Below are positions 1 through 64,000 of a stretch of DNA of 64,000 nt, one piece after another. Source of the DNA: Amphiplicatus metriothermophilus. Its GTDB lineage: Bacteria; Pseudomonadota; Alphaproteobacteria; Caulobacterales; Parvularculaceae. A program made the translations under genes and the position numbers. Where the stretch lies: the NCBI RefSeq assembly GCF_900199215.1, contig NZ_FZQA01000002.1, forward strand, positions 1 through 64,000, in the 5' to 3' direction. The notes under the pieces were generated by a model that saw only the letters and a program-made list of their open reading frames with translations, did no database searches and was not told the origin of the DNA. Positions within the stretch are counted from its first letter, which is position 1, and each line of letters opens with the position of its first letter.

Positions 1-206
1 TCTTCTGGGCGATATCGTTTTCCCGACATTCTCTATCTCCTTGAATGCAGCCATTTGTTTCCTTGTTCGTGGCTGCGTTCAAAGGGGTCGGGTCAAGACT
101 GACGTCGCCCCTCGGGTGGGACAATCCTCGCCAGTCCCGTATTCGTCTGCGATCGACGTTCGCGTGGCTCGACATGGCCGATGCGCGGGTTACCGATGAA
201 CTGAAG

Positions 207-1616
207 TCAAGCGAGAAGCTCCAGAGATTCCTGATGACGGCGGACAAGGTAACCGCGCCAGGCTTCGACCAGTTCTCTTCCGGCGTCGTCCATTGGGGTG
301 GCAAGCAACCCCTCGATCTCCTGAATTGCTGCCTCGAACGTGAGCCACGGCGCAGCCTCAACCTGGCCCGCAAGGCGCCGGGCGATCGCCCGCCTGCCGG
401 AGCGGCGCTGCGCCTCGCTCAGCACGTCCGGGCGTTCGATGTAGATCAGCCTGCGACCGAGCTCGACCAGCCTGGCATCCTCGAATTGCTCAACGATCGC
501 AGGCCGCACTTCCCACGGAACCTTGTGGAATCTCTCCATGCGCGTTTCGTCGGCTGCTTGAACGAACCCGTCGTAAACTCGCTCTTCGACGTGGACTGAA
601 GCCTGACGCGGCTCCCGCGTTGACTCGAATACGGCAATCAGGCGCGCCCGCAGACCATGGTCCGACCGCAGTACATTGGCGCGGCGTTCCAGTTCCTGCA
701 TACCCAGCATTTTCGACCGCGCGATGTCCGGCGCGTCATGGGCCGGCATGAGGATCGGCGAGCCGTTGCACTTAACCACGTGAATCGGCTTTGGCAGGCC
801 GCAGAGCCGCGCCGCCAGTTCTTCGTCACTCAAATTGCGCAGCTCATCGGGATCATGGCCGAGCTCGAAGACGTAATATTCCGAACCGTTCGCCGCGTTC
901 GGTCCAAGGGCTGTAACCAGCCACGAGTACGTGCGGCCTCCGTAGATGGCGCTGAGGGAGAGCACACGCTCGTCGCCAAAGCATTCGAGCACCGCGGCCT
1001 TTTGACTGAGACGCATGAAGGCCGACCAGACATCCGGCGCCCGCTCCTGGATCAACCGGCAAAGATGTACAGTGGCCTCGGCGTCAGCCATCGCGTCATG
1101 GGCGTTGATGTGGAGCCAGCCATTTGCGCGCGCGACCCGTGCCAGGGCGAAACTTGGCACGCCCAGCTGATCGGCAGGGATCGCGAGCGCATCGGGTACG
1201 TAGATCGCCGACGCTTGAACCATGCGCATTACGTCGGTCCGAACGTTGCCGCCGGTGTTCGTCAGGAAGCAGGGGTGCAGGGTCTGGTAGAGGGCCTGGC
1301 GCAGTAGGTGCTCGTCGAAGCGGTATGAGTTGTAGGCCACGAACAGCGCGGGCGACCATGCGAGCAGCTTCTCGCGGATCGCTCGCACCATCTCGTAATG
1401 CGACGGCAGCGCCGGATCAGTCAGATGGGCGATCGTCCTTCCCGTCAGTCGCATCGCCTGCGGCGCCGGAACGATGTGCGGCTGAAGACGGCAGCGCGTC
1501 TCAAATCGTTCCAGTTCGTTCAGCTCGCTGTCCGTCCTGATGGCGGCAAACTGAAGGATCTGGTCGAACGACGTGCTCGTCCCGGTCGTCTCCACATCGT
1601 AGAAGACAATGGCCAT
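207..1616 (-). CDS. sbcB: Exonuclease I (SbcB-like DEDDh 3'-5' exonuclease)
   Basis: A 469-residue protein close in length to E. coli exonuclease I, which degrades single-stranded DNA 3' to 5'. The DEDDh catalytic set is complete: Asp7 and Glu9 in FYDVETTG, Asp101 in YNSYRFDEH, and His173 and Asp178 in AHDAMAD. The stretch QFAAIRTDSE after the first motif and the YDGF element in the C-terminal half also match the family, so the whole ExoI architecture (nuclease, SH3-like and helical parts) is probably kept. The start is the ATG 21 bases after the stop of the ImmA/IrrE gene, so it is the last gene of an XRE-ImmA-ExoI operon. An ExoI gene inside such a regulatory operon, next to a ubiquitin-like cassette, suggests a defence or DNA-damage role rather than housekeeping; that part is inference. 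Confidence 0.88.
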   Translation of the reverse strand: MAIVFYDVETTGTSTSFDQILQFAAIRTDSELNELERFETRCRLQPHIVPAPQAMRLTGRTIAHLTDPALPSHYEMVRAIREKLLAWSPALFVAYNSYRFDEHLLRQALYQTLHPCFLTNTGGNVRTDVMRMVQASAIYVPDALAIPADQLGVPSFALARVARANGWLHINAHDAMADAEATVHLCRLIQERAPDVWSAFMRLSQKAAVLECFGDERVLSLSAIYGGRTYSWLVTALGPNAANGSEYYVFELGHDPDELRNLSDEELAARLCGLPKPIHVVKCNGSPILMPAHDAPDIARSKMLGMQELERRANVLRSDHGLRARLIAVFESTREPRQASVHVEERVYDGFVQAADETRMERFHKVPWEVRPAIVEQFEDARLVELGRRLIYIERPDVLSEAQRRSGRRAIARRLAGQVEAAPWLTFEAAIQEIEGLLATPMDDAGRELVEAWRGYLVRRHQESLELLA

Positions 1617-1637
1617 CGCCGGCCCTCACGCGTCCAG

Positions 1638-2180
1638 TCAGCGCTTCGGCAGGTTCCTAATTCTGTATTCGAGCATCTGCTTGCTGACCCGGAGTTGCCG
1701 GGCGAGGTCCTCGATCGGTGCATCATCGTCTATGTCGAACCTGCGCGAAGCGAGCGCCTTCTCGATGAAGAAGTCCGGCACGAGCAATGCCGCCGCGAAG
1801 CGGTTGGCCTCGATCTCGATGATGTCCGTACCCAGGGCTGAGGCCGCGTCGCGCCTCAGGGCGCGTAGCTCGATGCGGAACTCCTTATCGACATGGACCT
1901 TCTCGGTAATGAGGTCACGGTGCATCTCGAGATGGCCGATCTCGTGCGCGATGCTAAAGCGTTGCCGGTTCGGATGATGTAGGGCGTTAATGCCGATGAT
2001 CGGCCGCCCGTCCTTCACGAAGATCATACCGGAAAGCTCATCGTCGAGCGGCGAGTAACGGAGCGTGGCGCCCATGTCCTTAGCGATCCTGTCCACGGGA
2101 ACCGGCACGCCGTGGATAGCCATGCGCTCAAGCACTGCGTGGGCTGTCTTTTCGGGATTGGGTCTTCTTGCGGGGGCCAT
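1638..2180 (-). CDS. ImmA/IrrE family metallopeptidase
   Basis: About 180 residues. The zinc peptidase motif HEIGH is seen in FSIAHEIGHLEMH, followed by the helical C-terminal part typical of ImmA/IrrE (COG2856) proteins, which cleave or inactivate partner XRE repressors in mobile elements and stress systems. The reading frame is open to 2219, but the ATG at 2180 is chosen because the ribosome site GAGGAGG lies 9 bases before it, while an ATG just upstream directly abuts that site. With this start the gene still overlaps the XRE gene by 53 bases, so the two are translationally coupled. The pairing predicts that the peptidase relieves repression by its XRE neighbour. Confidence 0.9.
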   Translation of the reverse strand: MAPARRPNPEKTAHAVLERMAIHGVPVPVDRIAKDMGATLRYSPLDDELSGMIFVKDGRPIIGINALHHPNRQRFSIAHEIGHLEMHRDLITEKVHVDKEFRIELRALRRDAASALGTDIIEIEANRFAAALLVPDFFIEKALASRRFDIDDDAPIEDLARQLRVSKQMLEYRIRNLPKR

Positions 2181-2529
2181 GGTCTTCATCCTCCTCGTTG
2201 ACATTGGCGGCAGTGTCATCGCGGATCAGCCGCGCTACCTGTGCCCGCTGGGTGCGACTCAGATTCTCGGGTAGCGGCAGCTCGTCCGCCTCCACCGTGC
2301 TTTCGAGCAAGGCGGGGTTGGGCAGAAGATCGGTCACCTTCAGCCCCAACATCTCGGCAAACCGGTAGAGGTGGTGCAGAAGCATGTTCTGCCGGCCGGT
2401 CTCGATGTTTGCGAGCGCGGCCCTCGACATGCCCATCCGGGCGGCGAGGTCTTCCTGCGTGATCTTGAGCCGCTTGCGCCGCGCCTTGATCAGCGCGCCG
2501 ACATGCCGGCGCAGCAATTCCGAGTCCAT
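2128..2529 (-). CDS. XRE-family helix-turn-helix repressor
   Basis: A 133-residue protein. The N-terminal 65 residues form a Cro/CI-type HTH: KITQEDLAARMGMSRAALANIETGRQN shows the two central helices (given in part as QEDLAARMGMSRAALANIE). The C-terminal half is charged and shows no second known domain; its last residues overlap the start of the ImmA/IrrE gene. It is the first gene of the leftward operon and is divergent from the ubiquitin-like cassette; the 17-base palindrome between them is its likely operator. It is therefore the best candidate regulator of both operons, with ImmA/IrrE as the switch. Confidence 0.88.
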   Translation of the reverse strand: MDSELLRRHVGALIKARRKRLKITQEDLAARMGMSRAALANIETGRQNMLLHHLYRFAEMLGLKVTDLLPNPALLESTVEADELPLPENLSRTQRAQVARLIRDDTAANVNEEDEDHGPRKKTQSRKDSPRSA

Positions 2530-2567
2530 GCGACGTTTCTAAGAGTGTACGCCGCTCATGTCAATCT

Positions 2568-2584
2568 CAAGCACAATGTGCTTG
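2568..2584. promoter_or_regulatory. Palindromic operator between divergent operons
   Basis: A perfect inverted repeat of 7 bases with a 3-base centre (CAAGCAC-aat-GTGCTTG) sits between the XRE start at 2529 and the Ubl start at 2694. It touches the predicted -35 of the rightward promoter, a typical position for a repressor site. A related CACACATTG half-site lies just downstream. Binding by the adjacent XRE protein is inferred from position. Confidence 0.6.
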
Positions 2585-2612
2585 TCACACACATTGATGG
2601 CGTGCCTATAAT
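2582..2612 (+). promoter_or_regulatory. Predicted promoter of the ubiquitin-like cassette
   Basis: TTGTCA at 2582-2587 and a perfect TATAAT at 2607-2612, 19 bases apart. The spacing is wide but the -10 box is exact. The 5' leader would be about 75 bases. The -35 box overlaps the palindrome at 2568-2584. Confidence 0.5.
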
Positions 2613-2693
2613 TGACAAAATCGAGAATCGACATCATAGTCCCTCGCAATGCTGGCGTGCCAGCGCAACCATCGGGCAGAGGAGAAGGATCCC

Positions 2694-3422
2694 ATGTCCC
2701 AGATAGCTGTCGAGGAAGACATCATCGATGTCGAAGATTGCGTCCGGCGCGGCGAGGAGCCGCGCACGGGCGCGCAGTACCGTATCAAGGTCGGCAACGA
2801 CCGGCTCGAGTATGAGACCTATGTCGTCGCCGATCCTGTGCCCACCGGCGCGCAGGTACTCACGGCGGCCGGGCACACGCACGTCGTCGGCCATATCTTG
2901 ATCGCCGTGCTCCGGGACGGCGGCCTGGAAGAAATCCGGCCGGATGAAACCGTCGAGATTTTCCGCCGGGGCGTCGAGCGTTTCATCGCTTTCCGCTCCG
3001 ACCGGTCCTTCCGGTTCATCCTCAACGACCGGCGCCTCGAATGGGGTGCCGACAGCATCCTCGGGCGAGTGCTCAAGCTCCTGGCGGGTCTCGACCCGGC
3101 CAAGAGCGGCGTGTGGCTGGAGCGCCGCGACGAGCCCGATATGCTCGTCGAGGACGATCAGCTCATCTCGCTCGCCGGGAAGGAGGTCGAGCGGTTCCGC
3201 GCCGCGCCCGTCTTCATCCTCTGCATCGAAGGCGACTCACATCGCTGGCTGAAAAGCACCATCACGATGGAGGAAATCGCCGCGCTCGGCGGATGGGACC
3301 CTTCGCAGGGCGTCATCGAGGTCGATAAGGACCAGAACGAGCGCCAGCTCAAGCCGGGCGAGGTCATCACGCTCAAACCCGGCTTCAGCTACGGCAAGAA
3401 GCTCTGCTGGAAGCGGGGCTGA
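2694..3422 (+). CDS. Multi-ubiquitin-like protein, three beta-grasp domains
   Basis: A 242-residue protein that fits the bacterial multiubiquitin family. I see three consecutive beta-grasp units: about residues 29-101 (YRIKVGNDRLEYET...), 105-170 (RFILNDRRLEW...) and 173-242 (VFILCIEGDSHRW...KPGFSYGKKLCWKRG). Each starts with a strand, has a turn rich in W/Y and a late LxPxE or ExxxL pattern. The protein ends directly in Gly242, so the activatable glycine appears exposed without trimming. The ATG at 2694 is preferred over the in-frame ATG at 2649 because GAGGAG precedes it at a good distance. It is first in a tight operon with E2-like, JAMM and E1-like genes. These cassettes are known from comparative genomics and relate to the antiphage Bil-type systems; the substrate here is unknown. 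Confidence 0.85.
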   Translation: MSQIAVEEDIIDVEDCVRRGEEPRTGAQYRIKVGNDRLEYETYVVADPVPTGAQVLTAAGHTHVVGHILIAVLRDGGLEEIRPDETVEIFRRGVERFIAFRSDRSFRFILNDRRLEWGADSILGRVLKLLAGLDPAKSGVWLERRDEPDMLVEDDQLISLAGKEVERFRAAPVFILCIEGDSHRWLKSTITMEEIAALGGWDPSQGVIEVDKDQNERQLKPGEVITLKPGFSYGKKLCWKRG

Positions 3423-3424
3423 CC

Positions 3425-3814
3425 ATGAACGCGCGCATCGAGGCGGAGCTCGGCTTGCTCCGCCTCCACTATGATGAGGCCGAGTATGTCCACACGGGCG
3501 GGCTCCACTGGTTCAGGGTCGGCCCTCTCCGCACCCCGGAAAACTGGTCGCCGGATGCGATCCCGGCCGTGTTCTCGGTGACGGAGGGGCACCCGGGAGC
3601 CGTGCCCTACGGGTTCTATGTGCCGGCTGATCTGACCTTCAACGGCAAGCCACCGTCCGAACACCCGGCACCGCATCAGCCGCCATTTGCCGGCAAATGG
3701 CGCTTCCTCTCGTGGCAGGCGGTCGGATGGCGACCGACTGCCGACATCTCGACCGGCTCGAATCTTTGGGGATGGGTGAGGAGCTTCGTCCAGCGATTGC
3801 GAGAGGGCCAATGA
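3425..3814 (+). CDS. E2-like (UBC-fold) protein of a prokaryotic Ubl cassette, no cysteine
   Basis: A 129-residue protein in the place and size of the prokaryotic E2 family E proteins that accompany multiubiquitin genes. Visible features are a proline-rich centre (FYVPADLTFNGKPP), then KWRFLSWQAVGW and a C-terminal helix (WVRSFVQRLREGQ), which resemble a shortened UBC fold. There is no cysteine anywhere in the protein, so it cannot form the usual E2 thioester. It could be a pseudo-E2, a scaffold that presents the adenylated Ubl, or act through another nucleophile; several histidines are present. It starts 2 bases after the Ubl stop and its stop overlaps the JAMM gene start (ATGA). The family assignment rests on context and general pattern, so it is less sure than its neighbours. 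Confidence 0.7.
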   Translation: MNARIEAELGLLRLHYDEAEYVHTGGLHWFRVGPLRTPENWSPDAIPAVFSVTEGHPGAVPYGFYVPADLTFNGKPPSEHPAPHQPPFAGKWRFLSWQAVGWRPTADISTGSNLWGWVRSFVQRLREGQ

Positions 3815-4350
3815 CCGACACGCTGTTGCTCCTCACCCCGGACCTGCACGCTGCTCTGTGGGCGCATCTGCTTCCAGAGGATAATCACCGCGAACAGGCG
3901 GCGTTTCTCTTCTGCCGCTCAAAGGCCGAGGGCGGCTGCGTGGCGCTTGAGGCGATCGAGGCCGCGTTTCTTAAGGCGGCGGATTTCGCCGCCCAATACA
4001 GCGATTATATCGAGTTGACCGATGAATGCCGGATCGGTCTGATCAAACGCGCTCACGGCCTTGGCGCCGCTCTTGCCGAGTTTCACTCGCATCCCGGTCC
4101 GTGGCCGGCCGCGTTCTCGCCCTCCGACCGCCGTGGACTGAGGGAGACAGTGCCGCATATGCGCTGGCGCCTCCCCGGTCGCCCTTACCTTGCGGTCGTG
4201 GTCGCCCCGTCCGGATTTGACGCCCTTCTTTGGTCGGACGGAGAGAAAGTGCCCTGGCCGCTTGCCGGCATCCGGGTGGCCGGCCGGGTCCATACACCGA
4301 CTAACGCCTCGCTGGAAGGTTGGACCAATGCCGACGCCCGACCGCTTTGA
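3811..4350 (+). CDS. JAB/JAMM metallopeptidase (deubiquitinase-like)
   Basis: A 179-residue protein with a complete JAMM zinc site: Glu28 (REQAAFLF), His92 and His94 in FHSHP, Ser103 and Asp106 in FSPSD. Such enzymes cut after the terminal glycine of a ubiquitin-like protein, either maturing it or removing it from targets. As the partner Ubl already ends in Gly, removal from targets is more likely here; this is inference. The start is the ATG at 3811, which overlaps the E2 stop and follows GAGAGGG; the frame is open further upstream but that part lies inside the E2 gene. The gene overlaps the E1 start by 23 bases. Confidence 0.88.
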   Translation: MTDTLLLLTPDLHAALWAHLLPEDNHREQAAFLFCRSKAEGGCVALEAIEAAFLKAADFAAQYSDYIELTDECRIGLIKRAHGLGAALAEFHSHPGPWPAAFSPSDRRGLRETVPHMRWRLPGRPYLAVVVAPSGFDALLWSDGEKVPWPLAGIRVAGRVHTPTNASLEGWTNADARPL

Positions 4351-5206
4351 TCGAAATGAGCGCCTATTCGGAAAGGAGGGCCAACAGGCAGTACGCCGTG
4401 CCCATGTCGGGATCGTCGGTGTCGGCGGCCTAGGCACGCATGTCGTCCAGCAACTCGCGCTCCTCGGCGTTGGTGCCCTCACGCTGGTCGATCATGAGGA
4501 TCTGTCGCGTTCCAACCGCAACCGCTATGTCGGTGCGTGGCATGACGATCCGGTACCCGGCTCACCCAAAGTCGACCTTGGTCGGCGGCTCGCCGGACTG
4601 ATCGATCCCGCGATCATTGTCGTGACCGTCCGGGATAGCTTGCTGTCATCCGCGGCCATCAGCGCACTCCGCAGCTGCGACTACGTTTTCGGCTGTATCG
4701 ATTCCGATGGCGCGCGCTTCGTCCTGAATGAGTTTTGCCTCGCCTATCGCAAGCCGCTCTTCGACTTGGCCTCGGACGCGCCGGAGCCGGGTTACTATGG
4801 CGGTCGCGTCGCCGTTGTGTGGGGCGACAGCGGCTGCCTCCACTGCCGCGAACTACTCGACGAGGAGGAAGTGCGGCGGTTCCTCTCGACAGCAGAGATC
4901 CTCGAGAACGAGGCGTCGGTCTATGGCATCGACCGCGCGGCATTGGGCGAGGCCGGCCCGTCGGTCGTGTCAGTCAACGGCGTGGTCGCGTCGCTCGCCG
5001 TGACGGAATTCATGGCTATTGTCACGGGTATCCGTCCACCACAGCTACATCTCGACTATCGTGGCGATCGTGGCACGGTTGGCACAAGGACCGATGACCG
5101 TGCTCCTGATTGCTACTACTGTACGGCCATCAAGGGTCAGGGCGACGCCGCGCGCATTGATAGATATTTTCAATCACCGGCGGCCGTGCGAAGCGCCGCG
5201 CCTTGA
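4328..5206 (+). CDS. E1-like ThiF-family adenylating enzyme
   Basis: A 292-residue ThiF/MoeB-type enzyme that should adenylate the C-terminal Gly of the Ubl. The nucleotide loop is GVGGLG (31-36), with Asp55 in LVDHED, the Arg/Asn cluster RSNRNR (61-66) and Asp125 in FGCIDSD. Two CxxC pairs, Cys170/Cys173 and Cys262/Cys265, should bind structural zinc. The conserved AGPSVVSVNGVVAS helix is present. Between Cys173 and Cys262 there is no cysteine, so the catalytic crossover-loop Cys of canonical E1 enzymes is missing. The start at 4328 has GGAAGG 8 bases upstream and overlaps the JAMM gene. It is the last gene of the cassette. Confidence 0.88.
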   Translation: MPTPDRFDRNERLFGKEGQQAVRRAHVGIVGVGGLGTHVVQQLALLGVGALTLVDHEDLSRSNRNRYVGAWHDDPVPGSPKVDLGRRLAGLIDPAIIVVTVRDSLLSSAAISALRSCDYVFGCIDSDGARFVLNEFCLAYRKPLFDLASDAPEPGYYGGRVAVVWGDSGCLHCRELLDEEEVRRFLSTAEILENEASVYGIDRAALGEAGPSVVSVNGVVASLAVTEFMAIVTGIRPPQLHLDYRGDRGTVGTRTDDRAPDCYYCTAIKGQGDAARIDRYFQSPAAVRSAAP

Positions 5207-5773
5207 TGCAAGATCGAACGATCTTCGCGATGGCGCTACCCGCAGGGCTTCGGTAGGCTCTTCAAAAGAGAAGAAGACACCTCAGCACTCCCTCACGCGC
5301 GCGCCGCCAATCGTGGAATCTCGCTTTCCGCGAGCCTGAAAGTCGTTGGTTGTGGACTCGTGCGCAATGCGCATCACGATGTCGACGAGTGATCGTCTGT
5401 CGTCTGGAGTTTGGCGTTAGGTTCGAACGTGCCGGGCCGCGGTTCCGGCGTTCGCGGCAATTGCTGAGACGACCGGGCGCGAGATCGTCGCGCACTTCAT
5501 GCAACATTCAAACTTTCAGCGCGCGGCAGCCCCCGCATCAAACCAGCTGGATCCGGTCGCTACGGAGATTGCATGGGTGGCGCGCACCACCACATCGCAA
5601 ATCAATTTTGATGTCCTCAGCTGTCCGCGCTTTGGCTGGATTGGCCTCCCGGAAATACATCGTCACGGCTCTTCGAGCTGGTTGACCACCTTGCGGATCG
5701 CCGTGCGCTGTCGCGGCGAGAGCAAGCGTCGTGATAGACACCAGATGGGTCTGAATGTGGGACCCCCGGGGGA
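5207..5773. other. 567-base stretch with no supported gene
   Basis: Lies between the E1-like gene and the tRNA-Arg 3' end. A palindrome (AAGATCG-aa-CGATCTT, 5210-5225) sits just after the E1 stop but lacks a T tract. Short open frames exist on both strands, none with a family pattern. As it adjoins a tRNA 3' end it may hold worn remains of an integration event; no integrase fragment could be recognised. Confidence 0.5.
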
Positions 5774-5850
5774 TGGCGCACCCAACAGGATTCGAACCTG
5801 TGACCTCCACCTTCGGAGGGTGGCGCTCTATCCAGCTGAGCTATGGGTGC
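5774..5850 (-). tRNA. tRNA-Arg (anticodon CCG)
   Basis: A full 77-base cloverleaf with encoded CCA. The acceptor stem pairs GCACCCA with TGGGTGC over 7 bases; the D arm, a 5-pair anticodon stem (CCACC/GGTGG) around loop CTCCGAA, and the T arm ACAGG-TTCGAAT-CCTGT are all intact. The anticodon CCG reads CGG (Arg). Accessory genes lie on both sides, and tRNA-Arg genes are common integration targets. Confidence 0.95.
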
Positions 5851-5980
5851 ATGCCGTGTTGCTTACGTGGTGCTTACGCGGGTTTCTTGCGAGAGAGAGG
5901 CCTCTGAGCACCGATCTCACAAGTCCTTATTTTACAAGCTCCTTTCGATCTCCCTTCCTGTGCGAGCCGGCTTGACACCT

Positions 5981-5997
5981 GCCTTCGGAGGGCAGAT
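5981..5997 (-). repeat. Stray copy of the tRNA-Arg anticodon arm
   Basis: On the minus strand CTGCC-CTCCGAA-GGCAG forms a 5-pair stem with the same 7-base loop as the tRNA-Arg 131 bases away. The shared core is 11 bases (CCTTCGGAGGG on the plus strand) while the stem differs by compensating changes, so it resembles an anticodon arm from a related tRNA-Arg, as left by an element that recombined at an anticodon arm. No D, T or acceptor arms are recognisable around it. The remaining bases of 5851-6102 show nothing else. Confidence 0.45.
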
Positions 5998-6102
5998 CGG
6001 CAGGCCATAAATAACTTTGTTGTCACTGTATGAAGCAATATATGACATGTGGCTAAGGCCTGTGTACGAGAAGGGGCTACATTGGGAAGCCGGACTCTTC
6101 CG

Positions 6103-6135
6103 TTGACGGATTTAGCCATATCTCATATATGGTTA
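6103..6135 (+). promoter_or_regulatory. Promoter and operator of the AbiE operon
   Basis: TTGACG (6103-6108) and TATATG (6126-6131) are 17 bases apart. An inverted repeat, CCATAT-N5-ATATGG (6116-6132), nearly perfect out to 6113-6135, overlaps the -10 box. AbiEi antitoxins are known to repress their own operon by binding inverted repeats, so this is the likely autoregulatory site. TGTC/GACA half-sites follow at 6136-6150. Confidence 0.6.
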
Positions 6136-6164
6136 TGTCAGACTAAGACAAAGTAGTTCATGTC

Positions 6165-6974
6165 ATGTCCCGGCTCGTCTCCGCCCCTTTCTTTAGCGCG
6201 CATCCGGTCTTCGACCGTGCGGAGTACGCGGCTGCGGTAGGCCGAGATCCGAGTGACAAGGTCGTCACCGCGATGCTTGCTCAGCACCTTCAAGCCGGCA
6301 ACATCAAGCGGGTCGCGCGGGGCGTCTTCGCTTCCGTTCCCAAACACGCCGACGCCCGAAAGTGGTCGGTCGATCGGTTCTTGGCAGCATCCCGACTACG
6401 CCGGGGCGCTGTCATCGCCTATCACTCGGCGCTGGAGCTGCACGGCTCCGCCTACACGGAGGGGTATGAGGTCCAGGTGATCGCACCCGGTGAGCCAGGC
6501 GTGCTCGAAGCCGCCGGCTTCTCCTGCCGCTTCGTCAAGCCGCCGCGCGGCTTCGCCCGACGAGATGGAGAATTGAAGGACGGGGTGATGGTGGTTGACC
6601 GCATGGGGCTCGATGTTCGCGTCACGACGGTCGAGCGCACGATCGCGGATCTGTTCGACCGCTACGAACTCGCCGGCGGGGCGGATGAGCTGTTCAACTC
6701 TCTCGATCTCGTGGCACGGGTCGATGCTGCAGCCCTGGTCCGCCACATGCGCGCACTTGGCAACGCGGCGGCGGCCGGTGCGCTGGGCTTCTGGCTCGAG
6801 CGCGAACAAAAGCGGCTTGGCATTCCCGACGCAGCGCTCCGGCAACTGCACGCGATGGCACCGCGTCAGGCTCGTTATGCCCTGGGCGCCAGGCCAGGAG
6901 AGGGGAGGACGGCCAAGGGCTGGAACGTGATCTTACCTCTCGACGTCATGGAACGCCGGTTCGAGGGGCTGTGA
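6165..6974 (+). CDS. AbiEi-type antitoxin/transcriptional autorepressor
   Basis: A 269-residue protein. The N-terminal 60 residues look like a winged helix (MLAQHLQAGNIKRVARGVF), followed by the AbiEi core with AVIAYHSALELHG, then GYEVQVIAP and TVERTIADLFDRYELAGG, the usual family landmarks. AbiEi is the antitoxin of the type IV AbiE system: it does not bind the toxin but counters it and represses the operon. The toxin gene begins with the base after the stop codon. The promoter with an overlapping inverted repeat upstream supports autoregulation. AbiE systems act in phage abortive infection and element stabilisation. Confidence 0.85.
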   Translation: MSRLVSAPFFSAHPVFDRAEYAAAVGRDPSDKVVTAMLAQHLQAGNIKRVARGVFASVPKHADARKWSVDRFLAASRLRRGAVIAYHSALELHGSAYTEGYEVQVIAPGEPGVLEAAGFSCRFVKPPRGFARRDGELKDGVMVVDRMGLDVRVTTVERTIADLFDRYELAGGADELFNSLDLVARVDAAALVRHMRALGNAAAAGALGFWLEREQKRLGIPDAALRQLHAMAPRQARYALGARPGEGRTAKGWNVILPLDVMERRFEGL

Positions 6975-7952
6975 GTGGCGGCGCCTTCGATTCAGACGCT
7001 TCAGCGGATTGCCGACGATACCGGTCATCAGGCCGGGACGCTCGAAAAGGTACTCCGGCTGCTCGATATCCTGCAGCAAGCTGCGGGCGACACCATCTTG
7101 AGTGAACGGCTCGCTCTCAAGTGCGGCACGGCGCTCAATGTCTTTCATCTCGGTCTCGACCGGCTGTCGGTTGATATCGACCTCAACTATATCGGCGCCC
7201 TTGAGCGATCGGCGATGGAAGCTGAGCGGCCAGAGGTCGAAGCTGCTCTGAACCGTCTCCTCGCATCTCAAGGCTATGTCGTTCGACGCCAGCCTGACGA
7301 GCATGCGGGCGGCAAGTGGCTTCTGCGCTTTGCCTCCGCGTTGGGCGGAAACGCCACGCTGGAGCTCGATGTGAACTACATGGCGCGCCAGCCGCTGTTT
7401 GGCGCCGCTCGTATGCCGTCGACTTCGCTTGGCGGCGTACGAGCAGAACAAGTGCTGGTCCTCGACCTCCATGAGATCGTCGCCGGCAAGCTCGTTGCAC
7501 TCTTCGACCGGCACGCAGCGCGCGATCTTTTTGACGCGCGCCGCATCCTGTCGCTCGATGGACTCGACTGGAAAAAGATCAAGGCCGCCATGCTCGCTTT
7601 TGGCGCCTGCGGGCGCCGAGACTGGCGAACGGTGTCAATCGATTCCATCAAAGGTGATCCGCGCGAGCTTCGGCAAAAGCTTATGATTTGTCTGCCGCGT
7701 GGCTATTTCGCTGACCGGCGTGCGATTGACACTTGGGTTGAGGAAACCGTCGCGCTCTGCCGAGAGAAATTTGCCTTCCTTCTCGATTTGACGACGGCCG
7801 AGCGGGAGTTCCTTGACTGCGTACTCGACCGTGGGGAGATCAATACCGATCTGCTGGATGTTGCACCCGAGATCCGCGCTCGCATGGGGGCTATGCCGAT
7901 GCTTGCCTGGAAGTGCCAGAACGTGCGGAAGCATCGTGGGCTCGACGGTTGA
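6975..7952 (+). CDS. AbiEii/AbiGii nucleotidyltransferase toxin
   Basis: A 325-residue protein of the DNA polymerase-beta-like nucleotidyltransferase superfamily. The motif KCGTALN...RLSVDIDLNY places Gly51-Thr52 and the metal-binding pair Asp67/Asp69. Further on, LHEIVAGKLVALFDRHAARDLFDA is the second family landmark, with the conserved Lys and Arg/Asp. AbiEii-type toxins transfer nucleotides to RNA targets and stop growth. The GTG start follows the AbiEi stop without a gap, consistent with tight co-translation. Its C-terminal 100 residues look all-helical. Confidence 0.87.
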   Translation: MAAPSIQTLQRIADDTGHQAGTLEKVLRLLDILQQAAGDTILSERLALKCGTALNVFHLGLDRLSVDIDLNYIGALERSAMEAERPEVEAALNRLLASQGYVVRRQPDEHAGGKWLLRFASALGGNATLELDVNYMARQPLFGAARMPSTSLGGVRAEQVLVLDLHEIVAGKLVALFDRHAARDLFDARRILSLDGLDWKKIKAAMLAFGACGRRDWRTVSIDSIKGDPRELRQKLMICLPRGYFADRRAIDTWVEETVALCREKFAFLLDLTTAEREFLDCVLDRGEINTDLLDVAPEIRARMGAMPMLAWKCQNVRKHRGLDG

Positions 7953-8151
7953 TGTCTGGTTCAATGTACGATGACGTACCTCGTCGAGTGAGTTTCGACC
8001 TCATCCGTCAGAAGCGTGCATACATTTCTCTGACGGAGCTGCGCTGGGTGGCGGCACGAAGGGCCGCAACACCTGACCTATTAATGGCGTGCGCGGTCGC
8101 AACCAACTTGATTGCACCTCTGAAGGTGTACGGATTGACGAGAGGGTGACC

Positions 8152-9384
8152 GTGGCCCGAGTCTTCACGCGTGAGCAATTCTATGAGCTCGTCTGGTCCA
8201 AGCCGATGACGCACTTGGCGAAAGAGTTCGCCATCTCCGATGTTGCGCTTCACAAGATCTGCCGAAAGCACGACATCCCCAACCCACCGCTTGGCTGGTG
8301 GGCGAAGAAGGCGGCCGGAAAGAAGGTGAAGCAGACGCCACTGCCGGAAGCCAAGCCCGGTGCTCCCGACAGGATCACGATTGCCGATGGTGAGTTCAGT
8401 CGTGAATCCGCCAATCTCGCGGCCGCACGCGAGCAGGCACGCGTTCTGGCATCCGACGGCGGCGACAACGAAACTGCACCGCCGCACCCGATCGTCGACC
8501 GCACCATCGCGGCGCTCAGAAAGGCGAAACCATCCGATATCGGACTGGTCGCCGTCAGCCAAGGTGGACTCATCAGGTGCGAGGTTGCGCCGCGATCTGT
8601 CGATCGCCTCGCAGTCATCCTGCCGCGGATCGTACGGGCGGCTTCCTTGCAGGGATTCCAGCTTGTCGGCGGTGAGGGCGCGGCGCACTTCAAATCTGAG
8701 ACCGAAGTCATCGGTTTTTCGATCTCCGAGCTGGTCAAGCGGGAGAAGCATGTGCTGACCGATGCCGAGCGTACCAAGGAGGAGGCATGGCAACGCAAGC
8801 GCGACCTGGCGGCAAGGCGCAATGGCTGGGATTCTGCATTCTTCGAGAGGCCGCGATTTCCCGAATGGGACCATCACCCGACAGGTCGGCTCTCGTTCGA
8901 GTTCGAGCAGGTCTATGTGCTCGGAGGAGGCACTGCGCCTCGTCGCAGCTTCCGCGACGCCAAGGTTCAACGGCTCGAGACCATGGCGAGCGAGATCGGC
9001 GTGGGGCTGGCGGTGCTCGCCGCCGCAAAGACAGAGCAACGGCTCAAGAGGGAAGCGGAGGAGCGGAGAAGGGAGGAAGAGCGACGCCGGCGCGAACTGG
9101 CGGAGCGTGCCAAGCATATCGAGGATCGTCGCATCGCCGGGCTTGGGGCCATTCTGGCGGAACTCGACGAGCTCGATCGGCTGCGCCGGCTCATCGCCAT
9201 GCTCACGACAGAAGCCCCGGCCGAAGCGACACCGCGCCTTTCGACGTTCCTCTCCTGGGCACGGGATCATTTGGCAAAGCGCGAAGCGCGGCTTTCTGCG
9301 CAGGCGATCGAGGAGCGGTTCGCGGCCGCGCATTTGTTCGGCGACGACGACGATCATGCCTTCACGCCGTCGAGATGGTACTAA
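8152..9384 (+). CDS. Uncharacterised HTH-like and coiled-coil protein
   Basis: A 410-residue protein with no assigned function. The first 60 residues (FTREQFYELVWSKPMTHLAKEF, shown in part, then ISDVALHKICRKHDIPNPP and WWAKKAAGK) look like a helix-turn-helix followed by a basic tail. The middle part, about 130-240, looks mixed alpha/beta. Residues about 285-350 are a strongly charged coiled coil (RREEERRRRELAERAKHIED), and the end is acidic. I recall similar N-terminal patterns in hypothetical proteins of alphaproteobacterial mobile regions, but give no function. GTG at 8152 is chosen as AGAGGG precedes it by 5 bases. It lies 199 bases after the AbiE pair and may belong to the same island. 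Confidence 0.7.
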   Translation: MARVFTREQFYELVWSKPMTHLAKEFAISDVALHKICRKHDIPNPPLGWWAKKAAGKKVKQTPLPEAKPGAPDRITIADGEFSRESANLAAAREQARVLASDGGDNETAPPHPIVDRTIAALRKAKPSDIGLVAVSQGGLIRCEVAPRSVDRLAVILPRIVRAASLQGFQLVGGEGAAHFKSETEVIGFSISELVKREKHVLTDAERTKEEAWQRKRDLAARRNGWDSAFFERPRFPEWDHHPTGRLSFEFEQVYVLGGGTAPRRSFRDAKVQRLETMASEIGVGLAVLAAAKTEQRLKREAEERRREEERRRRELAERAKHIEDRRIAGLGAILAELDELDRLRRLIAMLTTEAPAEATPRLSTFLSWARDHLAKREARLSAQAIEERFAAAHLFGDDDDHAFTPSRWY

Positions 9385-9504
9385 AGCGAGAAACTTGGCG
9401 TGCGAGCCAATGGCGAATGATTGCTGATCGTGCTAAAGCAATGACAGTATTTCTCGCACTGCCCGCGCGACGCGTTGCGTGATCGACGAAGCGAAAAAAT
9501 CGAC

Positions 9505-9615
9505 CTATCATTGTCGATAGTCGCTGAAACCTCGTTGAATTGGAGCGCGATTTTCTGTTGAAAATCAGCACCAAAAATTTTTGTCGGTGCGCAGTTCGGA
9601 TCGCGACATGCGATC
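9505..9615. other. Run of short perfect hairpins in a convergent intergenic region
   Basis: The 306 bases 9385-9690 lie between two convergent genes and hold no gene. Four stem-loops follow each other: CTATC/GATAG (9505-9520), GATTTTC-tgtt-GAAAATC (9549-9566), GCACC/GGTGC with an A5T5 inner stem (9568-9590), and GATCGC-gacat-GCGATC (9599-9615). A fifth at 9625-9644 is listed as a terminator. None of the four has a T tract. The stretch is also markedly richer in A and T than the flanking genes. Confidence 0.6.
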
Positions 9616-9616
9616 G

Positions 9617-9644
9617 AAAAAAATTGCGCTGAAAAATCAGCGCA
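9617..9644 (-). terminator. Rho-independent terminator of the coiled-coil membrane gene
   Basis: Read on the minus strand, TGCGCTGA-tttt-TCAGCGCA gives a perfect 8-pair stem followed by ATT and a T run (7 A bases at 9617-9623 on the plus strand). It lies 47 bases past the stop of the leftward gene at 9691. Confidence 0.85.
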
Positions 9645-9690
9645 TTAACATGGCCAAAAATAGATGAGTGGGTAGGGCGCAGCGCGGGCC

Positions 9691-12090
9691 TTATGCGAAA
9701 TAGCCCACCGTCGCGCCGATGAGCAGATAGACCCGTCCCAGAGGCGAGCTCAGATATTCCTCCAGGTCTTCGTCCGCCGTCTCCGAAGCGGTCGCATCCT
9801 CCAGAAGCCGCTCGAAGCCCTGCAGGAAAGCGTGCACGTCGCGCTCGAAGCCCTTGTCGCGGGCCGCTTCGGCCCGTATGCGACGCTTCACGTCCGCCTC
9901 GTTGAGGCGCAGCAGCCGGTTGGCGAACACATTGCGGTCGCCGCGCTCGAACCGCTCGCGCAATGGCGCGGGCGGTTCTCCGTAAAGACGGGTCTCAAGC
10001 TCGAAAGTGAAAGCCTGCAGTCTGCTGACGATCCGGATGGCGTCGGCGGAGTCGGCCTCGGCTCCGATCGGCGCCGGCCCGTCGGCCGGTTCGCTCGAAG
10101 GCGTCGGCGGCGTGACGGAAACGGCCGCGAGATCGAGCGGATCGGCTTCGTCCGTCGCGTCAAGGATCTCGCGCCAGCTCACCTCCTGCTTGCGCCGGCG
10201 CGGACGCGAAGCCTCCCGGTCGGCCTGGGCGGAGCGCCCCTGCGCGGATGAGCGAGATTTCGCCGGGACCGGCGGCTCGCGTCGCCCGTTCTTGCGGCGC
10301 TCGGCGAGGTCCTCGGCGAACGCCTCGAACTTACGGCCGTTCTTTCCTGCATTTTCCGACCCCGCGTCGGCGCGCGCGGCATCCTTGAGATCGAGCGGCT
10401 CGTCGCTGGCGATTTTTCCGGGAGCTGGCTTGCGTTCGGCGGCCTCGTCGCCGGCGGATTTTTCTGCTGGCGTTGTTTGCGCGCTCTGGCTGACAGGGAC
10501 TTCGGGCGGTTGCGGCGTCGCGCGCGGCGCGGACCCGTGCGCAGGCGCGCTTTGCGCTTCGGCGGCGGCCTCGGCTGCGGCGGGCGTTGGCGCTTCTTTC
10601 TGTGCGCGGGTCTTTTCTTCCCGGCGGCGGGCTTCAGCCAGTCGGGCGAGTCGTTCGGTTTGGGTCGCGATCGCGTCGGCGAGCCGGTCGGCGCGTTTGC
10701 GCTGCTCCTCGATCAGCGCCTCAAGGCGCGCGTTCTCGCGCTCGAGGGCTTCGCGCGCCTCGGCGAGCGCGCGATTGCGCGCCTCGATGCGGGCGGCGGC
10801 TTCGGCCTGGGCGGTTTCGGCGCTCTCGGCATTGGCGCGCGCTTCGCTGCTGGCGCGGGCGAAATCGCCGGAGGCTTTGGCGGCGGCCTCCGCGGCGCGC
10901 CGGGCGGCCTGGCTTACTTCCGCCGCCGCGGCGTTGGCCCTGGCCGCTTCGGCCGAGGCGGCCTCGACGGTCTCATGAGTCGCGCGGCGCATCGTTTCGA
11001 GCGCCGATTCGGCGGCCTTTCGGGCTTCCTCGGCGAGCCGGGCGGTCGAAGCGGTGACCGTCTCGGCGCTGCGGGCGGCGGCGTCGGCCGCTTCAGCCGA
11101 GACGCTCGTCGCCTTTTCGATGGCCGTTCGCGTCTGCGCCGCGGAAGAGTCGACGGCTCCGGCCGCGGCGCGGAATCGCTCGTCCGCGCCCTGCAACGCC
11201 TCGCACAGAGCGTTGAAACTCTGATAGGCGGTCTGGGCGGCCGCATCGAGCCGGGCGAGCCGTTCTTCGAGATTGGCCTGGGCGCGGGCCGCCACGTCGT
11301 CGGCCGTATGGAGGGCTTCGATGCTCGCCTGCGCCTTGGCGGCGATGGCCGCGGCGAAGGCGTCGGCCTGGGCGTTCAGATGCTCGGTGAGATCGATCAG
11401 GCGCGCGCGCTCGTCGGCGACGCGCTGAACCGCGCCCGCGGCGCTCGACTCCATCGACGCGCCGGCTGTCTCAATGGCGTCGACATGCTGGCGGATCATC
11501 GCCTCGACCGCGGCGAGGCGCCGCAGCGCGCCGTCGAGCCCGGTGTTGAGGGCGTCGACCTGCTCGCGCACGACCGCGCCGACGCTGCGCGCGCCTTCGG
11601 CGGCGGCGACGTCGGGCGTAACGAACTGGCGCGCCGCCGCGGCGATCGACTCGGCCGCGCCCATCATCTGCATCTGCCGGGACATGATGTAACCGATCAG
11701 CAGAATGAGCGTCGGCACGATGACGACGAGCAGAAAGACCTCCAGGCTGAGCGATTCATAGAAAGACCAGCCGCCAAGCCCGTCATTGATCTCCCGATAG
11801 GCGAGGGCGTCGCCCAAGGGCCAGCCGATAACGACAGCGCAGAAGAGAAACAGCGCAGACAGCCGGGCGCACAGCCACATCTGCCGGCTCGCGGCGTTCC
11901 AGCCCCGTCGCCGGCGGGGATTCTCCCACGAAGCTGCTCGCAACGCGCCTTCGGGCGCATCCTCGTTCTCAAGCGCGCCGCCGCCCGGCGCTTCGACGAT
12001 GCCGCTCACGCGCAGGCGCGGCGCGTCGCCGCCAGCGGCGGTCGGCGCGTCGGGGTCGATGGGCAAGGTCGGCTCGGTGCGGTCGTTCAT
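9691..12090 (-). CDS. Large inner-membrane coiled-coil protein, TipN-like layout
   Basis: A protein of about 799 residues. After a disordered N terminus come two membrane segments (about 72-92, LSALFLFCAVVIGWP, and 113-135, VFLLVVIVPTLILLIGYIM). Residues about 145-500 are an Ala/Glu/Arg-rich coiled coil with many AAEAAR-type heptads, then a Pro/Ala/Lys-rich linker and a C-terminal domain of about 110 residues ending LSSPLGRVYLLIGATVGYF. Two N-terminal membrane helices plus a very long coiled coil is the layout of the Caulobacter polarity factor TipN, but I see no sequence hallmark that proves it; a generic methyl-accepting-like scaffold is possible. The ATG at 12090 is tentative; ATG at 12120 or TTG at 12144 are alternatives, none with a strong ribosome site. 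Confidence 0.7.
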   Translation of the reverse strand: MNDRTEPTLPIDPDAPTAAGGDAPRLRVSGIVEAPGGGALENEDAPEGALRAASWENPRRRRGWNAASRQMWLCARLSALFLFCAVVIGWPLGDALAYREINDGLGGWSFYESLSLEVFLLVVIVPTLILLIGYIMSRQMQMMGAAESIAAAARQFVTPDVAAAEGARSVGAVVREQVDALNTGLDGALRRLAAVEAMIRQHVDAIETAGASMESSAAGAVQRVADERARLIDLTEHLNAQADAFAAAIAAKAQASIEALHTADDVAARAQANLEERLARLDAAAQTAYQSFNALCEALQGADERFRAAAGAVDSSAAQTRTAIEKATSVSAEAADAAARSAETVTASTARLAEEARKAAESALETMRRATHETVEAASAEAARANAAAAEVSQAARRAAEAAAKASGDFARASSEARANAESAETAQAEAAARIEARNRALAEAREALERENARLEALIEEQRKRADRLADAIATQTERLARLAEARRREEKTRAQKEAPTPAAAEAAAEAQSAPAHGSAPRATPQPPEVPVSQSAQTTPAEKSAGDEAAERKPAPGKIASDEPLDLKDAARADAGSENAGKNGRKFEAFAEDLAERRKNGRREPPVPAKSRSSAQGRSAQADREASRPRRRKQEVSWREILDATDEADPLDLAAVSVTPPTPSSEPADGPAPIGAEADSADAIRIVSRLQAFTFELETRLYGEPPAPLRERFERGDRNVFANRLLRLNEADVKRRIRAEAARDKGFERDVHAFLQGFERLLEDATASETADEDLEEYLSSPLGRVYLLIGATVGYFA

Positions 12091-12243
12091 TCGCTTGTCG
12101 TTAAGCAAGCTCAACCGCATAGCGGATTTCGGCGCCCGCGCCAAATGTCGCGCTTCGGGCCGGCGCCCCGTCGCGGGCGACGCTTCGCCATTCCGCCGCG
12201 GGAGAGAATCCGGCTAGCAGACGAACGATACGGAGGCCAGGAA

Positions 12244-13020
12244 ATGCTGCGCGATCTCGTCAGACGCTGTGTCGAGAGCCGCTGGTTTCAGTACGGCGTG
12301 CTGGCGCTGATCGTCTTCAATGCGGTCATTCTAGGAGCCGACACCATCCCTGCCGTGCGCGCCGCGCTCGGGCAGACGCTGCTCGCCGCGGACCGGATCA
12401 TCGTTTACGCTTTCGTCGGCGAGATCGCCCTGCGAATTTACGCCTATCGTCTGGATTACTTTAAATCCGGCTGGAATCTCTTTGATTTCCTGATCGTATT
12501 CATATCGCTGTTCGCCGCATCAAGCGGCCTGTCGGCGCTGCGTGCTTTCCGCGTGCTGCGGGTTCTGCGCGTCATCGCCGTCATTCCCCGCATGCGGGTC
12601 GTCGTTTCAGCGCTGCTCGACGCCATTCCCGGCATCGCTTCGGCCGGAGTCGTGATCGTACTGATCCTCTATGTCTTTGCGGTGATCGCCGCGAATCTCT
12701 ACGGCGCGGCCCATCCGGCGCTTTTCGGCGACGTCTTCGCGGCGATGTACACGCTGTTTCAGGTGATGACGCTCGAGGGTTGGCCGGACATCGCCGAGGC
12801 GGTGCGCGAGACGCATCCGCGCTCTTGGGCCTTCTTCGTGAGCTTCCTGCTGATCGGCGCCTTCACGTTGCTCAACCTCTTTGTCGCCATTGTCGTGCGC
12901 GCGGTGGAGGAGGACGCCGGCCCGCTTTTCGGCGGCTTTGTGGAGGAGCAGCGGGCGCTGCGCGAGGAGGTCGCCGCCCTGCGCCGCGAAATCGCCGCGC
13001 TCGCCCGACGCGAGCGTTGA
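12244..13020 (+). CDS. One-domain voltage-gated cation channel (NaChBac/CavMr type)
   Basis: A 258-residue six-helix channel subunit that should work as a tetramer in the inner membrane. S4 carries arginines at every third position (Arg100, 103, 106, 109 in [11 protein letters not shown]). The pore filter is TLEGWPD (176-182), flanked by S5 ([20 protein letters not shown]) and S6 ([18 protein letters not shown]). A short coiled coil (about 233-258) ends the protein, as in NaChBac relatives. The filter has Gly where sodium channels have Ser (TLESW), so calcium permeability is possible. GGAGG precedes the ATG. It is divergent from the coiled-coil membrane gene and otherwise monocistronic. Confidence 0.88.
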
Positions 13021-13105
13021 GCCCGCCCTTGCTTGCCGGCGCTGCGCGCGGCGCGTATTGCTAGGCCCAATAATCGAACGATCAGTCAGGGAAAGGACGC
13101 GCCCC

Positions 13106-14278
13106 ATGCGTTCCAATTCGCGCATCCAGCTCAACTTCGCCCTTGATCCCGTCATCGAGGAAATGCGCGCCATGGTCGCGCGCTGGGTCGATGAAAAGCT
13201 CGCTCCCAGAGCCGATGAGATCGACCGCACGAACGAGTTCCCCCGCGACCTGTGGCCGGAGCTCGGCGCGCTCGGGCTTCTCGGGATCACCGCCGACGAG
13301 GAATTCGGCGGCGCGGGGCTCGGCTATCTCGCCCATTGCGTGGCGATGGAGGAGATTTCGCGCGGCTCCGGCGCGGTGGGCCTGTCCTATGGCGCCCACT
13401 CCAATCTCTGCGTCAACCAGATCAACCTCAACGGTTCGAAGGAGCAGAAGGCGCGCTATCTGCCGAAGCTCGTCGCCGGCGAGCACCTCGGCGCGCTCGC
13501 CATGTCCGAGCCCGGCGCGGGCTCCGACGTCGTGGGCATGAAGCTCCGGGCCGAGAAGAAGGGCGACCGATACGTCCTCAACGGCTCGAAGATGTGGATC
13601 ACCAACGGGCCGGGCGCCGACGTCGCGGTGGTCTACGCCAAGACCGATCCGGCCGCGGGCCCGCGCGGCATCACCGCCTTCATCGTCGAGAAGGGGTTCA
13701 AGGGATTCCGCTCCGCCCAGAAGCTCGACAAGATGGGCATGCGCGGCTCGGACACGTCCGAGCTCGTTTTCGAGGACTGCGAAGTCCCTGAAGAAAACGT
13801 TCTCGGCAAGCTCAATGAAGGCGTGGGCGTGCTGATGAGCGGGCTCGACTATGAGCGCACGGTGCTTTCCGCCGGCCCCGTCGGCATCATGCAGGCCTGT
13901 CTCGACACGGTGATCCCGTACGTTCACGAGCGCGAGCAGTTCGGCAAGCCGATCGGCTCCTTCCAGCTCGTGCAGGCCAAGATCGCCGACATGTACACGA
14001 CCATGAACGCCTGCCGCGCCTATGTTTACGCCGTGGCGGCGGCCTGCGACCGCGGCGAGACGACCCGGCAGGACGCGGCCGGCTGCATCCTCTATGCGGC
14101 GGAAAAGGCGACCCAGGTCGCCCTCGACGCGATCCAGCTTCTTGGCGGCAACGGCTACATCAACGAATATCCGACTCCGCGCTTTCTGCGCGACGCCAAG
14201 CTCTACGAAATCGGCGCCGGCACATCGGAGATCCGCCGCATGCTGATCGGCCGGGAGATTTTCGAGAAGACTGCGTGA
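13106..14278 (+). CDS. ivd: Acyl-CoA dehydrogenase, isovaleryl-CoA dehydrogenase type
   Basis: A 390-residue FAD flavoprotein. [17 protein letters not shown] and the C-terminal [12 protein letters not shown]...[22 protein letters not shown] are acyl-CoA dehydrogenase signatures. The glutamate in [13 protein letters not shown] (Glu250) matches the catalytic base position special to isovaleryl-CoA dehydrogenases rather than the C-terminal Glu of short-chain enzymes, so leucine catabolism is the likely role. The usual neighbours (methylcrotonyl-CoA carboxylase) are not here. A fused hydratase/dehydrogenase gene lies 6.7 kb downstream. Confidence 0.88.
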
Positions 14279-14570
14279 GCGACCGGCGTCCGACCGTTCA
14301 GGCGGACAGTCTTTCGATGAGCGGGCAGTCCGGGTTCCCGGCGGCGGCGCGTTTCTTCGATGATCGTCCGGGTTGCGGCGCGATGTGGCGGCAGAACTCC
14401 GGGGCGGCGCCGCGCCTATGACGACATGGAAGACCCGCGGAAGGCGCAGGGCCGCGCCTGTTGAGGGCCGGTTCACCTTTCCTTGACCATCAAGCGGCGA
14501 GAATGCCGGTTGCGCGCCGTCTCGCGCGGCCCGATACTGCGCGCGCCGGCAAGGGAACAGGCTTTCGCCG

Positions 14571-15023
14571 ATGGAACTAACGCGCCGTCTGCTGACAGGC
14601 ATGCTCGCCGCGGTCCTCGCGGCCGCGCCGGCGCTCGCCTGCTGCCTGCAGGCGGGCGCGGCGCACGCCCACGCGGCTGGCCCCGCGACGCCTGTCCACG
14701 CCGCGTCTCATGCCGCGCCCGCCGCGAGCCACTGCGACGAGGCCCCCGAAGAGACGGGCGGGAAGGCCGCCGATAACTCGCCGGACGCCGGGCCGGAAAA
14801 GCGATGCCCGGACTGCGACGAGTGCGAATCAGCCTCGTTCAAGAAGGACATGGCGGCCGCCAAAGCGTCGCAGAAGATCGACGGGCCGGCCCTGGCGACG
14901 TTGCCTGTAACGGCGGCTTACGCGGCCGCGCCGAGAGCCGGCGCGCGCCCGGGACTGCCGCCGCCGGCGACCGCGCCGCCCCGACCGACGCCGGTCTCCC
15001 TTAAAGACATTCTGCGCCGCTGA
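14571..15023 (+). CDS. Small exported Cys/His-rich protein ahead of the cus operon
   Basis: 150 residues with a signal peptide (LLTGMLAAVLAAAPALACC). The mature part is rich in possible metal ligands: AHAHAAG, CDEAPEE, then CPDCDECES, and ends in a Pro-rich stretch and the short tail VSLKDILRR. This resembles small periplasmic proteins that often precede copper or cobalt-zinc-cadmium efflux operons, but I recognise no specific family. It lies 63 bases before the outer-membrane channel gene in the same direction. A role in binding or sensing periplasmic copper or silver is inferred from context and cysteines. The 292 bases before it (14279-14570) hold nothing I can support. Confidence 0.7.
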   Translation: MELTRRLLTGMLAAVLAAAPALACCLQAGAAHAHAAGPATPVHAASHAAPAASHCDEAPEETGGKAADNSPDAGPEKRCPDCDECESASFKKDMAAAKASQKIDGPALATLPVTAAYAAAPRAGARPGLPPPATAPPRPTPVSLKDILRR

Positions 15024-15086
15024 TCCCTGCGCGAAGAACGGGCCGCTCGCCGCGGCCGCGACGTTTATTCGTACAGGGATCGCTTT

Positions 15087-16355
15087 ATGCTTGCTGAAAA
15101 TCGTCTTGGCGCCGTTGCGGCGCTTTTCCGACGCCGTCCAGGTTTCGCCGCTGCGCTTGCGGCGTTGCTCGTTCTTATCGGCGCGCCGGCCGCCGCGCAA
15201 AGCTTCGAAGAGCTCGAGGCGCGCCTCGCCGCGCATCCGTCCGTGACGTCGCTGCGCGCCGAGCGCGAGGCCCGCGAGCAGCTCGCGCGCGCCGCGCGCG
15301 GCCTGCCCGATCCTGTCGTGTCCTTCGGCGTCAACAATCTGCCGCTGTCCGATCCGGGCTTCGACAGACTGATGATGACCAACAAGGCGATCGGCGTGCG
15401 CCAGCAGATTCCCAACCGGCGCGAGACCCGCGCCCGCGCCGAGCAGGAGCGGGGCGCGGCGCGCGCGGCCGATCTGAAAGCCGACTGGCTGCTTTCGCGT
15501 CTTCGCGCCGAGCTGGTCGCCGCGCTTGCGGAGAAAGGACGCGCCGCTGAGCAGCTCGCCATCGCAAGACGACAGGCCGAGAAATATGACGCGCTCGAAG
15601 CGATCCTGCGCGGCGAGCTGGACGCGGGCCGGCCGGCCTTCGCGCGGCTGTCGCAGATTGACGTGGAACGTGCGGACATCGACCGCCGGATCGCCGCGCT
15701 TGAAGGCGAGCGCGGGCGGATCGACGCCGCGCTAGTCGATCTCGTGGGCGAAGCGGCCGACGTCTCGCCGCCGGCGGAAGAACTCCGCATCTGGGACGGG
15801 GACGTCGGCGCGTTCTATGCCGCTCGCCTCGCCGAGGCGGGCGTGAACATCGCCGAAGCGGGCGTGCGCGAATGTAAGGCCGCCTTCGGTCCAGATTTCG
15901 GCGTGCAGCTTACCTATCAGCAGCGCGAGAGCGGCGTCGATCCGCTGGGCGACCCGTTCAACGGCGACGACTGGTTCTCCGCCGGCGTGACGCTGACGGT
16001 TCCTCTGTGGGCGGCGAGCAGCCAGAAACCGCGCCTCGCCGCCGCGCGCGCGCGCGAGTCGGCCGCACGGCTCGATTATCACGCCGCTGTCCGCGCGGCA
16101 GAAGAAGAATGGCGCGCGCGCCTCGCCCTTTATCTCGCCGCGCAGCGCGGCCTCGCGGCTCTCGAAGAAAAAATCGCCGCCGTAGACGAACGCATCGCCG
16201 CCATGAAGCGCGCTTACGAAGCCGGGCGGGGCGATTACGCGCTCATCCTCGACGCGGAGATCGGCCGGCTCACGCTCTTGTCGCAGCGCGCCGCCGAACG
16301 CGCCGCGATCCGCCGCCTCGCCGCTGAAGCCAACAGCCTTCTGGTGATGCCATGA
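15087..16355 (+). CDS. cusC: TolC-family outer-membrane channel of a CusCBA efflux pump
   Basis: A 422-residue outer-membrane efflux protein with a signal peptide (AALLVLIGAPAAAQ). It contains two OEP repeats dominated by long amphipathic helices, with the strand segments FGVNNLPLSDPG and FGVQLTYQQRES-VTLTVPLWA in the places expected for the TolC beta strands. In the CusCFBA/CzcCBA scheme it forms the trimeric exit duct contacting the adaptor and RND pump encoded directly downstream; its stop overlaps the adaptor start. No lipobox Cys is seen after the signal peptide, so it is not an obvious lipoprotein. The metal is inferred from the pump gene. Confidence 0.85.
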   Translation: MLAENRLGAVAALFRRRPGFAAALAALLVLIGAPAAAQSFEELEARLAAHPSVTSLRAEREAREQLARAARGLPDPVVSFGVNNLPLSDPGFDRLMMTNKAIGVRQQIPNRRETRARAEQERGAARAADLKADWLLSRLRAELVAALAEKGRAAEQLAIARRQAEKYDALEAILRGELDAGRPAFARLSQIDVERADIDRRIAALEGERGRIDAALVDLVGEAADVSPPAEELRIWDGDVGAFYAARLAEAGVNIAEAGVRECKAAFGPDFGVQLTYQQRESGVDPLGDPFNGDDWFSAGVTLTVPLWAASSQKPRLAAARARESAARLDYHAAVRAAEEEWRARLALYLAAQRGLAALEEKIAAVDERIAAMKRAYEAGRGDYALILDAEIGRLTLLSQRAAERAAIRRLAAEANSLLVMP

Positions 16356-17731
16356 AACGGATTTTCCAGGCCCTTCTGCTCGCTTTCGCACTCCTCGCCG
16401 TCGGCTGCGGCAAAGCTCCCGAGGAAGAGTCGCAGCTCTATTACTGTCCGATGCATCCCCACTACACATCGGAGCATGAGGGGGCCTGCCCGATATGCGG
16501 CATGGATCTCGTTCCGGCAGAGAAGGGCTACACGCCTGCTCCGCAGGCGACGCAAAGCCGTCTGCAAACTGAAGAGGAGAAGAAAGAAGACCGTGGGCGG
16601 ATTCTTTATTACCGTCATCCGATGGGGCTTCCCGACACCTCGCCGGTTCCGAAGAAAGACTCGATGGGAATGGACTACATTCCTGTCTATGAAGGCGATA
16701 TCGACGCCGGTTTGGGCGCGGTCGCAGTGGCGCCGGAGATGATCCAGAGCATGGGCGTGCGCACGGCGTCCGTTCGCATGGAGACGTTCGGCCGAACGGC
16801 GCGCGCCTTTGGCGCGATCGAGGCGAGCACGCGGCTCGAAACGACGGTGTCGGCCCGCGTCGAGGGATGGGTCGAAGCGCTCCAGGCGAGCGCAGTCGGC
16901 GACGAGGTCGCGGCGGGCGATCTTCTCTTCCGGCTTTACAGTCCTGATCTCATCGCGGCGCAGCAGGACTATCTCGCGGCCCTGCGCGCGGGCGGGCAGG
17001 AACGGATCGCGTCGGCCGCGCGGCGGCTGCGCTCGCTGGGGCTCGACGCGCGCGCGATCGAAGCGATCCGCGAGACCGGCCGCGTCGAAGAGCGCGCGCC
17101 GGTCTACGCCCCGCGCGACGGCGTCGTCGCTGCGCTCGACATTCGCGAAGGCGGGTTCGTGAAGCCGGGCGACCGGCTGCTGGCGTTGCAGAACTACGAG
17201 GAGGTGTGGATCATCGCCGCACTCGCCGAACAGGATCTTGCGATGATCCGCCCGGGCCAGCCGGTCGAAGCGGTCGTCGCCGGCGACGCCGGCGCGCGGC
17301 GTGCCGGCGTCGTCGATTACGTCTATCCTACCGTCGATCCCGAGACGCGCACAGGCCGGGCGCGGATCGTTCTCGCCAATGACGACGGCGTGCTGAAACC
17401 TGGCGCCTTGGCGGACGTGACCATCGCTGTCGACGCGCGCCCGCGGCTGGCGGTTCCCTCCGAAGCCGTGCTGCGCGATTCCCGTGGCGCGCATGTGATC
17501 CGAGCGCTGGGGGAAGGGCGCTTCGCACCGATTGCGGTGGAGACGGGCGTAGTCGCCGCAGGCTTCACGGAAATTGTCTCAGGCCTTTCAGAGGGCGACG
17601 AGATCGTCGTCAGCGGGCAGTTCCTTATCGATTCGGAGAGCAGTCTGCGCGAATCCCTCCGCAAACTGACGGCGCCGGAGGCCGATGAAAGTGCGGCTCA
17701 CCTGCAGCACGAACACGGGGGCGGGCATTGA
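16352..17731 (+). CDS. cusB: Periplasmic adaptor (CusB) with heavy-metal-binding domain
   Basis: A 459-residue membrane fusion protein. The N terminus ends in a lipobox-like LLAVGCGK, so a lipoprotein anchor is likely. Residues about 30-55 form a heavy-metal-binding domain (YYCPMHPHYTSEHEGACPICGMDL), here given only as YYCPMHP and CPICGMDL, and a second related element YYRHPMGLP...DSMGMDYIPVY follows. The rest holds the barrel-sandwich and helical hairpin regions of CusB/CzcB. The Met/Cys/His set suits Cu(I)/Ag(I). Genes overlap on both sides (ATGA with cusC, and cusA starting inside the stop), indicating an operon. Confidence 0.88.
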   Translation: MKRIFQALLLAFALLAVGCGKAPEEESQLYYCPMHPHYTSEHEGACPICGMDLVPAEKGYTPAPQATQSRLQTEEEKKEDRGRILYYRHPMGLPDTSPVPKKDSMGMDYIPVYEGDIDAGLGAVAVAPEMIQSMGVRTASVRMETFGRTARAFGAIEASTRLETTVSARVEGWVEALQASAVGDEVAAGDLLFRLYSPDLIAAQQDYLAALRAGGQERIASAARRLRSLGLDARAIEAIRETGRVEERAPVYAPRDGVVAALDIREGGFVKPGDRLLALQNYEEVWIIAALAEQDLAMIRPGQPVEAVVAGDAGARRAGVVDYVYPTVDPETRTGRARIVLANDDGVLKPGALADVTIAVDARPRLAVPSEAVLRDSRGAHVIRALGEGRFAPIAVETGVVAAGFTEIVSGLSEGDEIVVSGQFLIDSESSLRESLRKLTAPEADESAAHLQHEHGGGH

Positions 17732-20700
17732 CGCAGCAGGACGCTCACGCGCTCGCGGGCCGGGATCCGTCTCAGTCATGGGTCGCGCGCCTCATCGTCT
17801 GGTCGACGCACAATCAGCTTATCGTGACGGCGCTCGCCGCGGCGCTCGCCGTCGCGGGCGTGCTTGCGATAAGCCGCACGCCGCTCGACGCGATTCCCGA
17901 TCTCACTGACACGCAGGTCATCATCCGCACGGACTTTCCGGGTCAGTCGCCGCAGATCGTCGAGGATCTCGTCACCTACCCCCTGTCGACCGCCATGCTG
18001 GGCCTGCCGAGAGCCAGAGACGTGCGCGGACAGTCCATGTTCGGGTCGAGCTTCGTCTATGTGATCTTCGAGGACGGGGTCGACCAGTACTGGGCGCGCG
18101 CGCGCGTCGTTGAGGCGTTGTCGAAGCTCGGCGGCGCCCTGCCGCCCGGCGCCGTTCCGCGCATCGGGCCCGACGCGACCGGAGTCGGCTGGGTTTATCA
18201 GTATGCGCTCATAGATCGGTCGGGCCGGCATGATCTCGCTGATCTGCGCGCGCTTCAGGACTGGTTCCTCAAGTTCGAGCTTTCCGCCGTGCCCGGCGTT
18301 GCGGAAGTGGGCTCGGTCGGCGGCTTCGTGCGCGAGTATCAGGTGCTGATCGATCCCGTCCGGCTGCGCGCCTATGACGTGCCGTTCTCGCGCATCGCGG
18401 ACGCCGTCCGGGCGGCGAGCGGCGAGGTCGGCGGGCGCGTCGTCGAACAGGCCGAGACGGAGTTCGTCATCCGCTCGGCCGGCTATGTGAACGGGCTCGA
18501 CGATCTTCGAAACGTCGTCGTCTATGCGCGCGACGGCGCGCCGGTCACGCTTGCGGACGTCGCGCGCGTCGTCGAAGGCCCGGCGCTGCGGCGCGGGATC
18601 GTCGAGCTGGACGGCGAAGGCGAAGTCGTCGGGGGCGTCGTCATAATGCGTTCGGGCGAGAACGCCCTCAATGTGATCGAGGCGGTGAAGGAGAAAATCC
18701 GCACGATCGCGCCGGGCCTGCCGGAAGGGGTCGAGATCATTCCTGTCTACGATCGCGCGCCGCTGATCGAAGGCGCCGTCGAGTATCTCGCGCACAAGCT
18801 GATCGAAGAGGGGATCGCGGTCGCGCTCGTCACGCTCATCTTTCTTCTGCACGCCCGTTCGGCCTTCGTCGCCATCGTCATTTTGCCGCTCGGCGTGCTC
18901 GGCGCGTTCCTTGTCATGTCGTGGCAGGGCGTGACGGCGAACATCATGTCCCTCGGCGGCATCGCCATCGCCATCGGCGCGATGGTGGACGCTTCCATCG
19001 TGATGGTGGAAAACGCAAGCCGGCGACTTTCCGCATTGGGAGAAAGACCGGATCCGGCGACGCGGCGGCGCGCGATTCTCGAAGCTGCTCAGGAAGTGGG
19101 GCCGGGCCTCTTCTTCTCGCTTCTCATTATCACCGTCTCGTTTCTGCCGGTCTTCGCCTTGACCGGCGAAAGCTATCGGCTGTTCTCGCCGCTCGCCTTC
19201 ACAAAGACTTATGCGATGGCCTTTGCTGCGATCCTGTCGGTGACGCTTGCGCCGGTCCTGATGCTCTGGCTGATCCGCGGCCGGATCGCGCCGGAGGGGC
19301 GAAACCCGGCGAACCGCTTCTTCATGCGCCTGTATCGGCCGGCGCTGACGCTGGCTTTGCGGTTCCGCTGGCTCACGCTTGCGGCGGCCGGTCTTCTGCT
19401 CGCAAGCGCCCTGTGGCCGCTCGCCAGGACGGGCATGGAGTTCATGCCGGCGCTCTATGAAGGCGAGCTGCTCTATATGCCGATCACGTTGCCGGGCGCG
19501 TCCGCGACGAAGATGCGCGAGATTCTGGGACAGACGAACCGTCTCATCAGAACCGTTCCCGAGGTCGAAAGCGTCTTCGGCAAGGCGGGCCGCGCCGACA
19601 CGGCCACCGATCCGGCGCCGCTCACCATGATCGAGACCTGGGTCAGGCTGAAGCCGAAATCCGAATGGCGCCCCGGCATGACGCCTGAAAAGCTTATCGA
19701 GGAGCTCGATCGTCGGCTGAAGCTGCCCGGACTCGTCAACAGCTGGGGCTATCCCATCAAGATTCGCATGGACATGGTCTCGACCGGCGTGCGCACGCCG
19801 GTCGGCGTGAAGATCGCGGGCGACGATCTCGACGAGATCGCACGCATCGCCGGCGAGGTCGAGCGCGTCGTCGCGGCGGCGCCGGGCGCGCGCTCGGCTT
19901 TCGCCGATCGCGTGCTCGGCGGGAAATATCTCGAAATCGTTCCCGATCGCGTCGAACTCGCCCGACGCGGCGTCGATATGGCCGCCTTTCAGGCCGTCGT
20001 GCAGGCGGCGCTGGGCGGCGCGAAGCTCGCCGAAAGCATCGAGGGCAGGGAGCGTTACGACATCATCGCGCGCTATGACCGGCCGTACCGGGAATCGGCG
20101 GAGGACCTGCGCGACGTTCTCGTTCGGACGCCGGCCGGCCAGCACATTCCGCTCGGCGAACTGGCCGACATCCGCTTCGTCGAGGGTCCGCCGATGATCC
20201 GTTCCGAGAACGCCCGGCTGACCGGCTGGGTGTTCGTCGACATCGCCGGGCGCGATCTCGGCGGCTTCGTGGAAGAAGCGCGCCGCCTCGTCGCTGAAAA
20301 CGTCGCGCTGCCGGCCGGCTACTCCATAGAATGGTCGGGCCAGTTCGAACAGCTCGAGGAGGCCGGCCGGCGCCTCGCCGTCGCCATTCCGGCGACGATC
20401 GCGATCATCTTCCTTCTCCTGATGCTGCATTTCGGCAGACTCGACCGCACGCTGATGATCATGCTGTCGCTGCCCTTCGGACTCGTCGGCGGCCTGTGGG
20501 CGGTCTATCTCGCCGGCTATGCGTTTTCCGTCGCGGTCGCCGTCGGCTTCATCGCGCTCGCCGGCGTGGCGGTCGAAACGGCGGTGGTCATGCTTCTCTA
20601 TATCGACAAGCAGGTGCGCGACCGTCCGCCGCAAACCCGCGAGGCGCTGCTCGAAGCGGTCATGCACGGCGCCGTTCTGCGCCTGCGGCCGAAGCTGATG

Positions 20701-20943
20701 ACGGTCGCGGCCATCATGGCGAGCCTGACGCCTATTTTTCTGACGGAGGGGCTCGGCGCCGACGTGATGCGCCGGATCGCGCTGCCCATGCTCGGCGGCA
20801 TGGTTTCGACGACGTTGCTCACGCTCATCGTCATTCCGGCGATCTACCACCTTTGGGCGAGCCGTCAGCTTGCGGTCGGGCCGTCAGCTGCGTCTGCGCC
20901 GGCTCGCCGTCCTGACGCAGAGGTGCCGCGCGACGTTTCATAA
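17728..20943 (+). CDS. cusA: RND heavy-metal efflux pump CusA
   Basis: A 1071-residue inner-membrane RND pump of the HME family. Twelve membrane segments are expected; the first (LIVTALAAALAVAGVLAI) and the block with NIMSLGGIAIAIGAMVDASIVM are clear, the latter with the charged residues of the proton relay. Three methionines in positions like the E. coli CusA Cu(I)/Ag(I) site are present: LYMP, LTMIET and DMVSTG. This favours copper/silver over cobalt-zinc-cadmium. A TTG start overlapping the cusB stop is taken because the frame is homologous from its beginning; no better start is seen before the first membrane helix. Confidence 0.92.
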   Translation: MTQQDAHALAGRDPSQSWVARLIVWSTHNQLIVTALAAALAVAGVLAISRTPLDAIPDLTDTQVIIRTDFPGQSPQIVEDLVTYPLSTAMLGLPRARDVRGQSMFGSSFVYVIFEDGVDQYWARARVVEALSKLGGALPPGAVPRIGPDATGVGWVYQYALIDRSGRHDLADLRALQDWFLKFELSAVPGVAEVGSVGGFVREYQVLIDPVRLRAYDVPFSRIADAVRAASGEVGGRVVEQAETEFVIRSAGYVNGLDDLRNVVVYARDGAPVTLADVARVVEGPALRRGIVELDGEGEVVGGVVIMRSGENALNVIEAVKEKIRTIAPGLPEGVEIIPVYDRAPLIEGAVEYLAHKLIEEGIAVALVTLIFLLHARSAFVAIVILPLGVLGAFLVMSWQGVTANIMSLGGIAIAIGAMVDASIVMVENASRRLSALGERPDPATRRRAILEAAQEVGPGLFFSLLIITVSFLPVFALTGESYRLFSPLAFTKTYAMAFAAILSVTLAPVLMLWLIRGRIAPEGRNPANRFFMRLYRPALTLALRFRWLTLAAAGLLLASALWPLARTGMEFMPALYEGELLYMPITLPGASATKMREILGQTNRLIRTVPEVESVFGKAGRADTATDPAPLTMIETWVRLKPKSEWRPGMTPEKLIEELDRRLKLPGLVNSWGYPIKIRMDMVSTGVRTPVGVKIAGDDLDEIARIAGEVERVVAAAPGARSAFADRVLGGKYLEIVPDRVELARRGVDMAAFQAVVQAALGGAKLAESIEGRERYDIIARYDRPYRESAEDLRDVLVRTPAGQHIPLGELADIRFVEGPPMIRSENARLTGWVFVDIAGRDLGGFVEEARRLVAENVALPAGYSIEWSGQFEQLEEAGRRLAVAIPATIAIIFLLLMLHFGRLDRTLMIMLSLPFGLVGGLWAVYLAGYAFSVAVAVGFIALAGVAVETAVVMLLYIDKQVRDRPPQTREALLEAVMHGAVLRLRPKLMTVAAIMASLTPIFLTEGLGADVMRRIALPMLGGMVSTTLLTLIVIPAIYHLWASRQLAVGPSAASAPARRPDAEVPRDVS

Positions 20944-21024
20944 TCGCGCCGGCGTCGATAGAACAGGGGGCGACGGACGGCGCAGAGGCAGCGCCGGCCC
21001 GCGGCTGACGGCGGAGGAGAGACC

Positions 21025-23112
21025 ATGACGGTGAAAACGGCTCTGAAGGACGGCGTTCTCGTGATGACGATCGACAACCCGCCGGTGAACGCCCTCGGTC
21101 AGGCGGTGCGCGCGGGGCTCGCCGCCGGGCTCGATCGGATCGAATCCGATCCGGCGATCCGCGCCGCGATCATCATCGGCGAAGGAGCGATATTCTCCGG
21201 CGGCGCGGACATTCGCGAGTTCGGCAAACCGCCGCAGAAGCCATACCTGCCGGACGTGCTGAACCGGCTCGAGAAATGCCGCGTTCCGACGATCGCCGCC
21301 ATGGCCGGGCCGGCCATGGGGGGCGGGCTTGAGACCGCGCTGGCCTGCCGGTACCGGATCGCCGGGCCGAAAGCGCGGTTCGCCCTGCCGGAAGTCAATA
21401 TAGGCCTCATCCCCGGGGCCGGAGGCACGCAGCGTCTGTCGCGCCTTATCGGCGTGAAGCGCGCTGCGGAGATCATCACGACCGGCAAGCCCGTGGACGC
21501 CGAAGCCGCCGCCGCGACAGGCCTCGTCGACCGCCTCGCCGACGGCGATCTTCTGGAGGCCGCGCTCGCTTTCGCGCGCGAAGTCGCCGATGCAGCTCCC
21601 CGCGCGCCGTTGTCGGCGGTTCCGCGGCCGTCCGACTGGGACGAGGGGTGGCTTTCAGATTACGAACGAAAATGCCGGGCGCGGGCGCGCGGCCAGCTTT
21701 CCCCCGTGAAAGCGTTCGAGGCCGTGCGCGCTTCGGGAACGATGCCTTTCGCTGAAGGCCTGGCGAAGGAGCGCGCGCTTTTCATGGAGTGCATGGAGAG
21801 CGACCAGCGTCAGGCGCTCATCCACGCCTTTTTCGCCGAGCGCCATGCCGGCAGGCATCCCTCGCTCGAAGGCGTCTCGCCCCGGCCGGTTGAAACGGTC
21901 GGCGTTCTGGGGGCTGGAACGATGGGCGCGGGCATCGCCATCGCCTGCGCCGGCGCGGGTTATCGGGTGCGGATCTTCGACGCCAAACCGGAGGCGCTGG
22001 AGGCCGGAATGGCGCGCATCCGCAAAACGTTCGAGGACGCCGCCGCAAAGGGCCGGCTCGCACCGGACGCGCTCGCCGCCGCGCTCGCCCGCGTCGCGCC
22101 GGCCGACGGCATGGAGGCGATGGACGGCGCCGATCTCGTCATCGAAGCCGTGATCGAGCGCATGGACGTGAAGAAAGACGTCTTCGCCGCGCTCGACCGC
22201 ATCGCAAGGCCCGGCGCAGTGCTGGCGACGAACACCTCTTATCTCGATGTCGACGAAATCGCCGCGGCGACAGGCCGGCCGCAGGACGTCGTGGGCATGC
22301 ACTTCTTCAGCCCCGCGAACGTCATGCGCCTGCTCGAAGTGGTGAAGGCCGAAAAGGCCGCGCCTGACGCGCTCGCTACAGCGCTCGCCGTGGGCAAGAA
22401 GCTCGGCAAGGTTTGCGTGATCGCCGGCGTGTGCGACGGCTTCATCGGCAACCGCATGTTCAAGAAGTATCGCCAGCAGGCGGAGTATCTGATCGAGGAC
22501 GGCGCGTTGCCGCAGGAAGTCGATGCGGCGATGCGCGCGTTCGGCTTCGCCATGGGGCCGTTCGAGGTGTTCGATCTGGCCGGCCTCGACATCGGCTGGC
22601 ACAACCGGCGGCGCGAGGATGCGACCCGCGACCCGCGCGAGCGTTATGTGGACGTCGCCGACAGGCTCTATGAAATGAACCGTCTGGGCCAGAAGACCGG
22701 CGCCGGCTGGTATCGGTATGAGAAGGGCGATCGCACGCCGCATCCCGATCCGGCGGTTGAGGCGCTGATCGTCGAAGCCTCGCGGCGCAAGGGGATCAAG
22801 CGCCGCCCGATACCCGCGGAGGAGATCCGAGAGCGGCTGGTCTACGCGCTTGTCAACGAAGGCGCGCGCATCGTCGAGGAGGAAATCGCGGCGCGTCCCG
22901 CCGATGTCGATCTCGTCTTCATTCACGGCTACGGCTTTCCGGCCTGGCGCGGCGGGCCGATGTTCTACGCCGATCAGGTCGGGCTCGCGCGCGTGCTTGA
23001 AACAATTGAACGCTTCGCGCAGGAAGACGGCTTCGCTTGGAAGCCATCCGCGCTTCTCCAGCGCCTTGCGCGCGAGGGCGGGGATTTCGCCAGCCTTAAC
23101 GAGAGCCGCTAA
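21025..23112 (+). CDS. Fused enoyl-CoA hydratase / 3-hydroxyacyl-CoA dehydrogenase
   Basis: A 695-residue FadB/FadJ-type bifunctional enzyme of fatty-acid beta-oxidation. The N-terminal crotonase part has the oxyanion loop SGGADI, GGGLETALA and ALPEVNIGLIPGAGGTQR with both catalytic glutamates. From about residue 290 comes the NAD-binding dehydrogenase part (GVLGAGTMGAGIA), with the catalytic His in GMHFFSPANVMRLLEVV and the two C-terminal helical domains (DGFIGNRMF; YGFPAWRGGPM). No thiolase gene follows. GGAGGAGAG precedes the ATG. It lies 82 bases after cusA but is probably separately expressed. Confidence 0.92.
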   Translation: MTVKTALKDGVLVMTIDNPPVNALGQAVRAGLAAGLDRIESDPAIRAAIIIGEGAIFSGGADIREFGKPPQKPYLPDVLNRLEKCRVPTIAAMAGPAMGGGLETALACRYRIAGPKARFALPEVNIGLIPGAGGTQRLSRLIGVKRAAEIITTGKPVDAEAAAATGLVDRLADGDLLEAALAFAREVADAAPRAPLSAVPRPSDWDEGWLSDYERKCRARARGQLSPVKAFEAVRASGTMPFAEGLAKERALFMECMESDQRQALIHAFFAERHAGRHPSLEGVSPRPVETVGVLGAGTMGAGIAIACAGAGYRVRIFDAKPEALEAGMARIRKTFEDAAAKGRLAPDALAAALARVAPADGMEAMDGADLVIEAVIERMDVKKDVFAALDRIARPGAVLATNTSYLDVDEIAAATGRPQDVVGMHFFSPANVMRLLEVVKAEKAAPDALATALAVGKKLGKVCVIAGVCDGFIGNRMFKKYRQQAEYLIEDGALPQEVDAAMRAFGFAMGPFEVFDLAGLDIGWHNRRREDATRDPRERYVDVADRLYEMNRLGQKTGAGWYRYEKGDRTPHPDPAVEALIVEASRRKGIKRRPIPAEEIRERLVYALVNEGARIVEEEIAARPADVDLVFIHGYGFPAWRGGPMFYADQVGLARVLETIERFAQEDGFAWKPSALLQRLAREGGDFASLNESR

Positions 23113-23314
23113 AAGGCGGCTAAAAGATTAATCAAATGATCCGCGGGCGGGCCGATTTTCACGGCGATGCGCCGCCCGGCGTGCGGCCGAATGGCCGCTC
23201 AAGGTTATCATTTGTTGCGGTTCGTTTACCAACTATCCTAACAGGCGGTTAAGGCTGGGCGGCTAGAGTGCCTGCGCGGCGTGGGACAGGTCCGCGCTTC
23301 GTGAGGGTAGCCCT

Positions 23315-25312
23315 ATGACCGTCTATCGCAATCAGCGGATGTCGCGCGGCGACGGCTGCGCGGCTCGACGCGACGGAAAACTGAAGCGCCGTATCCGGCG
23401 TTTCGCAGCCGCCCGCGACGGCAATATCGCCATCATGTTCGTGTTCATGCTCGGCGCGCTCATGCTGTTCGTCGGCGGCGCGGTCGACTTCACGCGATAC
23501 AACATGGTTCGGGCGGACCTCGTCGAATCCATGGACGCCGCCGGCCTCGCCATGGCGCAGATAGACGCCCTCAACGGACCGGAGATCCAGGCGGCTCCCG
23601 ATCGGGAGGAATATCTGAAGCAACAAGGGCGGAAGTTTTTCTATGAAAACTTCAAACATGCGAACTGGGTCGAAGATCTCAACATTGATTTCGAGCTCAC
23701 GTCCTCGACGATCACGCCAAAAGCCGCCGGACGCGTGCGAACCCTGTTTTTGCATATCGGCGAGATGCTTCAGTCAGGCGGCGACAAGCTGACGTATCTG
23801 AATTTGAACACCGAAACGCAGATTGTCCGCCGCGACGACGGCAACATCGAAGTGGCGATGGTGATGGATATCACCGGCTCGATGTCCGGGCAGCGAATCG
23901 CAGACCTCAAAGCCGCCGCCAAGGAAATGATCGATATCGTCGTACGCGACGATCAGAGCGAGTGGTATTCCAAGGCGGCGCTCATTCCCTATTCGATGGG
24001 CGTGAATGTCGGCGGATACGCGAACCAAATCCGTGGTTCAGCGGCGGGTCCCATTGCAATTACGAACATCGCAAGAGCCGATATCGGATCTCCGGTAAAT
24101 ATTACAAATATTCGAACGGATTATAATCCTGTAAGAGTGTATACATCAAGTAGCCAAGGATTTTCAAATGGAGACACAGTATGTATAGAAGACGTCGATA
24201 GCAGCGGTTATGGCTCAAACAAGCTTGAAGATCAAGTTAACGACAAGGCTTTCACTGTTTCGAATGTTACATCCAGCACCTTTCGACTTGATGGCGTGAA
24301 TGGCTCCTCTTGGTCCGGTTCCTATCAGTCTGGGGGCGTAGTAAGAGAATGCAAAGTTATAGTGACCGCATCTGGGCACGGATTTTCTACGGACGACTAC
24401 GTGCACATAAATGGCGTTGTCGGGGTAGATGATGTCAACAATAACACCACGAACTCTTGCCCGGATGCTAACGACGACGACGTTTGCGATGGAAAAGCTT
24501 GGCGCATAGAGAAGATCGACAACAACACCTTCGCGCTCAAAGACCTTTTTAAGGGAGTCCGTTACGACGGCTACGTATCAGGGGGCTCTGCTTGGTGCAC
24601 AGTACCTGGCTGCGAATATCATCTCTTTCCAAGAGCCAGTGATGGGAGAAAGAAAATATTTCAAATTACCACATGCGTTTCTGAGCGTGTTGGATCACAA
24701 GTCTATACAGACGCGCCGCCTTCGATCGCCTATGTCGGCCGCATCTACAAGGGTTCGGAGAACACCTGCCCGGCCGAGCCGATCGTGCCGCTGTCGACCG
24801 ACAAAGCCGCTTTGAAGGCGTCCATCGACGCTTATAACGCAGCCGGGTCGACGGCGGGCCAGATCGGCATTGCGTGGGGCTGGTACATGATTTCGCCGAA
24901 TTTCGGCTATCTGTTTCCGAGCGAGAGCGTTCCGGCGCCTTATGACGACGACGAGACCACCAAGGTCGTCGTCATCATGACGGACGGCGAATTCAACACG
25001 CCCTATTGTCAGGGCGTGATCGCCAAGAACGCCGCCAGCGGCAGCGGCAGCAGCGCCAACAAGATCAACTGCGACGCGACGAACGGCGATCCGTATGCAC
25101 AGGCGCTTAGTCTGTGCTCGGCGATGAAGGACGAAGGCGTCGTCGTCTACACCATCGGATTCGATATCAGCTCCAGCGCCGAAGTGACGAACCTGCTGAC
25201 GAACTGCGCATCCGGTCCCGATAATGTCTATTTCGCCGCCACAGGCGACGAACTGCGCGACATTTATCGAGCCATCGGCAGCGAGATCACCAAGCTGCAT
25301 ATCAGCAAATAG
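23315..25312 (+). CDS. TadG-like pilus-assembly protein with VWA domain and AT-rich insert
   Basis: A 665-residue protein anchored by one N-terminal helix (about 38-58) in a TadG/Flp-type start (DGNIAIMFVFMLGALMLFVGGAVD). A von Willebrand A domain begins near residue 178 with a MIDAS-like DITGSMS (185-191) and resumes near VVVIMTDGEFNTPYC. Between them, about residues 245-455, lies an insert encoded by DNA clearly richer in A and T. The insert has two similar beta units (GFSNGDTVCIEDV...STFRLDGV; GFSTDDYVHINGV...NTFALKDL) that resemble the FCCH-like repeat of E1 enzymes and phage-type proteins. It starts a three-gene Tad-type set; no pilin, secretin or ATPase is nearby. Confidence 0.8.
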   Translation: MTVYRNQRMSRGDGCAARRDGKLKRRIRRFAAARDGNIAIMFVFMLGALMLFVGGAVDFTRYNMVRADLVESMDAAGLAMAQIDALNGPEIQAAPDREEYLKQQGRKFFYENFKHANWVEDLNIDFELTSSTITPKAAGRVRTLFLHIGEMLQSGGDKLTYLNLNTETQIVRRDDGNIEVAMVMDITGSMSGQRIADLKAAAKEMIDIVVRDDQSEWYSKAALIPYSMGVNVGGYANQIRGSAAGPIAITNIARADIGSPVNITNIRTDYNPVRVYTSSSQGFSNGDTVCIEDVDSSGYGSNKLEDQVNDKAFTVSNVTSSTFRLDGVNGSSWSGSYQSGGVVRECKVIVTASGHGFSTDDYVHINGVVGVDDVNNNTTNSCPDANDDDVCDGKAWRIEKIDNNTFALKDLFKGVRYDGYVSGGSAWCTVPGCEYHLFPRASDGRKKIFQITTCVSERVGSQVYTDAPPSIAYVGRIYKGSENTCPAEPIVPLSTDKAALKASIDAYNAAGSTAGQIGIAWGWYMISPNFGYLFPSESVPAPYDDDETTKVVVIMTDGEFNTPYCQGVIAKNAASGSGSSANKINCDATNGDPYAQALSLCSAMKDEGVVVYTIGFDISSSAEVTNLLTNCASGPDNVYFAATGDELRDIYRAIGSEITKLHISK

Positions 25313-25323
25313 GAGTTAGGAGC

Positions 25324-25908
25324 ATGCGCGCCTTCGTATGGAAAGCGTTTACGGGCGGGAGCCGCCGACGACGCGGTTTCGCCCGCGATCGGGGCGGCGC
25401 GTCGGCGGTGGAGTTCGCTATCGTTGCGCCTGTCTTCCTGATGTTCATGTTCTCGACCTTCGAGGTGGCGTGGTTCTATTTCGTCAACGCCACCGTGGAC
25501 AGCGCCAGCATCAACGCCGCCCGTCTGTTGCGCACCGGGCAGGTGCAGAAGGCGGAGCTCGACAAGAACGAATTTTTCTATGACGTCGTCTGTCCAAAGC
25601 TCAAGCTGTTCGGGGATTGCTCTTCACGGCTAACGGTCGAGGTGAAGACATTCTCTTCGTTCTCGGAACTTGTGGCCGATACGACGCCTGTCGTGTGTCA
25701 GGACGAGGAGCAAACCGTCATCGACGCCATTCCATACGAGCCCGGCGCCGATGAATCCATCGTCAGGCTGCGTTTGTGCTTCATGTACGACACCATCAAT
25801 CCGGCGATCGGCATGAAGCTCGCCCAGAACGAAGCCGGTCAGCGCAAGGTCATGGCGAGCTACATTCTGCGCGTCGAGCCTTACACGAAGCAAAGCCCTG
25901 CGAGCTAA
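25324..25908 (+). CDS. TadE-like pilus-assembly protein
   Basis: A 194-residue pseudopilin-like protein. The TadE signature is seen at GGASAVEFAIVAPVFLMFMFSTFEVAWFYF, quoted here as GGASAVEFAIVAPVFL, with the conserved Glu five residues into the hydrophobic segment. The rest is a periplasmic domain with four Cys that may pair. TAGGAG precedes the ATG. It follows the TadG-like gene by 11 bases and is followed by another TadE-like gene after 3 bases, so the three form one operon. TadE/F pseudopilins work with Tad secretion of Flp pili or related surface attachments. Confidence 0.85.
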   Translation: MRAFVWKAFTGGSRRRRGFARDRGGASAVEFAIVAPVFLMFMFSTFEVAWFYFVNATVDSASINAARLLRTGQVQKAELDKNEFFYDVVCPKLKLFGDCSSRLTVEVKTFSSFSELVADTTPVVCQDEEQTVIDAIPYEPGADESIVRLRLCFMYDTINPAIGMKLAQNEAGQRKVMASYILRVEPYTKQSPAS

Positions 25909-25911
25909 ACG

Positions 25912-26550
25912 ATGGAAAGTCTGATTTTACGCATGGGAAAGACGATGCGCGCCCTGCCTGATCGCAGGTATGGCAGGTGCGCCGGTATCAGCCGCGTTCT
26001 ACGATTTTGCCGAGAAGCGAAAGGCATGGCGGCGACGGAATTCGCTCTGATTCTGCCTATTCTCGTTCTGATTTTCTTTGGCATGCTGGAGGCGTCGGAC
26101 GCCATGCTGGCCAATCGGCGCGCCACCAACGCCGGCAACGCGTTGGCTGATCTCGTAAGTCAGGCAAAAGTCGTGACGCCCAGCGAACTCCAGGAAATAT
26201 TCACGGGGGTGACGCGCATGCTGCAGCCGCCAGACGGCTCCAGCGTATCCATGACGGTGGTGAGCGTTTCGCTAGACCCTGACGATAATTCCCGCATGCT
26301 CGTGGAGTGGAGCCGCAACAATGCCGGAGAGACGCCTTACGCAGCAGGGTCCGAATATGACAGGATCGACGACGTTACGGTACTTCAGTCCGGGGTCTCT
26401 CTGGTCGTTTCGGAATTGATCTATGATTACAACTCGGGCCTGACGAGCAGGGTTCTCGGCTCGCCGCTAACGATCTCCCGAATCGCTTCGCGCTGGCCGC
26501 GGCGCTCGGTTCGGGTGAAGCTGTGCCCTGATGCGAACCCATATTGCTGA
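25912..26550 (+). CDS. TadE/TadF-like pilus-assembly protein
   Basis: 212 residues. The hydrophobic segment starts at about residue 38 with GMAATEFALILPILVLIFFGMLE, the TadE/TadF pattern with the Glu in place. The mature domain is short and beta-rich with a Cys near each end of its last part (LCPDANPYC). ATG at 25912 is the first start; the ATG at 25933 is as likely because the long N-terminal leader is unusual. Third gene of the Tad-type set, in line with the preceding two. Confidence 0.8.
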   Translation: MESLILRMGKTMRALPDRRYGRCAGISRVLRFCREAKGMAATEFALILPILVLIFFGMLEASDAMLANRRATNAGNALADLVSQAKVVTPSELQEIFTGVTRMLQPPDGSSVSMTVVSVSLDPDDNSRMLVEWSRNNAGETPYAAGSEYDRIDDVTVLQSGVSLVVSELIYDYNSGLTSRVLGSPLTISRIASRWPRRSVRVKLCPDANPYC

Positions 26551-26643
26551 CAGGTCCTTGGCGACGCCATGATCGCTTGGCGACGGAAGTGTCGCCGGAA
26601 TGACGCTGCGTAGCCGGCCCGTCAGGGAAGGGTTCCTGTTTCG

Positions 26644-27759
26644 ATGAACTGTTCCGCGCTGCGCATCATACATGTCTTTCCCACTTTTGCGATCGGCGGG
26701 CAACAGATGCGGCTGGCTTCGCTGGCCCGCGGGCTGGGATCTGACTTCCGGCATGTCGTGGTCGGTCTTGACGGCGACCTGGGCGCGCTCGCTGCGTTCG
26801 ACGGCGTCGAAATCGAGGCGAAAACGTTCGCGCTGAGGAAGGGCCGCGGCCTTTTTCCCGAGAATATCGTCCGGCTGCGCCGACTCCTGGGCGATTCAGG
26901 CGCAGACCTTCTTTGCACCTATAATTTCGGCGCCATCGAGGCGGCGATCGCGAACCGTTTCGGTCCCCGGCTGGCGCATGTTCACCACGAGGACGGCTTC
27001 GGGCCGGATGAAGCTTTCGGGCGGCAGAAAAGGCGCCGCGTGTGGCTGCGCCGCCTGGCCTTGCGGCGCGCGACGACGGCGGTCGCCTCGCTTGGCCTTG
27101 AACAGGCGGCGCTCGAAGTCTGGCGCCTGCCGCGCGCAAGGGTGAAGCGCGCGCCCGCCGGCGTCGACGTCAAGCGCTTCGCCGCCGCGTCCCGCGCGCG
27201 CAGAGCGGGGTCGCCCGTCGTCATCGGCGCGGTCGGCGCGCTGCGGCGTGAGAAGAATTTCGCACGCCTGATCGAAGCGTTCTCCGCGATCGGAGGGGAG
27301 GCCGACGCGCGGCTCGTCATTCATGGCGAAGGGCCAGAGCGGGCGCGGCTCGAAGCGCTGATTCGCGGCCGCGGGCTTGCGGGCCGCGCGTTTCTGCCGG
27401 GCGCGACTCCGGCGCCGGAGGACGCCTACGCCGCGATGGACGTCTTCGCGCTGTCGTCGGATACGGAACAGACCCCCTTGAGCGTGATGGAGGCCATGGC
27501 GGCGGGTCTTCCGGTCATGGCGACCGACGCGGGCGATATCAGGGAAATGGTCTCGGAGGAAAATCGCCCTTATATTCTCCCGCTCCATGACGGCGAGGCA
27601 TATAAAGCGGCGTTGATGACGTTGATTCGCGACGAGACATTGCGGCGCAATATCGGCGCGGCGAACGCGCGCCGCGCGCGCGCGCGCTTTCCTGTCGAAG
27701 CGATGGTCGACGGGTTCCGGAAGATTTATCTCGATGCTGTCGTGGAGGCGCGGCGATGA
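26644..27759 (+). CDS. GT4-family glycosyltransferase
   Basis: A 371-residue GT-B enzyme. HVFPTFAIGGQQMRLASLARGL is the N-terminal donor/acceptor loop (quoted as FAIGGQQMRL), VGALRREKNFARLIEAF and EQTPLSVMEAMAAGLPVMATD the C-terminal nucleotide-sugar site with the EX7E-type glutamates. Similar enzymes occur in exosortase-A/EPS clusters, which fits the genes that follow: an acyltransferase-like gene overlapping by 4 bases, then convergent amidotransferase and exosortase genes. The sugar is unknown. Confidence 0.87.
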   Translation: MNCSALRIIHVFPTFAIGGQQMRLASLARGLGSDFRHVVVGLDGDLGALAAFDGVEIEAKTFALRKGRGLFPENIVRLRRLLGDSGADLLCTYNFGAIEAAIANRFGPRLAHVHHEDGFGPDEAFGRQKRRRVWLRRLALRRATTAVASLGLEQAALEVWRLPRARVKRAPAGVDVKRFAAASRARRAGSPVVIGAVGALRREKNFARLIEAFSAIGGEADARLVIHGEGPERARLEALIRGRGLAGRAFLPGATPAPEDAYAAMDVFALSSDTEQTPLSVMEAMAAGLPVMATDAGDIREMVSEENRPYILPLHDGEAYKAALMTLIRDETLRRNIGAANARRARARFPVEAMVDGFRKIYLDAVVEARR

Positions 27760-28850
27760 GGTTCGAGCTCGCGCCCGTCACGGACGTCGAAGCGCTGCTC
27801 GCCGAATGGCGCGCGCTTTACGCGCAGGCGCCGGCGAAGTCGTTCTTTCTCTCGCCGGCCTGGATGGCCGCATGGCTCGCCGGCGCGCCGTCGCGGGGGC
27901 TGCTGCGGGTCTTGCGCGGGTCCGTCGGCGACAGGCCGATGCTCCTTGCGATCATCGGCTCGACGGGGCGTCGCCGCCCGCCGCTCGTCGGCCCGCGTTG
28001 CGCCCACCTTCACGAATTCGGCGAGGAGGCGCTCGACGCCGTCTACATCGAGGATAATGATTTCCTGATCGGGCCTGACGCGCCTGACGATGCCCGCACG
28101 CGCGCCTTGGCGGCGCTGGCGGATGCGCTCACGGACGCCGACGAGATCGTGCTGCGCAATGTGCGTCCGTCGCTCGGTTTCGCCGTGAACGAGCTGTGCG
28201 GCGTGGGGGAGTGGGAGCTGCGCCGCGTCTGGACGCAGCCGACCTACGCCGTCAATCTCGACATGTTGCGCAAGCTCGGCTGCGATTACCTGTCGAGCCG
28301 GTCGAGCGGGCTGCGTGCGAAAGTGCGCCGCGCCCGGCGACTCTATGAGATCCGCGGTCCGATAAGAGCGAAACTGGTTCAGGCGGGCGACGAGAAGGCG
28401 CGCGCCTGGCGCGAGCTCATCGATCTGCATCAGGACGGCTGGCGCCGTCGCGGCGAAGCCGGGGCGTTCGCCAACTCCGCCCTGACAGCCTTCCATGAGC
28501 GATTCATGGCCGCCAATCCGGAACGGTGTCATCTTTTCGCCGTTGACGTCGGCGACGCGCCGTTGGGCAGGCTCTATAACTTCATCGATGACGGGCGCGT
28601 GCTGAACTATCAGGGCGGTTTCCGTTTCGAGGATGACAATCGTCTCGCGCCCGGTCTTCTGACGCACGCACTGGCGGCTCAATACTATCTTGAGCAGGGA
28701 TTCGACTCTTACGATCTGCTTGTCGGCGAAGCGGAGTACAAGCGTCGGCTTGCCGATCAGAGCGGCGTGCTTTCGACGATCGTGCTGGCGCGACGGGACT
28801 TTCGCGCGCGGTTGCGCGATTCGCTCAGGCGCGCGCGCGAGCTGGCCTGA
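27756..28850 (+). CDS. FemAB/CelD-like GNAT acyltransferase
   Basis: A 364-residue protein of the BioF2/FemAB-like acetyltransferase_6 type: an N-terminal part with FFLSPAWMAAWL and a C-terminal GNAT half with AVDVGDAPLGRLYNF and LLTHALAAQYYLEQGFDSYDLL. Such proteins are frequent in exosortase-A polysaccharide loci, where they are thought to modify the polymer. The start overlaps the glycosyltransferase stop (ATGA). Its 3' end overlaps the convergent amidotransferase gene by 26 bases. Confidence 0.8.
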   Translation: MRFELAPVTDVEALLAEWRALYAQAPAKSFFLSPAWMAAWLAGAPSRGLLRVLRGSVGDRPMLLAIIGSTGRRRPPLVGPRCAHLHEFGEEALDAVYIEDNDFLIGPDAPDDARTRALAALADALTDADEIVLRNVRPSLGFAVNELCGVGEWELRRVWTQPTYAVNLDMLRKLGCDYLSSRSSGLRAKVRRARRLYEIRGPIRAKLVQAGDEKARAWRELIDLHQDGWRRRGEAGAFANSALTAFHERFMAANPERCHLFAVDVGDAPLGRLYNFIDDGRVLNYQGGFRFEDDNRLAPGLLTHALAAQYYLEQGFDSYDLLVGEAEYKRRLADQSGVLSTIVLARRDFRARLRDSLRRARELA

Positions 28851-30717
28851 CGGCGCGAAGGAAAGCGTCGAACATCAGCACCGTCCAGAGCTCCTGTCCG
28901 GCGTCGAGGCGCCCGGCGCGGTGGGCGCGGGCGAGCGCTTCGACCTTTCGCGCATCGAACAGGCCGCTTTCCCGCCAGGCGCGCGAGGAAAGGAACGTGT
29001 CAAGCGGACCTTTCCGGCGACGCAGCCATGCCGCGACTGGCGGCGAAAACCCCTGTTTCCGCCTGCGGAGGATCGCGTCCGACAGGCGGGCGCGCAGCGC
29101 CGCCTTGAGCGCGCGCTTGCCTTCGCCGCCGGCTCGCCGGTGTTCAGGCGGCGCGCCGCAAGCCCATTCGACAAGAACATGATCGAGGAACGGCGCGCGC
29201 GTCTCTAGCGAGACGGACATGGCCGCGCGGTCGAGCTTCGTCAGCATCCGGCCGGGAAGCCACACGCCGAGATCGGCGGCTTGCGCGGCGTCGAGCGGGT
29301 GGTCGAGACCGCGCATCGCCGCAGCGACGACGTTCTCCGGCGCATAATCGGCCGAGGAATGTTTGAAATCGTCCGATAGAAGACGATCCATCCGCTCAGG
29401 CAGATTCGCCGCCATCGCGCGGGCGTAAGCCGTAGAACCATCGAGAGCCAGCGCCTGCAATGTCGTCCTCAGGCGCAAGGGACGCGGCGCGCCGTCGAGC
29501 TTGGGATAGAGCGTCCCCGCGGCGCCAAAGATCGCGCGGCGCAACGATTGCGGCGCGAGCCGGCGAATGCGCTCCTCAAGCAAGTGGAACGCATGCCGGC
29601 GGTAGCCGGCGAAAAGCTCGTCCGCGCCGTCTCCCGTAAGCGCGACGGTCATGCGCGCGCGCGCCTGTCGGCACAAGAGATAAGTCGGCAGCGCCGAAGG
29701 ATCGGCGAAGGGCTCGCCATAGGCGGCCGCAACCGGGTCAATTAGCGCAGCCGCGTCGATCGTCGCCAGCGTTTCGTCGTGCTCGCTCGCATAACGTTCG
29801 GCGACAAGGCGCGCGAAAGGCCGTTCGTCATGGTTCTTCTCGTTGAAACCGATGGTGCAGGTCCGAACCACCCCCCCCGCTTGCGCCATCGACGCGACGA
29901 CGGCCGAGGAATCGACGCCGCCGGAGAGAAAAGCGCCAAGCGGTTCATCGGCGATCATTTGCAAGCGGACCGCTTCATCGAATCCGTCGAGAAGCCCCGT
30001 TTGGGCCGCCTCGAAGCCCTCGCCGGTTCGCGCCGCGAAGTCGGGACGCCAGTATCGCCGGATTTGGGGCGCTTCGCCGCGCCTTACGGTCAAGGTAGAG
30101 CCGGGCGGCAGCTTGCGCACAGTGCGATAGACCGATTTCGGATCAGGAATGAAGCCGTAAAAAAAGTAATCTGCGAGCGCTTCATGATCGAAGTCGAGCG
30201 CGACGAGACCGGAGGCGGCTAGAGCGGCGATCTCTGATGCGAAGACGAGAAAAGCGTCCGCACTCAGAGCGTAGTAAAGGGGCTTTTCGCCGAGCCGGTC
30301 GCGAGCAAGCAGGAGCTCGCCGCGCGCTTCGCTCCAGAAGCCGAACGCAAACATGCCGCGCAGTTCTTTTATGTAATCCAAGCCATGCCGGGCGATGCCT
30401 TCGGCCAGAACCTCTGTATCCGAACGGGTTGACAGGGCGACCCCTTCTGTGCGCAGCCGCGCCGCCAGCGCCTGATAGTTGTAGATTTCTCCGTTATAGA
30501 CGAGAACGCCGTCCGCGCCGCTGGCGTGAAACGGCTGGGCGCCGCCTTCGCGGTCGATGACGATGAGCCGGCGATGGGCGAGGCCGACGCCCGGCGCGAT
30601 GTGAAGCCCCTCCGCGTCCGGCCCGCGATGGGCCAGCGCGTCGGCCATGCGCTGGAGCGCGGCGCGGTCTATCTCGCGCGCGGCCTTAAGGTCGACGATG
30701 CCGGCGATCCCGCACAT
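28825..30717 (-). CDS. Asparagine-synthetase-type amidotransferase of an exosortase locus
   Basis: A 630-residue class II amidotransferase. The mature N-terminal nucleophile is Cys2 in MCGIAGI; LAHRGPDAEG and LVYNGEIYNY complete the glutaminase site. The synthetase half has the ATP loop FLSGGVDSSAV and LTGDGADELFAGYRRH. This combination, directly downstream of an exosortase, is the pattern of the XrtA/PEP-CTERM system amidotransferases (TIGR03108-like). True asparagine synthetase AsnB is the alternative; context favours the former. It begins 3 bases after the exosortase stop. Confidence 0.85.
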   Translation of the reverse strand: MCGIAGIVDLKAAREIDRAALQRMADALAHRGPDAEGLHIAPGVGLAHRRLIVIDREGGAQPFHASGADGVLVYNGEIYNYQALAARLRTEGVALSTRSDTEVLAEGIARHGLDYIKELRGMFAFGFWSEARGELLLARDRLGEKPLYYALSADAFLVFASEIAALAASGLVALDFDHEALADYFFYGFIPDPKSVYRTVRKLPPGSTLTVRRGEAPQIRRYWRPDFAARTGEGFEAAQTGLLDGFDEAVRLQMIADEPLGAFLSGGVDSSAVVASMAQAGGVVRTCTIGFNEKNHDERPFARLVAERYASEHDETLATIDAAALIDPVAAAYGEPFADPSALPTYLLCRQARARMTVALTGDGADELFAGYRRHAFHLLEERIRRLAPQSLRRAIFGAAGTLYPKLDGAPRPLRLRTTLQALALDGSTAYARAMAANLPERMDRLLSDDFKHSSADYAPENVVAAAMRGLDHPLDAAQAADLGVWLPGRMLTKLDRAAMSVSLETRAPFLDHVLVEWACGAPPEHRRAGGEGKRALKAALRARLSDAILRRRKQGFSPPVAAWLRRRKGPLDTFLSSRAWRESGLFDARKVEALARAHRAGRLDAGQELWTVLMFDAFLRAVRPARARA

Positions 30718-30720
30718 CGC

Positions 30721-32259
30721 TCAACCGCGGAGTCTGTCGCGCAGGCGCGCGCGCCATCGCGCGAAGGGCTCCGCGTCGGCGAGAAAGGCTGCGAGCGACT
30801 CTCCTGGCGAGGCGTCGTCGTCCGCCGGCGCAAGGAGAATGAATGCGCCGGCCGGATCTTGCCGTCCGCGCAGCCGTCGTCCGACCTGGGCGAGTTTCAG
30901 CGCGCGCGCATCCGTGAATGGCGTGTCGCCGAGCCAATAAAATCGCGTGAGCGCAAAACGGCGTCCGGCCGCGCTCTCGACGAGGTCCGCGCTCAGCGGA
31001 CGATATCCGCTGAGAGGCGGATGAAGCGTCGAGTCATTTTCGATTTTGCGCCAGCCTGCGGGCGGGACGGCCAAGGCTGTCGTCTCGGTCCCGCGCCGTT
31101 CGTACGTCAGATAGGCGGCGACGACTTCGACGCCCGCGCCGCCTTGTGCGTAAGCAATGCGTGTGGTGCTGTCGGCCGGCGGCACGTCCCATTCGTTCGT
31201 AGAAGGAAGAATGCGCCAGCCTGGCGCGTTGAGGGGCGGCAGGCTTGCAGGCGCGATGACGCCTGGGGCGCGATCGACGACAAAACGCGCGTAAGCGCCG
31301 GCGGCGGTCGGCAGGCTGACGAGCGCGGCGAAAAGGAGCGCTGCGCCGGCGCGCCTCGATGCCGGCGTCGGCGCTGGGGTTGCGGGCGGCGCGGTCTGGG
31401 CGCCGGCGAAGCGTCGGGCCAGAGCGGCGAGGGCGAGCAGGATGATTCCATAAAAGGCGAGGCTGAGGCCGAAATGGTCGGCTGCGATCTCGACCGCGCC
31501 GCCGGAGCGCGCCGTGATCGTGATGATCAGCGCGACGCGCGCGATATTGGCGAGAATCGCGACCGCAGCGGCGACTCCGACGAAGGCGACTGCCCGCCCC
31601 GCCGACAGGCGCGCAAAATGCGAATAGGCGAGCGCCAGCATCGTCGCGGCCAAAAGGAAATTAAGCCCGGCGCAGGACGGCGCGATCAGAAGCGTCCCCT
31701 TCGGCGTGTCGATGAGGCGTCCGTCAAGGCGCGCCTCGGCGCCCAGCATGTTCGCCAATGCAAGCGCGCCCTGGGCGGCGATGGTCTGCAAGACGGGCAG
31801 GACGATTTCGCCGAACGGAACCATGAAGAAGAGAAGGGCGAAAGGAATCGCCCAGGCTTTCGCGTTCGTTGGGCCAAAGGCGAATATCGCGCCGGCGATC
31901 AGCAGGCTAACGAAAGCCAGTTGCTCGACGATGGCGGCGTTCCCGGCGTAGCCCGCGAGCCACATGAAGGCGGCCGCGCCGGCTGGGATCAGCGCCGGCG
32001 GCCAGAAGCGCGGGCAAGCCGCCTCGCGCCGGCTGAGGAGGATAAGCCCAAGCGCGAGCGGCGCGGCGAGCGCCCCATGCCGCCAGGTCGAGGACGTCGT
32101 CCATTGCTGCGCCATGTCGGCGAGGCTTGGCCATAGGAGCGCGCAAACCGCCAGCGCGAAAACGCCATAAGCGATAAGCGCCTGGCGCCATGGTGCGCCA
32201 GGCGTCGCCGCTACGACGGGCCTTCCAAGCCCGATGCTCGCCTGTTCTGTCATCCCCAA
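30721..32259 (-). CDS. Exosortase with C-terminal EpsI domain
   Basis: A 512-residue membrane protease/transpeptidase. About eight membrane helices cover residues 25-285. The exosortase triad is visible: Cys196 in APSCAGL, Arg241 in ANIARVALI and His262 in ADHFGLSLAFYG. A further helix (about 300-318) and a periplasmic EpsI/DUF3485 domain (WRILPSTNEW...FYWLGDTPF) follow, as in the fused exosortase A form. It should sort proteins with a PEP-CTERM-like tail to the surface. No such substrate was seen in this window. First gene of the exosortase-amidotransferase operon. Confidence 0.85.
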   Translation of the reverse strand: MGMTEQASIGLGRPVVAATPGAPWRQALIAYGVFALAVCALLWPSLADMAQQWTTSSTWRHGALAAPLALGLILLSRREAACPRFWPPALIPAGAAAFMWLAGYAGNAAIVEQLAFVSLLIAGAIFAFGPTNAKAWAIPFALLFFMVPFGEIVLPVLQTIAAQGALALANMLGAEARLDGRLIDTPKGTLLIAPSCAGLNFLLAATMLALAYSHFARLSAGRAVAFVGVAAAVAILANIARVALIITITARSGGAVEIAADHFGLSLAFYGIILLALAALARRFAGAQTAPPATPAPTPASRRAGAALLFAALVSLPTAAGAYARFVVDRAPGVIAPASLPPLNAPGWRILPSTNEWDVPPADSTTRIAYAQGGAGVEVVAAYLTYERRGTETTALAVPPAGWRKIENDSTLHPPLSGYRPLSADLVESAAGRRFALTRFYWLGDTPFTDARALKLAQVGRRLRGRQDPAGAFILLAPADDDASPGESLAAFLADAEPFARWRARLRDRLRG

Positions 32260-32340
32260 GTCGCCGGCTCCGGCCGATTGCGCGTCGGCTTGCCCGATGC
32301 ACGCTTCAGACCAGCCGGGGGCGAGCCCGCCGAAGGTCCG

Positions 32341-34287
<1,947 letters not shown>

Positions 34288-34408
34288 TCGACGTTTGCTC
34301 CCTGTTTCGCCTTGTCGCGCCGCCTGCCGGCGGGCGCGGGCGCGATGTTAGGACATGGCGGGAAAAGGCGCAAAACCGCACGGGGCCGGCGCCCTGTCGG
34401 CGGAAAGA

Positions 34409-35797
34409 TCAGCCCGCCGAGGCGGCGTCGGCGAGAATGAAACAGGCGATCCTGCGCGCCTTGAGAGCCTTGCAGGTCTCGCTCGCCTCCTCAGCGTTGA
34501 GGGTGACGAAACGGGCGCGATAAAGATAATCGCCCGCCGCCGTAACGGTCGGCTGCACTGCGCGCGGGCGCGCGACGAGTCCCGCCTCGCGGGCGGCTTT
34601 CTCGAGCTCGAGCTGCGCCATCTCTTTCGTCGAATAGGCGCCGATCTGAACATGCCAGACGGGCTCGCCGGCGAAAGAAGCCTCGGCGTCGCCTTCGCTC
34701 CATATTTGCGGAGCGGAAAGCGAAGCCAGACGCGTGCGTTCATATTCGTTGAGGTCGTCCTCTACGGCCGCCGAAGCGATGAGCGAGCCGATGACGTCGC
34801 CGGCCTCGGCAGCGGCCGGCGCTTCGCCGCCGAGCCGGGTTGCGGCGAGGGCGACCTCCTCGCGCATCGCATCACTGCCGGCGACCGTCGGGATGGTCTT
34901 CTGGCTGGCGGCATGCGCAAGCAGACTCGGCTTCAGCCGCGGGCTCGGCGTGTTGCGGTGCAGGGACGCAATCAGCGTCGGATTCTTTTTCAGCCGCCCG
35001 AAGGCGTCATCGAGAATCTCGCGCATGTGGGCGTCCCGGGTGCGCACCGAGCGCCCGCCCAGCACGATGCCGATGAGACGGTTTCCGTCCCGGGTCGCGC
35101 TGGTCGCCAGATTGAACCCGGACATGCGCGTGTAGCCAGTCTTCAACCCGTCCGCGCCCGGATAGGTTTTCACCAGCGCGTTGTGAGTGCGATAGGTGCG
35201 CCCGCTCCACTCGAAGTTCTCGGTGGAGAAGTAATGATAATATTGGGGGAAATCCTGAACGAGGCGCTTGCCTAGCACGGCCATATCCCGCGCGGTGGTG
35301 CGCTGCTTGGAGTTCGGCAGACCGGAGGCGTTGCGAAACGTCGTACCGCGCATGCCGAGCGCGCGCGCTTTTTCGGTCATCTTCTGGGCGAAACGCCATT
35401 CCGAACCTGCGATCGCTTCGGCCACGACGACGGCGACGTCGTTGGCGGATTTCACCACGAGCGCTTTGACCGCCGTGTCGACGTCGATGGTCTCGCCTGC
35501 AGTCAGGCCAAGCTTCGAAGGCGGCTGGCCTGCGGCCTGGGCCGAGACCTTGAGTTTCGAATTCGGCGACAGACGACCCGCCTCCATTTCCTCGAACAAG
35601 AGATAGAGCGTCATCATTTTGGTCAGGGACGCCGGATAGCGCGCCTCAGTGGAATATCGGTCGAAAAGAACGTCGCCCGAATCGGCGTGAACGACGATGG
35701 CGGCGTATTTGGGATTGGCGGCGGCGGGAATGCAGGCGAGCAGGAATGCTGTCGCGCAGGCCCACGCCAAGAATGACAAACGCGAAACAAGAGTCAT
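34409..35797 (-). CDS. D-alanyl-D-alanine carboxypeptidase with SPOR domain
   Basis: A 462-residue penicillin-binding protein of the DacA/DacC type, trimming peptidoglycan pentapeptides in the periplasm. After a signal peptide (FLLACIPAAANP) come the three serine-peptidase motifs: SLTK (Ser57-Lys60), SAN (117-119) and KTG (219-221). A C-terminal SPOR domain (about 385-462, WHVQIGAYSTKEMAQLELEKAA) should target it to denuded glycan at the septum. ATG at 35797 with GAGG upstream is chosen; a TTG six codons earlier is the alternative. Upstream and divergent is the phasin gene. Confidence 0.92.
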   Translation of the reverse strand: MTLVSRLSFLAWACATAFLLACIPAAANPKYAAIVVHADSGDVLFDRYSTEARYPASLTKMMTLYLLFEEMEAGRLSPNSKLKVSAQAAGQPPSKLGLTAGETIDVDTAVKALVVKSANDVAVVVAEAIAGSEWRFAQKMTEKARALGMRGTTFRNASGLPNSKQRTTARDMAVLGKRLVQDFPQYYHYFSTENFEWSGRTYRTHNALVKTYPGADGLKTGYTRMSGFNLATSATRDGNRLIGIVLGGRSVRTRDAHMREILDDAFGRLKKNPTLIASLHRNTPSPRLKPSLLAHAASQKTIPTVAGSDAMREEVALAATRLGGEAPAAAEAGDVIGSLIASAAVEDDLNEYERTRLASLSAPQIWSEGDAEASFAGEPVWHVQIGAYSTKEMAQLELEKAAREAGLVARPRAVQPTVTAAGDYLYRARFVTLNAEEASETCKALKARRIACFILADAASAG

Positions 35798-36043
35798 TTT
35801 GCGAGCCTCGCCCAACCGCGCGCGCTATTCAAGATGACGGCGGGTGCCCCCGACCGTCGCTCTGTCCGACCGCCCGCAAACGCAGCATGCGGCCGGCGAA
35901 AGAAGGCCGACGACCCGGCCGTACCGATCCTGTCTGGGTCGCTCCCGAGCAAGCGGCGTGCCGCGGCCCCGCGACAGAGGACCATTGTCGCTGCCGCCGG
36001 TAAACTGTTCGTTAACCGTCTCCGGCCGTTACGCGCAAAAAGT

Positions 36044-36107
36044 TTTGTGCATCGCACAAACTCCCCCTTGACGGCGCGGGGGCGAGTCTCTATGTTGCAT
36101 CGCACAA
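36044..36107 (+). promoter_or_regulatory. Phasin promoter with PhaR-like operators
   Basis: The palindrome TTTGTGC-ATC-GCACAAA (36044-36060) and a second, partly matching site TTGC-ATC-GCACAA (36095-36107) share a 12-base core. Between them, TTGACG (36068-36073) and TATGTT (36091-36096) are 17 bases apart. The sites therefore flank the -35 and overlap the -10/start region. TGC-N3-GCA repeats are the recognised type of PhaR sites before phasin genes in alphaproteobacteria, so PhaR repression relieved by polyhydroxyalkanoate is expected. A third, looser TTGCGCA lies at 36113-36119. The rest of the 350-base gap (35798-36147) shows nothing else. Confidence 0.7.
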
Positions 36108-36147
36108 GAGATTTGCGCATAATTCCCATCAGGGAAGGAGAAAAATC

Positions 36148-36600
36148 ATGGCGACTGCGAAAAAGACTACCGGCGCGGGCGAAGCATTCGCTTTCGACGC
36201 CTTCAGCGCGGCCGGCCCCGAGGCTTTCAAGGAAAGCTACGAGAAGTTTTCTGGCGGCGTGAGCAAGCTTTTGGACTTCCAGAAGGGCGCGTTCGAGGCC
36301 GCCATCGCCTCCAGCGGCGCGCTCGCCAAGGGCTTCGAGAAGGCCGCCTCCGAACAGGCCGCCTTCGCCAAGCAGGCCTATGAGGAGGGCGTCGCGGCGG
36401 CGAAAGCGGCTGCGGCTTCCAAGAGCCTGCAGGATGCGTTCGAGGTTCAGACCGAATACCTGCGCACGGCCTTCGAGAAAAATCTCGGCCAGTACAATAA
36501 GTTGACCGATCACTGGCTCGCGACCGCCAAGGAGGCGGCCCAGCCGCTGACTGAGCGTTACGGCGAGTTCGTCGATCTGGTTCAGTCCTATCGCCCGTAA
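36148..36600 (+). CDS. phaP: Phasin (polyhydroxyalkanoate granule-coating protein)
   Basis: 150 residues, all predicted helix, with the phasin_2 look: [55 protein letters not shown]. The amphipathic helices coat PHA granules. The gene is monocistronic, with a strong ribosome site (GGAAGGAG), a PhaR-type promoter before it and a strong terminator after it, consistent with high, PHA-dependent expression. No phaC or phaZ lies in the window. Confidence 0.9.
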
Positions 36601-36650
36601 GCGGGCGCGCGGCGGCGCTTGTCGCGAAAATTTGTACAGTCGCGTAGGAG

Positions 36651-36689
36651 AGAGGCCCGGTGCGTATCGCCGGGCCTCTTTCCGTTTTT
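36651..36689 (+). terminator. Rho-independent terminator after the phasin gene
   Basis: A perfect 10-pair stem AGAGGCCCGG / CCGGGCCTCT (36651-36660 and 36670-36679) with a 9-base loop, followed by TTCCGTTTTT. Confidence 0.92.
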
Positions 36690-36823
36690 CCCGCCTGCTA
36701 ATTCTTCTAAAATGCCGCCGTCTGGCGGTTTGCGTCTTTTCAACCTTGACCGGATACATATCTAATTATGCAGCCGCGGCGCGCGCCGCGAGCGAGTGTC
36801 AGGTCGGTCGATCGTATCGGGTT

Positions 36824-37147
36824 ATGGCGGAAGAACGCGACAATCAGCAGGGGCCTGGCGTCGGCGTGGTGACGAAAACCCAGCCGAAGACGCGGCGGCC
36901 TTCGCTCTACAAGGTTCTCCTCTTGAACGACGATTACACGCCGCAGGAGTTCGTCGTCTGGCTGCTGCAGGCGGTTTTCAACAAGGGTCCGGAGGACGCG
37001 ATCCGGATCATGCTGCACGTGCACCAGAACGGCGTGGGCGTTTGCGGCGTATACACCTACGAGGTGGCGGAGACGAAAGTCGCCCAGGTCATGGAGCTTT
37101 CCCGCCGCAATCAGCATCCCTTGCAATGTACGATGGAGCGGGAGTAG
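36824..37147 (+). CDS. clpS: ATP-dependent Clp protease adaptor ClpS
   Basis: A 107-residue adaptor that delivers N-degron proteins to ClpAP. The family core is plain: [21 protein letters not shown] with the DDY segment of the N-end-rule pocket, then [22 protein letters not shown] at 36824 is used; the frame is open further upstream but without family sequence. clpA begins 3 bases after its stop, the standard clpS-clpA arrangement. Confidence 0.95.
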
Positions 37148-37150
37148 CGC

Positions 37151-39463
37151 GTGGCCTCATTCAGCAGAAGTCTCGATCAGGCGCTTCATCGCGCAATCGC
37201 CCTGGCGACTGAGCGCGAGCACGAGCTCGCGACCTTGGAGCATCTGCTTCTTGCGCTCACGGAAGATCAGGACGCTGCGGCGGTGATGCGGGCTTGCAAT
37301 GTCGACATCGAGCTTCTGCGCAGAAATCTCTATGAGTTCATCGAGAACGATCTTGCGAATCTGAAGGCCGAGACCGGCCAGCAGGCTAAACCGACGGCGA
37401 GCTTCCAGCGCGTCATCCAGCGCGCGGTCATTCACGTGCAGTCGTCCGGGCGCGAGGAGGTGACCGGCGCCAATGTGCTGGTCGCGCTGTTCGCCGAACG
37501 CGAGAGCCACGCCGCGCATTTCCTGCAGCAGCAGGACATGACCCGGTTCGACGCGGTCAATTATATCTCGCACGGACTCGCCAAGCGACCGGGCGAGAGC
37601 GTTTCGCGAACGCCGCGGGGCGCAGGCGAGGACGCCGAAGCGAGCGGCAAGCCCGGCGACAGCGCGCTGGCGGCCTATTGCGTCAATCTCAACGAGAAGG
37701 CGCGACAGGGCAAGATCGACCCGCTTATCGGGCGCGAGGCCGAGATCGAGCGCTCGATCCAGATTCTCTGCCGCAGACGGAAGAACAACCCGCTGCTTGT
37801 CGGCGATCCGGGCGTAGGCAAGACCGCCATCGCGGAGGGACTAGCGCGCAAGATCGTGGACGAAGAGGTGCCGGAAGTTCTTCAGGACTCGGTCATTTTC
37901 GCGCTCGACATGGGCGCGCTGCTCGCCGGCACGCGTTATCGCGGCGACTTCGAAGAGCGCATCAAATCTGTGCTGCGCGAGCTCGAAGAACACGAGGACG
38001 CCATCCTGTTCATAGACGAGATCCACACTGTGATCGGAGCGGGCGCCACCTCGGGCGGGGCGATGGACGCCTCGAATCTTCTGAAGCCCGCCCTGCAGTC
38101 CGGCGCGCTGCGCTGCATGGGTTCGACGACGTACAAGGAGTATCGTCAGCATTTCGAGAAGGATCGCGCGCTCGCGCGCCGGTTCCAGAAGATCGACGTC
38201 TACGAGCCGAGCGTCGAGGACACGGTGAAGATCCTCACCGGTCTTAAACCCTATTTCGAGAAGCATCATCACGTCGAATATACGCCCGACGCGATCAAGT
38301 CGGCGGCGGAGCTTTCCGCCAAGCACATGACCGATCGCAAACTGCCCGACAAGGCGATCGACGTGATCGATGAAGCCGGCGCCCGGCAGATGCTGTTCGC
38401 GCCGAACCTGCGTAAGAAGGTGATCGACGCCGAGGACATCGAAGAGATCATCGCAAAGATGGCGCGAATCCCGCCGAAGTCCGTCTCGAAATCCGACACC
38501 GAGCGGCTGCGCAATCTCGGCGAGGATCTGCGCCGGGTGGTGTTCGGGCAGGACGCGGCCATCGATCAGCTCGCCGCCGCGATCAAGCTTTCGCGCGCAG
38601 GGCTTCGCGAACCGAACAAGCCCATCGGCAGCTATCTCTTCGCCGGGCCGACCGGCGTGGGCAAAACCGAGGTCGCTAAACAGCTGGCGATCCTGCTCGG
38701 CGTCGAACTCATCCGCTTTGATATGTCCGAATATATGGAGCGGCATACGGTCTCGCGCCTCATCGGCGCGCCGCCAGGCTATGTCGGCTACGATCAGGGC
38801 GGGCTGCTCACCGATGCGATCGACCAGCATCCGCATTCGGTGCTGCTGCTTGACGAGATCGAAAAGGCGCACCCGGAGATATTCAACATCCTGCTCCAGG
38901 TGATGGACAACGGCCAGCTCACCGACACCAACGGCAAGAAGATCGACTTCCGCAACGTCATTCTCATCATGACGACGAATGCGGGCGCGCAGGACGCCGC
39001 CAAGCTCGCCATCGGCTTCGCCGGCGGTCGGAAAACCGACGAGACTGACGAAGCGATCAAGCGCCTGTTCACGCCGGAGTTCCGCAACAGGCTCGACGCA
39101 GTCGTGCATTTCGCCGGCCTTACCCCGGCGATCATCGACCGCATCGTCGAGAAGTTCGTCCTACAGCTCGAAGCCCAGCTCGCCGATCGAGGGGTCACTT
39201 TCCAGTTGTCTCCCGAGGCGACGCGATGGCTCGCCGAGCGCGGCTTCGACGACGAGATGGGCGCGCGTCCGCTCGCCCGCGTCATTCAGGAGCATGTCAA
39301 AAAGCCGATAGCGGACGAAATCCTGTTCGGAGAGCTCAGGAACGGCGGTCTGGTCAAGGTCTCGCTTGACAAGAACGATCCGAAGAAGCTCGCCTTCGAG
39401 TTCGTGCCCGACAAGCCGCCCGCCGGCGAGCCAAGCGTGCCGGCGTTGGTGGACAAGAGCTAG
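37151..39463 (+). CDS. clpA: ClpA, ATPase subunit of ClpAP protease
   Basis: A 770-residue AAA+ unfoldase. The N domain ([17 protein letters not shown]) binds ClpS. Two ATPase modules follow: Walker [11 protein letters not shown] and Walker B ILFIDEIH in the first, [10 protein letters not shown] and [13 protein letters not shown] in the second. There is no long M-domain, which separates ClpA from ClpB/ClpC. GTG start 3 bases after clpS. It feeds unfolded substrates into ClpP, which is not encoded here. Confidence 0.96.
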
Positions 39464-39543
39464 CGCCGGGCATCGTCTAAAGTCATGCTTGTCTTCCGAC
39501 CGCTCGACTTGACGCCGCGGCTGGGGTCGGGAAGGGTGGCGGC

Positions 39544-40239
39544 ATGACCGCCGATCAAGCCGAAGCCCGAGCTCATTACGACGCGCATGGCTATGCGCAT
39601 CTGCGCGAGGTCGCGCCGCCGGCGGTCGCGCGCGGTCTTCTCGGCCTCATCAGCCGCGATCTGACCGCTCGGCCGGAGACGTTGGCGCGCACGCTGAAAA
39701 AGCCAAGCGTCAACACGCGGCCGGCCTATGAGTTCTATGGTTACCATTACGCGCCCGTGATGGGTTTCCATTGGGGGCTGACCTCGCGCATGTGCGAGGT
39801 CACGGGCAAGCGCCTTATCCCAACCTACGCCTATTTTCGGGTATACCAGCAGGGCGATGTTTGCATCGTGCATTCCGATCGGCCGTCCTGCGAGCACAGC
39901 CTGTCGATGCCGCTGGGCTATTCGGACGGGCGCGTGTGGAGCTTCGCCATCGGCCGGAACTGGTATGACTTCGAGATCGCCTCGAAAATGGAGGCCGCGC
40001 GAGATTTCGGCGACGAACCCTTCAGCGAGCTTCAGCTAAATCCCGGCGACGCCGTTCTCTACAAGGGGGTGAACTATCGGCACGGCAGGCTCACGCCTAA
40101 TCCGAACCGCTGGTCGGCGCATCTTTTCCTACACTGGGTCGACAGCGAAGGCCCCTATAAAGAATGGGCCTTCGACAAGCAGGCGCTTCCTGAAGTTCGG
40201 GACTTTCCTTTTCCGGAGCCGGGAGCCGCGACCGGTTAA
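39544..40239 (+). CDS. 2OG-Fe(II) oxygenase-like protein
   Basis: 231 residues with what looks like a double-stranded beta-helix iron site: His110 and Asp112 in CIVHSD, and His180 with Arg182 in NYRHGR, the H-x-D...H...R order of 2-oxoglutarate dioxygenases. LNPGDAVLYKG precedes the distal His, as in phytanoyl-CoA and prolyl-hydroxylase-like folds. The substrate is unknown. It lies 80 bases downstream of clpA in the same direction and overlaps the convergent HIT gene by 4 bases. The fold call rests only on this ligand pattern. Confidence 0.65.
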   Translation: MTADQAEARAHYDAHGYAHLREVAPPAVARGLLGLISRDLTARPETLARTLKKPSVNTRPAYEFYGYHYAPVMGFHWGLTSRMCEVTGKRLIPTYAYFRVYQQGDVCIVHSDRPSCEHSLSMPLGYSDGRVWSFAIGRNWYDFEIASKMEAARDFGDEPFSELQLNPGDAVLYKGVNYRHGRLTPNPNRWSAHLFLHWVDSEGPYKEWAFDKQALPEVRDFPFPEPGAATG

Positions 40240-40670
40240 AGCGCCGCGGAGATGCGCGCGGCAAGCTCTTTCAGCGTTTCGGCGTCGGCCGGCTGGCCGG
40301 CGGCGTGCGGGCGCTCCGTCCTTTCCTGATAAACGGGAATGACGTGAAAATGGATGTGAAAGACGCTCTGCCCGGCGGGCGCGCCGTTGAACTGTACGAT
40401 GCGCACGCCGTCAGGCTGGAGCGCCTTCTCAACGGCGCAGGCGATCTTCTTGACGGCGGCGATCAGGGTCTTGAGCTCATCGTCCTCGATGTCGAAAAGA
40501 TTCGTCGCCTGCGCTTTCTTCGACGTGACAAGCGTATGGCCTTCCGATTGCGGAAAGATGTCCATGAAGGCAAGCACAGCCTCGTCCTCGTAGACCTTCA
40601 CGCAGGGCGCATCGCCGCGGATAATCTTCGCGAAGATATTATCGGGATCGTAGGGCTGCTTTTCCGTCAT
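40236..40670 (-). CDS. HIT-family nucleotide hydrolase
   Basis: 144 residues with the histidine triad HIHFHVIP (His105, 107, 109; the middle imidazoles act on alpha-phosphates) and the N-terminal NIFAKIIRGDAP...EDEAVLAFMDIFP strands. HIT/HinT proteins hydrolyse AMP-lysine, AMP-NH2 or related adenylates. The ATG at 40670 is taken as the start because the family begins there; the upstream frame lies in the DUF2007 gene. It begins 2 bases after that gene. Confidence 0.93.
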   Translation of the reverse strand: MTEKQPYDPDNIFAKIIRGDAPCVKVYEDEAVLAFMDIFPQSEGHTLVTSKKAQATNLFDIEDDELKTLIAAVKKIACAVEKALQPDGVRIVQFNGAPAGQSVFHIHFHVIPVYQERTERPHAAGQPADAETLKELAARISAAL

Positions 40671-40672
40671 GT

Positions 40673-41086
40673 TCAGATCTCCGTTGAAGGGGCGTCCGTT
40701 ACGGCGCCGCATTGAGTACACCGTAAGCGGCGAGAGTTCCACCATGCGGCCATGCCGAGAACAACGAACAGAAAGGTCGGAAAAAGCCAAGGCTTTACAC
40801 GCGTGAATCGCGCTCCGCCGCATTGCTTGCAGAGCGTGCCGTCGAAGGCGTAGCCGGTCTGCTGACGCCCTTCGTCCACACTTGCGAGCAGCATTCGTGC
40901 GGCGTACGCTTGATTGGATGGCGCGAGGATCCGATACCCGCCGAGCGCGACGCGGTGCAGCGGCAGCGTGGAAAGAGTCTGCGCCTCGCCGAGAAGGGCG
41001 TCCACGCCGTTCGCCTGAAGAAAGCCGCAGGCGACATGGGCTTCTTCAGGGTCATAAATCGTCGCGACAGTCACGAGTTCCGGCAT
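40673..41086 (-). CDS. DUF2007-domain membrane protein with zinc ribbon
   Basis: 137 residues. The first 70 (TVATIYDPEEAHVACGFLQANGVDA, in part) are a DUF2007 signal-transducing-like domain. A CKQC pair, one membrane helix (PWLFPTFLFVVLGMAAW) and a CTQC pair follow, so the two CxxC pairs could bind zinc around a membrane hairpin, or form separate sites. The function of the family is unknown. Coupled to the HIT gene. Confidence 0.75.
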   Translation of the reverse strand: MPELVTVATIYDPEEAHVACGFLQANGVDALLGEAQTLSTLPLHRVALGGYRILAPSNQAYAARMLLASVDEGRQQTGYAFDGTLCKQCGGARFTRVKPWLFPTFLFVVLGMAAWWNSRRLRCTQCGAVTDAPSTEI

Positions 41087-41095
41087 GAGATCGGT

Positions 41096-42253
41096 TCATC
41101 CGCGCCTGAACGGCGCGTATTCCTTCAAAAAGTCTATTTCTGCGGCGTTCTGCGCGCGCTCCTGTGCGAGATAGCGCGCGACCGCCTCGCGGAAACCGGG
41201 ATCGGCTATCCAGTGCGCCGAACGGGTCTCGACCGGCTCATAGCCGCGCGCAATCTTGTGCTCGCCCTGGGCGCCTGCCTCGACGCGCGCAAGGCCCCGC
41301 TCGATGGCGTATTCCACGGCCTGATAATAACACAGCTCGAAGTGCAAAAAGGGGTGATGCTCCGTGCAGCCCCAATAGCGCCCGTAGAGCGCGTCGCCGC
41401 CGATGAAATTCAACGCGCCGGCGATAGGAACGCCCTCCCGCTCTGCGACGATCAGAAGAACCCGCTCGCCCATGCGTTCGGCGATCAGGCTGAAAAAGGC
41501 GCGAGTGAGATAGGGCCGGCCCCATTTGCGCGCGCCCGTGTCCTGATAGAAGCGCCAGAAAGCGTCCCAGTACCGTTCCGTGATCTCTGCGCCGGAGAGA
41601 TGGCGCACGACGAGGCCCGCGCTCAGCGCCTCCCTGCGTTCGCGCCGAACGGCCTTGCGCTTGCGTGCGGACAAGGCCGCGAGAAAGTCGTCGAACGTCG
41701 CGTAGCCGCGGTTGAACCAGTGATACTGGGCCCCGGCGCGCGGCAGGAAGCCTTGCGCGGCGAAATGGGCGGCGTCCTGCGCGCTCAGGAAATTGGCGTG
41801 CACGGAGGAGACGCCGAAACGTTTCGCGATCTGCACGATCGCTGCGGCGAGCGCGCGCCGGCGTGTTTCGTCCGCGGCGAGCAGACGCGGGCCCGGAGCC
41901 GGGGTGAACGGGACGGCGCAGACGAGCTTGGGATAGTAACGTCCGCCGGCGCGCTCGTAAGCGTCGGCCCAATGATGATCGAAGACGTATTCGCCCTGAC
42001 TGTGGCTTTTGACATAAAGCGGCGCGACGCCGACGGGGCGACCGTTTTCTTCCAGCGCGACATGCGCCGGCGCCCAGCCGGCTTCGGGCGCGACCGAGCC
42101 GGACTCTTCGAGGGAAGCGAGAAAGTCGTAGGCGAGAAAGGGGTTGTACGGCGCAGCGGGAGGGTTGGCGACGGAGTCCCATGTTTCGCGCCCGATTTCG
42201 GCGATCGCCGAGGCCGTCCGCGCCGAGAGGAGATCCCCGCCGTCGGCCATCAC
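41096..42253 (-). CDS. DUF482/peptidogalycan-type acyltransferase-like protein
   Basis: A 385-residue GNAT-fold protein of the FemAB-like DUF482 family. Landmarks are NPFLAYDFLASLEESGSV, HHWADAYERAGGRYYPKL, the helix-rich middle RKRKAVRRERREA, and GALNFIGGDALYGRYWGC...HFELCYYQAVEYAIERG near the C terminus. The biochemical function is unproven; a link to cell wall or surface polymers is suspected for the family. Its start overlaps the RidA stop by 4 bases, so the two are an operon. Confidence 0.85.
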   Translation of the reverse strand: MMADGGDLLSARTASAIAEIGRETWDSVANPPAAPYNPFLAYDFLASLEESGSVAPEAGWAPAHVALEENGRPVGVAPLYVKSHSQGEYVFDHHWADAYERAGGRYYPKLVCAVPFTPAPGPRLLAADETRRRALAAAIVQIAKRFGVSSVHANFLSAQDAAHFAAQGFLPRAGAQYHWFNRGYATFDDFLAALSARKRKAVRRERREALSAGLVVRHLSGAEITERYWDAFWRFYQDTGARKWGRPYLTRAFFSLIAERMGERVLLIVAEREGVPIAGALNFIGGDALYGRYWGCTEHHPFLHFELCYYQAVEYAIERGLARVEAGAQGEHKIARGYEPVETRSAHWIADPGFREAVARYLAQERAQNAAEIDFLKEYAPFRRG

Positions 42254-42711
42254 GCGATCTCGAAGACGCCGTCGATCTCGACCGCCGCGCCCATGGGCAG
42301 GCTTGGCGCGCCGACGGCCGCGCGCGCGTGCCGGCCGGCTTCGCCGAAAACCGCGACCATGAGGTCCGAGGCGCCGTTGATCACTTTCGGATGATCGGCG
42401 AAGTCCGGCGCGCAGTTGACGAAGCCGCCGAGCTTCACCACGCGCCTGACCCGATCGAGATCGCCGCCGGCTGCGGCCTTGAGCTGGGCGATGAGGTTGA
42501 TTCCGCAGGCGCGCGCCGCTTCGACGCCGTCATCAAGGGAAAGGTCCGCGCCGAGCTTGCCTTTGATGAGCTGATCAGGCGTGCTCGACACCTGTCCCGA
42601 AATGAAGACCAGATTGCCGGCGACCACATAGGGAACGTAGTTCGCCACCGGCGGGGCGGGGTCAGGCAGGACGATGCCGAGCTCGGCGAGTTTGCTGTCG
42701 ATACGGCCCAT
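42250..42711 (-). CDS. RidA-family reactive imine/enamine deaminase
   Basis: 153 residues of the YjgF/YER057c/UK114 superfamily. GNLVFISGQVSS, ACGINLIAQLKAA and NCAPDFADHPKVINGASDLMVAVFGEAG with HARAAVGAPSLPMGAAVEID are family markers. Proteins of this length with the RAAVG...LPMGAAVEI ending belong to the broader RidA group rather than the strict archetype, so the exact substrate is unsure. ATG at 42711 with GGAGGACC upstream. Confidence 0.88.
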   Translation of the reverse strand: MGRIDSKLAELGIVLPDPAPPVANYVPYVVAGNLVFISGQVSSTPDQLIKGKLGADLSLDDGVEAARACGINLIAQLKAAAGGDLDRVRRVVKLGGFVNCAPDFADHPKVINGASDLMVAVFGEAGRHARAAVGAPSLPMGAAVEIDGVFEIA

Positions 42712-42769
42712 GGGCGGTCCTCCATTTGGCTCCGGCGTTACAACGAGATGGCGGCTCGCGCCCGCGGCG

Positions 42770-44089
42770 TCAATCGTTCCGGGCTTGATCGCCCTTCGGA
42801 CGCAGCGCGCGCCCGGCGGCGATCGCCTTCGCGCCGAATTTCGCGCGAATTTCATCTATCGCGCGCTCCTGCGCCGCTAGGCGCGCCTGAGGATCGCCGA
42901 AGAGATCGTCCTGCGCGGCGCCTGCGCCGTCGTTCGCAAGGTCTGAGAAGCCGACGCCGATCAGCCGCCAGGCGCGTCCCGGGGCGGCCTCGGCGAGCAG
43001 CGCGCGGGCGGCGGCGAAAGCCGCTCGGGCGAGGTTGCTCGGTCGATCGAGCGTCTCGCGCCGCGTGATCGTCCGAAACTTCGAATCCTTGAGTTTGAGC
43101 GTCACCACGCGGCCCAGAAGATTCGCCTTCTTCATCCGCATGGAAACTTTTTCGCAGAGCGCCCAGAGAACGTCCTCGAGTGCGCGCAGGTCTCGAATGT
43201 TCGCCTCGAACGTCGTCTCCGCCGAAACGCTTTTCGCCTCCCGCTCGGGCCGGACGGGCCTTGCGTCCTCGCCTCGCGACAGGCGCGCCAGCCGCAGGCC
43301 AGTCTCGCCGTATCGGCGGGCGAGTTCGGCCGGGTCGGCCTTCTGGAGTCGTCCGATGGTCGCAAAGCCGTCGCGCGCAAGCCGCGCCGTCATCGCCGCG
43401 CCGACGCCCCAGATGAGCGAAACCGGCTGCGGAGCGAGAAAGGCGAGCGTCTGCGCGCGCCCAATCACGGCGAAGCCGCGCGGCTTGTCAAGGTCGGAAG
43501 CGATCTTCGCGAGAAACTTGTTATGGCTGAGACCCACCGAAACGGTGACGCCGATCTCGCGTTCGATACGCTGCTGCAGCCGCGCGAGCGCGACGGCGGG
43601 CGGCGCGCCGTGCACACGCTCGGTGCCTGAGAGATCGAGAAACGCCTCGTCGATAGACAAGGGTTCGACGAGAGGGGTGAGCGCTTCCATCATTGCGCGT
43701 ATCTGGCGCGAGACGGCGGCGTATTTCGCCATGTCGGGCCGGATGACGACGGCGTCGGGGCAGGCTTGCAGCGCCTTGAACATCGGCATCGCCGAGCGCA
43801 CGCCATAGGTGCGTGCGACATAACAGCAGGTCGACACGACGCCGCGTTTTCCCCCGCCTACGATTACGGGCCGATCGGCGAGGGCGGGGTCGTCGCGCTT
43901 TTCGATCGCCGCGTAGAAGGCGTCGCAATCGATGTGAGCCACGGCGAGGCCGAAGAGCTCGGGATGCGAAACGAATCGCTTCGAGCCGCAGGTCGGGCAG
44001 CGTCCAATAAGGGCTTGGACAATAGCGAAGCAATCCCGGCATAAGGATAAAACACTTGTTTTATCAATATGTTGTTCAGAATAATTCAT
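42770..44089 (-). CDS. dinB: DNA polymerase IV (DinB) with N-terminal zinc ribbon
   Basis: A 439-residue Y-family translesion polymerase. A Cys4 ribbon (LCRDCFA...GRCPTCGS) precedes the palm, as in many alphaproteobacterial DinB proteins. Catalytic acidic residues are in [16 protein letters not shown] and [22 protein letters not shown] is the finger. The C-terminal tail carries AAQDDLFGD, which may be a sliding-clamp binding motif (QDDLF). The ATG at 44089 is the only close start before the ribbon. No clear alphaproteobacterial LexA box was found before it. Confidence 0.93.
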
Positions 44090-44204
44090 GTGGTGTCGAA
44101 GCCTGGCGGGGCGGCTGGGCCCTTCGATAAACAATCAATTAATACCTTTCAGGCGATATGGGCGAAACCATTCACCAAGGTTCCGGCCCGCCGGGGCCCT
44201 AGCG

Positions 44205-44624
44205 ATGGCCGAGCGAATGCGCGACATGGCGGCGATGGAAAGCCTCGAAGCGTCCGCGACGACGAAGACGGTTCTCATCGTCGAGGACAACGAACTCAAC
44301 ATGAAGCTCTTCCACGACCTCCTGGAAGCGCACGGCTATCGCACGCTCGAAGCCAGAACGGGGCCAGAGGCGCTCGCGCTCGCGCGCCGGCACCTGCCGG
44401 ACCTTATTCTGATGGATATTCAGCTGCCGGAGATTTCAGGGCTACAGGTGACCCGGCAGTTAAAGGAAGATGAATCGCTCGCCGCCATCCCTGTCATCGC
44501 CGTCACGGCCTTCGCCATGAAGGGAGACGAGGAGCGCATCCGCGCCGGCGGCTGCGAGGACTATATCGCCAAGCCGATCTCGGTCGCCCATTTTCTTGAG
44601 AAAGTGAAAAGATATTTGGACTAG
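44205..44624 (+). CDS. divK: Single-domain response regulator DivK
   Basis: A CheY-like receiver of 130-139 residues. [24 protein letters not shown] is near-invariant in alphaproteobacterial DivK (quoted as [16 protein letters not shown]), the phospho-acceptor is the Asp in [10 protein letters not shown], and DYIAKPISV carries the conserved Lys. DivK controls cell polarity and CtrA activity through DivJ, PleC and DivL. The start is uncertain: ATG at 44205 is used, but those at 44217, 44226 and 44235 are possible. pleD follows 42 bases later. Confidence 0.9.
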
Positions 44625-44666
44625 GCTCAGGCGAATTGGACATGAACCTACCGACACGGTGGCTGC

Positions 44667-46049
44667 ATGACGGCGCGCGTACTGGTCGTCGACGACTTCG
44701 AGCCGAACGTGAAACTGCTCGAAGCCAAGCTTCGCGCCGAGTATTTCGACGTGATCGGCGCCTATTCGGGCGAGGAGGCGATCCAGAAGGCGCGAGCGGA
44801 TCAGCCTGACATCATTCTGCTCGACGTCATGATGCCGGGAATGGACGGGTTCGAGGCCTGCCGGCTTCTCAAGAAAGATCCAGAAACGGCGCATATTCCA
44901 GTTGTAATGGTTACGGCGCTCGATCAGCAGGCGGATCGGGTCGCGGGGCTTGAGGCGGGCGCAGATGATTTTCTGACCAAGCCGGTCGAGGATGTCGCGC
45001 TGTTCGCTCGCGTGCGCAGCCTGTCCCGGCTTAAAATGATGACCGACGAGCTCAGGATGCGCTATGCGACGAGCAAGGGACTCGGCGTCGTGCCGGATAT
45101 CGATCTCGACTCGATGGCGACGACCGACGAAAAGGGACGCATATTTCTCATCGACGACCAGCCGGATCAGGCTGAACGTTTACGGGGCATGCTCGCCGAC
45201 GATTACGTGCTTTCGACCGAAGCCGAACCGACGGTGGCGCTAAGCCGGGCGCGTTTGGGCGAATTCGACCTCGTGATGGTGAACATGTCGATCGAAGCCG
45301 CCGATCCGCTGCGCCTGTGCTCCTCGATCCGGTCTTTCGAGGAGACGCGCCTGACGCCGCTTCTGGCGATCGTGCGCCAGGGGGAGACGCGCAAGCTCGT
45401 GCGCGCGCTGGAGCTAGGCGTCAATGACTACCTGACGCGGCCCATCGACCAGAACGAGCTTATCGCTCGCGTTTCGACCCAGGTCCGGCGCAAACGCTAC
45501 ATCGAGCATCTGCGCTCGTCCTTCCAGGCGAGCCTGGAAATGGCGGTCACGGATCAACTGACGGGCCTGTACAACCGGCGTTACCTCGCAAGCCATCTGT
45601 CTGCGATGTTCGATCGCGCTTACTGGACGGGCCGCCCTCTGTCGGTGATGGTGCTCGACATCGATCACTTCAAGGGCATCAACGACACTTACGGCCACGA
45701 CGCCGGCGACCGCGTGCTGCAACATTTCGCCGAGCGCATCCGTCAGTCGGTGCGCAGCATGGATCTGGCCTGCCGTTACGGCGGGGAAGAGTTTCTCATC
45801 GCCATGCCGGATACGGACAAACACGCCGCTAGCCTCGTCGCCGAGCGCATCCGTGAGGATGTCGCGGCGCAGCGGGTGATCCTGAACGGGGGGCGGGACG
45901 AGATCGGCGTCACCGTTTCGATCGGCATAGCCTCGACCGAGGACGGGCTTAAGGAAGACTCCGCCCAGAAGCTCATCAAGCGCGCGGACGAGGCGCTCTA
46001 TCAGGCGAAGACCGGCGGCCGAAACCGCGTGATGGCGAGCGCGGCCTGA
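44667..46049 (+). CDS. pleD: PleD diguanylate cyclase (REC-REC-GGDEF)
   Basis: A 460-residue cyclic-di-GMP synthase. The first receiver has Asp53 in LLDVMMPGMDG; the second (from FLIDDQPDQAERL) lacks a good acceptor and is the adaptor receiver; the C-terminal GGDEF domain begins near VTDQLTGLYNRRY and has CRYGGEEF. The product-inhibition site RSMD lies five residues before GGEEF. Dimerisation through the receivers follows phosphorylation. Gene order divK-pleD is that of Caulobacter and many Rhizobiales. Confidence 0.95.
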   Translation: MTARVLVVDDFEPNVKLLEAKLRAEYFDVIGAYSGEEAIQKARADQPDIILLDVMMPGMDGFEACRLLKKDPETAHIPVVMVTALDQQADRVAGLEAGADDFLTKPVEDVALFARVRSLSRLKMMTDELRMRYATSKGLGVVPDIDLDSMATTDEKGRIFLIDDQPDQAERLRGMLADDYVLSTEAEPTVALSRARLGEFDLVMVNMSIEAADPLRLCSSIRSFEETRLTPLLAIVRQGETRKLVRALELGVNDYLTRPIDQNELIARVSTQVRRKRYIEHLRSSFQASLEMAVTDQLTGLYNRRYLASHLSAMFDRAYWTGRPLSVMVLDIDHFKGINDTYGHDAGDRVLQHFAERIRQSVRSMDLACRYGGEEFLIAMPDTDKHAASLVAERIREDVAAQRVILNGGRDEIGVTVSIGIASTEDGLKEDSAQKLIKRADEALYQAKTGGRNRVMASAA

Positions 46050-46077
46050 GACTTGGCGCGGCGGCGGGACATGCAAA

Positions 46078-46097
46078 GGGTCGCCCGCGGGCGACCC
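46078..46097 (-). terminator. Hairpin between convergent pleD and rpmG
   Basis: A perfect 8-pair stem GGGTCGCC-cgcg-GGCGACCC placed 28 bases after the pleD stop and 50 past the rpmG stop. A short TTT follows on the minus strand, so it is a weak intrinsic terminator at best. Confidence 0.45.
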
Positions 46098-46147
46098 TGA
46101 AAAACCGTAAAGAAAAAGACCGTGACGGGCAGGGCGAGGCCCCGATC

Positions 46148-46315
46148 CTACTTGATCTTGCCTTCCTTGAACTCGACATGCTTGCGCGCGATGGGATCGT
46201 ACTTCTTGAGCACGAGCTTTTCCGTCATCGTACGGGTGTTCTTCTTCGTGACGTAGAAATAGCCGGTGCCGGCCGTCGAGTTCAGCCGGATCTTGATCGT
46301 GGTTGGCTTGGCCAT
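46148..46315 (-). CDS. rpmG: 50S ribosomal protein L33
   Basis: A 55-residue protein read from the minus strand: [20 protein letters not shown], then [28 protein letters not shown] and a Lys end. This is the Cys-free L33 form typical of alphaproteobacteria, complete at both ends. It is too short for simple ORF listing. It lies next to pleD and downstream of the MFS and DUF983 genes, a conserved order in the class. Confidence 0.95.
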
Positions 46316-46423
46316 GCTCGTGGCTCCTGGCGGGGCCGCTGCAGACAGGATCCTGCGGGCGGCGATTGAAAAGAGGGGCGGAAAATAGCCGCACGCGCCG
46401 GCGTGTCAAGGTGCGCCGACGCG

Positions 46424-47587
46424 TCAGGGCCCAAGGCGCGGCCGCGTCGGCGCGAGCAGCATCAGCAGGAGCGCGAAAGCGCCGGCGAGCGCGGCCGGCA
46501 GGGCGTCTGGTCCGGCGAGATCCATGATCGCGCCGCCGAGGGCAGGCCCCGCTAGCGCGCCGGCGTTATAGGCGAGGGCGATGCCCGAATTGGCCGCAGC
46601 AAGCTCCTTTCCCGCGAAGCGCCCGCCCACATAAGCGAGAACGCAGGTGGCCACGCCGACGATGGCCCCGCCCCAGACGAACAGCAATGGATAGAGCGCA
46701 AGCTCGTTGCGGACCGCCGCCGGCAGAAGAGCCGCGCCGGCGAGCCCCGCCGCCGCGCAGGCCGCAAGAACAATCCGCGGCGAGTAGCGGTCCGCCGCCA
46801 GGCCCAGAAGATACTGAAATGCAACCGGTCCGAGCGAGTAGGCGAGGACGATCCGGCCGGCGGCGACCTCGCCCAGCCCGATGCGCAGGCCATAGACCGG
46901 CGCAAGACTCAACAGCGCCGCCTCTCCCAGCGAAAAGACGGCCATCGCCAGAAAGATAATCGGCGCTCGACGCGTGACGACGGCCACGGAAACCGTCTTC
47001 TCGCGCGGACTGAAGGCGGGCGGGCGCGCCGTCAGAATCGGCGGCGCTGCGAGGACGAGAAAGGCTGCGCCTGCGATGAAGGGCGAAGCGCCGTCATAGC
47101 CGGTCAGCTCCAGCGCGAGCGGTCCGGCCGCAAAGCCGCCGGCGAGCGCGGTGGCGTAAAGGCCCACCACCGCGCCGCGCCGCTCGGGGCTGACTGCGAG
47201 ATTGATCCAGATCTCGCTGGCGACGAAAAACGCGGTGCTGCCGGCGCCGATCAGAAGGCGGGCGACATGCCAGAGATAGAGCCGCTCGCCGCTCAAAAAG
47301 GCTGCGGCGTAGCCGGCGAAGATCACTGCGAAGGCGGCGGCCAGTACGCGCCTGATGCCGTAACGGCCGATCACGGCCGGCAGAAAGGGCGTCAGCGCCA
47401 GCCCGGCGAGCGCCGAGAGCGCGACATTGACGCCGATGAAGCTGTTGCTGGCGCCCAGACTGGCCAGCCTCACCGCGAAAAAGGGGAGGCTGTGCCCGAG
47501 GCAGGCTGCAAAAACCGACACTCCGACGATCGCGGCGACGAGGCCGCGGCGTCGCTCCGCTGGCGTGAGGTCCAAAGGCGCGCTCAT
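46424..47587 (-). CDS. Major facilitator superfamily transporter
   Basis: A 387-residue membrane protein with 12 predicted helices. RYGIRRVLAAAFAVIFAGYAA fits the loop after TM2, and the second half repeats it with LAADRYSPRIVLAACAA. YcaD-like small-molecule exporters share the SEIWINLAVSPERRGAVVGLYATALAGGFAAGPL pattern (in short, WINLAVSPERRGAVVGLY). The substrate is unknown. The ATG at 47587 is chosen as the upstream extension is hydrophilic and non-family. In the class this gene often sits between rpmG and DUF983, as here. Confidence 0.85.
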   Translation of the reverse strand: MSAPLDLTPAERRRGLVAAIVGVSVFAACLGHSLPFFAVRLASLGASNSFIGVNVALSALAGLALTPFLPAVIGRYGIRRVLAAAFAVIFAGYAAAFLSGERLYLWHVARLLIGAGSTAFFVASEIWINLAVSPERRGAVVGLYATALAGGFAAGPLALELTGYDGASPFIAGAAFLVLAAPPILTARPPAFSPREKTVSVAVVTRRAPIIFLAMAVFSLGEAALLSLAPVYGLRIGLGEVAAGRIVLAYSLGPVAFQYLLGLAADRYSPRIVLAACAAAGLAGAALLPAAVRNELALYPLLFVWGGAIVGVATCVLAYVGGRFAGKELAAANSGIALAYNAGALAGPALGGAIMDLAGPDALPAALAGAFALLLMLLAPTRPRLGP

Positions 47588-47642
47588 CCGCGCGCACTGT
47601 GAATCGCTTCCCCAATCTTGGCCAGTCCTGCCGCCTCGCGCG

Positions 47643-48071
47643 TCAGGTCCAGTTTTCGGCTTCGTCGCGCGGCTCGGCGAAACCATGCATCCGATTGGCC
47701 CATTGCAGGCCGATGAGTCCGCCCTTCACGATCGGCAGAAGCCACAATGTCATGCCCAGGATCAGCGGCGCGGATATGGCGAACTGAAGCGCAAGCGGGG
47801 GATCGAAGAGTTGCTTCGCGGCGAGCGCGAGCGGAATCGTCAGATGGCCGACGATCATGATGGTCGCATAGGGCGGCGCGTCATCGGCCCGGTGGCCGGC
47901 GAAGTTAAGGCCGCAGACGGCGCAGGCGCCATGGGTGCGCGTATAGCCGGCGAAAAGCGCGCCCCTGCCGCATTCGGGACATTTGCCGGCCAAGCCGCGC
48001 CAACCGGCGCGCAGCCATGACCGTTTCGTCCGGTCGCGGCCAAAAACAATCGCCGCTTCGTCGGAGGACAT
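47643..48071 (-). CDS. DUF983 membrane protein with zinc ribbon
   Basis: About 142 residues. A Cys4 ribbon, CPECG (near residue 34) and CAVCG (near residue 54), is followed by two membrane helices (TIMIVGHLTIPLALAA; AISAPLILGMTLWLLP) and FRADDAPPY-like acidic loop ADDAPP, the DUF983 pattern. The role of DUF983 proteins is not settled. GTG at 48080 is an alternative start. It lies 55 bases before the MFS gene. Confidence 0.85.
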   Translation of the reverse strand: MSSDEAAIVFGRDRTKRSWLRAGWRGLAGKCPECGRGALFAGYTRTHGACAVCGLNFAGHRADDAPPYATIMIVGHLTIPLALAAKQLFDPPLALQFAISAPLILGMTLWLLPIVKGGLIGLQWANRMHGFAEPRDEAENWT

Positions 48072-48095
48072 ACGCGTCACGCCTCGCCTGATCCG

Positions 48096-48578
48096 CTATT
48101 TGTACTCGACCCTGACGATCTCGTAGGAGCGCGCGCCGCCGGGCGCGGCCACCTCGACGACGTCGCCTTCGGTTTTTCCGATCAGGGCGCGCGCGATAGG
48201 CGAAGATATGGAGATCTTGCCTTCTCTCACGTCGGCCTCGTAGTCGCCGACGATCTGCCAGGACTTTTCCTCTTCCGTATCTTCGTCGGCGAGAGTGACG
48301 GTCGCGCCGAACTTGACGGCGCTGTCCGCCGAGCCGTTCATCTTCGACACGTCGATCACCTGGGCGCGGCTGTATTTGTCCTCGAGCTCGATGATCTGGC
48401 TTTCGATCCAGCCCTGGCGCTCCTTGGCGGCGTGGTACTCGGCGTTCTCGGACAGGTCGCCATGGGCGCGCGCTTCAGCGATAGCCTGAATGACGGCCGG
48501 GCGCTCCTCGTTCTTGAGGCGGCGCAATTCCGCCTCCAGGCGCTCGTAGCCGGCTTTCGTCATCGGGACTTTTTCCAT
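48096..48578 (-). CDS. greA: Transcription elongation factor GreA
   Basis: 160 residues, the standard GreA length. The N-terminal coiled coil ([23 protein letters not shown], in short [14 protein letters not shown]) carries at its tip the acidic [14 protein letters not shown] needed to stimulate backtracked RNA cleavage by RNA polymerase. The C-terminal FKBP-like part has [24 protein letters not shown]. It follows carB after 81 bases that contain a terminator. Confidence 0.96.
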
Positions 48579-48605
48579 TTCCCGCCCTTTCTCAACCAGA
48601 AAGCG

Positions 48606-48641
48606 AAAAAAGACGGCGGCCGCACGTAATACGGGCGGCCG
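48606..48641 (-). terminator. Rho-independent terminator between carB and greA
   Basis: On the minus strand CGGCCGC and GCGGCCG pair over 7 bases (48641-48635 and 48623-48617) around an 11-base loop, followed by CGTCTTTTTT. greA therefore probably has its own promoter or depends on readthrough. Confidence 0.8.
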
Positions 48642-48659
48642 GCCGATCTCATTTACTGC

Positions 48660-51962
<3,303 letters not shown>

Positions 51963-52218
51963 GGGCGTCTCGCGCGTGTGCGCGCCGAAACGGGCCGGGC
52001 GTCCGGTGTCCGCCGCGCGCGGGGTTAGCTGAAATGTCGATTAAAGCGGCTTCATAGGCGAAGCCGGCCGGGGAGGGAAGACGCGCGGGCGAAGAAAAGC
52101 GCCCTGCCGCTTCTGCCGGCGCGCCGCGCCGGGTTTTTCAGCCGCTTCATGACAGAAAGGCCGATCCGGGTTACGGTCTGGCGCGACAGAAAGTCAGGGT
52201 TTTGTCAGGGAGAAGTCG

Positions 52219-53229
52219 ATGCGCGCCTTGCTGATTCCTTTCGTCTGCGCGGCCGCCGCCGCAGCGCCAGCTTTCGCGAACCCCGCTCCGGAAGTCGAGA
52301 TCCGCGAATGGAAAGTTCCATGGGAGCAGTCCCGCCCGCGCGACCCCTTCGCCGAGAGCGAGAAATCCGTCTGGTTTGTCGGCCAGCGCGCCGGCTATCT
52401 TGCGCGGCTCGACGTCGAGAGCGGCGAGGTGACCAAGGTCGATCTGCCCGACAGGGAGCGTCCGCATAATCTTATCGTCGATGAGAAGGGGATCGTCTGG
52501 TACGCCGGCAACGCGACCGGCGTCATCGGCCGCTATGATCCCGCAAACGGCGAGATCGAGACGATCCCGATGCCCGATCCTGCCGCGCGCGATCCGCACA
52601 CGCTCGTCTTCGATAACGATGGGAATATCTGGTTCACCGTGCAGGGAGGGAATTTCGTCGGCCGGCTCAATATGGAGACCCGCAAGGTCGATCTTGTTCC
52701 TTCCAAGACCGAGCGCTCGCGTCCCTATGGGATAAAGATCGCGCCCGACGGCGCCGTGTGGGTCGACCTCTTTGGGACCAACAAGTTGGCGAAGATCGAC
52801 CCTGAATCCCTCGCCTTGACCGAAATCGAGCTGCCGCGCGCTGAAACGCGCCCGCGCCGTCTTGAAATCACCGCCGACGGGCGCGTGTGGTACGGCGATT
52901 ACGCCGGCGGCTATCTCGGCGTCTATGATCCGGCGAGCGGCGCGTTCAAGGAATGGCCCCTGCCTTCAGGAGCGACTTCGCGCCCCTATGGCATGGCCTC
53001 CGACGCATCGGGCCGTATCTGGATTTTCGAGACCGGCGTGCAGCCCAACATGATGGTCGGATTCGATCCGGAGACGGAGGAATTTTTTAGCGCGACGCCC
53101 GTGCCCTCCGGCGGCGGCACGGTGCGCCACGCGCATTATCATCAGCCGAGCGGGACGGTGTGGTTCGGCGCTGATACGAACACCATCGGCCGAGCTGTCG
53201 TCGAGCCGAAAGCGGGCGCAGGACGGTGA
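52219..53229 (+). CDS. Exported Vgb-like beta-propeller protein
   Basis: A 336-residue protein with a signal peptide (LIPFVCAAAAAAPAFANP). The rest is about seven short propeller repeats of the form GxVWYxxNxxGxIGRxDPxxG, for example GIVWYAGNATGVIGRYDPANG and GNIWFTVQGGNFVGRLN (parts shown). This matches virginiamycin B lyase (Vgb)/streptogramin-lyase-like propellers, most of which are uncharacterised exported proteins; antibiotic resistance should not be assumed. The GTG of the next gene overlaps its stop, so both are one unit. Confidence 0.8.
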   Translation: MRALLIPFVCAAAAAAPAFANPAPEVEIREWKVPWEQSRPRDPFAESEKSVWFVGQRAGYLARLDVESGEVTKVDLPDRERPHNLIVDEKGIVWYAGNATGVIGRYDPANGEIETIPMPDPAARDPHTLVFDNDGNIWFTVQGGNFVGRLNMETRKVDLVPSKTERSRPYGIKIAPDGAVWVDLFGTNKLAKIDPESLALTEIELPRAETRPRRLEITADGRVWYGDYAGGYLGVYDPASGAFKEWPLPSGATSRPYGMASDASGRIWIFETGVQPNMMVGFDPETEEFFSATPVPSGGGTVRHAHYHQPSGTVWFGADTNTIGRAVVEPKAGAGR

Positions 53230-53753
53230 GCCTGCGCAACCTACCGGCGGGCGCGTTCCTGCTTTTTCTCGCCGTGCCGGCCTGGGCGCTGCCCGACGGC
53301 GCGGACTGGAGCCATGACGGCGGGCCCGGCCGGCCGGACTGCTCGGCTTGCCATTTCGACGCTGCCCCGCTGCGCCAGGATGCGCGCCTAACGCTGGATG
53401 GATTGCCTGAGCGGATCGAGCCCGGCGCGCGTTACGACCTTGCGCTGACCCTCAGCGCCGAGACGCTGAAAGTCGCCGGCTTCGTGCTGCGGGCGGAGAT
53501 GAACGGCGCGGAAGCTGGCGCTTTCGAGCCGCTCGGCGAGGGGCTGGAGGCGAAGGGCGGCGCGCTGCGTTCGAACGCGAAGGGCGCGCGGCCGGACGCG
53601 CCGGGGCGCGTCGTGTGGCGGTTCCGCTGGACGGCCCCGGAAGAGCTTGCCGGCCCGGTGCGGTTCTATGTGGCCGCCAATGCCGGCAATGACGATCTGT
53701 CGCCTTTCGGCGATCAGGTGTTCCTTTCGGTTTTTCAATCCTCAGGCCGCTGA
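53226..53753 (+). CDS. Exported CxxCH and Reeler-like (choice-of-anchor V type) protein
   Basis: 175 residues with a signal peptide (AGAFLLFLAVPAWALP). Directly after it comes CSACH, a possible single c-type heme site, in a segment (GRPDCSACHFDAAP) typical of choice-of-anchor V/Reeler-like proteins. The remaining domain looks like an immunoglobulin-type beta sandwich (YDLALTLSAETLKVAGFVLRAEM; VVWRFRWTAPEE; VRFYVAANAGNDD). Translationally coupled to the propeller gene; a shared periplasmic redox or oxidative role is a guess. Its end overlaps the convergent hom gene by 12 bases. Confidence 0.72.
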   Translation: MSLRNLPAGAFLLFLAVPAWALPDGADWSHDGGPGRPDCSACHFDAAPLRQDARLTLDGLPERIEPGARYDLALTLSAETLKVAGFVLRAEMNGAEAGAFEPLGEGLEAKGGALRSNAKGARPDAPGRVVWRFRWTAPEELAGPVRFYVAANAGNDDLSPFGDQVFLSVFQSSGR

Positions 53754-54725
53754 TTCGGCGAGACTCGCGCCGAGACGCATATGGGCGAGCGCGTCGAGAT
53801 CGGCGAAGACCGAGCCGGCGGTAGCCTCGCGCCCGGCGCCCTTGCCGAACAGTACGACGGGCGCGCCGAACTCGCGCTCGATGACGAGGCAGTTCTCTTC
53901 CAGCTTCGGCCTGCCCAGCGGCGTGTCCGCCGGCGCCCGCCGCAGCCGCACCTCCAACTCAAGGCCGCCCGCCGTCCGTCGCGCCGTCGCGACCTGCTTG
54001 TAGGGCCTGCCGGCGGCGTGCGCGGCGGCGATCTCGGCGGATGACAGCGCGCCCAACGCGTCGCGCGGAATTTCGGCCGGATCGACCGCGACGCCGAAGG
54101 CGCGCCTGACGATCAGGGACAGTTTCTCCGCCGCGTCAACGCCGTCGATGTCGGCGGTCGGATCCGCCTCGGCGAAGCCTGCTTCCTGGGCCAGGCGGAT
54201 CGCATAGGTGAGCCCGAGCCCGGCGCCGATGCGGTCGAGCACGAAATTGGTGGTGCCGTTGAGCACTGCGTCGAGGCGGATGATCGCACCCTCGCGCGCG
54301 ACCTCCTCCACGGTCTCCAGCATGGGCACGCCGCCGCCGACGGCCGCGGAGAACCGCAATCGCGCGCCGCCCGCCTCGGCCGCCGCGTGCAGCGTCTCGT
54401 ATCGGCGCGAGACCAGAGACTTGTTGGCGGTGACGACGTCGATGCCGCGCCTGAGGGCGTTGGCGATGATCTCCTCGGCGGGCGAGAGGCCGCCGATGGC
54501 CTCGACGAGAATGTCGTGTTCAGGCAGCGCGGCCGGATCGTTCGTCAGCAAACGATGGGGCGCGCCATTGCGGATGTGGCGCTCGGGATCGCGGCAGGCG
54601 ACGCCAACCACCTGGAAACGCTTTTGATCCGCCAGCAGAAGATCATAGACGCCGCCGCCGACGACGCCGAAACCCAACAGGGCGACCCGCAAGGGCGCGG
54701 GCGCGGCGCTCCATTCCTTCGACAC
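53742..54725 (-). CDS. hom: Homoserine dehydrogenase (short form without ACT domain)
   Basis: A 327-residue NAD(P)-dependent enzyme reducing aspartate semialdehyde to homoserine. GFGVVGGGVYDLL is the nucleotide loop; VTANKSLVS and AVGGGVPMLETV, then LNGTTNFVLDRI and DPTADIDGVDAAEKLSLI carry the catalytic Lys and substrate residues. The usual C-terminal ACT regulatory domain is absent, so allosteric feedback by threonine is not expected. GTG start one base after the metX stop, thus under the same SAM riboswitch. Confidence 0.9.
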   Translation of the reverse strand: MSKEWSAAPAPLRVALLGFGVVGGGVYDLLLADQKRFQVVGVACRDPERHIRNGAPHRLLTNDPAALPEHDILVEAIGGLSPAEEIIANALRRGIDVVTANKSLVSRRYETLHAAAEAGGARLRFSAAVGGGVPMLETVEEVAREGAIIRLDAVLNGTTNFVLDRIGAGLGLTYAIRLAQEAGFAEADPTADIDGVDAAEKLSLIVRRAFGVAVDPAEIPRDALGALSSAEIAAAHAAGRPYKQVATARRTAGGLELEVRLRRAPADTPLGRPKLEENCLVIEREFGAPVVLFGKGAGREATAGSVFADLDALAHMRLGASLAESAA

Positions 54726-54726
54726 A

Positions 54727-55755
54727 TCACTCTCCCAGAAACGCGCTTAACCGGTCGGAGAACTTCTCCGGCTCGCAAAGGAACGCATCATGCCCGACGA
54801 GGCTGTCGATGCAGAGATAGTCGCTAGGTCCGCTGACCGCGCGCGCGGTCTCTTGCGTGTCGCGGGCCGGCACGAGCCGGTCGCTGGACACGGCGACGAA
54901 CAGGCATCGCGCCTTGACGTCGGCCGGATCGACGCAGGCGCGATCGAGCGAATCTGAAAGCGTGAGATACCGCGCCGCCGGCATGGCCTGCGCGTAAGCG
55001 CGCCCGCGCGCGATCAGATATTCGCACACGTCGTACGGATCGCCGGGGCGCGCGCCGCGCGGAGCGCAGTCGAAGCGCCGGCGGAGCTCCTCCGCCGAGC
55101 GATAGGTCGTCATGGCCAGCTGGCGGGCAAGGGCGACGCCTTCTTCCGGCCGGCCGCATTCAAGGCCGAATGCGATGATGCGCCGCTGGACCCCGCGCAG
55201 CGCGGTGGTCATCGGATCAGAGCGCGCCGCCGCCGAAATGACGGCGAGGCGCTCCAGCCGTTCGGGAAACAGGGAGGCGAAGGCGAGTCCGATGAAGCCG
55301 CCGTAGGAAGCGCCGACCAAGGCGTGAAGACGCGCGATCCCCAAGCGGTCGAGCGCCAGGGCGAGGGCGCGCGCCTGATCGGCCGGCGTGATCGCGCGCG
55401 CGTCGGACTCAGCGCCCGGCAGGAAGTCGAATCCGAGAAGCTGAAACCGGTCGAGGTCGATCGCGCCGCCCGGCCGGGCGACGTCGCGCCACCAGCCCGA
55501 GTCATGACCGGCGTCGGCGACACGCTTTCCTGCGGAGATGCCGCCCGCGGCGACGATCGCGGGGGCGGCCTCGGGCCCGTGCAGGCGAATGCGGAGAACT
55601 GGATCGTCGAGGCGCTCGCCGCTTTCCAGACGGAAATCCGCGCCAAGCTCGATATCGACGTCGCGCCAGGGAAGCGCGGACACGCGCCAACCGCTCAAAG
55701 GCGCAGGTCGGGTGCAGTCGCCCGCTTCGGTTTTCAGGATCGCCAACGCCGTCAT
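54727..55755 (-). CDS. metX: Homoserine O-acyltransferase (MetX-type alpha/beta hydrolase)
   Basis: A 342-residue alpha/beta-hydrolase-fold enzyme that should acylate homoserine with acetyl- or succinyl-CoA, the first step of methionine synthesis. The Ser nucleophile is in ALVGASYGGFIGLAFAS, the acid in SSDRLVPARDT and the His in SLVGHDAFL. ATG at 55755 with GGAG upstream is chosen; the ORF extension to 55863 would run through the riboswitch leader. SAM-I riboswitch upstream and hom downstream (one-base gap) support the methionine role. Confidence 0.88.
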   Translation of the reverse strand: MTALAILKTEAGDCTRPAPLSGWRVSALPWRDVDIELGADFRLESGERLDDPVLRIRLHGPEAAPAIVAAGGISAGKRVADAGHDSGWWRDVARPGGAIDLDRFQLLGFDFLPGAESDARAITPADQARALALALDRLGIARLHALVGASYGGFIGLAFASLFPERLERLAVISAAARSDPMTTALRGVQRRIIAFGLECGRPEEGVALARQLAMTTYRSAEELRRRFDCAPRGARPGDPYDVCEYLIARGRAYAQAMPAARYLTLSDSLDRACVDPADVKARCLFVAVSSDRLVPARDTQETARAVSGPSDYLCIDSLVGHDAFLCEPEKFSDRLSAFLGE

Positions 55756-55858
55756 GGCTCTTCTCCGCAACGCCAGATCGTTCCGAGCCATTCCGGCCCG
55801 GCGCTCATCAGGCAATTCACGGAAGACCCGAGCAGACTGGCGCGACGGCCTCGTCTCT

Positions 55859-55990
55859 CTCATCTCCCGGAACGCCGCCCGGAGGGGCCGCGCTCCGCAG
55901 GAATTGGCACCGTTCCAGACGTTCCGGGTCGCGGGCGTCCAGAGGTTGCCCCGGCTTCAAAGGGCCTGTCCCTCAGCCGGTCTTGATGAG
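55859..55990 (-). ncRNA. SAM-I (S-box) riboswitch before metX-hom
   Basis: On the minus strand P1 pairs CTCATC (55990-55985) with GATGAG (55864-55859). Inside it the hallmark core runs in order: ATCAAGA, GAGGGACAGGCCCTTTGAAGCC, GGGGCAACC, and GGTGCCAATTCC, with GGACGC...GTCTGG as the P3 region; these are the S-box kink-turn, pseudoknot and SAM-contact segments. No T-tract terminator is seen before the ATG at 55755, so translational control is more likely than attenuation. High SAM should shut off metX and hom. The rest of the 345-base gap (55756-56100) shows nothing else. Confidence 0.88.
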
Positions 55991-56100
55991 CTGTCGGCAG
56001 TTAGCCCCTTCGCGGCCGCGAAGTCAACAGAAAAGCGCGTGCCGGCGCAGGATTTGGCCAAAAATCGCGCATCAGGAGGAAGATGCTGCGCCCGCCGCCG

Positions 56101-56835
56101 TCACATCCAGCGTTTCGGGCGGATTGACGTCGACATGGAAAATGTCGGCGCGTCCTTGTCAGCTCGGCCATAACCGGTGACGGCGTCGGCGACGAAGGGA
56201 TTCGTCTGGCGCTCGCGGCCGAATGTGGACATCGGCCCGTGGCCGGGAACGAAACGCATGTCCTCGCCAAGCGGCCACAGCTTTTGCGTGATCGAGTTGA
56301 TAAGCGTCTGGTGGTCGCCGCGCGGAAAATCCGTGCGGCCGATGGAGCCTGCGAACAGCACGTCGCCGACGAAAGCGAGCTTCGCCTCCTTGTTGACGAT
56401 GACCACGTGGCCGGGGGTGTGGCCGGGCGCATGCAGGACGTCGAAGGCGATCCCTTCGAGCTCGAGCCGGTCGCCGTCGTCCAGGAAGCGGTCAGGCGTG
56501 CAGTCCTCGCCCATGTCGCGGAAGCCGAACTGGGCCCAGTGCTGTTCGATCTGATCGAGCCAGAACGCATCCTCCCGGTGCGGACCGATGATCGATGCCC
56601 CCGTCGCGCGTTTGACCGCCTCTGCGCCGCCCGCGTGGTCGAGATGGCCGTGGGTGAGCCAGATCTGCTCGATGCGCGCGTCCATCACTTCGGCGGCCGT
56701 CAGAATCCTGTCCGGCTCGCCGCCGGGGTCGATCACGGCGGCCCTCCCAGAAGGCGCGCGCAGGATCGAGCAGTTCTGCTGAAACGGCGTTACGGGGACG
56801 ATCTCAAAGGAAAAGGGGAGCGCGGCGTCGGTCAT
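56101..56835 (-). CDS. Metallo-beta-lactamase-fold hydrolase (GloB/YcbL-like)
   Basis: A 244-residue MBL-fold protein with THGHLDH (His62, His64, Asp66, His67), the distal His in HAPGHTPGHVV, and the Asp in FVGDVLFAGSIGRTDFPRGD. This RTDFPGG-like sequence is typical of the short hydroxyacylglutathione hydrolase-like (YcbL, GloB2) group that hydrolyses small thioesters or other esters. It lies upstream of the metX leader but is unlikely to share its control. Confidence 0.88.
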   Translation of the reverse strand: MTDAALPFSFEIVPVTPFQQNCSILRAPSGRAAVIDPGGEPDRILTAAEVMDARIEQIWLTHGHLDHAGGAEAVKRATGASIIGPHREDAFWLDQIEQHWAQFGFRDMGEDCTPDRFLDDGDRLELEGIAFDVLHAPGHTPGHVVIVNKEAKLAFVGDVLFAGSIGRTDFPRGDHQTLINSITQKLWPLGEDMRFVPGHGPMSTFGRERQTNPFVADAVTGYGRADKDAPTFSMSTSIRPKRWM

Positions 56836-56917
56836 GGAGGAAAATGGCGAACGGCTTTCAGATTGCAGGTCTCAGGCTGCCTCAGATATAGGCGCGGCCG
56901 CAACCTGCCGCCCGCCT

Positions 56918-57484
56918 CTAATCCTTCGCCCGTTCCACATATTCCCGGTCGGCGATCCGCACCACGATGCGTTCGCCTTCCGAGAGATAGGGCGGCACCA
57001 TCACGCGCGCGCCGTTTTCGAGCAGCGCCGGCTTGTATGAACCGGAAGCCGTCTGGCCTTTCACCGTGGGTTCGGTCTCGGCGATGGCCATCGTGACCGT
57101 CTCGGGCAGGGAGACGCCGATGGGCCGGCCCTCATGGCTTTCGATCTCCACCGTCATGTTGGGCTGGAGAAAGTCGATCTGGTCGCCCACGAGGGATTTC
57201 GGGATATTGATCTGGTCGTAGGTCTCGTCGTCCATGAAGACCAGCGCCTCGCCTTCATCGTAGAGATACTGGTAGCTCTTCTGCTCCAGGCGGACGCGCT
57301 CGACCATTTCCGAGGCGGAGAAGCGTTCATTGTACTTCGTGCCGGAGACGATGTCCTGCATCTCGACCTGGTTGAAGGCCCGCAGGTTTCCCGGCGTCCG
57401 GTGCTCCGTTTTCACGACCACGCACAGCTTGTCCTTGTAGTTGAGGACCATGCCGGGGCGGATGGCGTTGCCAGCGATTTTCAT
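56918..57484 (-). CDS. efp: Translation elongation factor P
   Basis: 188 residues with the three beta-barrel domains of EF-P, which rescues ribosomes stalled at polyproline. KYNERFSASEMVERVRLEQKSYQYLYDEGEALVFMDDETYDQ, in short VERVRLEQKSYQYLY, and the C-terminal LPETVTMAIAETEP...ASYKPALLENG are family markers. The domain I loop reads TPGNLRAF, so the position usually holding the modified Lys (PGKG) or rhamnosylated Arg is Asn33. A lysyl-beta modification by EpmA or rhamnosylation by EarP therefore cannot occur there. No modification gene is adjacent. Confidence 0.94.
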   Translation of the reverse strand: MKIAGNAIRPGMVLNYKDKLCVVVKTEHRTPGNLRAFNQVEMQDIVSGTKYNERFSASEMVERVRLEQKSYQYLYDEGEALVFMDDETYDQINIPKSLVGDQIDFLQPNMTVEIESHEGRPIGVSLPETVTMAIAETEPTVKGQTASGSYKPALLENGARVMVPPYLSEGERIVVRIADREYVERAKD

Positions 57485-57566
57485 GCGTTATCCTGTCGTA
57501 GGGGAATTTTGCGGGGCTCTATAGCGCCGCCCTTTCGGTTTGGCGAGGGGCGTCATGGGGGCGACG

Positions 57567-59732
57567 CTAATGTCCTGGCGCGTAGGGGAAGGAAAGCGAC
57601 TTGTAATAGTCGAGGCTGCGGGCCGGCGGGTCGTATCCTTCCGGAAACGGCAGGCCTGAGACGGCCTGGAAATAGGCCAGGCAGGCGTCGCGCCACCACT
57701 TCGCCTCCTTCTCCTGAATGGCGAGAAAGGCGGCGACCTGCGCATGACGCTCCGCGTCGATCAGCTCATCGAGACCGGCCCAGGTCCTGCGCATCGCCGC
57801 GACCTTTTCGACTCCGCGCGTGTAGCGGTGAACGAGCTCCTCCCACAGGGTCCGGCCGGACTTCATTTCGAAATCCCATGACACGCGATGAAACCAGAGA
57901 AGATATTCTTCCGGCGTAGTTTCAGGCGCGGCGAAGGCCGCCGCCGCTTCCGGCGCGTATTGGGCGAGCGCGTTGCTGCCCGTCTCGGTGCGGTCGAACC
58001 CGACGCCTTCCCTATCGGCGCGATGATAGTAGACCGGGTTCCATTCCGGCCGGTCGAGATCGTCGACCCATGGGGCGGGACCGTAATGATGGCCGGTTCC
58101 CATCAGATGGTGAAGCCCCAGCGGCGTCATGTAATCCACGGCGGCCTCGTGCGACCCAAGCATCATGTCGACGACCGGCGCGACGAAACGTTCGTCATTG
58201 CTGAAGGTCATTCGGACCCACTCTTCTGCGATGGCCTCAGGCGAAAGCAGTGGGTTCCAGGCGAGACGGCCGAAAGCGCGCCAGTTGGCCTGATCGAAAT
58301 GCGAGCCGGTCCAGTTCCGGTCCGAGCCGATATTGGAGACCCCGGCGATCGCCGTATGCGGATAATCGTGCAGCGAGCCGTCGACGACTTTCGCGACGGT
58401 CGAACCGGCGCCGGCTGCATAAGTGTCCGCGTCCAGCGTCTCCTTCCACATCGGCGCGAGATAGACGAGGTGCGTCGCGAAACCGAGATATTCCTTCGTG
58501 ATCTGCAGCTCCAGCGCGAGCGGCGTGTTCGACATCGCGCCGAACAGGGGATGGAAGGGCTCGCGCGGCTGGAAATCGATGGGGCCGTTCTTCACCTGGA
58601 CGAGGACGTTGTCGCGGAACGCGCCGTCCAACGGAACGAACTCGTCATAGGCCTGCTTGGCGCGGTCATCCGGGTTCTCCGCCGAGTAAACGAACGCCCG
58701 CCACATCACGACGCCGCCATGCGGAGCGAGCGCTTCGGCGAGCATGTTCGCGCCGTCCGCATGGGTGCGCCCGTAATCCTGCGGGCCGGGCTGGCCTTCG
58801 GAGTTGGCCTTTACGAGAAAGCCGCCGAAGTCGGGGATGAGCGCATAAATCTCGCTCGCCTTGTCGCGCCACCATGCGCGCACGCGCGGATCGAGCGGAT
58901 CGGCCGTGTCGAGACCGCCGATCTCGATGGGCGCGGAGAAACGGGCGGTGAGATAGACGCGCACGCCATAGGGGCGGAACACGTCGGCGAGCGCGGCGGT
59001 CTTCTCCAGATAAGCCGGCGTCAGGGCGACGGCGTCGGCGTTCACATTGGTCAGAACCGTCCCGTTGATCCCGATCGACGCGTTCGCCCGCGCATAGTCG
59101 CGATAGCGCGGGTCGATATAGTCCGGCAGCTTGTGCCAGTCCCAGATCGATTGGCCCGCATAGCCGCGCTCGACGGTCCGGTCGAGATTGTCCCAGTGAT
59201 TGAGCAGACGCCGTTCGATCCCCGGCCGCTCGACGATGTCGAGCGCGTCAAGCGGCTGGAGCGTTTGCATGAGGCGCAAAAGGTGAAAAGCGCCGTAAAG
59301 AACGCCGATCTCCTCATTGGCGGCGATGACGATGGCGCGGCGCCCGTCGATGCGGACGCTTCGGATGACGTAGCCCTCCGCGCCCGCTCGATCCAGCGGA
59401 AGGTCGAGCGCGGCGATCTCGGGCGAATCCTTCGGGGTGCCGATGACGATCGCGCCGTCGCCGGCGAGTCGGGTCGAACCGGCCGGCGCGCGCCGCAGCA
59501 GTCCTTCGATCCCGCGGGCGAGCTCTTCGCGCGCGATTGCGATGGTTTCGCCTGCTTGCGGACCGGTCACAACCCGCCGGGCCGCTTTGAGATAGCCTCG
59601 CGCTTCGGCGGCCGGCAGCGGCTTGTAGCGCAGCCACAGGTCATATCCGTCTTCCGCCGCGACAGGCGGCGCGGCGAGAAAAGACAGGAGCGCAAGCAGA
59701 AAGGCGAAGGGGGAACGCGGCAGGCTGGGCAT
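57567..59732 (-). CDS. GH67 alpha-glucuronidase with signal peptide
   Basis: A 721-residue glycoside hydrolase that removes 4-O-methylglucuronic acid from xylan oligosaccharides. Probable catalytic residues lie in [10 protein letters not shown] (acid), [13 protein letters not shown] (base Asp) and [11 protein letters not shown] (Glu); [16 protein letters not shown] and SIWDW are also GH67 markers. A signal peptide ([19 protein letters not shown]) begins at the ATG at 59732; the ORF runs 27 codons further but without signal-like sequence. Export is uncommon among the many GH67 enzymes that work in the cytoplasm. No other xylan genes are nearby. Confidence 0.92.
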
Positions 59733-59819
59733 GGCTCTCGAGCGGCTCCGTTGCGCGGCTTCAGGGTTGGCCGAGGCCGCCGTGAAGGTGGCGGACCGCT
59801 GTGGACGTGTCAATCGCGC

Positions 59820-60074
59820 TTACTCCGTAAGCGCCGCTTTTACGGCTTCGAGCTCCGCCGTCGCGTCGGCGCAATATTCGTAAGACCGGCCTGCGCGGGC
59901 GTACCAGTAACGGCTGTTGGCTTCGTCGCCTTCGATCTTGTGCAGCACGGCGTGGAGCCAGTATGCGGCCGCATCGTCGCAGCGCTGCACGATCCCGTGC
60001 GCGCCGTCCCAGTCGCCGGCGAGGGCGAGGTCGATCGCGCGGAGAAGCTCTTGTCGGATCGCTGTCGCTCCCAC
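59820..60074 (-). CDS. Small conserved hypothetical protein
   Basis: 84 residues, helical, with LLRAIDLALAGDWDGAHGIVQ and a following helix ending LHAVLHKIEGDEANSRYWYARAGR, which looks like two TPR-like units (about 10-60). Similar short proteins are found in alphaproteobacteria; their function is unknown to me. It lies between carA and the glucuronidase gene, 25 bases after carA in the same direction. Confidence 0.7.
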   Translation of the reverse strand: MGATAIRQELLRAIDLALAGDWDGAHGIVQRCDDAAAYWLHAVLHKIEGDEANSRYWYARAGRSYEYCADATAELEAVKAALTE

Positions 60075-60099
60075 GAATCTACAGTCAGGCCGCCTTGAG

Positions 60100-61272
60100 T
60101 CAGGCTGCTTTGGTCAGCCCGTCGACGAATCTTTTGAACACCCCGAAGCTGTCCTGCGGCCCCGGCGAAGCTTCAGGATGATGCTGCACGGAGAAGGCCG
60201 GCGCGTCCTTGAGACGGATGCCGCTGTTCGTGCCGTCGAAGAGCGAAACGAAGGTGGGCTCCACATTGTCGGGCAGGCTGTCGGCGTCCACGGTGAAGCC
60301 GTGATTCATCGAGACGATCTCGACTTTGCCGGTCTCAAGATCCTTCACCGGATGATTCGCGCCGTGATGGCCCTGCGCCATTTTCTTCGTGCGCGCGCCG
60401 GCTGCGAGGGCGAGAAGCTGATGGCCGAGACACACGCCGAACACGGGGGTTTTCGTTTCGATCAGCTTGCGGATCACCGGCAGGGCGTATTCTCCCGTCG
60501 CCGCCGGATCGCCCGGTCCGTTGGAGAGAACGACGCCGTCGGGCTTCTTGGCCATGATGTCCTCGAAGCTCGCTGTCGCCGGCGCGACCGTCACCCGCGT
60601 GCCGTTCTCGGCGAGGAGGCGCAGGATGTTGCGTTTGACGCCGTAGTCGATCACGACGACATGCGGCCCGGCTCCTTCTGCGCGGCCGTAGCCTTCGCCC
60701 CACCGCCAGGCGGTCTCGTCATGGGAATAGGACTGGAGGGTCGTGACCTCGCGGGCGAGATCGCGGCCTTCAAGGCCCGGCCATTCGCGCGCTTTGGCGA
60801 GCAGGGCGTCGATGTCGAAATGACCGGTCGGATTATGGGCGATGACCGCATGCGGCATCCCCTTCTCGCGTATGCGCGCGGTCAGCGCCCGGGTGTCGAC
60901 GCCGCCGATCCCGATGACGCCCCGGCGCTTCATCCAGGCGCCGAGGTCAAGCTGCGCGCGCCAGTTCGACGGGCTCGTCGGGAGGGTGCGGAACACCGCC
61001 CCGCGCGCAGCCGTCGCCGCCGCCGGCGAGGCGTTCTCAATGTCCTCGGCGTTCGCCCCGACATTGCCAATATGCGGAAAAGTAAAGGTGATGATCTGGC
61101 CGGCATAGGAGGGATCGGTCAGGATCTCCTGATAGCCGGTCATGGCCGTGTTGAAGCAGAGCTCGCCAACGGCCTCGCCGACGGCGCCGACGCCCTGGCC
61201 GCGCAGGGTAAGGCCGTCGGCCAGAACCACGACCGCGGTGGGGCGGGGCGTAGGCGCTTGACTTAATCTCAT
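60100..61272 (-). CDS. carA: Carbamoyl-phosphate synthase small subunit
   Basis: A 390-residue glutaminase subunit of CarAB. The class I amidotransferase nucleophile is the Cys in [14 protein letters not shown], with the His in [11 protein letters not shown]. The N-terminal domain has [34 protein letters not shown]. It passes ammonia to CarB, encoded separately on the same strand. It is divergent from yqeY across 226 bases, in which no riboswitch pattern was seen. Confidence 0.97.
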
Positions 61273-61498
61273 CGGGGCATATCTCTTCCGGGTTCGAAAG
61301 CAGGGCTGCGCCGGCCCTGAAAGCGCGAACTGCGAAGGCGCAGGCTGGCGCGCAAATTGCCGGGAAGCTAGGCGAAAGCCCTCGGACGGTCAACAACGGA
61401 AACGTTTGTAGTTTTCGAGCAGAATCAATGAGTTACAGGGGCAGCGGCGACTTCGCGCCGATAGGGCGCGCGCTCGCCTGTCCCGATCGGAGAATCGC

Positions 61499-61957
61499 AT
61501 GCTGCGAGAGAAAATCGACGCCGCCCTGAAGACGGCGATGAAAGCGCGGGACGAGAAGATCAGGGTTTCGACGTTGCGGCTCATCAACGCCGCAATCAAG
61601 GACCGCGACATAGCCGCACGGTCTGAAGACCGCTGCGAGGGCGTCTCGGACGACGAAATTCTCGCCATTCTGACCAAGATGGTGAAGCAGCGCGAGGATT
61701 CCGCCGCCGCCTATGAAGAAGGCGGCCGGCCGGATCTCGCCGAGCAGGAGCGGGCCGAGATCGACGTGATCCGCGAGTTCCTGCCGCGCCAGCTTTCCGA
61801 CGACGAGATCGAGGAGGCGGTCGCCTCTGTGATCGAAGAGCTTGACGCCCATGGCCTCAAGGACATGGGCCGTTGCATGGGCGCGCTCAAAGAGCGCTAT
61901 CCGGGGGCGATGGATTTCGGCCGCGCCGGGGCGCTGATGAAAAAGGCGCTGGCGTAA
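61499..61957 (+). CDS. yqeY: GatB/YqeY-domain protein
   Basis: 152 residues, all helical: an N-terminal part (LREKIDAALKTAMKARDEKIRVSTLRLINAAIKDR) and the tRNA-amidase tail-like part (FLPRQLSDDEIEEAVASVI...GRCMGALKERYPGAMDFGRAGALMK). YqeY resembles the C-terminal tRNA-binding domain of GatB, but its role is not known. The order carA-yqeY-dnaG is common in alphaproteobacteria. Confidence 0.93.
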   Translation: MLREKIDAALKTAMKARDEKIRVSTLRLINAAIKDRDIAARSEDRCEGVSDDEILAILTKMVKQREDSAAAYEEGGRPDLAEQERAEIDVIREFLPRQLSDDEIEEAVASVIEELDAHGLKDMGRCMGALKERYPGAMDFGRAGALMKKALA

Positions 61958-62072
61958 GCGGCCCCCGCCCGACGGAAGCATCGGACGCCACAGGGAAAAC
62001 TTCCGCCGAAAATCGCGTGCGCGCACAAGGCGCGCGCGTTAATTCTGGCTTTCGGTTTCCGGATTCCAAGCC

Positions 62073-64000
62073 ATGCCCCGTTTTACGCCCGATTTCTTGG
62101 ACGAGCTGAAGGCCCGGTTGCGGCCTTCCGACGTCATCGGGCGCTATGTGAAGCTGAAGAAGCAGGGCCGGGAATGGGCGGGGCTGTCGCCCTTCACGCA
62201 GGAAAAAACCCCTTCCTTTTTCGTCAACGACCAGAAAGGCTTTTTCCACTGCTTCTCCTCGGGCAAGCATGGCGACGTCATTTCCTTTCTGATGGAGACG
62301 CAGGGCCTCGCCTTTCACGAGGCGGTGGCGCGCCTCGCCGAGGAGGCGGGGCTCGAGCTGCCAGCCGAAGAGCCGGGCGAGGCCGAACGCGCGCGTAAAA
62401 GAAAGGGCCTCGCCGAAGCCTGCGCCGCGGCGGCGGATTTCTTCGCCGCCATGCTGCGCCGCGCCGACGGGCGCGCTGCGGCGGAGTATCTCGCTGGTCG
62501 CGGCGTCACGCGCGAGCAGATCGACGCGTTTCGTCTGGGCTACGCCCCCGAGGGGCGCGCAGCGCTCAAAGATCATCTCATCAACAAAGGGTATACGGAA
62601 GAAATTCTAGCCGAAGCGGGCCTGCTCATAAGGCCGGAAGACGGCGGGCCAAGCTATGATCGGTTCCGCGGCCGCGTGATGTTCCCGATCCTCGGCGTCA
62701 ATGACGCGGTGGTCGCCTTCGGCGGGCGCGCGCTCGATAAAAACGCGCGGGCGAAATATCTGAACTCGCCGGAAACGCCGCTCTTTCATAAGGGGCATGT
62801 CCTTTACAACTTCAACGCCGCCCGGCAGGCGGCCGCAGAAACCGGCGCGCCGCTCATCGTCTGCGAAGGCTATATGGACGTGATCGCGCTATGGGGCGCG
62901 GGCTTCCGTCAGGCTGTCGCGCCGCTGGGGACGTCGCTCACCGACCGGCAGCTCGCACTGCTTTGGCGGGTGTCGGACGAGCCGGTCCTGTGTCTCGACG
63001 GCGACAGGGCGGGCGTCGCCGCCGCACATCGCGCGATAGACCATGCGCTGCCGCTCCTGAAGCCCGGCAAGTCGTTGTCCTTCGTGTTTCTGCCGAGCGG
63101 TCAGGATCCGGACGATCTCGTGCGCGAGGGGGGCGCGGGCGCGTTCGAAAAGGCGCTCGCCGGCGCCGCGCCGATGGCGGACGTGCTGTGGCGGCGCGAG
63201 CTTGAGGCGCAGCCGCTCGACAGGCCGGAGCGCCGCGCCGCCCTGAAGGCGCGTCTGCGCGCGCTCGCCCGTTCGATAACCGATCCTGACGTGCGGGCGG
63301 CCTATGGCGACGATTTCGCGCGCCGCCTTGACGAACTCTTCGCGCCGCCGCGCGAGGCCGGCTCCGGCGCGCGGCGCGCGGGAGGGGCGGGCTCTTTCGG
63401 GCGCGGGCGGTCAGGCGCAATGGCCCGCAAGAGCGGAAGTCGGGCGTGGATTGAGCCGGCGCGCGCGAGCCCGGCCCTCAAACGCCAGGGCGCGCCGTCA
63501 AGCTTTTTCCGCGAAGCGACCCTCGTTCTCGCCGCGATCAACCACCCGGCTCTGGTCGAGCGGCGGGAGGGGGATTTTCTGGGTCTTTCCTTCGAAAATC
63601 GGGCCCTGAATGACCTTCTGGGCGAGGTTTTATCGGCGATTTTGACTGATCCAGCTCTTGACAGCGCTGGGCTCAAACGTCATCTGCAATCCACCAAGGC
63701 GGCGGATATATTGGAGCGCGTCCTTAGCGACGATACGCTCAAGAGGCAGACATTCCTCCGGCCGACGGCTGAGATTGACGAGGTCGAGTGGGGCTGGAAC
63801 GACGCCCTGCGGTTGCATCTGTTTGCGGTGGAGGCCGAACGGGATCTCGCCCAAACGGCGTCTCAGCTATTTTCACTCGGCGACGACGTCTGGAAGGCGG
63901 CGGCGGCTTCGGGCAGTCAGCTCGCCCATGCGGCGGAGGATGAAAACCGCCAGACGGGCGACGCCCAGGAAGAGGCGAAACGGTTCAACGCAGCGCTTGA
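62073..64000 (+). CDS. dnaG: DNA primase DnaG (3' end beyond the window)
   Basis: The first 642 codons; the frame is open to the last base. An N-terminal zinc-domain fold (YVKLKKQGREWAGLSPF...FFHCFSSGKHGD), the RNA polymerase domain with a YDRFRGRVMFPI strand, and the TOPRIM motifs VCEGYMDVIAL and LCLDGDRAGV are all present. The zinc ligands CxxH...CxxC of most primases are here SxxT...CxxS, as I recall for other alphaproteobacterial DnaG proteins. The later part (from about 430) is the DnaB-interacting helical region. ATG at 62073. Confidence 0.95.
   Translation, partial: MPRFTPDFLDELKARLRPSDVIGRYVKLKKQGREWAGLSPFTQEKTPSFFVNDQKGFFHCFSSGKHGDVISFLMETQGLAFHEAVARLAEEAGLELPAEEPGEAERARKRKGLAEACAAAADFFAAMLRRADGRAAAEYLAGRGVTREQIDAFRLGYAPEGRAALKDHLINKGYTEEILAEAGLLIRPEDGGPSYDRFRGRVMFPILGVNDAVVAFGGRALDKNARAKYLNSPETPLFHKGHVLYNFNAARQAAAETGAPLIVCEGYMDVIALWGAGFRQAVAPLGTSLTDRQLALLWRVSDEPVLCLDGDRAGVAAAHRAIDHALPLLKPGKSLSFVFLPSGQDPDDLVREGGAGAFEKALAGAAPMADVLWRRELEAQPLDRPERRAALKARLRALARSITDPDVRAAYGDDFARRLDELFAPPREAGSGARRAGGAGSFGRGRSGAMARKSGSRAWIEPARASPALKRQGAPSSFFREATLVLAAINHPALVERREGDFLGLSFENRALNDLLGEVLSAILTDPALDSAGLKRHLQSTKAADILERVLSDDTLKRQTFLRPTAEIDEVEWGWNDALRLHLFAVEAERDLAQTASQLFSLGDDVWKAAAASGSQLAHAAEDENRQTGDAQEEAKRFNAAL

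Follow-up and report, generated by a model that had tools for sequence, protein, structure and literature searches.

A divergent Bub-type ubiquitin-like operon without canonical thioester cysteines in Amphiplicatus metriothermophilus

Taken together, our analyses place four genes at positions 2694-5206 of the window (the whole 64,000-nucleotide stretch of Amphiplicatus metriothermophilus DNA that was analysed) as a divergent relative of the known Bub system, involving no new principle. The genes encode a ubiquitin-like protein (Ubl), an E2-like protein, a JAMM peptidase and an E1, and they likely form a divergent Bub-type pathway in which the Ubl would pass from its adenylate to Ser96 of the E2 as an oxyester without a covalent E1 step, with roles for the JAMM peptidase and for CapH/CapP-like regulators. 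The canonical thioester cysteines are absent from both E1 and E2, and as judged from the alignments this absence is a property of the Bub-type family. The novelty is limited to an unrecognised E2 branch, to Ubl-E2 fusions and to a cassette carrying an ExoI-like gene.

Operon layout and relation to the Bub pathway

The operon and the divergent cassette beside it comprise the following features:

207-1616, minus strand: SbcB/ExoI-like exonuclease, the third member of the divergent cassette, of uncertain role in the pathway
1638-2219, minus strand: CapP-like M78 (IrrE) metallopeptidase (PADLOC capP, 4.8e-30)
2128-2529, minus strand: CapH-like HTH repressor, divergent
2694-3422, plus strand: Ubl, 242 aa, three Multi_ubiq/beta-grasp domains, C-terminus KRG (ends KKLCWKRG)
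3425-3814, plus strand: E2-like (BubB-like) protein, 129 aa, zero Cys, invariant Ser96
3710-3712, plus strand: codon of E2 Ser96 (frame starting at 3425), proposed Ubl acceptor, present in 19/19 aligned E2s
3811-4350, plus strand: JAMM/JAB peptidase (BubD-like), 179 aa, complete HSH...S..D motif
4328-5206, plus strand: ThiF-type E1 (BubC-like), 292 aa, two zinc Cys pairs, crossover without Cys

Pfam matched Multi_ubiq in three stretches of the Ubl (1.1e-34), Prok-JAB in the JAMM protein (2.9e-6) and ThiF in the E1 (2.4e-37). The preliminary description of a triple beta-grasp protein with a terminal Gly and of a complete JAMM peptidase (H92-S-H94...S103..D106) is thus borne out. The four genes had also been called overlapping, which holds for E2/JAMM (4 nt) and JAMM/E1 (23 nt), but the Ubl and E2 genes do not overlap, being 2 nt apart.

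The operon is genuine coding sequence. A near-identical ortholog (L033) shares 98-99% identity across all four proteins, a second relative (L034) shares 74-80% in the operon proteins, and further relatives reach down to about 40%. The dN/dS between the window and L034 is about 0.1-0.17 with zero stops, indicating purifying selection, which together with the near-identical ortholog argues that the operon is not an artefact. A sequencing error or frameshift, named earlier as something that could have removed Cys-bearing sequence, is ruled out as the cause of the absent Cys by the intact orthologs and these dN/dS values. The missing canonical Cys might also be read as a sign of a decayed, inactive operon; however, with intact frames, the same dN/dS, complete adenylation and JAMM motifs and orthologs in other genomes, this explanation is scarcely credible.

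In comparisons with the PDB, Citrobacter BubCD was ranked behind MoeB alone as a match to the E1 (4.7e-16; hhalign 7.7e-16), the JAMM protein matched the N-terminal part of the BubCD chain (5.1e-6), and the E2 was related to BubB by both profile and fold. The Ubl matched solved bacterial multi-Ubl proteins (E 2.5e-28 to 4e-23), sharing a tandem beta-grasp modifier with structures 9cd2, 9d59 and 9d5b and with Methylobacterium brachiatum Ubl-BilA (8u38); Bil is a different operon type, and the comparison with it covers the Ubl alone. Because of these matches of E1, JAMM and E2 to BubCD and BubB, and of the Ubl to multi-Ubl structures, the cassette, in which Ubl, E2, E1 and JAMM genes occur together, is regarded as Bub-like. 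For the Bub pathway and for Citrobacter BubB and BubCD, PMC13373217 gives Ye et al. 2026, NSMB 33:71, as the reference.

Compared with the Citrobacter structures of BubB and BubCD (PDB 9ea4, 9ea5, 9ea8, 9eae and 9eav), the window operon shares the order of JAMM then E1, the E2 fold, and an E1 and E2 without canonical Cys, the Citrobacter chains being judged on their visible stretches. It also has CapH/CapP-type regulators, which are frequent neighbours of Bub operons. It differs in that JAMM and E1 are separate genes and in that the E2 belongs to a distant branch with SW replacing SRH. In addition, the window E1 has two zinc Cys pairs, of which the first-site pair is missing from the matched part of Citrobacter BubC.

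Cysteines of the E1 and Ser96 of the E2-like protein

CBASS Cap2/Cap3 likewise bring the functions of E1, E2 and JAMM into a defence operon, but Cap2 relies on Cys thioesters on both its E1 and E2 domains (PMC10097602), as had been correctly stated for the canonical relay. Neither the crossover Cys on the E1 nor the active-site Cys on the E2 that such a relay requires was found in the window operon. On translation, the E1 has its Cys exactly at 117, 123, 137, 170, 173, 262 and 265, with zinc pairs at 170/173 and 262/265 and an empty stretch at 174-261, exactly as first described.

The comparison covered 25 Bub-type E1s, comprising the window E1, its relatives and the matching stretch of Citrobacter BubC. 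R66, K81 and D125, the adenylation residues, are invariant in all of them, a Cys in the core crossover (174-211) is absent from 24, and no other conserved nucleophile was found. A few carry a Cys further on, in the next helix, as does Citrobacter BubC. The sole E1 of the set with a core-crossover Cys is that of L063 (3493-4884). As a control, the MoeB/ThiF-like E1 of the same genome has a crossover Cys213 between its zinc pairs. Since the Bub-type E1s have neither a crossover Cys nor another conserved nucleophile, direct transfer appears probable: the E1 would adenylate the Gly at the C-terminus of the three-domain Ubl, and the Ubl would be passed straight from the E1 adenylate to the E2.

A hidden catalytic Cys in the E1 was considered and rejected, as C117 and C137 vary among relatives, C123 lies beside the adenylation Asp and the other four form the zinc pairs. 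A related alternative is that, before transfer, the Ubl becomes covalently bound to the E1 as an ester or thioester at the non-canonical C123, S212 or Y199. C123 is present in 21/25 E1s, and S212 and Y199 are both invariant within the near family; however, C123 stands two residues ahead of D125 and has its equivalent in MoeB, while S212 is kept in only 12/25 E1s and Y199 in only 10/25, and we consider this alternative quite improbable. Membership of the E1 in the ThiF/MoeB superfamily would also fit activation of the Ubl for a non-conjugation role, as a sulfur carrier or signal. Against this stand the dedicated E2 and the complete JAMM peptidase under purifying selection, the relation to Bub and the defence-type neighbours, which leave such a role very little probability.

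The E2-like protein has zero Cys in 129 aa, as first noticed. It had no Pfam match, scored below the curated cut-off of Prok-E2_E (PF14462) as well, and obtained no direct assignment by Pfam, NCBIfam or PADLOC; the best Prok-E2_E match within its close family reached only 0.047. The profile of this E2 and its close relatives nevertheless matches Citrobacter BubB (7.6e-5). An AF2 model built from 18 sequences (pLDDT 90, pTM 0.85), with the plasmid sequence L089 left out whole from the alignment used for folding, clearly matches a single PDB entry, BubB (prob 1.00, whole-chain TM 0.73, E 1.6e-3); from a single sequence the model is weak (pLDDT 70), with BubB still the top match. Searches of phages and viral contigs for this E2 gave no hit.

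No conserved Cys was present among 19 aligned E2s of three branches (window type, L087 type and Prok-E2_E type). Only P38, P57, G90, S96 and W102 are invariant, and Ser96 is the sole invariant residue among all Ser, Thr, Cys, Lys, His and Tyr positions. The question of whether absence of Cys is family-wide is thereby answered for the nearest relatives, in which it is general, and the proposed alignment of E2 and E1 to their relatives revealed an invariant Ser96 and no conserved Cys in the E2, and no usable catalytic Cys in the E1. As the absence of these Cys is general in Bub relatives, the window locus is no anomaly.

By hhalign, S96 pairs with the invariant Ser of the WQRWSRH motif of the Prok-E2_E type, which is found in Citrobacter BubB too. 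The invariant Ser in a W..(W/L/F)S motif is a likeness to Pfam Prok-E2_E (profile-profile E 2.9e-9), although the window E2 itself is unmatched by that model. A single HMMER local alignment set S96 against a neighbouring non-conserved Ser of BubB, with which deeper alignments disagree. The residues next to Ser96 differ by branch (SW versus SRH), and the catalytic surroundings may thus differ from those of BubB. In a further short E2-like group (L047, L054 and L056), a Ser within a similar WxxxSW motif is likewise invariant, but the profile match of this group is weak (E 7.7e-5, probability 62%).

These observations bear on what replaces the thioester. Of the options raised originally, use of another nucleophile gains a candidate in the conserved Ser96, while halting at the adenylate, transfer straight to a target and a Ubl polymer are less favoured. 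Ser96 would take the Ubl as an oxyester and hand it to a target, probably a Lys. Ser96 could instead have a structural role. Other E2-fold proteins are inactive scaffolds, and with both E1 and E2 devoid of Cys, the E2-like protein might be a non-catalytic scaffold (UEV/RWD-like) that positions a target whose amine attacks the E1-bound Ubl adenylate. A mere scaffold should have no need of an invariant Ser, yet one is kept in 19 sequences that share only five invariant positions, and we regard this reading as unlikely. The oxyester on Ser96 is preferred. Ye et al. 2026 reportedly describe a serine-type intermediate in the Bub mechanism; if so, the puzzle of the family is already largely answered. 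No text on a Ser intermediate came up in our literature search, which did not extend to the primary papers on Bub, on Bil and on the structures of bacterial Ubl proteins.

Ubl-E2 fusions, the divergent cassette and the neighbourhood

The KRG end of the Ubl is terminal in the window, L033, L034 and L066, and is followed by one Ala in L057. In three relatives, KRG is followed directly by a fused E2 in a single protein (L035, 2802-3845; L036, 6016-7059; and the plasmid L089, 5344-6387). Its conservation whether terminal or internal identifies the Gly as the functional end of the Ubl. The fused forms point to a likely maturation role for the JAMM peptidase, since release of the Ubl from them would need a JAMM cut directly after KRG. 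The JAMM peptidase may therefore trim Ubl precursors or Ubl-E2 fusions, and may also remove the Ubl from targets. More tentatively, a separate Bub branch outside Prok-E2_E might possess a Cys-free relay in which the Ubl moves directly from the E1 adenylate to E2 Ser96 and in which, in the fusions, prior JAMM cleavage after KRG couples maturation, charging and conjugation to one polypeptide, a possibility about which we are rather doubtful.

An HTH gene beside an M78 peptidase, recognised by the capH and capP models, constitutes a CapH/CapP pair in the window. The trio of HTH, M78 peptidase and ExoI-like genes recurs in the same order beside multi-Ubl operons in L033, L047, L056 and L058, including operons with differing E2 types. 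The exonuclease is rare (5/100 related genomes) and is found elsewhere without CapH/CapP homologs. Bub operons have been described as putative immune pathways whose phage protection was not shown, 219/544 of them adjoin CapW or CapH+CapP, and CapP is activated by ssDNA (PMC13373217). By analogy, the CapP-like protease would sense ssDNA and cleave the CapH-like repressor, thereby controlling expression. As ssDNA activates CapP, the adjoining ExoI-like exonuclease might act on this ssDNA signal, tuning or erasing it.

The locus is a defence island that lies where the contig ends. A tRNA-Arg(CCG) gene (5774-5850, minus strand) adjoins the operon, and beyond it, downstream, lies an AbiEi/AbiEii-type toxin-antitoxin pair (6165-7952). 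As the window begins at the contig end and the tRNA-Arg adjoins the operon, the island may have integrated at this tRNA gene. Several other multi-Ubl operons are followed by small Cys/His-rich proteins (L048, 3856-4260; L051, 4169-4543; L037, 3810-4268) of the type CPGGCG...HQRPRW...ACGCHFW, which are absent from the window operon.

Thus, the missing thioester Cys appear to be a rule of the Bub-type family that extends to an E2 branch unrecognised by current Pfam models. Ser96 is the single residue whose mutation would test ubiquitin-like transfer without cysteine, and the Ubl-E2 fusions and the CapH-CapP-ExoI cassette offer handles on maturation and regulation.
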